Positions 1 to 39,368 of a stretch of DNA of 39,368 nt are shown here, piece by piece. The first letter of the stretch is position 1. Each line of letters starts with the position of its first letter. Made by a program: the position numbers and the translations under genes. A model generated the notes under the pieces. The model did no database searches. It was not told the DNA's origin and saw only the letters and a list, made by a program, of their open reading frames with translations. Origin of the DNA: a virus; IMG/VR virus record IMGVR_UViG_3300015261_000009, positions 1 through 39,368 of that record, one strand, 5' to 3'.

Positions 1-116
1 CGCCCCTTGTCGCTGGCGGCTTTGTAGAAGGTGAACTGGACGCTGACGGATGCATCAAAACCGTGGACAAAGTCGCTGCCGACACGATGATCTTCGACAT
101 CATCACCAGTCTGTGA
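1..116 (+). CDS. C-terminal fragment of an unrecognised protein, cut by the window edge
   Basis: An open frame enters from the left edge in the phase whose codons begin at position 3 and runs to a TGA at 114-116, giving about 37 C-terminal residues that include GGFVEGELDADG and end IITSL. The composition looks coding, acidic with alternating hydrophobics, and the stop lies just upstream of the next plus-strand gene. I do not recognise the family. If the genome is circular, the rest of the gene should lie past the right edge. The joined frame stays open backwards to a GTG near 39323, but that extension is arginine and proline rich and unconvincing. Confidence 0.45.
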   Translation, partial: PLVAGGFVEGELDADGCIKTVDKVAADTMIFDIITSL

Positions 117-153
117 CCGCCCCACCCCAACCAACCCAACAGGAGACAGAGGG

Positions 154-480
154 ATGACCACACCACGCGCATACACCCACGAAGAGCTTCGCGAACAGAT
201 GCTCGCGCACATCCGCGTCATGTGCCACTACTGGGCTACGCTTCCCGACAAACCGCCGCAGGAGCGATGCGAGGGCGTTGCGTTCTCGATCCTGACCATG
301 CTTGACGGCATGTCTGGCGGCGTCCGTTTCGGTTGCACACTGGTGGCTGGCGCTCACCCCGAGGACAAGCAATACCACATCGCCGAGGGCGAGAACTGGG
401 TGGAGCCTGGTACAGAAATCAACAGCGACCGCATGCTGCACGAACTGTTCTACCGCGCAGCCGCTGCAATGGCTGGCTAA
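154..480 (+). CDS. Hypothetical phage protein, accessory position next to lysis cassette
   Basis: This encodes 108 residues, starting MTTPRAYTHEELREQ and ending in an alanine-rich helix. The ATG follows a good ribosome binding site (GGAGACAGAGGG). There is no signal peptide or membrane segment. The middle contains short beta-like stretches (GVRFGCTLVAG) and many acidic residues, so a small soluble protein is likely. It runs convergently towards Rz1, whose stop is 14 bp away. With the preceding fragment it occupies the interval between attP and the lysis genes on a circular map, where temperate phages often keep lysogenic-conversion genes. Function is unknown. Confidence 0.7.
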   Translation: MTTPRAYTHEELREQMLAHIRVMCHYWATLPDKPPQERCEGVAFSILTMLDGMSGGVRFGCTLVAGAHPEDKQYHIAEGENWVEPGTEINSDRMLHELFYRAAAAMAG

Positions 481-493
481 CCCTCCCCTCTCC

Positions 494-742
494 CTACCGG
501 GGCCAGCTTTCGATCAACGCGGTGCGCTTCGACTTCTCGCAGCCGTACGCGCCGATCCAGGCCATCGTCCAGTGCACCAGATCCTTTGCCGTCGCGCCCT
601 CGGGCATGTCGTCCGGCTTAAGGCAGCCCGTCACCAGCGCCACAGGAGGCGGGTCGATCTTCGTTGGCGCATCTGGCCGCATCGTTGAGCACGCGGACAG
701 CAGCAGCAGGCACAGGGCAGCGAGCAAGGTCTTTGGCAGCAT
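494..742 (-). CDS. Rz1: Rz1-like outer-membrane spanin lipoprotein
   Basis: This is the probable outer-membrane spanin subunit, which joins with Rz to fuse inner and outer membranes in the last step of lysis. The 82-residue product begins MLPKTLLAALCLLLLSACST, a signal peptide with a clear lipobox (LLSAC), followed by the proline-rich stretch typical of Rz1 (DPPPVAL). Its start is nested inside Rz in another frame, the classic Rz/Rz1 overlap. I chose the internal ATG at 742 because the longer frame adds only an arginine-rich leader with no membrane signal. The C-terminal part contains a second cysteine pair (GCLKPDD, YGCEKS), longer than in lambda Rz1. Confidence 0.85.
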   Translation of the reverse strand: MLPKTLLAALCLLLLSACSTMRPDAPTKIDPPPVALVTGCLKPDDMPEGATAKDLVHWTMAWIGAYGCEKSKRTALIESWPR

Positions 743-986
743 GGTCGATCTCCTTCGTGGTTCGGGTGATGTAGCGGTCGCGGTAGACGGTCTGCACCGC
801 CTGCTTTTCCTCGGCGGCGCGCGAGCGGCCACGGTTCGATTCGCGGCGTAGCTCGGCAGCGGCTTGATACTCGGCCTGGGCGCGGGTGTAGCCGGCCTTG
901 TCGATCGCGTGGTGGATCTTCCAGGCGCCGGCGACCAGGGCCAGCACGAGCACGCCGAGCGCGATTAGCTTTGCGGTGAGAGACAT
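618..986 (-). CDS. Rz: Rz-like inner-membrane spanin
   Basis: The product has 122 residues with an N-terminal signal anchor (MSLTAKLIALGVLVLALVAG) followed by a charged, alanine-rich helical region predicted to form the periplasmic coiled coil, and a cysteine-containing tail. This matches the i-spanin architecture. The ATG at 986 is preceded by GGAGG at a 7-8 nt spacing, so the longer frame starting upstream is not used. Rz1 begins inside the gene and extends past its end. The gene follows lysozyme and a tiny zinc-knuckle ORF, with which its start overlaps by about 22 nt, so it is probably translationally coupled. Confidence 0.85.
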   Translation of the reverse strand: MSLTAKLIALGVLVLALVAGAWKIHHAIDKAGYTRAQAEYQAAAELRRESNRGRSRAAEEKQAVQTVYRDRYITRTTKEIDHAAKDLARCPVPAAAVRVLNDAARCANEDRPASCGAGDGLP

Positions 987-1054
987 ACGAATATCCTCCG
1001 CGTGCACTCATCCGCTGAGTGCCCCTGCATGCCGCAGTAGGTGCACCACTTCAT
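965..1054 (-). CDS. 29-residue zinc-knuckle microprotein between lysozyme and Rz
   Basis: A 30-codon frame has ATG at 1052-1054 overlapping the lysozyme stop as ATGA, and ends in TAA at 965-967 within the start of Rz. The peptide reads MKWCTYCGMQGHSADEC and then a basic tail. The spacing is exactly C-x2-C-x4-H-x4-C, the retroviral-type zinc knuckle, so it may bind one zinc ion and possibly nucleic acid. The coupling with lysozyme and the perfect knuckle spacing argue that it is translated. Similar tiny cysteine-rich ORFs occur beside Rz in other phages, to my recollection. The role is unknown. Confidence 0.6.
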   Translation of the reverse strand: MKWCTYCGMQGHSADECTRRIFVCLSPQS

Positions 1055-1530
1055 GGCGAACCCGTCAGGAACATTTCGCGTTCCTCGGTGCGGCGGCGGC
1101 GCAGGCCACGCTCCACATTGCTCCCCGGGCTGACCCAGCGCAGGAACTGGTCCGCGCAGCCGGCGTAATCGCCAGCGTTCAGCAGGCGCAGCAAGGTCGA
1201 TGGCCGTCCGTCCTTCAGGCGGATGATCCCGTCCTTCTTGGATGAGCCTTGACCCACGTTGAACACGATGCTGACCATCGCATCGAACTGGCCTTGCGTG
1301 AGCGGCACGGTCACAGCGTCGCTCACCATGTCTTCACGCTCGGCAATGTCGGCCTGCAGGCGGTCGTCGGCCTGCTGCTGCGTCCAGACCGTGCCCTCGT
1401 GGATGTCCGGGCCAGTGGCGCCCCACCCTACGGTCCATGGCGCACCGCCCGTCTTGGGGTCGGGGTAGGCGACGAGCTTGCAAGACTCGTAGCGCCTGAT
1501 CAGTTCGATGCCAGCCTTTGAAGTGATCAT
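1051..1530 (-). CDS. Phage endolysin, GH24 (T4-type) lysozyme
   Basis: The 159-residue muramidase is expected to cut the glycan backbone of peptidoglycan. The T4-lysozyme catalytic triad is visible: Glu15 in RRYESCKL, Asp24 in YPDPKTGG and Thr33 in WTVGWG, followed by a GxG turn and a basic C-terminus. There is no signal or SAR anchor at the N-terminus, so release to the periplasm should need a holin. The start at 1530 overlaps the stop of the upstream membrane protein as ATGA. Length fits the family. The order membrane proteins, lysozyme, Rz/Rz1 is a complete Gram-negative lysis cassette. Confidence 0.93.
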   Translation of the reverse strand: MITSKAGIELIRRYESCKLVAYPDPKTGGAPWTVGWGATGPDIHEGTVWTQQQADDRLQADIAEREDMVSDAVTVPLTQGQFDAMVSIVFNVGQGSSKKDGIIRLKDGRPSTLLRLLNAGDYAGCADQFLRWVSPGSNVERGLRRRRTEEREMFLTGSP

Positions 1531-1751
1531 TTCGTCAGGCTCTCTTGCTTCACCGGGCGAAGCAGCACGATCAGGACCAGGCAGGCCAGCCGAACGCCGC
1601 TCTTGTAGCCGTCATCCATCCATGGCACGAGGTCCGTGTTGTCGGCCAGGATCTGTAGCAACTCAGGCACAGCGAGCCCGAGCGCTCCGAAGATCATCGT
1701 GGTGGACTTCCACAGCTTGCGCCAGTTTTCAACCAATTCGAGTCTGGTCAT
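1527..1751 (-). CDS. Probable holin, two membrane segments
   Basis: The 74-residue protein has two hydrophobic stretches, roughly residues 18-36 (TTMIFGALGLAVPELLQIL) and 52-67 (GVRLACLVLIVLL), separated by an acidic loop (DNTDLVPWMDD), and a charged tail. This is the class II holin layout. It sits directly upstream of lysozyme, with an ATGA-type overlap at both ends of the gene. I infer that it forms the pore or lesion that lets lysozyme out. The neighbouring single-span protein could instead be the holin with this one as antiholin. Confidence 0.75.
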   Translation of the reverse strand: MTRLELVENWRKLWKSTTMIFGALGLAVPELLQILADNTDLVPWMDDGYKSGVRLACLVLIVLLRPVKQESLTK

Positions 1752-2077
1752 GGGAACCTCCGTGTCGTGGTGGTTGTCGATGGGACGGCCGGGACTTGAA
1801 CGGGTTGCGCCTTGATCGCACGAATCTCGCCCTCAAGGTTTTCCAGCCGAAAGCGCAGGAGGGCTTGCTCACCGGCCAGCGTCGTGACTTGCTGGTTCCC
1901 GGCCTTCACCGTGATCTGGAGCTCGTTCACGTCCTTGGCGGTTTGCCCTGCCGTGAACCAGGTGCCGATGATGAAAAATGCCGCGGTCCCGCCCACGCAG
2001 ATCACGCCCCAAAGGGGGATGCGCAGGTCGATGAAGCGGGACACGCTGGCGTCTCCGGGTTGGGTGTCTTGGCTCAT
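1748..2077 (-). CDS. Membrane protein with coiled coil, second holin/antiholin candidate
   Basis: The 109-residue product has a short polar N-terminus, one transmembrane helix (about residues 21-44, containing VICVGGTAAFFIIGTW), then a heptad-rich helical segment (VNELQITVKAGNQQV to LENLEGEIRAI) and a Thr/Pro tail. Single-span membrane proteins with a coiled coil often lie beside holins and are annotated as holin accessories or antiholins. The ATG at 2077 shares one base with the tail-fibre stop (TGATG) and has the ribosome site GAGGAA. It overlaps the next gene as ATGA. Confidence 0.65.
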   Translation of the reverse strand: MSQDTQPGDASVSRFIDLRIPLWGVICVGGTAAFFIIGTWFTAGQTAKDVNELQITVKAGNQQVTTLAGEQALLRFRLENLEGEIRAIKAQPVQVPAVPSTTTTTRRFP

Positions 2078-3294
2078 CAGGTGTATTCCTCGATGATCAC
2101 GATGCCGGCCCCACCAACGCCCCCGTTTGTGTTGCCAGTGGAAATGTTGTTGGCGCTACCGCCGCCGCCTGCTCCCGGCGCCAAACCGCTGCCACCGAGC
2201 CCGGCCGCGGTATTTGCACCACCGCCTCCGCCCAACGGAGACGGCGCCCCTTGCCCAGAGATCGGAGAGAAGCTGGCGAAGATCAGCCCGCAAGGGCCTG
2301 GCTGTCCTCGGTTTGCAATGATCAGCGTGCCCGTGGTTGTAGGCGTCGCCCCAGGATCGCCTTGGCCTGCAATCGCGTTGTCTGTGGTGGTGGCGGTCGC
2401 AGTCCCGCCCCCGCCGCCACCAGGCGCGACAAGGAGAGTTCCACCGAACGTGGTTGTCCCGCCAGGGCCTCCAGCAGCGCCAAGAGGCGACACGCCGCCT
2501 GCACCAATGACAATGGCCGCACCAGAGAATCCAGATGTGAACCGAGCAACCCCCATCGAGCCAGATGCGCCGCCCGATGCCGTTGACCAACTGGCCCCGC
2601 TGGTAGCAAAAGCACCGCCGCCAGCGCCACCGCCACCTACCGCAGTGACCTTGATCGAATTCGTTCCAGCCGTTGGGGTGTAGGTCGTGTTTGCCGTGAA
2701 TCTGCGCACGTTCAGAAGCAAACCTCCGACGCTGGAGTTTTGCGTCGAGATGAGCCCGTAGGAGACTTGCGACAAGCCCGAATCAAGCACGCCGGAATCA
2801 TTCTGGACCGTCACTGTCGTGTTCGGCGCAGCGTACGCACTTGCGGTGATCGTGGAATACACGGCGCCACCAGTGTTCTGAGTCTTGAGGCGGCGCCCGA
2901 TCTGGAAGATTTGCGTTTGGTCGCCGGGCACCGTGAATGACGTTGCGCTGACGTACGTAGGCGTGGCTTGGTAGACCACCCATTGATCGATCGCTACGGT
3001 CGTATCGTTGATGCCAGAGATGTTGTCGATGGTGCGCAGGGTGACGTTCGCCGCGTTCTTGATCACGTACTTGTATGCAGCCCCGCCAGTGAGCCAAACC
3101 GCTCCTTGGGTGTTGACGCCGAGCGTATTGAGGACAATGGGCCAGGAATTCGGAACAGCTCCGGCTTGGTCGCTGGTGGTAGCTGCGGGCGTGGACGAGC
3201 CAGCTAGGTAGACTTCGACGAAGCCGCCAGATAGCGGATCGCCGTTGGCGTCCATCTGCTGTTCGTTGATCAGGGGGGCGAGGAATTGCGCCAT
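2077..3294 (-). CDS. Tail fibre with glycine-rich C-terminal domain
   Basis: The 405-residue protein has an N-terminal domain of the kind found in podovirus tail fibres (MAQFLAPLINEQQMDANGDP, then a beta-rich segment ending TIDNISGIND). A middle beta region follows. From about residue 217 to near the end there is a glycine-rich domain with runs of GGGG and GGxGG, like the glycine-rich receptor-binding domains of several phage adhesins. It is probably a receptor-binding fibre acting alongside the tailspike at 11207-13294. A strong terminator hairpin precedes the gene, so it needs readthrough or its own promoter. The short spacing to the holin gene makes this the last tail gene before lysis. 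Confidence 0.75.
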   Translation of the reverse strand: MAQFLAPLINEQQMDANGDPLSGGFVEVYLAGSSTPAATTSDQAGAVPNSWPIVLNTLGVNTQGAVWLTGGAAYKYVIKNAANVTLRTIDNISGINDTTVAIDQWVVYQATPTYVSATSFTVPGDQTQIFQIGRRLKTQNTGGAVYSTITASAYAAPNTTVTVQNDSGVLDSGLSQVSYGLISTQNSSVGGLLLNVRRFTANTTYTPTAGTNSIKVTAVGGGGAGGGAFATSGASWSTASGGASGSMGVARFTSGFSGAAIVIGAGGVSPLGAAGGPGGTTTFGGTLLVAPGGGGGGTATATTTDNAIAGQGDPGATPTTTGTLIIANRGQPGPCGLIFASFSPISGQGAPSPLGGGGGANTAAGLGGSGLAPGAGGGGSANNISTGNTNGGVGGAGIVIIEEYT

Positions 3295-3312
3295 GCAGGC
3301 TCCTAAAACAAA

Positions 3313-3334
3313 AAAGCCGCTCGAAAGCGGCTTT
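3313..3334 (-). terminator. Intrinsic-type terminator before the tail-fibre gene
   Basis: A 9-bp perfect stem (AAAGCCGCT with AGCGGCTTT) closes a four-base loop that reads TTCG on the minus strand. It is followed on that strand by a T-rich tract (TTTTTTGTTTT). It lies about 20 bp upstream of the tail-fibre ATG. Confidence 0.8.
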
Positions 3335-3350
3335 GGTGGAAAATGCTGAG

Positions 3351-3443
3351 ATGGACTACAGCGTTTGGCTCTGGATCAAAATCGTTGGCTTTGCCGTTAT
3401 CTGCTTCGCAATCGCCTTCTGGAAAGCTCTCAACGGGCGATGA
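3351..3443 (+). CDS. 30-residue single-span membrane peptide, antisense to the late operon
   Basis: A 31-codon frame on the plus strand begins ATG at 3351 and ends TGA at 3441-3443, overlapping the convergent ejection-protein stop by 14 bp. The peptide is MDYSVWLWIKIVGFAV followed by more hydrophobic residues and the basic end FWKALNGR. This is a convincing transmembrane helix with a positive C-terminal flank. A purine-rich GGTGGAAAATG lies upstream. No nearby plus-strand gene would carry it, so expression would need its own promoter. It could be chance; its hydrophobic, well-formed architecture and use of a gap between minus genes are the arguments for it. Confidence 0.35.
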   Translation: MDYSVWLWIKIVGFAVICFAIAFWKALNGR

Positions 3444-5766
3444 GTGCTGGCGCCGAGCGGTAGCCGATGGTGCGCGCCCCTTGGCTCAGGGCGTTCCTCA
3501 GCGCATTTGTTTGTGGCTCGGACAAAAGCCTTGCTGCTTCCTGCGGGTCGAGCAAAGCATTGCCAAGACGCTCTTGGATTTGCTTGTTCGCGGCCCCATA
3601 GGGGAGTTGCAACACGCGTCCCATGGTCGAAGTGGCGGCGGTTGATCCGCCCAGCGTCCCGCCAAGCGCCCCCTGAAGGAGTTGGTTCTGAGCCAGGTTT
3701 TGCACGGTGTTTGACCCGACCGCCCTGCCTACGTTGTTGGCGATCTGCCCCGCATTCAAGTCGGCCTGAATGTTGCGGAGCACCTGAAGTTGCGTAGGGC
3801 TGAGTTCCTTTACCAAGTCGCTGCCCTTGTTCTTCAGCACGTTATTCAACTTTGCTGCCGAAATGATCGCGCCCCCCTGGGAGTCCACCGAGCCCGTTTG
3901 GATGCTCTTAAGAATTTCCTCAAGCCGCTCCATCTGGTTGATTGGAATGCTTTCCTTGGCGTAGCGGTCGAGGTAGCCTTTCCAGTTCGGCGTGCCCTTC
4001 GTGGTGGGGCCGATGGCGTTTGCAGGCATAGAGCGAGAGGCTTGATCTATGGCGTCATCAATGAAGCCTTTGACACCGGACAGCTGAGACGCCGCGTACT
4101 TCAGATTCCCAGCCTCCCCTTGCAATTTTCCGCCTAGCACATCATTGATGTCCTTGCGGATTGCATAGAGCGCCCGCGCATCGATCGTTCCGTCTTTGGT
4201 AAAGCCAGCGATGCGCGACTTGAATTGATTGAGTGCTTGTTGCGACAACTGCCCCGCGTTGTTCGGGTCACCAATGAGATTGTCGATCTGACGCAGGATT
4301 CCATCCGCTGGGACCTTGCCTGCTGCATTAAGCGCTTCTTCGCGCATCGGCCCTGTCAATGCATTCCTGGCCTGCTTCGCGAGATCGATCTTGCCAGTGT
4401 TGCCGGCAATGCCCTCAATGGCAGACGTGCGAGCCTGGTTCTGCGCCGTCTGCCGCGCCGCCAAGGCGGATGCGTATTCAGGACTTGCGTTCTGCATCGT
4501 CCGACTGAGCGCCGCCAGCCCCTCGTCGCCGGCAGCCATCGCGGTTGTGGGCATCGAGCCTGAAACCATTGGGGCAGCGCTGCGAAGCTGTGCCAATGCA
4601 TTGGCCGGGTTCGCCGCTGTGTTTCGGAGCACATCCCCTGCGATGCGGTTTTGACCGGCAGCATAGAAAGGCCGAACGGCAGAACCCAAGGCATTGCCCG
4701 CGATAGTCGCAACTTTCCCGACCACAGGCATGGCCGCGCCTATTCCAGCGCCTAGGCCCGTCGAATTGGGGTCGATCAGTCCAGCGGTTGCGCCGCCAGT
4801 GATGGCGCCCCCCACACTGCGGATGCCAAGATCCGCGGCCCCACTCAAGAACCCCGGAGCCACCTTTTGTGAAGCCGTCATGCCACTGCTGGCAAGCGCG
4901 TTCCCGAGCCGTCCGAACCCAGCTGCGCGTGCACCAGCACCCAACGCAGGACCAACCGGCAGCGTTGCGAGTACGTTCCCGCCAACGCGGCCTGCACTCG
5001 CGAGCGAACTATCGCCGTACTGGTCCTGGAATTCCTGTTTGCCCTGCTGGTTCATGGCGCGGACTCGCTCGCCCTCAGAGCCGCCAGTCAGCTTGTCAAC
5101 GCCGGATGCCAGCAACTGCGCGCCAGTATCGATGGGGTCTTTCACGCCACGCGCGATGCCCATAACGATAGCATCGGAGGCATTGGGCGTGTTGTTGCCC
5201 GCCTCGCGCCGAGCCTTGGGGTAGACGCCGAATGCTGCTTTTGGCTCGTCAGGCCCCGCGCTCTTCTGAGCGAACGGGTCGAAATCCACAGCGACCAGCT
5301 GGGGTCCGGTAGCAGCCTTGGTTGGCGTCATCTTCGCAGCGGTCGAAACCTTGGCGACGTAGCTAGGATCTTCCGCGTAGCCGCCGCTCTTCAGGGCCTT
5401 GGCGAAATCTTCGGGCGTCTTGGCATTGACGGCGTTCGGGTACTTCCGCTGGATCAGGCTGACGTAGTCGTCAACGAACTGATCCGGCGACTCGTAGGCG
5501 CGGTACTTGTCGCGACTGCCGGTCATGTTGTCCGTCGCTGCCGTTCCGCTGCCCGAGAAGTCTTTGATGTTGCCCAGGTTGTTGGTGCCGGGGATAACGC
5601 TCTTGCCCCATCCGGTTTCCAGGCCCCATTGTCCTAGAACGACCTTCGGATCAACACCGAGGGCCTTGGCCGCTTTCTCCGCAGAAGCGCCGTAGCGCGC
5701 AGCGAAGTCATCCGGCGTAGTGGACTTCTTGAAGGGGTTGAATTCAACCGCGACGAGTTCGGCCAT
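3430..5766 (-). CDS. Large ejection (internal virion) protein with N-terminal muramidase domain
   Basis: The 778-residue product starts MAELVAVEFNPF at 5766, overlapping the previous stop as TAATG with ribosome site GAGGTGA. Residues about 20-145 resemble a GH73/FlgJ-type glucosaminidase: the catalytic glutamate is probably Glu50 in WGLETGWGKS, with NNLGNIK and the YRAYESP beta-hairpin following. The centre is rich in Gly and Ala with hydrophobic stretches (AGARAAGFGRLGNAL, GAITGGATAGLIDP), typical of proteins ejected through the cell envelope. The rest is helical. I infer that it is packaged inside the capsid and cuts peptidoglycan during DNA entry. The motif LVAVEFNPF recurs near residue 157 as LVAVDFDPF. 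Confidence 0.8.
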   Translation of the reverse strand: MAELVAVEFNPFKKSTTPDDFAARYGASAEKAAKALGVDPKVVLGQWGLETGWGKSVIPGTNNLGNIKDFSGSGTAATDNMTGSRDKYRAYESPDQFVDDYVSLIQRKYPNAVNAKTPEDFAKALKSGGYAEDPSYVAKVSTAAKMTPTKAATGPQLVAVDFDPFAQKSAGPDEPKAAFGVYPKARREAGNNTPNASDAIVMGIARGVKDPIDTGAQLLASGVDKLTGGSEGERVRAMNQQGKQEFQDQYGDSSLASAGRVGGNVLATLPVGPALGAGARAAGFGRLGNALASSGMTASQKVAPGFLSGAADLGIRSVGGAITGGATAGLIDPNSTGLGAGIGAAMPVVGKVATIAGNALGSAVRPFYAAGQNRIAGDVLRNTAANPANALAQLRSAAPMVSGSMPTTAMAAGDEGLAALSRTMQNASPEYASALAARQTAQNQARTSAIEGIAGNTGKIDLAKQARNALTGPMREEALNAAGKVPADGILRQIDNLIGDPNNAGQLSQQALNQFKSRIAGFTKDGTIDARALYAIRKDINDVLGGKLQGEAGNLKYAASQLSGVKGFIDDAIDQASRSMPANAIGPTTKGTPNWKGYLDRYAKESIPINQMERLEEILKSIQTGSVDSQGGAIISAAKLNNVLKNKGSDLVKELSPTQLQVLRNIQADLNAGQIANNVGRAVGSNTVQNLAQNQLLQGALGGTLGGSTAATSTMGRVLQLPYGAANKQIQERLGNALLDPQEAARLLSEPQTNALRNALSQGARTIGYRSAPALIAR

Positions 5767-7133
5767 TATTCTTTCACCTCGAACCATTTGCCGTTTTGTT
5801 GGACATAGTACTTGCCATCAGGAGCGCGCTCGGCTCGCATTTCCTGGCCGCCGATGTTGAGTGTCTTGCTGGATGGGCTCCCTTTCTTCAATGGAACACC
5901 GGGCTTCGTGGCAGCAGGCTCACCGCGGACCTGGGCGACTCGAGTCTCGGAGTCCGGCACTTCTGCCAAGATACCGCGCATTGCAACTTCGCGATTGCGC
6001 TTCTTCTGCGCGATCACTGCATCGCTGTCTCCGGTCTGCGGGAAGTATTGCTTGTCCCCACTGTTGAATTCGGATTCGCCGATGACGGCGCCCGATTCAC
6101 GCCGCAGCACTGCATTCAGGAAATCCCGCTTCGCTTGGTCGAGCCGCTGGCGATCTGCGGGTTGAAGTGCATTGATCGCTGCGCCCACTCCGAAGCCAGC
6201 GCGAGAGCCGGGAATCGAGGTGGTAACGCCGCTGGCCGCCAACTCGTCAAAGATCGTGTTCGCTTCCTGCATGCGAGTGCCGAACAACAGCGCTTTGGAT
6301 TGGCCGTCAGTCAGAGGCTTGCCACCGCCTGCCTTGGAGGTTGGATCAGCAGGGCCGCCAGGGATGAATTCCAGCGACTGCCCATCTGCCGCAAGCCTAT
6401 ACCCAGCAGGAACCCTGCCAGCAGCATTCCCTTGTGCGCGAATGGCGTTCTGCTCCCTCATCCGCGCGTCGGTCATTGCGGCATTCGCTGCGGACTGCTG
6501 CGTGCTCGCTACGCTGTCTGGCGATTGGGTGCGAGCTTGCACGTTCGCGATCTCGACCTGACCAGTGATGGGGTTCGTCCGCTGGGTCTGAACCGTCCCG
6601 CCCATGTTCTCTGTCGTGAACTTGCCAAGCACCTTCTCTGCGTCGGCGCCCCAGCCTTGGGCGATCTGGCGGAGTTGGTTGGGGTCGTTCCGGGCTGCAT
6701 AGATCCGCGCCTTCGCGCCGTCCACCATCTGGGGAGGCAGGCCGTACAGCTGCGCCGTTTCGGAAAGGGTGCGGATTGCGTTCTCTTCCGTAGGGTTGGC
6801 AAGGATCATCGTCGCCCCTTGCTTCATCCCCTCTGCCGCAGCTTTGCCGCGCTCTGCCTGAGCCTTTTGCTGTTCGGTCTGGAACTTCGCAACCTCCATC
6901 GACTGCTTGCCGAGGCCGGCTTTCTGGAGTGCCGTGATCTGATCGACACCTTGCACGCCAGAGCGGAGTACTTGCCGGTAGGCGTCATCATCGGCAATGC
7001 CGCGCTGTGCCTGCTGGAGTTGCAGTGCCCCCAGTTGGGATTGCTGCAACTTCGCTTGCATCTCTGTTGGGTCTTGCAGAGGCGTGACGCCGCGGCCAGC
7101 CTGAAGAATGATGTTGGGGTCAAGTTGTGCCAT
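5766..7133 (-). CDS. Probable DNA-ejection structural protein
   Basis: The 455-residue protein is hydrophilic and mostly helical and very rich in Gln and Ala (LQQSQLGALQLQQAQ). The conserved phage block RRESGAVIGESEFNSGDKQYFP lies near residues 345-366, and a small beta-rich C-terminus follows (YYVQQNGKWFEV). It sits between two other ejection-type proteins in the same arrangement as P22 genes 7, 20 and 16, and overlaps the downstream gene by one base. I infer an internal virion protein that leaves the capsid with the DNA. No enzymatic motif is visible. Confidence 0.7.
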   Translation of the reverse strand: MAQLDPNIILQAGRGVTPLQDPTEMQAKLQQSQLGALQLQQAQRGIADDDAYRQVLRSGVQGVDQITALQKAGLGKQSMEVAKFQTEQQKAQAERGKAAAEGMKQGATMILANPTEENAIRTLSETAQLYGLPPQMVDGAKARIYAARNDPNQLRQIAQGWGADAEKVLGKFTTENMGGTVQTQRTNPITGQVEIANVQARTQSPDSVASTQQSAANAAMTDARMREQNAIRAQGNAAGRVPAGYRLAADGQSLEFIPGGPADPTSKAGGGKPLTDGQSKALLFGTRMQEANTIFDELAASGVTTSIPGSRAGFGVGAAINALQPADRQRLDQAKRDFLNAVLRRESGAVIGESEFNSGDKQYFPQTGDSDAVIAQKKRNREVAMRGILAEVPDSETRVAQVRGEPAATKPGVPLKKGSPSSKTLNIGGQEMRAERAPDGKYYVQQNGKWFEVKE

Positions 7134-7135
7134 GG

Positions 7136-8350
7136 TTAGCCCTGGTAGCGGCTTATCGCGTTGTCAAGCGCAGCCTGGTTTGATGGGTTGCTTTGCCCAT
7201 TGAACCCATAGTCATAACGAGACTGCCCGGCGCCGTCGAGACGGTTGCCAGAAAGCATGTTGTTCCAGTTGTACGAGTTCGCCGCCTGGTTGATGCCGGA
7301 TTGCAAGGCGTTTCCTCCTGCGACGGCCGAGGCTGCATTCACATTGCCGCTGGCGAGCATGTTCCCGGAGATCTGATTTGCGGCTTGCTGATTACCAGCC
7401 CCCACCTGAGCGGCCGAGTTCTGGCCGAGCGTGGACGCACCCGTAAGGAAGCTGTAGATGCGGCTGCGGTTGTTGTCGTAGGCGCTCTGGTTCGTGTTCC
7501 AGGTGCTTTGCGCGCGGTTGAAGCCTTCGTTGAACTTCGTGCCGGCGTAGTCCTGGTTGAAGCGATTCAGTTCCTTCATGGCCGCACCGGAGAGGAAATT
7601 CCCCCGCGATGCCTGACCGCGCTCGATGCCTTGCGTTCCTTGGTTCAGGCCGAATTGATAGCCGGGATCGGTTGCAAGGTCCTTGCCGGTGAAGCTGAAC
7701 TCTTCGCCGTTGCGGTAAGCACGAAGAAGTGAACCGTAGGCGGGGTCGCTTTCGGCCGCCCTGCTCTGTGCGTCCTGCTCTTCGTAGTACTTCGCAATGG
7801 CCGAGTTCAGGCCCTCTTCATCGATGGTCGAGCCTGGTCCTTGCGCCGTTTGCATCTGCGCACCACTGGCAGCACTGTCAGGGCTCGTCCAAAGAGGCGA
7901 GAGGTCCGTGTTCGCATTCTGCGTATTCTGGCGCTGGAAGTAGTCGTGTGCGCCACCAGCTCCAAGGGCGGCAACCGCTTCGGCGCCAGTTCGGTAGGTC
8001 GGTGCTGCAGGAGCGCCGCTTGCTCCACCTCCACCCGATGATTGACGGGTATACCGACCCAGAAGCTGTTGACGCACCTGATCCGGTGTGAGGCCGGTCG
8101 ATAGGCCCATCGACGTGCGACCGCTGCTGCCGACGCCGCCAATCCCAAGGTACTGGTTCAAGCGCGATTGCGCTGCGCCGCCAGCTTGCACCCATGGCTG
8201 AAGGTCCGCGCGCTGCTGCGCCGCCGCCATCATCTGAGCCTGGGTGGCTTGCTCCGACGCCGCGGACTGGGCGCCTGCCGCAGACTTTGCGCCGTTCGCC
8301 GAGATTGCAGCGCCGGCCACGCCTGCGACTGCTCCGATTGCTGCAACCAT
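7136..8350 (-). CDS. Probable ejection or internal virion protein, Gly/Ala/Gln/Asn-rich
   Basis: This encodes 404 residues from the ATG at 8350, which follows GGAGGACTAAC. The longer frame upstream lies inside the acetyltransferase gene and is not used. The N-terminus is a hydrophobic, small-residue stretch (MVAAIGAVAGVAGAAISANG) followed by a long Ala/Gln/Ser-rich region, a conserved segment (FTGKDLATDPGYQFGLNQG), and an Asn/Gln-rich C-terminus. The segment DPGYQFGLNQGTQGIERGQA is common in phage proteins of this position. It probably belongs to the ejectosome with the next two genes. No enzymatic motif is visible. Confidence 0.7.
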   Translation of the reverse strand: MVAAIGAVAGVAGAAISANGAKSAAGAQSAASEQATQAQMMAAAQQRADLQPWVQAGGAAQSRLNQYLGIGGVGSSGRTSMGLSTGLTPDQVRQQLLGRYTRQSSGGGGASGAPAAPTYRTGAEAVAALGAGGAHDYFQRQNTQNANTDLSPLWTSPDSAASGAQMQTAQGPGSTIDEEGLNSAIAKYYEEQDAQSRAAESDPAYGSLLRAYRNGEEFSFTGKDLATDPGYQFGLNQGTQGIERGQASRGNFLSGAAMKELNRFNQDYAGTKFNEGFNRAQSTWNTNQSAYDNNRSRIYSFLTGASTLGQNSAAQVGAGNQQAANQISGNMLASGNVNAASAVAGGNALQSGINQAANSYNWNNMLSGNRLDGAGQSRYDYGFNGQSNPSNQAALDNAISRYQG

Positions 8351-8351
8351 G

Positions 8352-8879
8352 TTAGTCCTCCAATACCTTGATGTAGAGCCGTTCCGTTTCGGTCCAGCCC
8401 ATGTGCTCGAATAGCGGCCCAGCATCGAGAGAGAGCTTTGTCCCCGTGAACATCTTCTGGACGCCCTTCTCTTTCAGCGTTCGCTCCACGAATTGAAAAA
8501 GCCGCAACGGTGTGCGACCTGTTCTGTGTTTCGGAGCGATGTAGTAGATGTCCGTGAAGGCAGACAAACTTCGCCTGTAGTGAAGGTGCGGACGGACCAC
8601 GCTGAAGTGGTAGCCGATCACCTCGCCTTCTTTGCGCGCTACGACGATATGCAACATGCCTGCATTGGCGAATGCTGCATAGGTGTCGAAATCGGGGTCG
8701 AGTTGGATCTGGTCGCGGTTCACTGCCACCTCGGCCCAGTGCAGTGGCCATAGGTGCGCCATTTCGTCTTTCACGACAAACCAATCTTCAACCGCAAACG
8801 CTACAGAGGCGTTCTTTTTCTGAGCCTCCATCGCCAATTGAAACAGTCCTGGGATACCGGCGCCAGCAAGTGCAACCAT
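8352..8879 (-). CDS. GNAT-family N-acetyltransferase within the virion operon
   Basis: The 175-residue protein resembles GNAT acetyltransferases. A beta strand (GMLHIVVARKEGEVIGYHFS) corresponds to the family beta-4 region, an acetyl-CoA-binding-like turn follows (APKHRTGRTPLRLFQFVERTLKE, a degenerate Q/RxxGxG/A), and the C-terminal strand HMGWTETERLYIKVL matches the usual GF-x-E/Y-x4 ending. Acetyl-CoA-dependent modification of an unknown amine is the expected reaction. The frame extends to a TTG at 8885, but the ATG at 8879, just after the hydroxylase stop, is the better start. Its coupling to a 2-oxoglutarate-oxygenase-like gene and to structural genes suggests a phage protein target. Confidence 0.8.
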   Translation of the reverse strand: MVALAGAGIPGLFQLAMEAQKKNASVAFAVEDWFVVKDEMAHLWPLHWAEVAVNRDQIQLDPDFDTYAAFANAGMLHIVVARKEGEVIGYHFSVVRPHLHYRRSLSAFTDIYYIAPKHRTGRTPLRLFQFVERTLKEKGVQKMFTGTKLSLDAGPLFEHMGWTETERLYIKVLED

Positions 8880-8881
8880 AG

Positions 8882-9475
8882 TCAAACCTTGATGTCCACC
8901 ACGAGATGGATGCGATCAACCGGGCTGTTATTCACAACCTCGTGCTCTGGCCGGCCTTCTTGATTCGGCCCCTTGCCGTTATCGAACCACCAGGCTTCAC
9001 CAGGCGCCATCCATACGCCTTCGTCACCAGCAGTGAATTCCACGCCATTGGCGCTTTGCAAACAGATGTGATGACGCTGCCAGTAGTTCGCATGCGCTAG
9101 CGTGTCGGCGTGCTTGAAGATGTGCCCACCAGGTTTCACCCGGTTGATGATGACTCGACCCAATCGAACGCCGCCGACGAACCCGAACAGGTTCATGACG
9201 AGTTGGCGGACTTCGGGCAACTTGCCGTAAACATCCTGATCCACGCATTCATGCTGGTCATAGCCAGGTGTGGCAAGGAGTGCATCGGCCTCTTCCTGCG
9301 TGGCGCACACAGCCCGCGGAGGGAAGCGACAGATGATGCTATCCACCTCGCCGAACGGGCCTTGCGGAAACGTCCGAAGATAGGTGTCGGCGGTCCAGAA
9401 CTCGGGGTTGTGTTTCAGCTTCATCAGCGCGGGTAGAACGTTGATGTTCTGGGCGATCTTCAGGAAGTATTTCAT
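8882..9475 (-). CDS. Aspartyl/asparaginyl beta-hydroxylase-like 2OG-Fe(II) oxygenase
   Basis: The 197-residue protein fits the Asp/Asn beta-hydroxylase domain family. The iron ligands are visible as H122-A-D124 (in IFKHADT) and a distal H178 (RPEHEVVNN), with R188 (VDRIHLVVDI) as the expected 2-oxoglutarate carboxylate ligand. The family oxidises aspartate or asparagine side chains using O2 and 2-oxoglutarate. The full double-stranded beta-helix core seems present (VIINRVKPGGHI, GVEFTAGDEGVWMAPGEAWWFDN). It lies between a small tail gene and the acetyltransferase. I infer modification of a virion protein, but a host target cannot be excluded. Confidence 0.85.
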   Translation of the reverse strand: MKYFLKIAQNINVLPALMKLKHNPEFWTADTYLRTFPQGPFGEVDSIICRFPPRAVCATQEEADALLATPGYDQHECVDQDVYGKLPEVRQLVMNLFGFVGGVRLGRVIINRVKPGGHIFKHADTLAHANYWQRHHICLQSANGVEFTAGDEGVWMAPGEAWWFDNGKGPNQEGRPEHEVVNNSPVDRIHLVVDIKV

Positions 9476-9477
9476 GT

Positions 9478-9738
9478 CTAGACGGCGGCTCCAGTTGCGT
9501 CACACCAAACTACGGTGGGCTTGACCTGTTGAATCCAGATCGGTTTATTGAGGGTGGTATCGAAGTAAAAGCGACCGATCCACAACACAGAGGTAGGGCG
9601 GTCTGCCGTCACACCGCTTTGCTGTGCAGTGCGGGCGTTGTTGTGAGTGCGCTGGACCCACTGGCCCCATGCAGCGGTGATCCGCCCGTCTTCTCCGACT
9701 ACGGGCTGATCGGTGGGATAGTCGTAGGAGTTGCTCAT
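9478..9738 (-). CDS. Small tail-associated protein
   Basis: The 86-residue product starts at the ATG at 9738 (MSNSYDYPTDQPVVG), which overlaps the gp10-like stop and follows GGGAGGG. The C-terminal half (VLWIGRFYFDTTLNKPIWIQ to WCDATGAAV) is a motif frequent at the ends of phage tail and fibre proteins: a beta hairpin with FDTT and a closing DATG. The N-terminal half is helical (AAWGQWVQRTHNNARTAQQ). It is probably a minor structural component near the tail accessory protein; no more specific role can be read. Confidence 0.65.
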   Translation of the reverse strand: MSNSYDYPTDQPVVGEDGRITAAWGQWVQRTHNNARTAQQSGVTADRPTSVLWIGRFYFDTTLNKPIWIQQVKPTVVWCDATGAAV

Positions 9739-11141
9739 TTCCCGACCCTCCCCCATGCCGCGACGAAGACGGTCTTGACTGGATCGGTGACACGGAACTT
9801 GAAGACCCAATCACGCGCCCGGCCAAGGTTTCGATAGACGGCCCTGCGCCTGTACTCACCTTGCTTGCCGAGCGGAACCCAGATTTCATTGCCCCACGTG
9901 TGGCCGCCATCCTTGGAGATTTGGAGCATCAGCTTCGGGTCAGAGCCTTGGCCGACGAGATCCGCAGCCCCGGCCTCCATCTCCATCCACAGTTCATCGA
10001 AGACGCTCCATTGGCCAATGGACTGATGGCGCGTGATCAGTTCGCGGGCGATGGGTGCACCGTCATCGGTGAACGTCCCATCACGGAAGTAATAGAGCTT
10101 GCCGTTCTCGTAGTCGCTCACATAGGAGCGGTCGAGGTAGTTCTGTTGGATCTCGGCGCGATGCCTGCCGGTGCCTGACTGGACCTTGCTCCAGGCCTTG
10201 GTGAGCCCGTCATACAGCCACGACTCATCGGCCGAAGGAAAGTTGATCTGATAGAGCGAATGCCCGCTCACCATGTAACTGAAGCCAGTTGCGTTCTCGA
10301 CGGCTGAATACTTCGAGAAAACGTAATCCATCTCAGGGTTGGAGACGGGCACGGCGTTGTATCCAGACAGCGTGCAAACCTGCACTGCACCGAGACGATT
10401 GCGGCGCAGGAAGATCAGCGAGTCCATGAACTTTGCCAGGGTCCACCTTGACGCAAGACCCCACTCGATAGCCGCAGCTCCAACCCGTGCAAAAGGGAAA
10501 TCCAGAGCCCCTGAGTCGCCCCAGAACTCCGTAGTCTCCGGGCCGAACAGGATGATTTGCCCGTTGTCCGCCATCACCCGAACCAGGTCATCGGGATTCG
10601 ACTCGGCCGTAGCAAAGTCCAGCGCCGCCCAGGTCAGCCCGTCATAGATCGCCGAGCAATAGAACCGGCCGGAATCAGGCTGTGTGACGACGAAGTAGCC
10701 ATTTAGGAACGTGACTGTCGTTGCGCCAGGCCAGTTCGGAGAAGTGATCTGCGCGAACGCCAACGTCGAGGTGTTGTAGATGTATCCGTTGACGCCATCA
10801 ACGATGATGATCTGCGTTCCGTTGTCGGAGATGTCAACGCGGCCTGAAGAAGTCAGCAGCGTGCCAATATTGGTCATCGTGCCATCGTTCGCAACACGCC
10901 ACAGGGTGAAGCGATTCACCACGTACAAGAAGTCTCCCTTCTTGTAGACGCCCCTAGACGGGTACGACCCGAAGTTGATGAAGGTCAGCAGACCCGGTGT
11001 TGGATAGAGCGTCAACCGCCCCTTCTCCGGGTCTTGCTGCATTTCGACGTACAGGTTCGTCCGCTTCTGCGCATCAACATTGACTGACTTGCCGACATTT
11101 CCGATACCGAACAGCGGAACCGGGCCTAGTTCGGTCGCCAT
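9735..11141 (-). CDS. P22 gp10-like packaged-DNA stabilisation / tail accessory protein
   Basis: The 468-residue, beta-rich protein resembles the phage stabilisation family of P22 gp10 (PF11134): an N-terminal RTNLYVEMQQDPEKG segment, repeated beta-propeller-like strands with YxVxN and ADNGQIILFGPETTEFW motifs, and a C-terminal region with LMLQISKDGGHTWGNE. In P22, gp10 closes the portal after gp4 and holds the packaged DNA and tailspikes. Here it follows the tailspike gene and a terminator hairpin. The ATG at 11141 has only a weak ribosome site, so translation may be modest. Confidence 0.88.
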   Translation of the reverse strand: MATELGPVPLFGIGNVGKSVNVDAQKRTNLYVEMQQDPEKGRLTLYPTPGLLTFINFGSYPSRGVYKKGDFLYVVNRFTLWRVANDGTMTNIGTLLTSSGRVDISDNGTQIIIVDGVNGYIYNTSTLAFAQITSPNWPGATTVTFLNGYFVVTQPDSGRFYCSAIYDGLTWAALDFATAESNPDDLVRVMADNGQIILFGPETTEFWGDSGALDFPFARVGAAAIEWGLASRWTLAKFMDSLIFLRRNRLGAVQVCTLSGYNAVPVSNPEMDYVFSKYSAVENATGFSYMVSGHSLYQINFPSADESWLYDGLTKAWSKVQSGTGRHRAEIQQNYLDRSYVSDYENGKLYYFRDGTFTDDGAPIARELITRHQSIGQWSVFDELWMEMEAGAADLVGQGSDPKLMLQISKDGGHTWGNEIWVPLGKQGEYRRRAVYRNLGRARDWVFKFRVTDPVKTVFVAAWGRVGK

Positions 11142-11167
11142 GGACTAGACCCTTTCAGGCATGAAAA

Positions 11168-11185
11168 AACCCGCCGTAGCGGGTT
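11168..11185 (-). terminator. Terminator-type hairpin before the gp10-like gene
   Basis: A 7-bp stem (AACCCGC with GCGGGTT) encloses a TACG tetraloop on the minus strand, a stable UNCG-type loop closed by C:G. It is followed by a run of T on that strand. Confidence 0.75.
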
Positions 11186-11206
11186 GGGTGGGGAGGGTGG
11201 TCATGG

Positions 11207-13294
11207 TCACGTGGGCACGCCCATCACGTCATACGTCACCGCAATTCGGAGCACACCCGCCGTGAAATTGGCCGTCTTCGCTGTGACGATAAGCCCCGTG
11301 CCTACGTTGGTGTACCGGGGGCCGTTATCCACCTCGGCCTGGAGCATGTCGCGCGAGTCGAAGGTGCTATCCACGGCGGTAAGGGAGAGGTCGGCATAGC
11401 GCGTGAGACCGCCAGTCACGCCAACCTGAAACCCTGATGCGCCTGTGATCGCCGTTTTCACCCGGCCAGAAACCCCGCGAATCAAGGAGCCCGCAGGGAT
11501 AAAGTTCGCGCTGGTCACACTCGCGCCGGTCAAAGTAATGTCGCGGATGATGGTCCGAGTCACTACCCCAGCGTTCGCCACCCTGGACTGCACGAATGTG
11601 GCGTTCGTTGTGGGCTGGCTGGCGCTCGATGTGTCTGTGTTGATGAACCGGTATTGAGATGTCTCCCCGGCGAAAGAACTCGTGGCGCTGATGCCTATGC
11701 AGTTGGTAAATGTGATGGGGGCAGCCGTGTTGGAAAGGAACTCCAAGCCGTAGCCAGTGAAATTCCCGCCATCGACGCGCACCTCATCAGTGAGGCCGGG
11801 GACGACGCAATACAGGGAACGCGGGTTGCTGCCTGAGCCCGTCCGCATGTTCGCTCGGATTCGAACATCAGACACGGTGGCGAAGTGCGCGCCGGAGGCA
11901 ATCGTGTTGATATAGAAGTCACCCCCAACAGTCGGCCCGGCGATGGTCTGCGCGCTGCGGTCGCAGTTGACCGTCACATCAATCGACTTCAGGAATATCG
12001 TCGGCTCCCAGTCGAACGGGTACACCCCTGGCAGCGCCGCATTGACCGCCGAATACAGCGCGAACGGCGACATCGTTGTCGCAATCGTGTCCGTGCCCGT
12101 AAGGCTCGATTCGATCTTGATGTTTTTGTAAACCGTACCGGGATCAACGCGGCTCAAGGAGATCGCGCAGAGGTACGAATTGGCAATGAAAAGCGTACTC
12201 CCGAGGTCGCGCACCTTGATGTCCACATCGGAACATCCGCGCGAGGTGCTGCCCGCACTGTCTCGTGCATCAGAAAGCAGAACCTGAATCGGCGCAATGT
12301 ACTGATCTTTGCAAAGCACTACCCCCCTCAGCCCCTTAATGCCCGCGAGGTAGGCCGCGCGATGGCTCGACTCAGCCACGATGTCCAGAACCACATTTTC
12401 TGCCAAGTAGTGCGCCACCGGGTAGCCGCACTCAAAGGTGCGCAACTTCGTGTAAACGTTCTTGTTGTTGCCGAGACTCGCAGTTGCATAGTCCCCCGAA
12501 CGAACGCCATAGCGGAGGTATTTCAACTCTGCATCAACGGTGATATTCGAGCAGCCATTTTTCAGATTGATGAAGGTTGCCCCTCGGTAGCCGATGCCAG
12601 TCGTCGCATTGCTTTTGTCCGCGATTGGCACACCCTCGTAGTTCACCCCCAAGCACGAGAAATCAGTGCAGGCGTCCAGCATGAACACCGCCGAGACGCT
12701 ATCGACAGCATAGGCCCGGCTGTCGTACAGGACCGCGCCATCTCCCTTGATCGTGATCCCCGTTTGCGCCGTGAATGTATGGAGGGCCGTGCTCTCCGCC
12801 CAATTGACATTGTAGCGGTACGTCAGGAAATCAAAGGCTTTTTCACCACTGCTGAGCATGGCCTGAATCGCCGCAGTGTGGTCCAGCGTCGGAGCGCCGG
12901 ACAGCACATCGGTACGCAGGGCGTTCGTCATGAAATCCAGCGGAGTAACGGACTCTCGGCCCTTGCGCTGCAGCGTGTCAAGCACCGCCCCCGTGCCGGC
13001 CTGAAGAAAGCCGACGCCATTCGCCCCACCCGCCGCAGCAAGGTCTACGGTCTTGACCTTGGCATCGAGGGCGGCCTGAAGATTGTCACCGTCTGCGGTG
13101 CCAACAAGTTCGGCGCCATCATCAGCCGCAAGATCTACTTTCTTGACAACGCCATTCAATAGTTGGTCGCTGAGAAAAGTCTTGATTTGGTTGATGTCGA
13201 TTTTCCAATTGCTGAAGTCCTGTGCGATTGGAAGATATTCATTCCCGGTGATGTTCTCAAGCCGGGCGAAATCGGTGATCTTCTTATTGGTCAT
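11207..13294 (-). CDS. Tailspike / tail fibre with predicted right-handed beta-helix
   Basis: The 695-residue protein has a short head-binding-like N-terminus (MTNKKITDFARLENITGNEY to IKTFL), a linker with two related KVDLAAxxGA segments near residues 51 and 86, and the typical tailspike motif GRESVTPLDFMT to DHTAAIQAMLSSG. A long central region follows with parallel beta-helix character (TGITIKGDGAVL, CSNITVDAELKYLRYGVRSGD, NNKNVYTKLRTFECG). The C-terminal part is beta-rich. Such spikes bind and often depolymerise surface polysaccharide; catalytic residues cannot be assigned by eye. It overlaps the gp4-like stop as ATGA. Confidence 0.8.
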   Translation of the reverse strand: MTNKKITDFARLENITGNEYLPIAQDFSNWKIDINQIKTFLSDQLLNGVVKKVDLAADDGAELVGTADGDNLQAALDAKVKTVDLAAAGGANGVGFLQAGTGAVLDTLQRKGRESVTPLDFMTNALRTDVLSGAPTLDHTAAIQAMLSSGEKAFDFLTYRYNVNWAESTALHTFTAQTGITIKGDGAVLYDSRAYAVDSVSAVFMLDACTDFSCLGVNYEGVPIADKSNATTGIGYRGATFINLKNGCSNITVDAELKYLRYGVRSGDYATASLGNNKNVYTKLRTFECGYPVAHYLAENVVLDIVAESSHRAAYLAGIKGLRGVVLCKDQYIAPIQVLLSDARDSAGSTSRGCSDVDIKVRDLGSTLFIANSYLCAISLSRVDPGTVYKNIKIESSLTGTDTIATTMSPFALYSAVNAALPGVYPFDWEPTIFLKSIDVTVNCDRSAQTIAGPTVGGDFYINTIASGAHFATVSDVRIRANMRTGSGSNPRSLYCVVPGLTDEVRVDGGNFTGYGLEFLSNTAAPITFTNCIGISATSSFAGETSQYRFINTDTSSASQPTTNATFVQSRVANAGVVTRTIIRDITLTGASVTSANFIPAGSLIRGVSGRVKTAITGASGFQVGVTGGLTRYADLSLTAVDSTFDSRDMLQAEVDNGPRYTNVGTGLIVTAKTANFTAGVLRIAVTYDVMGVPT

Positions 13295-14046
13295 TGCTGC
13301 TCGATGAAATCGCCTGTTTGACCGGTGAACAGATCGCCTGCTTCATCGCCCACGCCGGCCCCTGCGCTGCGACCGTATCGGCTCGAAACCATCGACACTT
13401 CAAGGGCGCGAGTGACGGGCTGAGAATTGGCGCGCTTGATGCGGGCGATGGCATTGGCGGCAGACTGGATGACGAGTGGCGAGATGTCGGTGTTGTTGGC
13501 CTGGGCCAGCTCGACGGCTGCGTTATCCACAAGCAGCTTCTTGTAGCCGGTGGGCAGTGAAACGGGCGTGGTGAGGGATGCGAACTGCTGCAAGGCGGAC
13601 GTGAACCGAAGACGCACTTCAGCTGCACCGATGGGCCAGAAGTGCAGCGTTGCCAGCGGGGCGGTTTTCTCCAGCCACACACAGGAAGGCCAGATGCCAC
13701 CGAGGCTCTTCAGTCGGATCGCGTCGTACTGCTGCCCGTTGCCAAGGATCTCGATTGGGTAGCTGATGGAGTTGACCTGGGCATATGCCGAAACGATCTT
13801 GTTCGGACGCGCAGTGTCGAAATCGCCACCAGGGCCAATCGTGTAGGACTCGGCGCCCGTGGTGTTGAAGGTTTGGAGTTCTTCAACGAAGATGAACAAC
13901 CGATCCAGCGACCACGAGTCAAGCATCAGGTTCACGGTGTCGAGCGAATCCTGCGCGTCCTCTGGAGCCAGGATGTCGCCCGTACCGAGCACGCGCGCTT
14001 TCTTCAGCGCGAGCTTGATGAGGTCAAGGACGGTATCGGTCGCCAT
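13291..14046 (-). CDS. P22 gp4-like tail accessory / portal adaptor protein
   Basis: The 251-residue protein has an N-terminal helical hairpin (MATDTVLDLIKLALKKARVL to DSLDTVNLMLDSW) like gp4 tail accessory factors, then a beta domain (TYTIGPGGDFD-like, WPIGAAEVRLRFTSAL) and a C-terminal helix (SPLVIQSAANAIARIKRAN). In P22, gp4 binds beneath the portal dodecamer and is the first protein to seal the packaged head. Its place after coat and before tailspike/gp10 fits. It is longer than P22 gp4 (about 166 residues). Start and upstream stop share one base (TAATG). Confidence 0.75.
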   Translation of the reverse strand: MATDTVLDLIKLALKKARVLGTGDILAPEDAQDSLDTVNLMLDSWSLDRLFIFVEELQTFNTTGAESYTIGPGGDFDTARPNKIVSAYAQVNSISYPIEILGNGQQYDAIRLKSLGGIWPSCVWLEKTAPLATLHFWPIGAAEVRLRFTSALQQFASLTTPVSLPTGYKKLLVDNAAVELAQANNTDISPLVIQSAANAIARIKRANSQPVTRALEVSMVSSRYGRSAGAGVGDEAGDLFTGQTGDFIEQQ

Positions 14047-14291
14047 TACGCAGCCTTGGGCTTGGGACCGGGTTTGCGGCGCACCACTGCTTCAGCAATG
14101 GCTTCGACATCGACAGGCTTCAATACCATGTCTGCGCGCTGGTAGGTCGGCGCTTTGACAGGATCGAAGCTCTCGGGGACTTTGTCGGTCCAGTCTTTGC
14201 CGAGCATGCTGTCTTCCTCGGGGGAGAGGACGACGACGCTTGCTCCCTTGGGGCCGAAGCGCCAGGCGGGGTACGATTCAAACGTGCTCAT
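14046..14291 (-). CDS. Small hypothetical virion-operon protein
   Basis: The 81-residue product begins MSTFESYPAWRFGPKGASVV and contains an acidic stretch and a basic, proline-rich end (RRKPGPKPKAA). The ATG follows AAGGAAACCC and overlaps the end of the GroES-like gene by 14 bp. No family is recognised. The segment WRFGPKGASVVVLSPEEDSML resembles short head-proximal proteins found near coat genes in similar phages. It could be a minor head or connector component. Confidence 0.65.
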   Translation of the reverse strand: MSTFESYPAWRFGPKGASVVVLSPEEDSMLGKDWTDKVPESFDPVKAPTYQRADMVLKPVDVEAIAEAVVRRKPGPKPKAA

Positions 14292-14583
14292 GGGTTTCCT
14301 TCGCGCCGAGCCACTCGGCCTTGACAGGTTCTTCCTCGACGAACATCACATCGTCTTCACGGATGAGGATTCCTTCGGCGCAGGGCTTGCCGCAGGAGTC
14401 AGAGAAATGGACCACCTCGCCTACCTTCACCTCGTAGACCTCGGGGCCGAGTTCGAGAACACGCCCTTTGGTCGCGAGAAGGCCGTTACCCCACCGGGAC
14501 AGTTGTTCAGGCGTCCAGATGACATCGGAGCGCGCCTCCACGATGGGAGACACGAGGATTCGGTTGGCGAAGGGCTTGATCAC
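14278..14583 (-). CDS. GroES-like (Cpn10) co-chaperonin
   Basis: The 101-residue protein follows the Cpn10 pattern: KPFANRILVSPI at the start corresponds to the GroES KPLxDRVLV strand, then a variable mobile-loop-length region (RSDVIWTPEQLSRWGNG), GRVLELGPEVYEVKVGEVVHFSD matching G-V-V-x-V-G-P...V-x-V-G-D-x-V-x-F, and ILIREDDVMFVEE matching the terminal ILxREDDIL strand. It probably caps host GroEL to help fold coat protein, as T4 gp31 does. It sits two genes after coat. The start is GTG overlapping the previous stop (GTGA). Confidence 0.8.
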   Translation of the reverse strand: MIKPFANRILVSPIVEARSDVIWTPEQLSRWGNGLLATKGRVLELGPEVYEVKVGEVVHFSDSCGKPCAEGILIREDDVMFVEEEPVKAEWLGAKETHEHV

Positions 14584-14906
14584 GACATGTTCCCAATGGC
14601 GGGGCCATCACGACGAATCACACCAAAGGTGTAGGTCTCGGAAGCGGTCGGAACGATGGGCGCGGCGGTTGCGTTGATGAAGACGACCGTGATCTGGTTC
14701 GCCGCGGAGATCCGCGATTGACCCAGAGCAAGGCCGGCTTGCTCGGTGGGCTTGGTGACATCGATAACGAAGTCTTGGCCCAAAACCACGCCGGGAACTA
14801 CGAAAGTCCGCGCTTCGGTGGTGTTGGCAGCGACCGAAGCCGGGGAGGCAACGACGCTGATCAGATTGAGTTTGTTGGCGTTGCCATAAGGCAGTGCAGA
14901 AGGCAT
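14580..14906 (-). CDS. Probable head decoration or stabilisation protein
   Basis: The 108-residue protein starts at ATG 14906 (MPSALPYGNANKLNLISVVA) after AAAGGA; the longer frame would run through a terminator hairpin. The body is beta-rich with alternating hydrophobics (RTFVVPGVVLGQDFVIDVTK, AANQITVVFINATAAPI) and ends TYTFGVIRRDGP. It lies directly after coat. Size, beta content and location suggest a decoration or capsid-stabilising protein, but I do not recognise a named family. Confidence 0.6.
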   Translation of the reverse strand: MPSALPYGNANKLNLISVVASPASVAANTTEARTFVVPGVVLGQDFVIDVTKPTEQAGLALGQSRISAANQITVVFINATAAPIVPTASETYTFGVIRRDGPAIGNMS

Positions 14907-14929
14907 GTGTTTTCCTTTGGGGAATGAAA

Positions 14930-14951
14930 AAGGGCTCCCGAAGGAGCCCTT
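14930..14951 (-). terminator. Terminator-type hairpin between coat and decoration genes
   Basis: A 9-bp perfect stem (AAGGGCTCC with GGAGCCCTT) encloses the very stable C(TTCG)G tetraloop on the minus strand and is followed by TTTTTCATT. It could reduce expression of genes after coat relative to coat, or protect the coat mRNA 3' end. Confidence 0.8.
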
Positions 14952-14970
14952 AGTCAAAGGTTGCTGATGC

Positions 14971-16236
14971 TTACTCGGTGACCCGGCAAGAGAGCGACGG
15001 GAAGAGCGGAGCGAAGCCGTAGAGCACGTCCGTACGGCAAGGGAGATCGTCCGTGCCGATCCGGTACTGGCGGACAGTGCGGATGGAAACGCCCTTGTAG
15101 TTGGTGCGGGCCTTGAAGTCCACGCCGTCAGGCATGATCAAGTCAGCCGTTGCCATCATGAACGAGTCCTTGTGGAACACGAAGTTCTGGCGGTAGCCGG
15201 TGCTCGCGGTGCCAACGATGGTCAGCGGCGTGGTGGCCGGGATGTTGTTGGTCACGCTGGTGACGTTCTGGAACGGACCCGAGAAGATCGGGCGGGGCAG
15301 GATCGACAGGGTAGCCGCGCCAGCGCCGTCCGAACTCACGTCAGCCGTCACGACGAACTGTTGCAGTGCGCCGGTCGATTGACGGTTCTGCGGGTTGACC
15401 GCGAACACCGTTGCGAGCGTGAACACGTCGCCAGCCTTCAGACGAGCCGCGGCAGCCGCCGTCCAGCCGCCAGTGATCAGCGAGAACGGTGCCATCGAGT
15501 TCGCGCCGGCCGAGCCAGTCACGCCCGAGTAGGTCGCCGAGGCGCTCTGAGCACCCGTGGTGGTCGGCGAGCCGCCCAGCGGGCCAACGGTGTGCGTCGG
15601 CACGTTCTGGTCCATCGAGAACTTGAAGCCGTAGGCGCGGCCCATGTTGCCCGAGCGGTACTGGTCGGCGATAGCGTCGGCTTGTTGGAACAGGCCCTTG
15701 TTCGCGTCCACCAGAACTGCTTCTGCGTTCGGCGAGAGGATCGCCGAGATTTGGCCGTCCATCGGAACCGCCTGGTCCTTCAGCTTCACGCCAGCCTGGA
15801 GGTAGGTCAGGCCGCTGTTTGGCGTGGTGCCGGGCGTGCCAACCTGGTTCCAGGTGTAGTTCTTCATCAGGGTCAGGAGGTCGGCATCCACCTTGTTGGC
15901 AATCGCGGCCATCTGCGGCTGAATGAAGCGCTCCGAGAAGTCGTCCACCGAGAGCGTCAGGTCTTGCGACGTGAACGCGATGTCAACGCCGAACTGAGTC
16001 GTCAGCGTCAGCGGGCGGAAGGTTTCCACTGCGTCTTCTACGGCCAGCGTTGCGCCGGTGCGACCCACGTACTGCGGCGGGATGCGGACGTTCGCAGTGG
16101 CGCCGATCTTGGCCCCGCTGATTGCGAAACGGTCCTCGTACTGGCGGTTGATGGCTTTGGTAGCCGTCAGGTTGTTCTCCAGAACGCGAGCTTGTTCGTT
16201 GGTGATCGCGATAGGAGTAAGGGTGTTGTTAGCCAT
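14971..16236 (-). CDS. Major capsid protein, P22 coat family
   Basis: The 421-residue protein matches the P22 gp5-type coat family (HK97 fold). It has an N-terminal helix (ITNEQARVLENNLTATKAINRQYEDRF), the conserved GATANVRIPPQYVGRTGATL and LTTQFGVDIAFTSQDLTLSVDDFSERFIQP, an inserted beta domain around residues 220-330, and a C-terminal RQYRIGTDDLPCRTDVLYGF. It forms the icosahedral shell. Ribosome site GAGGTAACC is good, fitting a highly expressed gene, and the hairpin after the stop may set its transcript end. The scaffold gene lies immediately upstream. Confidence 0.93.
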   Translation of the reverse strand: MANNTLTPIAITNEQARVLENNLTATKAINRQYEDRFAISGAKIGATANVRIPPQYVGRTGATLAVEDAVETFRPLTLTTQFGVDIAFTSQDLTLSVDDFSERFIQPQMAAIANKVDADLLTLMKNYTWNQVGTPGTTPNSGLTYLQAGVKLKDQAVPMDGQISAILSPNAEAVLVDANKGLFQQADAIADQYRSGNMGRAYGFKFSMDQNVPTHTVGPLGGSPTTTGAQSASATYSGVTGSAGANSMAPFSLITGGWTAAAAARLKAGDVFTLATVFAVNPQNRQSTGALQQFVVTADVSSDGAGAATLSILPRPIFSGPFQNVTSVTNNIPATTPLTIVGTASTGYRQNFVFHKDSFMMATADLIMPDGVDFKARTNYKGVSIRTVRQYRIGTDDLPCRTDVLYGFAPLFPSLSCRVTE

Positions 16237-16242
16237 TGCTGG

Positions 16243-17037
16243 TTACCTCGTTGCTTTCAGCTGCTTCTCACGAGCCTTGATCCACGCTTCGGTGGAGAGG
16301 TCGTCGCGCAGCCCAGGGGTGCTTGATGTGCGTCCGCCGATGGGTTCCATCGTCTCGCGCGGCTCTTTTTTTGCCGAGAGCTTGTCTTCCAGCTTGCCCA
16401 ATTCACGAAGTTGACCGTACACAGAGAGCTTCTGAATGCGCTCTGCCTCGGCAGGATGCTTGGCGAGGTGGTACACCAGCTTTTCGCCGATGTCCGAATC
16501 CATGATGGCTTCGTACAGCGAACCCCTGACAGGGATCAAACCGTCTTCCACCGCTTCATTGATCACAGCGTCGAAGTCGGGGTAGTTCTTCTGCCCCAGC
16601 TCGATCACCGCATCCACTCGCTTCTGAAACTCTTGCTGGGCTTTCGCCTGCTTGGTTTCAGCGTCCTTCTTCGTTGACTTGCTTTCGAACTCTTCCAGCC
16701 GCTTGGTGACTTTCTGGTCGGCGCGCCATTCGGCCCGCGCCTCCACAAACTCCTCGTAGCTGTCGTAATCCGTCCGCTTGGGTTCACTTTCCGTCTTGAC
16801 CTCGGCAGGCTTCGGCTCCTTCAGGGCGGCGATTTCTCGCTGCAACTCCTGATAACGGGCATCTGCCTTGCGTGCTTCCTTTGCCGCTCGCTTCTGAACA
16901 ATCGCGTCAAGCTCGGCTTGAGTGAAGGTCTTGGGCGTGGCTTCCGAGTTTTCCGTGCTCGTCACGTTGGTTTGCTGATTGGTGTCAGCGGGCAAAGATT
17001 GCCCCTCGGCAAGCGCCGATGCGTTTTCTGTTGACAT
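16243..17037 (-). CDS. Capsid scaffolding protein
   Basis: The 264-residue product starts at ATG 17037 (MSTENASALAEGQSLPADTN), after AGGAAAACC. The protein is highly charged and helical (Glu/Lys-rich coiled coils around residues 45-150). The segment DFDAVINEAVEDGLIPVRGSLYEAIMDSDIGEKLVYHLAKHP is typical of podovirus scaffold proteins, and the end is a basic helix (AWIKAREKQLKATR) like the coat-binding C-terminus of P22 gp8. Its position between portal and coat is that of scaffold genes. The longer frame upstream lies inside the portal gene and is not used. Confidence 0.82.
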   Translation of the reverse strand: MSTENASALAEGQSLPADTNQQTNVTSTENSEATPKTFTQAELDAIVQKRAAKEARKADARYQELQREIAALKEPKPAEVKTESEPKRTDYDSYEEFVEARAEWRADQKVTKRLEEFESKSTKKDAETKQAKAQQEFQKRVDAVIELGQKNYPDFDAVINEAVEDGLIPVRGSLYEAIMDSDIGEKLVYHLAKHPAEAERIQKLSVYGQLRELGKLEDKLSAKKEPRETMEPIGGRTSSTPGLRDDLSTEAWIKAREKQLKATR

Positions 17038-17077
17038 GGTTTTCCTGCTAAGGAGCCCGGTGAACCCACCGGTAGGT

Positions 17078-19309
17078 TTATCCGCCTGCGGGCGGTGTTT
17101 GCTGTGCCTGCTGGGCTGCCAGAGCCTGTTGCTCCATGGCCTGCTGCTGGCTGAATTGCTGCTGTTGCTCGGCGTTGTCCGCATTGCGCAGATCCAAGCC
17201 TTGCGAGTGCTCGGTGTTGGCGACCTCGAGCGACTGGGAATGCTCGACTTGCTGCATCTGCATGAGCTTGTCGATGAACTGGTTCTGGCGGTCATTGACC
17301 ATCTGCGCCTCGTTGAGCGCGTGCTGCATGCCGGCGATCAGCTCTTTGGTCTCGTTGTTCATCTCGGCGACGGTGATGCTCGCCAGGGATTGAATCTTGG
17401 TGCGACTGGTCGCTTCGTTCTCGGCATAGATCTTGGCCTGAATCTCGGCGTCCTTGGACTGCTTCTCGGCCTTGAGTTGATCGTTCTCCTGCATCAGTTC
17501 CTGAACGATCGACTTGCCCTCTTCCAACTGGCCTTGAAGCTGCTGCATCTGCGCCTGAACCTGCGGCGGGATGGCTTGCTCCTCGTCCTCGTCGGCCTGG
17601 GCGGCTTGGGGAGGCAGCATGGCCTTCAGGCGCTTCGCCATGCGGTCAGTGCCCGGGCCGTCCTGGTTCTCCATGAAGATGTCGCCAAGCACCTGGAACG
17701 CAGCCGGGAAGCTCTGGAACAGCTGATTCATCATCTCGGCTTGCTCAACGCGCTTGGTGGTGTAGCTCGGGCCAACCGAGGCCACCACGTCATATTTGCC
17801 CACGCCGAGGTTGTAAATCTTGCGGATCGAACCGTCAGCCTGCGGAACCTTGCGCATGGCTTCAGGCTGATCCACGTCGAGATAGGCTTTGTCCGCCGAT
17901 CCATCCTCGCCGATGATCCGAGCAACCTTCGTCTCGTCGTAGACCTTCGGCGCCCACTGAACGAACACGCGGCCACAGTGACGGATCGCTTTGGCGGCGT
18001 TGTCGGCAAGGTGGAATGTCGAGACATCGCCCTCCTTCTGACGCGCAAGGATGGCTTTGCCGCTGGTTTCGTTGCCCTTCTGGCCCAGCGAAGCAGCACC
18101 GAGGCCGGATGTGTCCTTCAGAGCGTCCTTGGCGAGCGCCAGGCCCTGCATGATCCCTTGCGAGGCCATGGGAGGCTGAGAGCGTTGCGGGGGCGGTGCA
18201 GGCTGGCCGTTCACGTCAACCGTGTTGTATTCGAGGTAAGCCGCGTTGTCGGAGTTCGCCGCGGCCCACTGATCCTCAAACCCATCGAACGCACCAGCAG
18301 CACCGACGAACGGTGCTTTCGGCTGCAGTGCGGTCGCTTCCACGTAAGTGGAGAACATGTAGCTCACCATCCGCACGGAATCGCGGGAATCGCGCACAAG
18401 GCCCTTCATCACTGGGCGACCGTCCTTAATGTACGCCTCGCCCGCCATGCGGAACACCGGAATCCAAGTGATCGGCAGTTCAACGGTCTTGAGAATCTTC
18501 CCGGCCACGAGCTTGCGCCACACAACAACGGTGCGCTTGTCTTCGTAGTTGCCCATCACCTCGGGCTTTTCGCCGGTCTTCTCGGCTTCAGCCCAGTACT
18601 CATCCTCCGAGACTTCGCCCTTGGAGGTCTTGATGCGGTTCTTGCTCTTCGTCTCGATGTGCAGCCATTCGCACACCTTCACAGTGTCTTCAGTGACCCA
18701 GCCGTAATGGTCATCACCATCCCAGCCGATGCCCTCAACGCCTGGGTGCTCGCGTTCGAACACTGCTCGAGGAACGTCCTCATCAATGAAGCAGTAGCGC
18801 ATCGTCGCGGCCACCGGGTCGAAGGCGAACGGGTCGGGCTTGACTGAGCGCGTGTTGAAGATTGGGCGGATTGCCAGCTCACGCGAGCCGTCGCAATACT
18901 CTTCAACCATCCGAAACCAGCCTTCTCCTCCAACGGTTTGGTAGAAGTTGGCCGTCTCGTAAGCAATGTCAGCATCCGAGGATTGCTCGGCATGGCGTGC
19001 AAGGCCGTTGAAGATCTTCGCTGTCTCAGGATCGGCAGCATCGTCAACCGGGCGAATCTTCATCGCTGGCCGGTTCTGGCGGAAGTCGTTCGTGACTTGG
19101 TGCACACGAGGACCAAGGTCGGAGATGTTCAGACAGGGACGAGCGCCCTTCGGGTCGGCTTCGCGAGCCATGCGCAGACGTTCGGGCCAGATTCCCTCGC
19201 CATCGAATATGCGCAGGTCTTCCTCGAACTCTTCGCGGGTCTGGCTCAAGCCTTCAACGGCTTCGGCGTACTGCTCGCGGGCGAGTTGGAGAAGTTTGGT
19301 GTCATCCAT
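17078..19309 (-). CDS. Portal protein, P22 gp1-like
   Basis: The 743-residue protein matches the P22-type portal family: N-terminal helix region (EEFEEDLRIFDGEGIWPERLR), conserved CLNISDLGPRVHQVTNDFRQNRP, a central stem/wing domain (FIDEDVPRAVFEREHPG, SRDSVRMVSYMFSTYVEATAL), and the conserved SGKAILARQKEGDVSTFHLADN block. The last 170 residues form a long Gln/Glu-rich coiled coil ending QQAQQTPPAGG, comparable to the P22 portal barrel. It forms the dodecameric DNA channel at one capsid vertex. The gene lies between TerL and scaffold. Confidence 0.92.
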   Translation of the reverse strand: MDDTKLLQLAREQYAEAVEGLSQTREEFEEDLRIFDGEGIWPERLRMAREADPKGARPCLNISDLGPRVHQVTNDFRQNRPAMKIRPVDDAADPETAKIFNGLARHAEQSSDADIAYETANFYQTVGGEGWFRMVEEYCDGSRELAIRPIFNTRSVKPDPFAFDPVAATMRYCFIDEDVPRAVFEREHPGVEGIGWDGDDHYGWVTEDTVKVCEWLHIETKSKNRIKTSKGEVSEDEYWAEAEKTGEKPEVMGNYEDKRTVVVWRKLVAGKILKTVELPITWIPVFRMAGEAYIKDGRPVMKGLVRDSRDSVRMVSYMFSTYVEATALQPKAPFVGAAGAFDGFEDQWAAANSDNAAYLEYNTVDVNGQPAPPPQRSQPPMASQGIMQGLALAKDALKDTSGLGAASLGQKGNETSGKAILARQKEGDVSTFHLADNAAKAIRHCGRVFVQWAPKVYDETKVARIIGEDGSADKAYLDVDQPEAMRKVPQADGSIRKIYNLGVGKYDVVASVGPSYTTKRVEQAEMMNQLFQSFPAAFQVLGDIFMENQDGPGTDRMAKRLKAMLPPQAAQADEDEEQAIPPQVQAQMQQLQGQLEEGKSIVQELMQENDQLKAEKQSKDAEIQAKIYAENEATSRTKIQSLASITVAEMNNETKELIAGMQHALNEAQMVNDRQNQFIDKLMQMQQVEHSQSLEVANTEHSQGLDLRNADNAEQQQQFSQQQAMEQQALAAQQAQQTPPAGG

Positions 19310-19313
19310 TGGG

Positions 19314-20549
19314 TTAGGTCATCCAGCCTGCGCCGTTGCGCGTAGGAATGCGGTTGCGAACGATCACAGGCTTCTCCTTGCGCACCGAGACACGCCGCGC
19401 TCCTTCACAGGCATAGCGCAGGGCGTCGATTACATGGTTGTGTTTGTCCTCTAGTAGCGGCATCACTTTGCCGGTCAGAGGGTCGGTCTTGTAGCTGTAC
19501 AGCGTCAATTCATCGATCAGGTGCTTGCAGCGCGGGTGAACCACGATGTCAAAGCTCTTGAGGAATTCAACACCTTCTTCCAGGCTCTTGGCTCCCTTGA
19601 TCGCCGCAACGATCTTGGGGAAGCCGTGCTTTTGCATGTGGTTGATCGTCTCTGGCCTGGCCGAGTCGGCAGTGATGATCCACTTCTCCGAGTCGGGCAC
19701 GGCCATGAACAACTCAGGCGTGTTGACAATCTCGCAACCGACCATGTACGCCTCGTAGTCAACGTACAACTTCCGGCCATCGATGTGACAGCGAATCAAA
19801 CATGTGGGGTCAACCGAGAAACCCCAGTCAGCGCCAAGCCGGTGGTGCGCGCCAGTCGGGCTATCGAACTCTTCGACTGTCCAATTGCGAAACACTCGCG
19901 CTTCGCTGTTGCGCTGGTACTCGCCGAGCCACACGTGCGCATATTTGTCAGGGTCGCGCCGCTGGTCGTACTGCATTTCCTCCAGCAGTTCAGCCGGCGG
20001 GAATGGGTTGTCCATGTAGTTCGCACGGACGACAACAGCATGCGGCGGAAGCTCTGAACCACGAAGCAGCACGTCAACGGGATCTGTCTCAAACTGCGGG
20101 TTCCAGCCAAACCACAGCTGCGACCCGGGCTTGCGAATGGTCGGACGAAGCAGCGTCAGGCTCTTGTCGCTGGCGTTCTGCGCCTCCTCGAACCACGCCC
20201 TATCGAACCCTTCCAGCGACTTGATCGAGTCTGCTGTGTGGTTCTGCATGCCCTCAAAGATCGTCACGCCGCCTTGCTTCGACAGGATGCGACGATCTTG
20301 AACCTCGAAGTACGAGCCGGCGTTGAACCGCTCTATCTTGGACTCAAGCAGCTTCTTGACCGAGAACTCCAAGGACTTGAGCGTTTCCCGAAGGCACACA
20401 CAGTCCAGCTTTTCAGCAATGTTCTCTTCTAGCCACAACTCGCCGAAGAAGTGAGACTTACCCGAGCCGCGACCGCCATACGCACCTTTGTAGCGTGCAG
20501 GGGCCAACAGAGGCTCGAAAACCTCTGGCGTCTCGATGGTGAGCTTCAC
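19314..20549 (-). CDS. terL: Terminase large subunit
   Basis: The 411-residue packaging motor belongs to the Terminase_3/PBSX-like group. Walker A is GGRGSGKS at residues 25-32, Walker B is near 115-122 (FDRAWFEE), and the coupling region follows with LRPTIRKPGSQLWFGWNP. The nuclease domain shows the RNase H-like acidic residues in LGADWGFSVDPT, WIITADSARPETI and DKHNHVIDALRYA. It cuts concatemeric DNA and pumps it through the portal. The GTG start overlaps the small-subunit stop (GTGA), so translation is coupled. Headful packaging is likely but not shown by the sequence. Confidence 0.95.
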   Translation of the reverse strand: MKLTIETPEVFEPLLAPARYKGAYGGRGSGKSHFFGELWLEENIAEKLDCVCLRETLKSLEFSVKKLLESKIERFNAGSYFEVQDRRILSKQGGVTIFEGMQNHTADSIKSLEGFDRAWFEEAQNASDKSLTLLRPTIRKPGSQLWFGWNPQFETDPVDVLLRGSELPPHAVVVRANYMDNPFPPAELLEEMQYDQRRDPDKYAHVWLGEYQRNSEARVFRNWTVEEFDSPTGAHHRLGADWGFSVDPTCLIRCHIDGRKLYVDYEAYMVGCEIVNTPELFMAVPDSEKWIITADSARPETINHMQKHGFPKIVAAIKGAKSLEEGVEFLKSFDIVVHPRCKHLIDELTLYSYKTDPLTGKVMPLLEDKHNHVIDALRYACEGARRVSVRKEKPVIVRNRIPTRNGAGWMT

Positions 20550-20830
20550 TTGCGGACAATGACCCGCTCGATGACCGAAATGCCGATTGGGTTGTCCGGG
20601 TCGCCGGCAATCTGCATTGGCAGCACCTTACCGATCAGCGACAGGAAAGCTGTAGCGGTCTTCGGGTCGTTCGCGCGCTCAACGAGATAGTCAACCCCCC
20701 CTGATTGGTCAAGAGCGGCAAGGATCATCTCCTTGAGTTGCGCGTTGTCCTTGTTGGGCACACCTTTCTTTCGCCCAGGCCCCGGCGTTCCTTTGCCGAT
20801 TCCCGCCGATTGTTTTTCAGGTTTTGCCAT
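20546..20830 (-). CDS. terS: Probable terminase small subunit
   Basis: The 94-residue product starts at ATG 20830 (MAKPEKQSAGIGKGTPGPGR). The N-terminus is basic with KGTPGPGRKKGVPNKDNAQ, a segment common in phage small terminase-like proteins, then helices (LKEMILAALDQSGGVDYLVERA, TATAFLSLIGKVLP). It recognises phage DNA for packaging by inference from its place directly before and overlapping TerL. A TTG at 20860 would add ten residues but has a weaker context than the ATG preceded by GAGAGG. Confidence 0.78.
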   Translation of the reverse strand: MAKPEKQSAGIGKGTPGPGRKKGVPNKDNAQLKEMILAALDQSGGVDYLVERANDPKTATAFLSLIGKVLPMQIAGDPDNPIGISVIERVIVRK

Positions 20831-20874
20831 AGCTGCCTCTCGGCCCTTGGAAGCGTCCAAGTACGGTTGAAATG

Positions 20875-20907
20875 AAAAGACCCGCTCAACCTCTCGGCTG
20901 GCGGGTC
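20875..20907 (-). terminator. Terminator-type hairpin in the TerS leader
   Basis: A 7-bp stem (GACCCGC with GCGGGTC) with a 15-base loop is followed on the minus strand by TTTTC. It lies between the tRNA-like gene and TerS, about 45 bp before the TerS ATG. The stretch 20908-20994 next to it holds no recognisable gene. Confidence 0.6.
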
Positions 20908-20994
20908 AAAGGCAACTGCTTGCCTGTAATGGGTGCTGGGCACGAGCCCAAAGCATTGAGCTATAGGGTGGTGGCTCGGCCCAGGGCACTGGGT

Positions 20995-21070
20995 TGGCGA
21001 ACGAGGTAGGAATCGAACCCACAACCCCCGACTTTGGAGGACGGTGCTCTGCCAGTTGAGCTACTCGAAC
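20995..21070 (-). tRNA. tRNA-Trp (anticodon CCA), with three U:U mismatches
   Basis: The minus strand folds as a 76-nt tRNA: acceptor 5' GTTCGAG, D stem GCTC/GAGC with loop AACTGGCA, anticodon loop CTCCAAA giving anticodon CCA (Trp), variable loop GGGTT, T arm GTGGG-TTCGATT-CCTAC, acceptor 3' CTCGTTC, discriminator G and encoded CCA. Discriminator G73 and CCA are the expected TrpRS identity elements. Acceptor pairs 2:71 and 3:70 and anticodon-stem pair 30:40 are U:U. Three extra bases (GCG) 5' of position 1 could pair with CGC at the 3' end. It is either a decaying tRNA or a tRNA-like element; it lies between two terminators at the head of the late operon. Confidence 0.75.
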
Positions 21071-21079
21071 GCGAAAACG

Positions 21080-21105
21080 AAAAAGCCGCCTCAATTGGGC
21101 GGCTT
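21080..21105 (-). terminator. Terminator upstream of the tRNA, possible tR'-type late terminator
   Basis: A perfect 8-bp stem (AAGCCGCC with GGCGGCTT) and 7-base loop are followed on the minus strand by TTTTTCGTTTTC. It lies about 30 bp downstream of a candidate late promoter and about 10 bp before the tRNA, the relative position of lambda tR'. Confidence 0.75.
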
Positions 21106-21135
21106 ATGCAAATTTTGGAGGCACCTCTGCCGTCC

Positions 21136-21170
21136 GAGCGCGATTGTTGCAGAAAAATCGGCAGCGTCAA
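21136..21170 (-). promoter_or_regulatory. Candidate late promoter (PR'-like)
   Basis: On the minus strand a -35 element TTGACG (21170-21165) is separated by 16 bp from AACAAT (21148-21143), four of six matches to the -10 consensus. The start would fall near 21136, downstream of the last early gene and upstream of the terminator at 21080-21105. The arrangement copies lambda Q, pR', tR', but the promoter call is by eye only. Confidence 0.4.
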
Positions 21171-21189
21171 GCACTTTCGTAAACCTGAT

Positions 21190-21570
21190 TTACATCACGC
21201 CTGCATTCATGAGCCGCTGGGTTAGCTGGGTCCTGGCCGCGGCAACCACCGTAGCGCGCTCCAGCGAATCCAGGTTCAGCAACCGAGGATGCCTCCAGAC
21301 GCTTTGCTCCGTCCACAGGTTGCGGGCCAGTTCATGGATTGCCGCTCTCCATGGGTCTTGCATCTGGTCAACCTGGAAGTCGATTGTCTCCATGGTCGAG
21401 CCGTGCAGCTCGTCCTCGATGATCTCGGCGGTGGTGTCGTATCCCCTCCCCGCCTTGGCGTTGCGGAACATCGGGTCTGCGCCGACCACGGGGACTGGTG
21501 AGAATCCCTTGCAATGTGCGTGCCACTGGCGAAGGAGGTCATCGAGGATCTGGTGGCTGTCGTTGTGCAT
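21190..21570 (-). CDS. Last early-operon gene; candidate late regulator by position
   Basis: The 126-residue product starts at ATG 21570 (MHNDSHQILDDLLRQWHAHC), preceded by GGAGG. It is a soluble, mostly helical protein with two cores: RQWHAHCKGFSPVPVVGADPMF, and a C-terminal helical part (WRAAIHELARNLWTEQSVWRHPRLL to AARTQLTQRLMNAGVM). Proteins of this shape occur at the end of early operons in betaproteobacterial phages. Location just upstream of a candidate late promoter and terminator is that of Q antiterminators. I see no diagnostic Q motif, so this is inference. Confidence 0.6.
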   Translation of the reverse strand: MHNDSHQILDDLLRQWHAHCKGFSPVPVVGADPMFRNAKAGRGYDTTAEIIEDELHGSTMETIDFQVDQMQDPWRAAIHELARNLWTEQSVWRHPRLLNLDSLERATVVAAARTQLTQRLMNAGVM

Positions 21571-21866
21571 CAAATTGGCCTCCGGCAGTATTCGCAGTGG
21601 TGGATGTAGGCTTTCAGAGGGGCGCCGCAACCCTCGCAGTCAGCCTTGCGCGCTACGCCCGAGGGGGTGCGCGTCGGTGCTGGGTGGGCTGAGAATTGGC
21701 TGCTCATCTGATTCAACGCGCTGTTGTATTGGCTGTTGTACGCATTGGACATCTGGTTCTGGATGCCGCGGTCAACCCAATTGGTGTTCTGCTGCTGGGC
21801 TCCATACCCAAACAGACCGCCAAAAAACGCGCCTCCCGCATCGCCGAAGTAGTCGTGCCAACTCAC
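21570..21866 (-). CDS. Small protein with double CxxC zinc ribbon
   Basis: The 98-residue product starts at GTG 21866 (VSWHDYFGDAGGAFFGG), overlapping the previous stop as GTGA and preceded by GGAGGCGGGAAA. The N-terminus is glycine-rich and weakly hydrophobic (AGGAFFGGLFGYGAQQQ), then a Gln/Asn/Ser-rich region, then a zinc ribbon at the C-terminus: CEGCGAPLKAYIHHCEYC, two CxxC pairs ten residues apart. It may be a zinc-stabilised adaptor at a membrane or in a complex. No family is recognised. The upstream extension of the frame lies in the next gene. Confidence 0.65.
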   Translation of the reverse strand: MSWHDYFGDAGGAFFGGLFGYGAQQQNTNWVDRGIQNQMSNAYNSQYNSALNQMSSQFSAHPAPTRTPSGVARKADCEGCGAPLKAYIHHCEYCRRPI

Positions 21867-22015
21867 TTTCCCGCCTCCAGCGCAAACACCCCGTCTTCGA
21901 GCATCTTCTGCACCATGGCGGCGATGTGATCGATGTGAATCAAGAGCCATCCGTCCGGCTCCACGTTCTCAGCGTATTGAGGCGCCAGCAGGCGCACGCG
22001 CTCTTCAATACTCAT
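21863..22015 (-). CDS. Hypothetical 50-residue protein
   Basis: This starts at ATG 22015 (MSIEERVRLLAPQYAENVEP) with a GGAGG ribosome site, overlaps the previous stop as ATGA and the next start as GTGA. It is helical and acidic, with DGWLLIHIDHIAAMVQKMLED. Its size and tight coupling suggest a real early phage gene. No function is readable. Confidence 0.65.
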   Translation of the reverse strand: MSIEERVRLLAPQYAENVEPDGWLLIHIDHIAAMVQKMLEDGVFALEAGK

Positions 22016-22197
22016 CGCACGTCCTCCAGCACAGGCGAACCGCCATACAGCCTCCTGGCCTCCGCAATGTCCTTGGCCGGCCCGAGCTCCCTCCAAGAGA
22101 TAGCGAACCACTCCTTTCTGACGAACTCTCCTGTTCTGCGGTCGATGTCGGTGAAGGTCTGCCCGGTGGGGGTGCGGACAATTTGAAGGGCGATCAT
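22012..22197 (-). CDS. Hypothetical 61-residue early protein
   Basis: The ATG at 22197 follows GAAGGAAGCC. The product, MIALQIVRTPTGQTFTDIDR then RTGEFVRKEWFAISWRELGP, is predicted to form a small beta-alpha domain. No known motif is present. It is coupled to the next gene by an ATGA overlap. Confidence 0.65.
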   Translation of the reverse strand: MIALQIVRTPTGQTFTDIDRRTGEFVRKEWFAISWRELGPAKDIAEARRLYGGSPVLEDVR

Positions 22198-22217
22198 GGC
22201 GGGCTTCCTTCTCGGGT

Positions 22218-22619
22218 TCAGACTTCGATGGTGTAGCGCACATCAGCGATGCGGCTGGAGATGGTTTCGATGAGGCCGCGCAGGTTCTTGAGCTTCGTGC
22301 GCATTTCGCTGCTTGGGCTGGCAGGCTCGCCGCATGAGTTGCCTTCGATGGCTTTGCCCGCGGTGCTCGGCTGGCAGATCGGTTGGATGCGCTGGATCAG
22401 CCACTGCACCGACTGATCGAGTTCGAGGGCGGCTTGCTCCAGTTGGTCGTATTCCACTTCGAGCATTGGCTTGTCCCGAGGTATGGAGCCGAGCATCGCC
22501 GCGCCAACAGAGCCGAGGTGGCTGTCTCGCTCTTGCCCGTAGGCGCGTGTCTGCATGATCTTGGCCTGAACAGCACTCTGCATGTCGGCTTGGGAATGTT
22601 GGGGCATCTTTTCGTACAT
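22218..22619 (-). CDS. Hypothetical helical phage protein
   Basis: The 133-residue product starts at ATG 22619 (MYEKMPQHSQADMQSAVQAK), preceded by AGGAGA. It has two helical halves: SMLEVEYDQLEQAALELDQSVQWL-like heptads in the middle and MRTKLKNLRGLIETISSRIADVRY at the end, joined by a Cys/Pro/Ser-rich linker. It could form coiled-coil oligomers. The family is unknown. Confidence 0.65.
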   Translation of the reverse strand: MYEKMPQHSQADMQSAVQAKIMQTRAYGQERDSHLGSVGAAMLGSIPRDKPMLEVEYDQLEQAALELDQSVQWLIQRIQPICQPSTAGKAIEGNSCGEPASPSSEMRTKLKNLRGLIETISSRIADVRYTIEV

Positions 22620-22657
22620 GATTTCTCCTGTGGTTGATAAATCTTGGCGCCGGGTTG

Positions 22658-22843
22658 TCACTCTTTGAGCTTGTCGATGACGCCGAGTAGCGTCTTGTTC
22701 GCGGCCAGCAGGGTTTCAATGCTCCCGTTCTGAACGTCTACCAACTCCATCAGCGTTCCAATGAGGCGAGTTACCTCAAGTGGTAGCGTGTCGAACTCCT
22801 TCTGTAGGGCGTTCATGTCGGCGATGAAGGAGTCGGCTTTCAT
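22658..22843 (-). CDS. Hypothetical 61-residue helical protein
   Basis: The product starts at ATG 22843 (MKADSFIADMNALQKEFDTL), which follows GAAAGG and overlaps the NinG stop as ATGA. It is an amphipathic helical protein (LIGTLMELVDVQNGSIETLL) with a Lys/Glu tail. No family is recognised. Confidence 0.6.
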   Translation of the reverse strand: MKADSFIADMNALQKEFDTLPLEVTRLIGTLMELVDVQNGSIETLLAANKTLLGVIDKLKE

Positions 22844-23424
22844 GCTTGGCCTTTCTTGAGTTCCTTCAGCTTCCCCACATACAGCGCCCGGATCGCGATC
22901 AACTCGTCTCGCTCCCACTTGTGCGGCGCATTGCTGGCTTCCAGCGCCTCTACACGAGCAATGCCAATGCGAACCACCAACCCGATTCGATAGTCAACCG
23001 CACGGCCCGCTCCATGCCGGTTGCAGTAGACGAGTTGCCGATGGCAGTTGTCTTCGTTGAATCGGAGGTGGGAGGCGCTTCCTGTTGATCGGTAGTGGCC
23101 TGCGTCCCATCCATGGGCATGGAGGCCATCGACGTTCGTTCCTGTGCGGCCGCAGCAGATGCATGTTTGGTCACGATCTCGCTCCCTGATGAATGCGTTG
23201 AAAGCCGTCTGGGCTTCTTTGATGAGATCGGGAATGCGCTTCAGCTTGGCCTTCCTCTCCCTGAACTCCGCCCGGTCCTTCTTCTCCCGTGCTGCGGCGA
23301 TCTTGGCGAGCCTGCTGTCGATCCATGGCTGCATGCAGTCGTCGTGAAGGACTTGCCTTTCCTTGTCCTCGGGCATGCGGGCCTTGCAGAAGCGGCATTT
23401 GTTGGGCTTGGTGGAGGTCAGCAC
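22840..23424 (-). CDS. ninG: NinG-like recombination protein
   Basis: The 194-residue protein corresponds to lambda NinG. It has an N-terminal zinc-finger pair (CRFCKARM and HDDCMQPWID), a long basic helix (ARLAKIAAAREKKDRAEFRERK type), and the C-terminal conserved block TCICCGRTGTNVDGLHAHGW then DAGHYRSTGSASHLRFNEDN with an HNH-like arrangement of Cys and His. NinG acts in phage recombination, processing branched DNA. The start is GTG 23424, overlapping the NinB stop by 7 bp. Its neighbour NinB is the expected partner. Confidence 0.9.
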   Translation of the reverse strand: MLTSTKPNKCRFCKARMPEDKERQVLHDDCMQPWIDSRLAKIAAAREKKDRAEFRERKAKLKRIPDLIKEAQTAFNAFIRERDRDQTCICCGRTGTNVDGLHAHGWDAGHYRSTGSASHLRFNEDNCHRQLVYCNRHGAGRAVDYRIGLVVRIGIARVEALEASNAPHKWERDELIAIRALYVGKLKELKKGQA

Positions 23425-23891
23425 GGCGCATCCCCCCACGATTTCGGCACGTGCAGCGTGATCCCGCGCTCTACGGCGTAGGCGTTGAGCCACTCGATGA
23501 AGGCCGCGGCCAGCCGGACAGTGAACGTGCGCGACTGCTCGCCTACCGCCACGAAGCCAGCATGGTTCAGCGCCGGCAGCAGTTGCATCTCGCCGAACTT
23601 GGCCCACTCGCCGGCCAGTTCCGGCATGTCCTTCGTCTCGTGCTTGAAGGCATCGATCAGAAGGCGCTTCCAGGACTCGGCATCCAACTTCTTGCCGTAC
23701 AGCTGGTCCTGCTTGGCGATGTCGGAAATGATCGCGTGGAAGTGGGCGTTCTGCCCTTCCCTGCGGGTTTCTTCGCGGACGGTGAGGCGGTAGCGGTGTC
23801 CGGCCATGGTGCCGGGCTTGATCGTCTGGGTGTAGATCGACGTGATGGCGGCGTGCGCCTGCTGCGGATTGATGAGGGCTACGCTGGTCAT
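23418..23891 (-). CDS. ninB: NinB-like recombination protein
   Basis: The 157-residue protein matches the NinB family of lambda. Conserved blocks are NAHFHAIISDIAKQ, KKLDAESWKRLLIDAFKHET, LLPALNHAGFVAVGEQSRTFTV and AFIEWLNAYAVERGITLHVP. NinB binds single-stranded DNA and works with Red/Erf-type recombination. The ATG at 23891 follows GGGGGAAG and overlaps the upstream stop as ATGA. Together with NinG and the ERF protein on the other arm, it gives the phage a complete single-strand annealing toolkit. Confidence 0.9.
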   Translation of the reverse strand: MTSVALINPQQAHAAITSIYTQTIKPGTMAGHRYRLTVREETRREGQNAHFHAIISDIAKQDQLYGKKLDAESWKRLLIDAFKHETKDMPELAGEWAKFGEMQLLPALNHAGFVAVGEQSRTFTVRLAAAFIEWLNAYAVERGITLHVPKSWGDAPC

Positions 23892-24016
23892 GACTTCCCC
23901 CAAGCCCGCTGCCAGTCAAACCACGCATCAGTGAAGGGCGCGTAGCGGCAGTGGTCGCGCCCAAAGCCGTTTTCCCTGGCCCACTTGCCCTGCGATTCAG
24001 CGATGCTTGTGGTCAC
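23888..24016 (-). CDS. 42-residue protein resembling the RMF/CrpP fold
   Basis: A GTG at 24016 overlaps the upstream stop (GTGA) and opens a 42-codon frame to 23888: VTTSIAESQGKWARENGFGR, then DHCRYAPFTDAWFDWQRAWG. The pattern GxxxGxxxCxYxxF...WxxWQRAW recalls ribosome modulation factor and CrpP-like phage proteins (GxxAxxxG...CPY...WxxGW). The match is weak and from memory. A much longer upstream frame exists but is out of phase with the coupled neighbour. Confidence 0.5.
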   Translation of the reverse strand: MTTSIAESQGKWARENGFGRDHCRYAPFTDAWFDWQRAWGKS

Positions 24017-24219
24017 GGTGTTGGCGGCTCGGTAGATCGCAGCGGTTGGCCAGGCGGCCTCGAGCGCTCGCGCATCGCCGCCTCCAGCATCGACGGCAGC
24101 TCCGCTAGTTCCGGGCGCTTCGCCAGTTCCTTGGCCCGCGCCCAGCAGTGCTGTTTCCACGACTCCGGGAATTCCTCCATCAGGTGCAGGAGGTGCGTCA
24201 GATGTTGGTCGAGATTCAT
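24013..24219 (-). CDS. Hypothetical 68-residue early protein
   Basis: The product starts at ATG 24219, MNLDQHLTHLLHLMEEFPES, then WKQHCWARAKELAKRPEL, with a Pro/Arg-rich tail. The helical body with conserved-looking WKQHCWARAKELAK is a common phage small-protein motif at this position. No function is known. Its start lies 6 nt after the stop of the membrane peptide upstream. Confidence 0.6.
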   Translation of the reverse strand: MNLDQHLTHLLHLMEEFPESWKQHCWARAKELAKRPELAELPSMLEAAMRERSRPPGQPLRSTEPPTP

Positions 24220-24225
24220 GGCAGT

Positions 24226-24342
24226 TCATTCCCATGGCCTCCAGCCCTTCATGATGGCGGCGCAAGCAACGGCACCGATGGCGAGCCAGAAGCCCAGCCA
24301 CGCGATGCCCTCGCCAATTTCCTTTGCGGCTTCGGCGCTCAT
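24226..24342 (-). CDS. 38-residue single-span membrane peptide
   Basis: An ATG at 24342 overlaps the stop of the preceding gene (ATGA) and opens a 38-residue frame ending TGA at 24226: MSAEAAKEIGEGIAWLGFWL, then an alanine/valine-rich segment and KGWRPWE. One transmembrane helix is clear. The ATGA coupling and the immediate spacing to the next gene support translation. The role is unknown. Confidence 0.6.
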   Translation of the reverse strand: MSAEAAKEIGEGIAWLGFWLAIGAVACAAIMKGWRPWE

Positions 24343-24707
24343 GCCATCGCTCCCCATGCAGCCTGAAGCTCGGGGCGGGACGCAACAGCGTCAGCCACCA
24401 TTGCGTCTTGACGCGACGGCACGAGTGGCCGTGTCCGTGGCCGGCCTCTGGGGCGCTTGGGCTGATCTGCCAAGGCTGCCTTCGCGGTCGCTCGCTTGGT
24501 GCGGGCTGCATTTTTTTGAGACACAACGCGGCCGGCATCAGTGACCTTGAAGGGGCGGTCTACTGCCTCTATGGCCTTGCGAACACGCAGCGAGTGCATC
24601 GCTTCGTGGACTTGCTTCAGCGTCATCCCGGTTGTCTCAACCAGTTGGTTGTATGACAGGGGGCCGCGATCGATCAGCAGCTTCAGGAGGATCATGGAAT
24701 GGCTCAT
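24339..24707 (-). CDS. Winged-helix DNA-binding protein with basic tail
   Basis: The 122-residue product starts at ATG 24707 (MSHSMILLKLLIDRGPLSYN). Residues 1-60 form a winged helix-turn-helix (NQLVETTGMTLKQVHEAMHS as the recognition region, then RVRKAIEAVDRPFKVTDAG). The following segment is a basic, AT-hook-like stretch (KRPRGRPRTRPL). It may be a phage transcriptional regulator or replication accessory. It follows a second winged-helix protein with which it overlaps as ATGA. Confidence 0.7.
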   Translation of the reverse strand: MSHSMILLKLLIDRGPLSYNQLVETTGMTLKQVHEAMHSLRVRKAIEAVDRPFKVTDAGRVVSQKNAARTKRATAKAALADQPKRPRGRPRTRPLVPSRQDAMVADAVASRPELQAAWGAMA

Positions 24708-25093
24708 GGCAAATTCGTCCGCTGCCGATTGGCGAACCGCCACTTGCCCACCGCATTGCGCTCCAGATGGCCGGCATCACCCAGCGCACGCATGTATTTC
24801 TGCGCGACCTGCTCAACCACTCCGAAGCGCTCGGCAACGCAGGCCTGCGGCGGAAGCTGGTCGTTCTCTTCGAAGAACTCGTGGCAGTACGCAAGAACCC
24901 CCACGATCCTTGCTTGCAAGGCAGCACGCAGATAGCCGCCCTTGCCCGGGATGCCGGTTGCGTGCGCCCGGGGCTTCCTGACCTTCGGCACTTGGACGAT
25001 CGGAAGCCGGGCGCGATGCTTCGGTGATGGGAGGCCGCGGAGTTGCGCGGCGATGCGGTTTGCCACTTGGCATTCGGCGCTGAATTCGCTCAT
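24704..25093 (-). CDS. Winged-helix DNA-binding protein
   Basis: The 129-residue product starts at ATG 25093 (MSEFSAECQVANRIAAQLRG), coupled to the loader gene by an ATGA overlap. After a basic linker (SPKHRARLPIVQVPKVRKPR) the C-terminal half is a helix-turn-helix: ALQARIVGVLAYCHEFFEEN, DQLPPQACVAERFGVVEQVA, then GHLERNAVGKWRFA as wing, resembling LexA/MarR-like layouts used to read DNA. It may regulate the early operon. No more specific family is recognised. Confidence 0.7.
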   Translation of the reverse strand: MSEFSAECQVANRIAAQLRGLPSPKHRARLPIVQVPKVRKPRAHATGIPGKGGYLRAALQARIVGVLAYCHEFFEENDQLPPQACVAERFGVVEQVAQKYMRALGDAGHLERNAVGKWRFANRQRTNLP

Positions 25094-25680
25094 GCTGCGA
25101 TCCCCGGCACGTCGCGGCCGACAGCAGCGCCGGCCAGCGTCAGGATGTCCATGGACGGTGCTGGCAGCATGGGCGCCAGTTCCTGCGCGTGCTCGTAGCT
25201 CAGCCGACCCTTGCTGACGGCATCGGCCAACACGGCTTCCTGTCCGCTCTTGTCGAACCCGAGGGACGGCGTCCACGACACCGGATGGCCCGCGTCCCGC
25301 GCTTCGCCAACGAGGCGGGTGTAGGCCTCCTTGAACGCCATGCGCGCGGCAACGCGGTCGCCTTCGTCCAGCAGCCCGCGCGCCACGCCGAAGGCATTTG
25401 CCATCTCGTCGGTCCACACGACCGATTGCGATTCGTCGAATGGCATCTGCGACCACGCTTCTTCGACGCCAGGCCGGCCGTCATCGAGACGGGACACCAC
25501 GTCCTGGATCGTCAGCACGCCCTTGACCTCGCGGCGGCAGCGCGCCAGCGCCTTGATGACGGCGTCCTCAGGGAAGCGGGAGAGGTCTTGCACGAACACC
25601 CGTGCAGCTCCTTCGCTGAAAGTCCGGCCGCACAGTTCGGCAGTCACTGCGACGGCCTGCACGAGTTCAATGCTGGGCAT
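25090..25680 (-). CDS. Probable helicase loader (lambda P analogue)
   Basis: The 196-residue protein has an N-terminal helical domain resembling G39P/loader-like proteins: LVQAVAVTAELCGRTFSEGA, RFPEDAVIKALARCRREVKG, then LTIQDVVSRLDDGRPGVEEAW, a segment shared with loader/inhibitor families. The C-terminal half is helical with EARDAGHPVSWTPSLGFDKS. It likely recruits host DnaB to the origin set by the adjacent initiator. Start at ATG 25680 (AGGAGCGTACCC) overlaps the initiator stop by 14 bp. No helicase is encoded, so use of the host enzyme fits. Confidence 0.72.
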   Translation of the reverse strand: MPSIELVQAVAVTAELCGRTFSEGAARVFVQDLSRFPEDAVIKALARCRREVKGVLTIQDVVSRLDDGRPGVEEAWSQMPFDESQSVVWTDEMANAFGVARGLLDEGDRVAARMAFKEAYTRLVGEARDAGHPVSWTPSLGFDKSGQEAVLADAVSKGRLSYEHAQELAPMLPAPSMDILTLAGAAVGRDVPGIAA

Positions 25681-26590
25681 GGGTACGCTCCTGGGCTTGG
25701 GCTTCCGCGAGCAATGGCGCGAAAGCGTTGAAATTGGCTTGGGTCTTGTCGGCTTGAATGGCCTGGGTGGCGGTGCCCTGTCGGCCCGTAGCCCACTCGG
25801 TGCGCAGCTTCTCGGCGTCCATCACGAGCATCCCGACCGAATGACCGGCGCTCACGTAGCGGTTGTTGTTGCTTCGGACGTAGAAGGCGGCGACGGCCGG
25901 GGCCTCTTCCGAGCCGAGCCGAGAAACGAGGTTGGCAAGCTGGCCGTTCACCGTGGCATTGCGCACGGGCTCGACGTGATACCGGACGGAGTAGGCAGTG
26001 GAGTAGGCCTTCCACGTCCCCACGGTCGGCGGCGGCTCCTTGTCCTCTTTCGCCTTCTTTGCCTTCACCGGCTTTGCCGTGGCCGGGGCATCCTCCGCAG
26101 GAGGTGCTCCGAAAAGGGTTTCTGTTTTTGAATCTGGAATCAGCAACGAGGAATCAGCAACAGGGAATCCGGAATCGGGAATCAGTAACAAGGAATCAGC
26201 AGGATTTCCACCGTCTTGCTCCTGTGCCTCTTTGGGCTCTAACGGTGCTTTAACCGTTACGCCACCGTTAATTCCTGGAATCTCCGAGGCTTTCTCGGTG
26301 TGATGTGGGTTTTGATGCTTGCTCCAGTTGGCAATCTGGATGTACCGAGCACCGTTGACCTCGTAGCGGACAACGAACTTGGCCTCGTGCAGCGCCTGCA
26401 GCATCGCGTCGATGTCGAGGTTGTCGGCAGGGAAGACGTCGATCTTGATCTTCTTCGGGCGGTCCTGAAGGCGCCCCTCCTTGTCGGCCACGGTCCACAA
26501 GCCGGCGAACAGAAGGCGCGTGGCGAAGTCGAGCTCCACCAGGTCTTCATTCGTGAAGAAGCCCGGCTTGATATTGCGGGAACGGGCCAC
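25667..26590 (-). CDS. Replication initiator protein (lambda O analogue)
   Basis: The 307-residue product starts at GTG 26590, which overlaps the upstream TAG and follows GGGAGG. The N-terminal domain (ARSRNIKPGFFTNEDLVELD to RPKKIKIDVFPADNLDIDAM then YIQIANWSKHQNPH) is a winged-helix domain common to phage replication initiators. The centre is low-complexity with repeated SLLLIPDS, encoded by the iteron array. A basic linker (KPVKAKKAKEDKEP) leads to a C-terminal domain with YSVRYHVEPVRNATVNGQLA, likely to contact the loader. This is the order of lambda O then P. Confidence 0.82.
   Translation of the reverse strand: MARSRNIKPGFFTNEDLVELDFATRLLFAGLWTVADKEGRLQDRPKKIKIDVFPADNLDIDAMLQALHEAKFVVRYEVNGARYIQIANWSKHQNPHHTEKASEIPGINGGVTVKAPLEPKEAQEQDGGNPADSLLLIPDSGFPVADSSLLIPDSKTETLFGAPPAEDAPATAKPVKAKKAKEDKEPPPTVGTWKAYSTAYSVRYHVEPVRNATVNGQLANLVSRLGSEEAPAVAAFYVRSNNNRYVSAGHSVGMLVMDAEKLRTEWATGRQGTATQAIQADKTQANFNAFAPLLAEAQAQERTHAQH
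26129..26205. repeat. 14-bp iteron array inside the initiator gene: candidate origin
   Basis: Five tandem 14-bp units start at 26136, 26150, 26164, 26178 and 26192 on the plus strand with consensus GGAATCAGCAACgA. An extra seven-base half unit occurs at 26129 and another within the third unit at 26171. The array is flanked by an AT-richer tract (GAAAAGGGTTTCTGTTTTTG) on one side. An inverted repeat, TAACGG...CCGTTA, lies about 40 bp away on the other side (26242-26261). It resembles lambda ori inside gene O. Confidence 0.75.
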
Positions 26591-26874
26591 TACACAGCCT
26601 CCCAAGCCCGAAACCCGTTGTGCACGGCGCCAGTGGTTCGGATGAGCCCCTTGGCCTGCATCTCGTGCAGTCGGCGATCGACCTGAACAATGCTCAGGCC
26701 GGTGAAGCGGGAGATGTGCTCGGGAGTGCCAGCGCCTTCGTTGCGGAGCACGGCCAGGATGCGGCCGGCATGGCTCGATGCAAACTGGCTCGCGCGCTCC
26801 GCTGCCATGTGGCTCGTTTCGGGGTCGGTTGCTCGAGCGCGCGGCTTGTCGAACATTTCGATGTGCATGTCCAT
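26590..26874 (-). CDS. Winged-helix regulator-like protein
   Basis: The 94-residue protein (MDMHIEMFDKPRARATDPET) contains a winged helix: QFASSHAGRILAVLRNEGAG, TPEHISRFTGLSIVQVDRRL, then HEMQAKGLIRTTGAVHNGFR. This layout is close to phage proteins with ATDPETSHxAA openings. It may bind DNA or act in replication with the initiator, whose GTG start overlaps its stop. The upstream stop and this start share one base (TGATG). Confidence 0.7.
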   Translation of the reverse strand: MDMHIEMFDKPRARATDPETSHMAAERASQFASSHAGRILAVLRNEGAGTPEHISRFTGLSIVQVDRRLHEMQAKGLIRTTGAVHNGFRAWEAV

Positions 26875-27119
26875 CAGATGCCGCCCTTCTTGAGCGCATG
26901 GCGACGATGCGCGTCCGCCTCACCCTGCTCACGACTGGGAATGGAGATTCCGCGGCTGTAGGGGGTTACCAGGCCGTTGGTGCGGTACAGCGTGGGTGGG
27001 CGGCAGGGAGGGAGTCCTACTGCGTGCTCGATGCTGGGGAACGGGGCCGGGACTTGGTGCATGAAGTCGGCGGTGGAATCCATGTCGTCGCACATGGCTT
27101 GGGTGATGGTGTGGTTCAT
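26874..27119 (-). CDS. Hypothetical 81-residue early protein
   Basis: The product, MNHTITQAMCDDMDSTADFM followed by a proline-rich centre (PSIEHAVGLPPCRPPTLYRT) and a charged tail (REQGEADAHRRHALKKGGI), overlaps the CII-like stop as ATGA. No family is recognised. The tail pattern QGEADAxRRxALKKG is frequent in phage proteins of this neighbourhood. Confidence 0.6.
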   Translation of the reverse strand: MNHTITQAMCDDMDSTADFMHQVPAPFPSIEHAVGLPPCRPPTLYRTNGLVTPYSRGISIPSREQGEADAHRRHALKKGGI

Positions 27120-27481
27120 GCCAAGCCTGCTTTCTTCATGAGCGCCTGGACAGCCGCGAGGGCTTCAGGCAATGCCTGCAAAGCGGCCGAGTTCTCGACA
27201 TCGGGCTTTTGCAGGAACTTCGCCATCAGGTAATAGATGGGCGTGTAGTCGCGCGTCTTCTCAAGGTAGAGCTCGAATTCATCGACGCCGAACTTGCGTT
27301 GCGATTCGTCGCTGAGCTGGTTGCTCAGGTTGCCGGGCGACTCGTTCAGGTCGATGGCACAGGTGGAGAGGCCGCGGCGGTAGATGCCTGCGCCGATGCA
27401 GTCCCGCAGGTTGCGGTGACGCTCAACAAGACCCGGTTCGAAGTCAATCGTGAGCTGCTTTTTGGGGGCTGTGAGAGTCAC
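27116..27481 (-). CDS. cII: CII-like transcriptional activator
   Basis: The 121-residue product starts at GTG 27481 (ribosome site AGGA). It has a helix-turn-helix with LRDCIGAGIYRRGLSTCAID, LNESPGNLSNQLSDESQRKF, then ELYLEKTRDYTPIYYLMAKF, matching the phage CII/CP76-type regulator family. Such proteins activate establishment promoters for repressor and integrase. Location downstream of cro matches lambda. Its target promoters are not identifiable by eye. Confidence 0.8.
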   Translation of the reverse strand: MTLTAPKKQLTIDFEPGLVERHRNLRDCIGAGIYRRGLSTCAIDLNESPGNLSNQLSDESQRKFGVDEFELYLEKTRDYTPIYYLMAKFLQKPDVENSAALQALPEALAAVQALMKKAGLA

Positions 27482-27556
27482 TGATAAATCCTGTTGTCAG
27501 TCGTTGTCACTGGGGTGCAAAAGAATGGGCACATGCAAACAGCACATGCCCTCGCT

Positions 27557-27664
27557 CTAGTCGCCCTCGCCGATCTCATCGTTCGCACTGGTGAGCGACG
27601 GGCTGCCTGCCACGTAACAGCCAATCAAGATGAGGATGTAGATGCCAAGGAAGACGTAGGCCAT
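27557..27664 (-). CDS. 35-residue membrane peptide
   Basis: A frame from ATG 27664 to TAG at 27557 encodes MAYVFLGIYILILIGCYVAG followed by an acidic tail (SPSLTSANDEIGEGD). One membrane span is clear. It begins 4 nt after the stop of the preceding membrane peptide. It is too small for standard gene callers. Confidence 0.55.
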   Translation of the reverse strand: MAYVFLGIYILILIGCYVAGSPSLTSANDEIGEGD

Positions 27665-27667
27665 GGC

Positions 27668-27778
27668 TCAGTCCTTGTCGTCATCAGACGAATCGAGCCA
27701 GTGCAGCACCGCAGCTGCGATCAGGATCACCGTGACCACGGCAAGCAGGATCTGGATGGCGAAGAGGAAGGTGTGCAT
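27668..27778 (-). CDS. 36-residue membrane peptide downstream of cro
   Basis: A frame from ATG 27778 (GAGGCCTGAGCC upstream) to TGA at 27668 encodes MHTFLFAIQILLAVVTVILI, then AAAVLHWLDSSDDDKD. It is one transmembrane helix with an acidic cytoplasmic-type tail. It lies 4 nt after the cro stop, tightly packed with the second peptide, so the two probably form a unit of early membrane peptides. Confidence 0.6.
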   Translation of the reverse strand: MHTFLFAIQILLAVVTVILIAAAVLHWLDSSDDDKD

Positions 27779-27781
27779 GGC

Positions 27782-28015
27782 TCAGGCCTCGGCCTTCTGC
27801 TTGGCAGAGCGCTTGGGCTTGCTCCACTGGAACTGAGGACAAGCCTTCTCGCGTGGAACGCCTGTGAACTTCTCGAAGTCGTTGGCGCGATCAGCCGGGA
27901 CAAAGCCCTTACGGCGCCAGTCGTTCACAGATTGCTTGGAGACGCCCAATGCCTTTGACACAGCAACTTGAACGCCACGCTTGGCGAAGAGAATTTCGAG
28001 ATCAGGGTTCGGCAT
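27782..28015 (-). CDS. cro: Cro-like repressor
   Basis: The 77-residue product starts at ATG 28015 (MPNPDLEILFAKRGVQVAVS), with a helix-turn-helix QVAVSKALGVSKQSVNDWRR and a basic C-terminus (WSKPKRSAKQKAEA). It is divergent from the repressor gene and first in the minus-strand early operon, as expected for Cro. A TTG at 28057 would extend it by 14 residues but lies inside the promoter. The predicted transcription start coincides with the ATG, so the message may be leaderless. Confidence 0.82.
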   Translation of the reverse strand: MPNPDLEILFAKRGVQVAVSKALGVSKQSVNDWRRKGFVPADRANDFEKFTGVPREKACPQFQWSKPKRSAKQKAEA

Positions 28016-28020
28016 GTCCT

Positions 28021-28063
28021 GAGTATGGCTCAACCCAACTACATGAGTCAAGTTCAACCAGAC
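28021..28063 (-). promoter_or_regulatory. PR/OR-like promoter for cro
   Basis: On the minus strand TTGACT (28051-28046) is followed after 18 bp by CATACT (28027-28022). The surrounding block repeats TTGA-type motifs and is about 86 percent identical to the block at 29250-29291. The start point falls at or next to the cro ATG. Confidence 0.7.
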
Positions 28064-28070
28064 AACCGTT

Positions 28071-28104
28071 TTGTCATGAAGGAGCGCCTCCTTATGCTCG
28101 AAAC
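28071..28104 (+). promoter_or_regulatory. PRM-like promoter with embedded palindrome
   Basis: TTGTCA (28071-28076), 16-bp spacer and TATGCT (28093-28098) form a promoter for the repressor gene, whose ATG begins 7 nt after the -10. The spacer holds a perfect inverted repeat, AAGGAG-CGC-CTCCTT (28079-28093), a possible operator. Confidence 0.55.
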
Positions 28105-28671
28105 ATGACGAACAGCATCAGTTTCGGTTTCGGAGAGCGCCTCAAGGCCGCCCGCAAAGCCGCGGGGATCACAGGAGCGGAGCTCGGCGAGGGCGCAGGC
28201 GAGAATGGACGCAACGCTTCTAAGGCGTCTGTCTCCGACTGGGAGAATGAGCGGCACTATCCAAAGGCCGATCAATTACGAGTCATATGTCTGAAACTGA
28301 ATATCAGCGCCGACCATTTGGTATTTGGCGATATAAAAGAAGAGTTGCGGCTTATTCAGGCGGAGGCCACGATTGAAATGCTGAGTCCCGAACAGCGGCG
28401 CGCGTTGTTGTCAAGGATGATTGGTGGCGCTACTACAAATCCACTAGCGGCGCCCTATCCTGCCCAATCAACAGACGAAAACACTAGGTTAAAAGACGTA
28501 CCACGGGTAATTCCCCACACTGCTACTTCCTCACATATTGATACTGGGGCTAACAAAAACAAATATGAAACGAAGGCCTGGGTGATTAAGGAAAAGGACA
28601 AAACAAGTGGGCAACGTGATACCGATACGCCAGCTCGACCCGAGCGAAAGCGTAAAAAGGGCTCTCAGTGA
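28105..28671 (+). CDS. CI-like repressor with helix-turn-helix but no S24 peptidase domain
   Basis: The 188-residue protein has an XRE-type helix-turn-helix in residues 7-65 (FGERLKAARKAAGITGAELG, ASKASVSDWENERHYPKADQ, LRVICLKLNISADHLVFGD). The rest is a helical segment (EEATIEMLSPEQRRALLSRM type) and a basic, lysine-rich end (PARPERKRKKGSQ). The C-terminal autocleavage peptidase of lambda CI is absent, so induction must work differently. The ATG lies where the predicted promoter would start transcription, so the message may be leaderless. The last 65 bases overlap the next gene in another frame. Confidence 0.78.
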   Translation: MTNSISFGFGERLKAARKAAGITGAELGEGAGENGRNASKASVSDWENERHYPKADQLRVICLKLNISADHLVFGDIKEELRLIQAEATIEMLSPEQRRALLSRMIGGATTNPLAAPYPAQSTDENTRLKDVPRVIPHTATSSHIDTGANKNKYETKAWVIKEKDKTSGQRDTDTPARPERKRKKGSQ

Positions 28672-28948
28672 TCTGAATGCACGCAGCAACACCGAGAGAT
28701 TCAGAGGCTTCATCTTCCTGATGGAAACAGAAGATGGAGAGCAAGTGGTCGGCGCCAGCGGGTTGTTCGCAACCGATCTGGGGCGCGCAGCCAAGGCGGC
28801 AAAAGCTGGTTTCGAGTGCCTACTAGGGAACTCGAGATTTATTAGTGAGGTGGATACGAAATTGGAACTACCGCGCAGACTGCGCAAGGAGAAAAAGGAT
28901 GAAGCAGAAGAGAGCCATCGTGTTGTCGTTCGCAACATGCCTAGGTAG
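28607..28948 (+). CDS. Hypothetical protein in the repressor operon
   Basis: The 113-residue product starts at GTG 28607 (AAGGACAAAACAA upstream), overlapping the repressor C-terminus. It is a small alpha/beta protein (MGNVIPIRQLDPSESVKRAL, RFRGFIFLMETEDGEQVVGA, SGLFATDLGRAAKAAKAGFE) with a basic end. Short proteins with this NVIPIRQ opening follow repressor genes in similar phages, to my recollection. Possible roles are repressor partner or antirepressor; none is shown. Confidence 0.65.
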   Translation: MGNVIPIRQLDPSESVKRALSDLNARSNTERFRGFIFLMETEDGEQVVGASGLFATDLGRAAKAAKAGFECLLGNSRFISEVDTKLELPRRLRKEKKDEAEESHRVVVRNMPR

Positions 28949-29144
28949 CTTGCTTGGGGGGTGCGCGATGACTCCTGACGAGCAGGACCGCTTCCGCGCG
29001 AACTTCATGCAAGGGCTGGCCGCAGGGCAGGCAGCACGCCCCGTCTACCAGGCGCCCGTGTATCAAATGCCCATCCCTCGGCAGACCAACACTACGTGCC
29101 GCAGGAACTCATGGGATGGATCAGTAAGTTGTAATTCTTGGTGA
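28899..29144 (+). CDS. Small lipoprotein, last gene of the repressor operon
   Basis: The 81-residue product starts at ATG 28899 after AAGGAGAAAAAGG. A signal peptide (MKQKRAIVLSFATCLGSLLG) ends in the lipobox LLGGC. The mature part is Ala/Gln/Pro-rich (QGLAAGQAARPVYQAPVYQM) and ends in a Cys-containing tail (CRRNSWDGSVSCNSW). Because it is co-transcribed with the repressor, it should be made in lysogens and could act at the envelope as superinfection exclusion or conversion factor. A terminator follows. Confidence 0.7.
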   Translation: MKQKRAIVLSFATCLGSLLGGCAMTPDEQDRFRANFMQGLAAGQAARPVYQAPVYQMPIPRQTNTTCRRNSWDGSVSCNSW

Positions 29145-29161
29145 CCTGAGCCGCCCCGAGC

Positions 29162-29186
29162 AGCCCGCTATACGCGGGCTTTTTTA
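29162..29186 (+). terminator. Terminator of the repressor operon
   Basis: A perfect 7-bp stem (AGCCCGC with GCGGGCT), loop TATAC, followed by TTTTTT on the plus strand, 17 bp after the lipoprotein stop. Confidence 0.88.
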
Positions 29187-29249
29187 CGTCCATATGCAGC
29201 GAAGTCTGGTTTGTGGTCGCGGCTCATGATTTCGTATTCTAACGTTTTG

Positions 29250-29291
29250 GTCTGGTTCAACTTGACCACATAGTTGGGTTGAGCCATACTT
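29250..29291 (+). promoter_or_regulatory. PL/OL-like promoter for the plus-strand early operon
   Basis: TTGACC (29262-29267), 17-bp spacer and CATACT (29285-29290) lie in a block nearly identical to the cro promoter in opposite orientation. Transcription would start near 29297, giving a leader of about 25 nt before the ATG at 29322. Confidence 0.72.
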
Positions 29292-29321
29292 CATTCACTC
29301 GCAACCAACCCGGAGCAGTGA

Positions 29322-29519
29322 ATGCCAACCAAGAAGCCCTCCATCGAAAAGCCGCTGACGCCGCGGCTGCAAAACGAACTGACTGTGTACGCCGGCCTGA
29401 TCGCTGGCACTGCTGCACAGGTGCTGAACGCCGAGAACGGCGAGGTCTACGCAAAGATCGCGCAGGAAGCCACGCACGCCTATGACGTGTTCCTCAAGGC
29501 TCATGGGGTGCAAGCATGA
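29322..29519 (+). CDS. First gene of the plus-strand early operon, hypothetical
   Basis: The 65-residue product starts [20 protein letters not shown] after the ribosome site GGAG. It is helical ([40 protein letters not shown]) with a basic N-terminus. It occupies the place of lambda N, but lacks the arginine-rich RNA-binding motif expected for an N protein. It overlaps the next gene (ATGA). Confidence 0.65.
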
Positions 29520-30112
29520 GCACCGCCAAGATCCAAATCCGCAGCCGCTGGAATAGCGACACGATCCTCTTTGAGTGCGATGCGCCCGAGAGCCTCGAAT
29601 CGGGCCTCTACATGCGTCATGCGCTGGAGAAGGCGACAGAGGCTCGCAAGGACCTGAGCGGCGCCAACCTGAGCGGCGCCAACCTGCGCGGCGCCTACCT
29701 GCGCGGCGCCAACCTGAGCGGCGCCTACCTGAGCGGCGCCTACCTGCGCGGCGCCAACCTGAGCGGCGCCAACCTGAGCGACGCCTACCTGCGCGGCGCC
29801 AACCTGAGCGGCGCCTACCTGAGCGGCGCCAACCTGAGCGGCGGCCTGAAGCTCGCCGGCACGCGTCCCTACTTCTCCATCGGCCCAATCGGCTCGCGAT
29901 ACGACAACCTGGTTGCGTACATCACCGAGCAGGGGCTTCGCTTGCAGGCTGGGTGCTTCTTCGGTACTCGCGAAGAGTTTGTTGCGAAACTCGATGCCGA
30001 GCACGGCGATAACGAACATGGAAAGGAATACCGCGCCGCGCTCGTGATGGTTGACGCGCACGTGTCGATCTGGACGCCTGCGGAAGAGGCTGCTGAGGGA
30101 GCGCAATCGTGA
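29516..30112 (+). CDS. Pentapeptide-repeat protein
   Basis: The 198-residue protein has an N-terminal beta region ([18 protein letters not shown]), about thirteen tandem pentapeptide repeats A(N/Y)L(S/R)G at residues 46-115, and a C-terminal beta-alpha domain ([34 protein letters not shown]). Such repeats form right-handed quadrilateral beta-helices; some family members mimic DNA and inhibit gyrase, others have unknown roles. Here the repeat is short. The C-terminal domain recurs in phage pentapeptide proteins. It lies early in the plus operon, consistent with an early interfering role. Confidence 0.82.
29651..29854 (+). repeat. 15-bp tandem DNA repeats encoding the pentapeptides
   Basis: The unit is close to GGCGCC(A/T)ACCTG(A/C)GC, about thirteen copies with only four variable positions, much more uniform than needed for protein conservation. 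This indicates recent expansion or ongoing slippage. Confidence 0.85.
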
Positions 30113-30408
30113 GCGCCGCAAAGCACACGCCGGGGCCTTGGAAGGCCGTCTCCGATTTTCGGTGCACCAATGGAGAGGTTGTCCCTGGCGTCGTTAGCGA
30201 ATCTACCGGCAGCGCGGTCGCATGGGCGGCTGGCCGCGACGAAGCGGAGGCAATCGCCAACGCTCGGAAGCTGGCGGCCACGCTGCAACTGGAGGAAGCG
30301 TGCAAGTTCGTGCTTGAACATGGGTTCAGACACAAATGGGACGGCGACGAGCGCGCGTTCAGCATGCTGCGCGCCGCTATCGCCAAAACCACCGGGGGCC
30401 AGCCATGA
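30109..30408 (+). CDS. HTPGPW-type phage early protein
   Basis: The 99-residue product starts at GTG 30109 ([17 protein letters not shown]), overlapping the pentapeptide gene stop. The HTPGPW opening followed by [20 protein letters not shown] is common in small early phage proteins of unknown function. A related gene with HTPAPW lies at 30868. It overlaps the next gene as ATGA. Confidence 0.65.
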
Positions 30409-30740
30409 CCGCCCCCACAAGAGTTCCCTGCTCCTATCCCGAATGCGGCGGAGGTTGCGCTGGGTGCCAGCCTGAACCTCAGCAAACGCCTCGGCCTTCT
30501 TGGGTGGATGGGGGTGGTGACCTGAATAGCACCAAGGGCTCGGCAGACGCCGACCGCTGGAATGCAGTCGTCCTGCTTGCCCACCAACTGGACGATGCAG
30601 CGCAACACATCACCGAACGGCAGGCCTACGACTTTGCCACTCAGTTTCGCGTGCTTGCTGGAATCGACGGAGAGCAGGCCGCCGCCACTGCAGCCGCTGC
30701 CCTAAATCCTCCCGCCCCCAATCAAGGAGTCGAATCGTGA
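30405..30740 (+). CDS. Hypothetical Cys-rich N-terminus protein
   Basis: The 111-residue product starts at ATG 30405 (GGGGG upstream), with an N-terminal cluster CSYPECGGGCAGCQPEP that could bind zinc, then helical ADADRWNAVVLLAHQLDDAA. No family is recognised. It overlaps the next GTG. Confidence 0.6.
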   Translation: MTAPTRVPCSYPECGGGCAGCQPEPQQTPRPSWVDGGGDLNSTKGSADADRWNAVVLLAHQLDDAAQHITERQAYDFATQFRVLAGIDGEQAAATAAAALNPPAPNQGVES

Positions 30741-30871
30741 ACATCCTCGAAAAGATTGAAAGAGACCTCTTCCTGCAGGAATGCATCGTCCGCGAGCTTG
30801 AAGGCGAAGAAGCGCAACAGGTGGTTGCTGCTTGCCTTGCTGGTGGGCTTACTTTGGAGCAAGTGAAATGA
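30737..30871 (+). CDS. 44-residue hypothetical protein ending in GLTLEQVK
   Basis: A GTG at 30737 overlapping the previous stop opens 44 codons (VNILEKIERDLFLQECIVRE, then GLTLEQVK). It is acidic and helical. Its final 28 bp, with stop and next start, are repeated exactly at the end of the gene at 31209-31373. Confidence 0.6.
   Translation: MNILEKIERDLFLQECIVRELEGEEAQQVVAACLAGGLTLEQVK
30844..30871 (+). repeat. 28-bp exact direct repeat, copy 1
   Basis: The segment encoding GLTLEQVK, the stop and the overlapping start of the next gene (GGAGCAAGTGAAATGA) recurs exactly at 31346-31373, 502 bp downstream. It contains the ribosome site for the following gene. Confidence 0.9.
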
Positions 30872-31212
30872 TCATGCATACGCCAGCGCCTTGGCGCGTA
30901 GATGCGCACATGAACGTGATGCACCGCGATGGGATGGTCGCCTTCCCATGCATTTCTGGAGGCTTCCCGCAAGAAGCGAACGCTCGCCTGATCGCATCGG
31001 CTCCTGATCTGCTTGCGGCAGTCGAATCCGAGTACATCTTTCTTGCCGACATTCACAACGAATGGCCGGGGCGTCACTCGGCTGACGGCCAGCAAAAGCT
31101 CTGCCGACTGCGTGACCTGATCTGCAAGGCAACTGGCCGTGAAGCGCAAGAAGTGCAGGACGACTACGGCAATCGGAACTTTGCCAAGGCAGGGGGAAAG
31201 GCATCGTCATGA
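30868..31212 (+). CDS. HTPAPW / NARLIASAPDLLAA early protein
   Basis: The 114-residue product starts at ATG 30868 (MIMHTPAPWRVDAHMNVMHR) and contains the frequent phage motif NARLIASAPDLLAAVESEYI, a small domain of unknown role found in many early regions. Its start overlaps the 44-residue gene stop as ATGA. Confidence 0.7.
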   Translation: MIMHTPAPWRVDAHMNVMHRDGMVAFPCISGGFPQEANARLIASAPDLLAAVESEYIFLADIHNEWPGRHSADGQQKLCRLRDLICKATGREAQEVQDDYGNRNFAKAGGKASS

Positions 31213-31373
31213 CCACCACCCGCCACGAACTGAGCCTAGAGCAAGAGGCCATCTATGACGGCCGCTTCCAACCTCGCCTACCGCCTCCGACTCGTGAAGA
31301 AATGGCGCAGGCACAGCGGATTCGTGAACTGCTTGGCGATTGCGCTGGGCTTACTTTGGAGCAAGTGAAATGA
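31209..31373 (+). CDS. 54-residue hypothetical protein ending in GLTLEQVK
   Basis: The ATG at 31209 overlaps the previous stop; the product is MTTTRHELSLEQEAIYDGRF, then PRLPPPTREEMAQAQRIREL and the GLTLEQVK end shared with 30737-30871. It is helical and charged. Function is unknown. Confidence 0.6.
   Translation: MTTTRHELSLEQEAIYDGRFQPRLPPPTREEMAQAQRIRELLGDCAGLTLEQVK
31346..31373 (+). repeat. 28-bp exact direct repeat, copy 2
   Basis: This is identical to 30844-30871, again spanning the end of one small gene and the start of the next. Confidence 0.9.
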
Positions 31374-31684
31374 GCAAGCAAACCATCAAGGGCTTCATTG
31401 TCTGGGAAAAGTGGAAGGACGCTCCGAACAGCGAGGCGGTCTTCAGAATCCAGTCTTACAAGCCCTCGGGCACATCCGAATGCTATGACACCGTGCTCGT
31501 TCGAGAGCAAGCATTCGAGGTCGATGTGCCGGACACATTCAACCCGGTGCCGGCCCAGGTCGCAGCGCTCGAAGCGACGAAACGGATGCTCCGCCTGAAG
31601 CTCGCCCAAGAACTGGCGATGCTCGACGAGCGCATTAGCAAGCTCACGTGCATCGAGCACTCGGCGGTGGAGGTGGGGCTTTGA
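31370..31684 (+). CDS. Hypothetical 104-residue early protein
   Basis: The product starts at ATG 31370 (MSKQTIKGFIVWEKWKDAPN). The first half is beta-rich (FRIQSYKPSGTSECYDTVLV) and the second a long helix (QVAALEATKRMLRLKLAQEL). It resembles small phage proteins with an FIVxExWK opening. Function is unknown. Confidence 0.65.
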   Translation: MSKQTIKGFIVWEKWKDAPNSEAVFRIQSYKPSGTSECYDTVLVREQAFEVDVPDTFNPVPAQVAALEATKRMLRLKLAQELAMLDERISKLTCIEHSAVEVGL

Positions 31685-31956
31685 ACACCTTCCCCAACAT
31701 CGAGCGCCGCGATTCGGCTCCGGCATTTCTCGACCGCACCTTCGACGCCGCAGACGACCAGTACCGCGACGACTACGACGCAGCCCTGCGCCGCCACCGC
31801 CGCGAGTTCAACGCCATGGAACTGGGCGACCTGTGCTGCGACAACGCGCTGCTGTCTGCTGTTCGCTCTGGTGATCCTGCGCTGATCGGCAATGTGCTGC
31901 TCGGCATGTACGAAACGAAGCTGCGCGAACTGGCGGCTTGGGCTGCGGAGGCGTGA
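31681..31956 (+). CDS. Hypothetical helical early protein
   Basis: The 91-residue product probably starts at TTG 31681, overlapping the previous stop as TTGA and preceded by GGAGGTGGGG. The sequence is mainly helical and acidic (DAADDQYRDDYDAALRRHRR, then IGNVLLGMYETKLRELAAWA). No ATG is available without adding an out-of-place leader. Confidence 0.6.
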   Translation: MNTFPNIERRDSAPAFLDRTFDAADDQYRDDYDAALRRHRREFNAMELGDLCCDNALLSAVRSGDPALIGNVLLGMYETKLRELAAWAAEA

Positions 31957-32186
31957 TGAGCAAAGAACTTACACCGTGGTTTCCGATGAGCGTGAGCCCA
32001 GCGCGAGCAGGTTGCCACCTGATCCGAGGAACCGTTTGGGAATCGCCGCCTTTCCCTTATCACTACTTCAATGGGACCGAATGGGAGTTCGATGCCGATG
32101 AAAAACCATTCGCGTCAAGAGGCAACCCCACCGGGCATATCACTTACGCCAGCGCATGGCGCGGCCTCGCAAAGGAACCGAAATGA
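31956..32186 (+). CDS. Hypothetical 76-residue early protein
   Basis: The product starts at ATG 31956 (MSKELTPWFPMSVSPARAGC), sharing one base with the previous stop. It is a small beta-rich domain (YHYFNGTEWEFDADEKPFAS). The motif TPWFPxxVxPxRxGxY is common in small phage proteins of unknown function. Confidence 0.65.
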   Translation: MSKELTPWFPMSVSPARAGCHLIRGTVWESPPFPYHYFNGTEWEFDADEKPFASRGNPTGHITYASAWRGLAKEPK

Positions 32187-32359
32187 CCGCCCTACGCCAA
32201 GCCGCCACCACCTGGTCAATCGGAGTGCTTGCGACCTTCGCAATCCTGATTCTGATGGCTTGCCTTGAACACCAGCACTCTGAAACCGATGCACATCAAC
32301 GCACGGCAGATGTAGTCAACGACCGTGCCGCTGAATACGCGGCGATGAAGGGACCGTGA
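32183..32359 (+). CDS. 58-residue single-span membrane protein
   Basis: Starting at ATG 32183 (MTALRQAATTWSIGVLATFA), it has one membrane span (IGVLATFAILILMACL) and a polar acidic tail. ATGA overlaps join it to both neighbours. The role is unknown. Confidence 0.6.
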   Translation: MTALRQAATTWSIGVLATFAILILMACLEHQHSETDAHQRTADVVNDRAAEYAAMKGP

Positions 32360-32616
32360 TGTTTTGCACTGACCGGCAAACCATCGTTGCTCGCAAAGAG
32401 CACCAGTGCACATGGTGCGGCCAGCCCATTGCTAAAGGCGAGTCGCACCAGATGTGGAAATCGGTCGATGACGGTTGGTTTACCAATCGAATGCATCCGG
32501 AGTGCGTCGATGCCTGCAACGAAGAGTGCCTTGAGTGGCACGACAACGAGTACCAACCCTACGACAACGAACGGCCCGCCGCTCAGTCCGCGGCTATCAA
32601 TAACCCGAAGGAGTGA
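32359..32616 (+). CDS. Small zinc-finger protein
   Basis: The 85-residue product (MFCTDRQTIVARKEHQCTWC) has a treble-clef-like set: CTWCGQPIAKGESH, then HPECVDACNEECLEW. The opening and spacing match small phage proteins with CTWCxxxIxKGExH. It probably binds one zinc ion. Function is unknown. Confidence 0.7.
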   Translation: MFCTDRQTIVARKEHQCTWCGQPIAKGESHQMWKSVDDGWFTNRMHPECVDACNEECLEWHDNEYQPYDNERPAAQSAAINNPKE

Positions 32617-32619
32617 GAG

Positions 32620-32901
32620 ATGCTTATCCAGTTTGCAACCTGTGGGCGCCGCGAGGCTCTTGGCTTTCTCCAGAGGGCATGCCCTGCAGGCAAGATCGCC
32701 GATACGGCGGAATGCGCCTCCCCGATTTTGGATCTTGTGGAGAAGGACATTCTTCGAGTCCAAGACCCAATGATGCATGGCAGTCGCATCGCGATCATTG
32801 CCGGGAAGAAGTACGGCGATGAGCACGACGCATCGGTGAAATCGGCCGTCAAGGTTCTCACCGACCACATCGCTAGCGTCAAAAAGCAGGTGACCGCATG
32901 A
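32620..32901 (+). CDS. Hypothetical 93-residue early protein
   Basis: The ATG at 32620 lies 3 nt after the previous stop, with AAGGAG upstream. The sequence MLIQFATCGRREALGFLQRA then VKSAVKVLTDHIASVKKQVT is an alpha/beta type. No family is recognised. Confidence 0.6.
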   Translation: MLIQFATCGRREALGFLQRACPAGKIADTAECASPILDLVEKDILRVQDPMMHGSRIAIIAGKKYGDEHDASVKSAVKVLTDHIASVKKQVTA

Positions 32902-33038
32902 CCCACCCCGAATACAAAGACGGCGCCTATCTGTTCTCCCCAGTGTCAGACAACCGCCCTGCACGCTTCTGGCCGATCTGCGTTGTCCTTGCGCCGATCT
33001 TTGCTGCGGCTGTCGTTCACTTTTTCTTCCGAGGCTGA
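32898..33038 (+). CDS. 46-residue membrane peptide
   Basis: The frame from ATG 32898 (overlapping the previous stop) to TGA 33036-33038 encodes MTHPEYKDGAYLFSPVSDNR, then a hydrophobic span (FWPICVVLAPIFAAAVVHFF) and FRG. One membrane helix is clear. Confidence 0.6.
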   Translation: MTHPEYKDGAYLFSPVSDNRPARFWPICVVLAPIFAAAVVHFFFRG

Positions 33039-33039
33039 C

Positions 33040-33153
33040 ATGACCCGCTACCAAGTCTTCAAGCTGTTTTTCACCATTCGTCGCCATGACCTCGGCGTGA
33101 TCGGCGCGGCCCGGATGGCTGCCCGTGAGGCAATGCGCGCTCTTCCGTTTTAA
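33040..33153 (+). CDS. 37-residue basic peptide
   Basis: The ATG at 33040 begins 2 nt after the previous stop and the frame ends TAA at 33151. The peptide is MTRYQVFKLFFTIRRHDLGV, then IGAARMAAREAMRALPF. It is basic and amphipathic. The tight spacing supports it, but no function can be read. Confidence 0.5.
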   Translation: MTRYQVFKLFFTIRRHDLGVIGAARMAAREAMRALPF

Positions 33154-33161
33154 GGACCGCC

Positions 33162-33749
33162 ATGCAAAAGATCGCTACCGCCTTCGTGAAGGCCAAGAAA
33201 GCATTCAGCCCCGCGCTGAAGGACAAGACCAACCCGGCATTCCGGAGCAAGTACGCCGACCTGGGCGCGTGCATCGAAGCGGTGAACGACGCACTTCTCG
33301 AGAACGGGATTGCCGTCTACCAAGAGACGCACGACGACGCTACCGGAGTGACCGTCGAGACCGTGTTCATGCACGAGTCCGGCGAGACGATACGCAGCGG
33401 CAAGTTCCATGTGCCCGCGTCCAAGCAAGACCCGCAAGGCTATGGCTCGGCCCTGACGTATGCGCGCCGCTACAGCCTCATGACGGCATGCGGCATCGCA
33501 CCGGAAGACGACGACGCCAACTCGGCTACCGACGCGAAGCGCAAGCAGGACGCCGCCCCGCCAGCAGTGGATATGAGCCCGAAGGCCATCGCCAAGCGCC
33601 TTACGGATGGCGTGAAGGCGGGCGATGCAGAGGGCGTGTGCGACTACCTCATCTCGCTCGACGACAAGCCGCGCGATGCCATCTGGGCACTGCTCGACGA
33701 CGCCACCCAAGGAAAACTCACCGCCGTATGGCCGAAGGAACCAGCATGA
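33162..33749 (+). CDS. erf: ERF-family single-strand annealing recombinase
   Basis: The 195-residue protein matches the ERF superfamily (P22 Erf): AFSPALKDKTNPAFRSKYAD, LGACIEAVNDALLENGIAVY, ETVFMHESGETIRSGKFHVP and GYGSALTYARRYSLMTACGI, then an acidic linker (EDDDANSATDA) and a helical C-terminus. Erf anneals complementary single strands, allowing genome circularisation and recombination. It is paired with NinB/NinG on the other arm. It precedes a Gp157-like protein, a common partner. Confidence 0.92.
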   Translation: MQKIATAFVKAKKAFSPALKDKTNPAFRSKYADLGACIEAVNDALLENGIAVYQETHDDATGVTVETVFMHESGETIRSGKFHVPASKQDPQGYGSALTYARRYSLMTACGIAPEDDDANSATDAKRKQDAAPPAVDMSPKAIAKRLTDGVKAGDAEGVCDYLISLDDKPRDAIWALLDDATQGKLTAVWPKEPA

Positions 33750-34255
33750 CCGGAACCGCCCTGTACCACCTCGCCGGCGAGTACCAGCAACTCGCCGAGC
33801 GCCTGTCCAACATGGACTTGGATGCCCAGACCATCGCCGACACAATCGAAGGAACCGGCCTGACCGAAGCCATCACCGACAAGGCCATGGGCGTGGAGAT
33901 GGTAGCGCGCACGATGGAAATGCACGTTCCCGCTATCGACGCCGAAATCGAGCGCCTGGCCGCGCTCAAGAAGCAACGAGTGGCCGCCGCTGCGGGCCTG
34001 CGCGCCTACCTGAAGAAGAACATGCTCGACGCTGGCATCGACAAGATCGAGGGGCCGCTGTTCAAGATCCGCTTGCAGAACAACCCCGCCGCTGTGGACG
34101 TTTTCGAGCCCGGTTTGCTGCCTGCAGAGTTCATGACGCAGCCCGCCCCGCCGCCTCCTGCGGCTGACAAGAAGGCCATTGCAGGCGCGCTCAAGGCGGG
34201 AATCGACGTACCCGGTGCTCGGCTGGTGCAAGGCCAACGGCTCGTTGTTTCGTGA
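33746..34255 (+). CDS. Siphovirus Gp157-like protein
   Basis: The 169-residue product (MTGTALYHLAGEYQQLAERL) fits the Gp157 family: long helical N-terminal half (AIDAEIERLAALKKQRVAAA), then LRAYLKKNMLDAGIDKIEGP and LFKIRLQNNPAAVDVFEPGL, and a C-terminal ADKKAIAGALKAGIDVPGAR. Gp157 proteins sit beside phage recombinases and are linked to phage DNA metabolism or resistance to host interference; the exact role is unclear. It overlaps the ERF stop as ATGA. Confidence 0.85.
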   Translation: MTGTALYHLAGEYQQLAERLSNMDLDAQTIADTIEGTGLTEAITDKAMGVEMVARTMEMHVPAIDAEIERLAALKKQRVAAAAGLRAYLKKNMLDAGIDKIEGPLFKIRLQNNPAAVDVFEPGLLPAEFMTQPAPPPPAADKKAIAGALKAGIDVPGARLVQGQRLVVS

Positions 34256-34263
34256 GGCCCGCC

Positions 34264-34605
34264 ATGACCGAATACCAACTGGCCGCAATGGATCGCGCTG
34301 GCGAGCACGGCGAACCCAGCTTCCGCGCTCCCTCTGTTGGGTGCTCTGGGGAGACGACCGGCAAGTCGTTGAATGCACAGATGGCCGACCTTCTGCGCCC
34401 GTTTCTGAAGCCGGGCCAGAAGGTGATCTGGCGCGAGCCCTTCCGCTGGTTCGATGACAACGGCGTGATGTCGAACCACTACGACGGCATGAGCGTTGCT
34501 AGCTTGGCCGAGGACTTCGGCTACGACTATGACTGGGAACTGGCCTTTGAGCACGCGGCGATTGTGTGGCCCAAGGCTGCCATTGCCACTGGAGAGCCGT
34601 CATGA
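34264..34605 (+). CDS. Hypothetical 113-residue early protein
   Basis: The product starts at ATG 34264 (MTEYQLAAMDRAGEHGEPSF) after GAGG; a GTG at 34252 overlapping the previous stop is possible. The middle has EPFRWFDDNGVMSNHYDGMS, an acidic region with aromatic residues. No family is recognised. Confidence 0.6.
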   Translation: MTEYQLAAMDRAGEHGEPSFRAPSVGCSGETTGKSLNAQMADLLRPFLKPGQKVIWREPFRWFDDNGVMSNHYDGMSVASLAEDFGYDYDWELAFEHAAIVWPKAAIATGEPS

Positions 34606-35231
34606 GCAAAGCAATTCAACCTGTCGCGTGGTGGATTCCTGAGGCCGAACAGTTCTGCATGAACACGCCGGAAGGCCGGCCCTTCGCAAAGCACTGGGAG
34701 CCGCTCTACGCCACCCCTCTCGCCTCCCATGCAGGAGCCGAGCCACAGTGCATCGTCAGAATGGCTGATGGCGCCCGTGAGCCCGAGTTTGTGTCGTGGA
34801 ACGCATTTCCGGTTGGGACGCACATGCTCTACGCCACCCCTCCCGCCGCGATACCGGCCGCCCCGAGCACAATTCAACTGCTTGCCATCACCACGGCCTA
34901 TGAGCAGGGTGTCGGCAAAGGCCATCAAGCGCACCGCGGCGGCGTCGAGATTGCCAACCCCTACACGCCAGAGTGGGGATGCAAAGAGGTGTGGGCGCTC
35001 GGGTACGACGAAGGCAAGGAACAAGCGGCCCGCGAACTGGCCGCCGCCCTCACTCATCCCACCACCGTGCAGCAGGCCTGGGCGATCGAAGATGACCCGT
35101 ACTACAACCTGCTCGGTGTTATTGCCGATGCAAAGTTTGGCAACTTCAACGCGGTGTGCATCGAAACATTGGAGCGCATTGCTGTCCAACTCAAGACCGC
35201 GCCCACTGATGCACCAGGGGATGCGGGATGA
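34602..35231 (+). CDS. Hypothetical PLYATP-type early protein
   Basis: The 209-residue product (MSKAIQPVAWWIPEAEQFCM) opens with the pattern PVAW...EPLYATP common to small modular phage proteins; LYATPP recurs around residue 77. The C-terminal half is helical (YEQGVGKGHQAHRGGVEIAN, KVWALGYDEGKEQAAREL type). Function is unknown. Its stop overlaps the methyltransferase start as ATGA. Confidence 0.65.
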   Translation: MSKAIQPVAWWIPEAEQFCMNTPEGRPFAKHWEPLYATPLASHAGAEPQCIVRMADGAREPEFVSWNAFPVGTHMLYATPPAAIPAAPSTIQLLAITTAYEQGVGKGHQAHRGGVEIANPYTPEWGCKEVWALGYDEGKEQAARELAAALTHPTTVQQAWAIEDDPYYNLLGVIADAKFGNFNAVCIETLERIAVQLKTAPTDAPGDAG

Positions 35232-36529
35232 CGGCCTATTACAACGAGTTCGATCCGAAAGCTGCGGCTGTCGTGCGTGAGCTCATCAAGGCTGGGCACA
35301 TCGCGCCTGGTGTCGTGGACGAAAGGAGCATTGAGGATGTCGTACCAGCTGAACTTGTGGGATACACCCAGTGTCACTTCTTCGCCGGATTCGGCGTCTG
35401 GAGCTATGCACTACGTCGAGCCGGATGGCCTGACAACCGCCCTATCTGGACGGCCTCATGCCCTTGCCAGCCTTTCAGCGCGGCAGGCAAAGCAGCTGGG
35501 TTTGCTGACGAGCGGCACCTCTGGCCCTCCCTCTACCACCTCATCGATCAGCTCCGACCTGCAGAGATCACTGGAGAGCAGGTTGCGAGCAAAGACGCGG
35601 ATCCTTGGATCGACCTTGTACAAGCTGACTTGGAAGCCTTGGGTTACGCCTTCGGGGGTGTCCCGTTTCCGTCTGCGGGCGTCGGCGCCCCGCACATCCG
35701 CGACAGGATCTACTGGCACGGCCTCAGTCGAACTCGGCGCGTGGCCCACGACAAGGGCCTCAGACGGCGAAAAGAATATGCGCACGCTCGAAGGAGCGAT
35801 GTCGGAGATCGAACGCAAGGGATCCCCGCAGGACCTATGCATGGCGGCGGTGCTGGCGGGGCCGGCCCGACTAACGGCTTCTGGGCATCTGCTGATTGGC
35901 TCGGATGCCTCGATGAAAAGTGGCGGCCAGTTGAGCCCCGCCCACAGCCGTTGGTTGATGGGTCTTCCCGCAGCCTGGGACGAGTGTGCGATTCGCGCCT
36001 TGAAGAAATCGAAGGGGAAGTAAATGCGTGGTCAATGGAAAGCCAAGTCAAGCGAGCCGAGGCAATGCGAAACCTGCTCGTGCACCTTGGAGCGCAGACG
36101 CAACGATGCTGGGCGGCTGGAAGGCTTCCGGGACTTCATGAGGCGCCGTTTTTGCTCGCTTTCATGCGCCAACTCCAGGAGCAAGGGTGGCGAGTCGCGG
36201 AAGGCGTTGCACTACCACGCGAGGAAGCAGCGGACCGAGACCTGCGAGTGCTGTGGAGCGTCGAAGAGATTGCAGGCGCATCATGTGAACGAGGACTGGA
36301 AGGACAACCGACCGGAGAACCTTCAGACGCTGTGCGTTTTCTGTCATGCCTTCTGGCACGCCATGCATCGGAGGCTTGGGCTGACGCCTACGCTGCGCAT
36401 GCCGAAATTGGTTTCCCCCTCGCCACTGGAGCTCAAGCCCGAGTCGCAAGGCTCCGAGGGTTTGGCAATGCAATCAATGCAGAAGCCGCCAAAGCGTTCA
36501 TCGAAGCAGTGATGGAGGCAACCCCATGA
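35228..36529 (+). CDS. Cytosine-C5 DNA methyltransferase-like protein with large internal insertion
   Basis: The 433-residue frame has C5-methyltransferase motifs: motif I CHFFAGFGVWSYALRRAGW, motif IV SCPCQPFSAAGK with nucleophile Cys80, motif VI-like GEQVASKD, motif VIII VGAPHIRDRIYW, and at the very end motif X RLRGFGNAINAEAAKAFIEA. It would methylate cytosine to protect phage DNA. Related proteins are nearer 250-330 residues by recollection. Residues about 245-394 have no methyltransferase likeness and coincide with an HNH nuclease gene in another frame. Residues 60-240 overlap a second gene, also in that frame. Whether the full frame makes an active enzyme is uncertain. Confidence 0.72.
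   Translation: MTAYYNEFDPKAAAVVRELIKAGHIAPGVVDERSIEDVVPAELVGYTQCHFFAGFGVWSYALRRAGWPDNRPIWTASCPCQPFSAAGKAAGFADERHLWPSLYHLIDQLRPAEITGEQVASKDADPWIDLVQADLEALGYAFGGVPFPSAGVGAPHIRDRIYWHGLSRTRRVAHDKGLRRRKEYAHARRSDVGDRTQGIPAGPMHGGGAGGAGPTNGFWASADWLGCLDEKWRPVEPRPQPLVDGSSRSLGRVCDSRLEEIEGEVNAWSMESQVKRAEAMRNLLVHLGAQTQRCWAAGRLPGLHEAPFLLAFMRQLQEQGWRVAEGVALPREEAADRDLRVLWSVEEIAGASCERGLEGQPTGEPSDAVRFLSCLLARHASEAWADAYAAHAEIGFPLATGAQARVARLRGFGNAINAEAAKAFIEAVMEATP
35337..36023 (+). CDS. Overprinted phage protein in the second frame of the methyltransferase
   Basis: The 228-residue product starts at ATG 35337 (MSYQLNLWDTPSVTSSPDSA) with a strong AAGGAG site 9 nt upstream. It carries motifs I recognise as recurrent in phage proteins: SLESRLRAKTRILGSTLYKL then TWKPWVTPSGVSRFRLRAS, and QLSPAHSRWLMGLPAAWDEC. 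The motif GSTLYKLTWK is the +1 reading of the methyltransferase motif VI region, so the two share DNA over more than 600 bp. It ends TAA immediately before the HNH start. Function is unknown. Confidence 0.6.
   Translation: MSYQLNLWDTPSVTSSPDSASGAMHYVEPDGLTTALSGRPHALASLSARQAKQLGLLTSGTSGPPSTTSSISSDLQRSLESRLRAKTRILGSTLYKLTWKPWVTPSGVSRFRLRASAPRTSATGSTGTASVELGAWPTTRASDGEKNMRTLEGAMSEIERKGSPQDLCMAAVLAGPARLTASGHLLIGSDASMKSGGQLSPAHSRWLMGLPAAWDECAIRALKKSKGK
36024..36512 (+). CDS. HNH endonuclease embedded in the methyltransferase gene
   Basis: The 162-residue protein has two zinc-binding parts: CETCSCTL with FCSLSCANSRS near the N-terminus, and CECCGASKRLQAHHVNEDWK, DNRPENLQTLCVFCHAFWH, a full HNH core (His-His, Asn, His) with CxxC pairs. 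It probably nicks or cuts DNA, as in free-standing homing nucleases. Start ATG follows directly after the previous TAA. Its last 35 residues (ending MQKPPKRSSKQ) overlap methyltransferase motif X. No group I intron core can be seen around it; flanks are too short. Confidence 0.82.
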   Translation: MRGQWKAKSSEPRQCETCSCTLERRRNDAGRLEGFRDFMRRRFCSLSCANSRSKGGESRKALHYHARKQRTETCECCGASKRLQAHHVNEDWKDNRPENLQTLCVFCHAFWHAMHRRLGLTPTLRMPKLVSPSPLELKPESQGSEGLAMQSMQKPPKRSSKQ

Positions 36530-37032
36530 CCACCGCCCCGAAGCTGCCCGAGGGCTTGGAGACTATTCGTGCCTTGTGCGCGGGCCGTGTCGAATGGCGA
36601 GTTGCCCGCGACGGCGGCGCGTGCTGCATGAGCTTCAATCGCGACGATTCTTGCAACCCCGAGCAAGAAGCAAACGAGTGGTTGGCTCGGCACCTTTGCG
36701 ATTACCCAGAGCGGTTCATGGGATACAAGGTGCAGCGCGTCGTCGTGCAGTCGCAGCTTCAGGAGGAAGCGCTCGCCTTGATCGTCCGCCTCTCCGACGC
36801 TCAAGCCGCTCTCCAGGCGCTAGCGGCAGAGAAGGAGGCGGAGATTGCAGCGCTGAAGCTGCAGATCGAAACGGGGCCGCTGTACAGCACGCGGCTGAAG
36901 GCGAAGCGGTACGAGCTACTGCGCCGCGGCCAGCAATGGAGCGTGATCAACGGAATCGGCGACACGCTGCGGGCTGACGAGCTCGACGCCGCAATTGATT
37001 CAGCCCTACTGGCAGAGAAGGAGACAAAGTGA
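36526..37032 (+). CDS. Hypothetical protein with coiled coil
   Basis: The 168-residue product (MTTAPKLPEGLETIRALCAG) overlaps the methyltransferase stop as ATGA. It has a Cys-containing N-terminal region (DGGACCMSFNRDDSCN), a coiled coil (AALQALAAEKEAEIAALKLQ) and a C-terminal RYELLRRGQQWSVINGIGDT. Family is unknown; such proteins are often seen in early operons. Confidence 0.6.
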   Translation: MTTAPKLPEGLETIRALCAGRVEWRVARDGGACCMSFNRDDSCNPEQEANEWLARHLCDYPERFMGYKVQRVVVQSQLQEEALALIVRLSDAQAALQALAAEKEAEIAALKLQIETGPLYSTRLKAKRYELLRRGQQWSVINGIGDTLRADELDAAIDSALLAEKETK

Positions 37033-37370
37033 TCCAGACCGACGACAGCCACATCAAGTGGGAAGGCCGCCAATATTTCGAGGCCCGTGAATTGGGGTTC
37101 AGCTTGGATGGCGGCTGCATCGTCTCCCTGTTCACGACCGAACCAGCCGAGCATCGCGGAGGCTACTTCACGGCCATTCCAATCAGTCCGCCCGCCTATC
37201 GTGAGAAGCATCCGACAAAAGCCGCTGTCTATGACAACGGGAACGAATTGGTTGTCTATTGCGACTGGGGGCGCAGTCACAGGATCGGAGCCTCCCGCAA
37301 GGTCATCGAGCGGCTGCTGGTCGATGCCGCCGACAACAAGATCCCGCAACTTCAAGGGCCGCGCTCATGA
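37029..37370 (+). CDS. Hypothetical 113-residue early protein
   Basis: The product starts at GTG 37029 (MIQTDDSHIKWEGRQYFEAR), overlapping the previous stop. It is a beta-rich domain (LSLDGGCIVSLFTTEP-type strands, AVYDNGNELVVYCDWGRSHR). No family is recognised. Confidence 0.6.
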   Translation: MIQTDDSHIKWEGRQYFEARELGFSLDGGCIVSLFTTEPAEHRGGYFTAIPISPPAYREKHPTKAAVYDNGNELVVYCDWGRSHRIGASRKVIERLLVDAADNKIPQLQGPRS

Positions 37371-37768
37371 ACAAACTGCCCCCTGATCTTGAGGCGCTTA
37401 TGCCGGAGCCCGTGAAGCTCGTCACGGCTTGCGAGGATTGTTGTGGGACCGGCCACACCGGCGAATCTCAGTATATGGGCGAGTTCCAGCCACCCGAGTA
37501 TGAACGCTGCGGCTCGTGCGACGGATCGGGGAAATGGATCGTCGATCACCACTCCCCCACCCAGATGCGCGAGGCCATCCTTGCTGCGACGGAGAGAGCG
37601 GCGAAGGTGTGCGACGAAATGGCGGACCGGCTTTCCATGCAATGGCGCCAGGAGCACAAGACCAGCGCGCACCTCGAAGGTCAGTCCGATGGCGCATTCG
37701 ACTGTGCCACCGCTATCAGGGGTGCTGCCGCCTCTACCGGGCGGGGAGAGGGGGGAGAGGGAGTATGA
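37367..37768 (+). CDS. Small protein with DnaJ-like zinc motifs
   Basis: The 133-residue product (MNKLPPDLEALMPEPVKLVT) contains CEDCCGTGHTG and CGSCDGSGKW, two CxxCxGxG repeats like the DnaJ cysteine-rich domain, likely binding one zinc ion. The rest is helical (REAILAATERAAKVCDEMAD). No J domain is present, so it is not a full co-chaperone. It overlaps the excisionase start. Confidence 0.7.
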   Translation: MNKLPPDLEALMPEPVKLVTACEDCCGTGHTGESQYMGEFQPPEYERCGSCDGSGKWIVDHHSPTQMREAILAATERAAKVCDEMADRLSMQWRQEHKTSAHLEGQSDGAFDCATAIRGAAASTGRGEGGEGV

Positions 37769-37980
37769 GCGCGAACGAAGCAAACTATCGCTGGGTGAAG
37801 CTGCGCAAGCACTGCGCCGACACGGGGGACACCCCGGATGCCGTGCACGCCAGGCGCCGGAAACGGGTCTGGACGGACGGAGTACAGTGCCGCCTCGGGC
37901 CGGACGGCAATCTCTACATCAACCCCGAGGAGTACAACAAATGGGTGGAAAACCAGCCATCGACTGCCCGCGCGGCGTGA
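37765..37980 (+). CDS. xis: Excisionase (recombination directionality factor)
   Basis: The 71-residue product (MSANEANYRWVKLRKHCADT) matches excisionase-like small winged-helix proteins: YRWVKLRKHCADTGDTPDAV, HARRRKRVWTDGVQCRL, then NLYINPEEYNKWVEN. It bends DNA at attP and steers integrase towards excision. Start ATG 37765 (GGAGAGGGAG) overlaps the previous stop as ATGA. It overlaps the integrase start by 40 nt, a standard xis-int pair. Confidence 0.88.
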   Translation: MSANEANYRWVKLRKHCADTGDTPDAVHARRRKRVWTDGVQCRLGPDGNLYINPEEYNKWVENQPSTARAA

Positions 37981-39119
37981 GCGTCCGCGAGTTCAAGCAC
38001 GAAGAGCGGATCCAGATCGCATTCAGCTACCGGAACACCGAGTGTCGGGAGCTGCTGCCGCCTCAGAAGGTCACCAAAAGCGCGCTCCAGTATGCCTCGG
38101 GCCTGCGGCTGGAAATCCAGCGGAAGATCAAGGACGGCGTTTTTGTGTACGTCGAGTACTTCCCGGAGAGTGCCAGGGCCAAGCAGTTCGGCAACTCCCG
38201 GCATGTGCTCATCGGGAAACTTCTCGAGAAGCAGCTGGAAACCTATGAGCGCCAGGTGGAGAGCAACAGCCTGTCGCCCAGCACCATGGACGGCTACCGC
38301 AAGGCCATCAACAGCGAGCGCATGCAGTTCTGGGCCAAGAAGACTTTGGCCGAGGCCACGCCGAGCGCCCTGCGCGCCTGGATCGGCGACATGAAGGTGA
38401 CGGCCAAGTTCGCCCGGAACCTCCTGACGCCCCTGCGCAGCGTTTTCGAGGACGCGCTGAACGATGACCTGATCGCGTTCGACCCATTCGAGCGGATCGC
38501 CCTGACCAAGCTGCTCAAGCAGACGGCCACGGCCAGCGAATACGCGGTGGACCCGTTCACCGCCGACGAGCGCGCGACAATCATAGGCGCGGCCCGGGCG
38601 GACGAATGGCCGATGATCCAGTTCTGGTTCAATGCCGGCCTGCGGCCCGGCGAGATGATCGCCCTGAAGTGGCCCAAGGTGAACCACAAGGCCGCCGTGG
38701 TGCGCATCGATCTGAATCAGGTGTCCGGCGTCGAGAAGGGGCCGAAGACCGCGGCCGGGATCCGGGATGTGGACCTGAATGCAGATGCAACGGCCGCCCT
38801 GAAGGCGCAGGAGGCCGTCAGCCGGGCCAAGGGCGAGCATGTGTGGCTCAATCCTGCCAGCGGCGAACCATGGACCACGGACGCCCAGATCCGCAAAACC
38901 CTGTGGGTGCCCCTGCTCAAGCGGTCAGGCGTGCGCTACCGGAACCCCTATCAGGCCCGGCACACCTACGCCAGCGCCGCCTTGACCGATGGCGCAAACC
39001 CGTGGTATCTGGCTGAGCAGCTTGGGCACGAGGACGCCACGATGGTCTTCACGATCTACGGCAAGTTCATCGGCGAGGACTACAAGAAGCCCAAGGCCAA
39101 GCTCAAGGCGGTAGGCTGA
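37941..39119 (+). CDS. int: Tyrosine integrase
   Basis: The 392-residue product starts at ATG 37941 (MGGKPAIDCPRGVSVREFKH). It has an N-terminal arm-binding domain of the Min27/DUF3596 type (IQIAFSYRNTECRELL to GVFVYVEYFPES), a core-binding domain (YERQVESNSLSPSTMDGYRK), and the catalytic domain: Arg in AGLRPGEMIAL, box II NPYQARHTYASAALTDG with Tyr where the usual His stands, and Tyr in HEDATMVFTIYGKFI. It catalyses site-specific recombination between attP and an ssrA-like attB. attP lies directly downstream. The frame upstream of 37941 is not used. Confidence 0.93.
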   Translation: MGGKPAIDCPRGVSVREFKHEERIQIAFSYRNTECRELLPPQKVTKSALQYASGLRLEIQRKIKDGVFVYVEYFPESARAKQFGNSRHVLIGKLLEKQLETYERQVESNSLSPSTMDGYRKAINSERMQFWAKKTLAEATPSALRAWIGDMKVTAKFARNLLTPLRSVFEDALNDDLIAFDPFERIALTKLLKQTATASEYAVDPFTADERATIIGAARADEWPMIQFWFNAGLRPGEMIALKWPKVNHKAAVVRIDLNQVSGVEKGPKTAAGIRDVDLNADATAALKAQEAVSRAKGEHVWLNPASGEPWTTDAQIRKTLWVPLLKRSGVRYRNPYQARHTYASAALTDGANPWYLAEQLGHEDATMVFTIYGKFIGEDYKKPKAKLKAVG

Positions 39120-39124
39120 TGGCC

Positions 39125-39166
39125 GCGTGCGAATTTCCCCCGTCCTGCGTGCGAATTACGTGCGAA
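39125..39166 (+). promoter_or_regulatory. Integrase arm-type sites, left group of attP
   Basis: Three copies of (A/G)CGTGCGAA lie at 39125-39133, 39147-39155 and 39158-39166, all in the same direction, with the last two 11 bp apart (one helical turn). Confidence 0.75.
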
Positions 39167-39247
39167 CCGAACGCCATGGCTAGACGGTTTCAGGCGGTTT
39201 CAACCGGCCCGCCACCTCGTGTTTTCATTGGCGTTGGTTGTCTTAGA

Positions 39248-39273
39248 TGGTGGAGCTGGGGGGATTTGAACCC
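39248..39273 (-). other. attP: attP core, ssrA (tmRNA) 3'-end-like
   Basis: On the minus strand this reads as the 3' end of a tmRNA-type acceptor and T loop: GGGTTCAAATCCCCCC followed by AGCTCCACCA. The tmRNA 3' end AGCTCCACCA is widely conserved. Flanks do not continue a T stem or tmRNA body, so this is the phage copy of the core rather than the host gene. Confidence 0.78.
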
Positions 39274-39309
39274 GAGCGCCACCCAGTGCTGGCGCGGCAT
39301 CCGGCCGCT

Positions 39310-39329
39310 ACGTGCGAAATACGTGCGAA
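39310..39329 (+). promoter_or_regulatory. Integrase arm-type sites, right group of attP
   Basis: Two more copies of ACGTGCGAA lie at 39310-39318 and 39321-39329, again 11 bp apart, on the other side of the core. Together with the left group they frame the core as a P arm and a P' arm. The remaining sequence to 39368 shows no feature I can support. Confidence 0.75.
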
Positions 39330-39368
39330 TTTGCCTGAGGCCCACCCTCCCCCTGGCGCGGGCTGCGC

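Follow-up and report, generated by a model that had tools for sequence, protein, structure and literature searches.

A hydroxylase and GNAT gene pair linked to the ejection-protein gene of short-tailed phages

The window analysed here is a stretch of 39,368 nucleotides (IMG/VR virus record IMGVR_UViG_3300015261_000009, positions 1 to 39,368), for which no nucleotide relatives were found among named phages. Its minus strand encodes terL, portal, scaffold and major head protein as well as a run of genes in which a putative 2-oxoglutarate/Fe(II)-dependent hydroxylase (HYD) adjoins a GNAT-family acetyltransferase-like protein. In the direction of the minus strand, the genes of this run are the following:

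9735-11141, minus strand: head-closure Hc3 / P22 gp10-like protein (phrog_578, E 6e-100)
9478-9786, minus strand: small ORF upstream of HYD, with a C-terminal motif common to virion and tail proteins
8882-9475, minus strand: HYD, predicted 2-oxoglutarate/Fe(II)-dependent hydroxylase with HxD...H plus R (PF05118)
8352-8879, minus strand: GNAT-family acetyltransferase-like protein (PHROG 1249), conserved part from about 8804, start codon uncertain
7136-8350, minus strand: P22 gp7-type DNA ejection protein, N-terminus MVAAIGAVAG (phrog_598, E 4e-14)
5766-7133, minus strand: second putative ejection-region protein, by position and conservation in relatives
3430-5787, minus strand: third putative ejection protein, with an N-terminal glucosaminidase domain (PF01832, E 2e-22)

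The initial annotation had placed the pair among virion genes, and this position within the structural cassette holds, with Hc3 and a virion-like ORF upstream and the ejection protein downstream. The ATG of the ejection gene lies 1 bp past the GNAT stop. The small ORF is not constant in relatives, and the 5766-7133 protein matches no family of known function. The Hc3 gene is presumably the start of the transcription unit. Terminator-like sites (11185-11168 and 3334-3313) flank the stretch from Hc3 to the ejection genes; because such matches are no commoner than in shuffles, we only infer that its genes, HYD and GNAT included, are co-transcribed late. The plus strand carries DNA methyltransferase and integrase genes (35228-36529 and 37443-39119), and the integrase, together with a repressor-like gene on the same strand, suggests that the phage is a temperate podovirus.

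HYD is a single-domain protein of 197 amino acids that matches the Pfam family Asp_Arg_Hydrox (PF05118) with an E value of 2.5e-11 and 44.1 bits, above the curated cut-off of 22.6. The residues H122, D124, H178 and R188, already pointed out in the initial annotation, are present at this ORF and invariant in an alignment of 98 diverse relatives, where the only other invariant positions are G116 and N182. H122, D124, H178 and R188 correspond to the metal triad HxD...H and the arginine that binds 2-oxoglutarate. The AlphaFold2 model (pLDDT 91.9) is predicted to adopt the double-stranded beta-helix fold, and Foldseek retrieves 2-oxoglutarate oxygenases, the first being L-proline cis-4-hydroxylase (PDB 4p7w, E 1.5e-9, TM 0.67), followed by a nucleoside-antibiotic hydroxylase, proline 3-hydroxylase and human AspH. 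A profile search of solved structures likewise returns 4p7w first (E 2e-11), with AspH and proline 3-hydroxylase behind; 4p7w shares with HYD the PF05118-type fold and the HxD...H triad. Human AspH differs in that it has HTG, lacking the metal-binding Asp, where the phage protein has HAD, and in that it carries a TPR domain. On these two grounds HYD is not AspH proper. The Asp/Asn specificity assumed earlier is thus unsupported: because of the HTG and HAD difference, "Asp/Asn hydroxylase" reads from the sequence as a family label and assigns no substrate.

The adjacent protein (175 amino acids) matches PHROG 1249, "acetyltransferase", with an E value of 1.3e-14. Its Pfam GNAT match is slightly below threshold (19.9 versus 20.7 bits), and relatives exceed it (28.5 and 32.4 bits). 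A family profile built from 99 sequences matches solved GNATs (E 3.5e-5 and <1e-3), NAA30 among them, and sequence comparison thus places the protein in the GNAT superfamily. The family has 11 invariant columns, including H22, H75, Y76 and K123. The putative acetyl-CoA loop reads RTGRTP in the window protein, departing from the family consensus RxGxxG (superfamily motif R/Q-x-x-G-x-G/A). A GNAT-type ORF two bases from the hydroxylase on the same strand had been described earlier, and we find it there, with a gap of 2 bp if translation begins at ATG 8879. This start is uncertain because the nearest relatives begin about 25 codons downstream, leaving the window protein with about 25 extra N-terminal residues.

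We searched with the HYD alignment and obtained at least 505 confirmed viral relatives, from which we took the 80 best. Among these 80, a GNAT gene comes next on the same strand wherever there is room downstream; the two loci without one (L020 and L062) end at or just past HYD. Bacterial genomes, mostly from Burkholderiales and other Proteobacteria, yielded 22 HYD loci that are probably prophages, and 18 of the 22 have the pair. Counting phages and prophages together, at least about 97 non-redundant loci keep the pair, a pairing that exceeds chance. Named phages that carry it are Pseudomonas phage PfAn1 (pair at 11626-12690 of its record, ejection protein XRX11818.1) and Limnohabitans phage DC33. 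The distance from the HYD stop to the GNAT match is mostly -8 to +7 bp, meaning that the genes overlap or abut, and no fusions of the two were found among the loci scanned. We found no described hydroxylase-GNAT pair in the literature on its function.

Two peculiarities of individual loci were seen. In L008, L009 and L095, HYD and GNAT are separated by an HNH/AP2-like endonuclease ORF that runs on the opposite strand and sits exactly at their junction. In-frame TAG codons occur in both genes in L018 and L019 (6001-7120) and in L170 (Dyella jiangningensis CP007444, 8001-9006); in HYD they fall at positions where relatives have Gln, which suggests TAG-recoded phages or prophages that retain the pair.

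Of 137 loci, 124 have a member of one and the same ejection-protein cluster (P22 gp7-type) right after GNAT. On the other side of the pair the picture is mixed, the genes that precede HYD in 154 loci making up 44 clusters. The initial annotation had named a random neighbourhood in relatives as an observation that would count against a role in virion modification, and on the downstream side we observed the opposite. A HYD clade without GNAT (80 loci from a further scan, plus L004, L186 and L189) keeps the same neighbour: HYD precedes the ejection gene directly or via one small gene, and 23 of the 54 loci left after removal of redundancy have a recognisably cupin-like gene there. The link between HYD and the ejection gene thus holds whether GNAT is present or absent. 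In L331 (4545-4901; Pfam Cupin_2, E 8e-7) and many of the loci L304-L383 a small cupin occupies the GNAT position. Where GNAT occurs without HYD, as in zobellviruses and others, the next gene is mostly that of a small ejection-like protein whose N-terminus is hydrophobic and rich in Gly and Ala. Variovorax phage VPv81 (L389, about 3400-3790) has GNAT and a small ejection-like TM-coil protein together upstream of the portal gene, outside their usual position, and ctEw122 (L386, 2893-3396) has a distant GNAT between the terminase and portal genes with no ejection gene beside it.

The N-terminal stretch is the most conserved part of the ejection protein, ranking first among 203 and first among 218 windows of the conservation profile, in which the first three columns are conserved by row selection and only later columns count. 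Residues 2-4 are VAA in 59 of 91 loci with HYD and GNAT, the N-terminus is MPW in 40 of 50 loci with HYD only, and T7 gp14 begins with MCWAAA. Proline at residue 2 is found in 45 of 50 loci without GNAT and in 1 of 91 with it (Fisher 6e-30), a covariation that amounts to one evolutionary split, or one independent pair on the tree. In about a dozen loci with both genes (L023, L045, L060, L150, L173 and others), a charged leader of about 15-25 residues precedes the VAAA-like motif and often ends in [FY]C plus one residue; it is possibly a cleaved propeptide.

For controls we took eight phages that have the ejection protein, no HYD match and no close GNAT match. Most of them keep a similar ejection N-terminus (MSVVAAA or MSGVATA), and for that reason HYD or GNAT alone is not the cause of its conservation. 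We rejected an N-terminal "code" as independent proof of modification because the covariation is one independent pair and a similar motif persists in these control phages. The upstream slot in the controls holds cupin-like proteins (assigned by eye, without Pfam support), a cupin-like/SET-like fusion or a GNAT-like protein (E 0.027, sub-threshold), contents that are compatible with a slot for modifying enzymes. Rhodoferax phage P26218 and ctfPj964 have the fusion immediately before the ejection gene (L392, 946-1821, and L393, about 1017-1880); the SET (methyltransferase) match of the fusion is sub-threshold (E 0.015).

As the best explanation, in which we have about even confidence, we propose that HYD and GNAT act late, in virion assembly, as a module that specifically serves the downstream ejection protein (P22 gp7 / T7 gp14 class), the product of 7136-8350 being the likeliest substrate or partner. 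Both enzymes would presumably be translated from one transcript together with the head-closure and ejection proteins and would act on newly made ejection protein prior to its packing into the capsid. With 2-oxoglutarate, Fe(II) and O2, HYD would hydroxylate one residue of this protein; GNAT would add an acetyl group to an amine, which may be that of the mature N-terminus. So modified, the hydrophobic protein would stay competent for packaging and for later membrane insertion. From the conserved residues and linkage we infer the two enzymatic activities, as well as which substrate is modified, at which site and to what advantage, and gene neighbourhood alone looks the same whether the pair modifies the ejection protein or is merely co-transcribed with it. 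Retention of the pair in phages with in-frame TAG codons and in spite of the HNH-like insertion speaks for the module. Several phages that have the same ejection protein and neither gene, or a cupin instead, count against a dedicated module.

A wider version of this explanation we consider unlikely. Short-tailed phages would have a "modification slot" directly before the gp7/gp14 ejection gene, filled by interchangeable enzymes (hydroxylase, GNAT, cupin or cupin-SET-like fusion) that target the mature ejection N-terminus, with residue 2 matching the enzyme set. Residue 2 is mostly Val with hydroxylase and GNAT, Pro with hydroxylase alone or with a cupin, Ser with a cupin, and often Ala or Gly with GNAT alone. 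If this were true, a hydroxylated and acetylated ejection protein would be, to our knowledge, the first known.

T7 gp13 (PF11090) lies 4 bp before the ejection protein gp14, matching the slot of the phage GNAT. Its AlphaFold2 model (pLDDT 93.7) has GNAT topology, and the top Foldseek matches are GNATs, including RimI and Ard1, with probability 1.00; a predicted GNAT in this slot speaks for the best explanation. It differs in that its alignment is without an RxGxxG-like acetyl-CoA loop and in having no hydroxylase partner; no sequence homology to the window GNAT family was detected (hhalign probability 0.5%), and the two are linked by slot and predicted fold class. P22 gp14 (PF11039) lies 2 bp before gp7, again matching the slot. 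A profile comparison with the window GNAT family gave no link, an acyltransferase hint is weak (E 0.24), and it is the slot that connects the two. In an alternative reading that we think improbable, the GNAT-fold protein acts without catalysis, as an assembly chaperone or adaptor of the ejection protein, HYD modifies something in the complex, and T7 gp13 and perhaps P22 gp14 may be similar adaptors. The predicted retention of the fold in T7 gp13 despite the missing loop, the Pfam label of its family ("probable scaffold protein"), the P22 gp14 position and the degenerate loop of the window protein are in keeping with such a role. However, the 11 invariant columns and the consensus RxGxxG fit a working enzyme, and a GNAT fold in P22 gp14 is unsupported at the sequence level.

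A host target is quite improbable in our view. Here the pair would modify a host component such as RNA polymerase, the ribosome or a defence protein late in infection, and its position would offer a convenient late promoter. The precedent is Rac, a GNAT of phiKMV-like phages that leads to cleavage of the RNA polymerase alpha subunit (PMC7552054). Its gene also borders the structural genes and overlaps the first of them (annotated as a phage particle protein in LUZ19), and Rac matches the window GNAT family weakly by profile (hhalign probability 11%). Unlike the window system, Rac acts on the host and has no hydroxylase, whereas the genes studied here stay tied to one virion gene even in widely diverged phages whose genomes differ strongly, VPv81 included. 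Least probable of all is that the pair modifies a tail fibre, tailspike or head-closure protein, since the tail-like or head-closure genes upstream that prompt this idea vary between phages while the downstream ejection gene is constant, and in the HYD clade without GNAT, too, the neighbour is the ejection gene. The constant downstream and variable upstream genes thus favour the ejection protein over tailspikes as target, and of the earlier suggestion that virion proteins are modified we keep the leading idea and consider tailspike and fibre less likely.

A conserved slot for putative enzymes beside the ejection gene, T7 gp13 included, offers a direct way to test in cultured phages how these hydrophobic proteins remain in solution, get into the capsid and later form a channel across the cell envelope. 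If maturation of the ejection protein by HYD and GNAT is true, oxygen-dependent hydroxylation would be added to the chemistry of tailed-phage assembly.

Both halves of the pair have counterparts in earlier work. 2-Oxoglutarate/Fe(II) oxygenases and Asp/Asn hydroxylases have been reported from cyanophages and pelagimyophages (PMC3037559, PMC7029224), and ORF8 of Limnohabitans phage DC33 is a phage-borne oxygenase (PMC12195039). The passages on these genes in the three papers treat them as auxiliary metabolic or core genes and connect them with neither an ejection protein nor a GNAT. GNATs that adjoin internal virion proteins have already been noted, and the marine-phage GNAT of SIO1 and cobaviruses was proposed to be the counterpart of T7 gp13 from its GNAT domain and position (PMC6775973). 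The fold predicted here for T7 gp13 supports that proposal.
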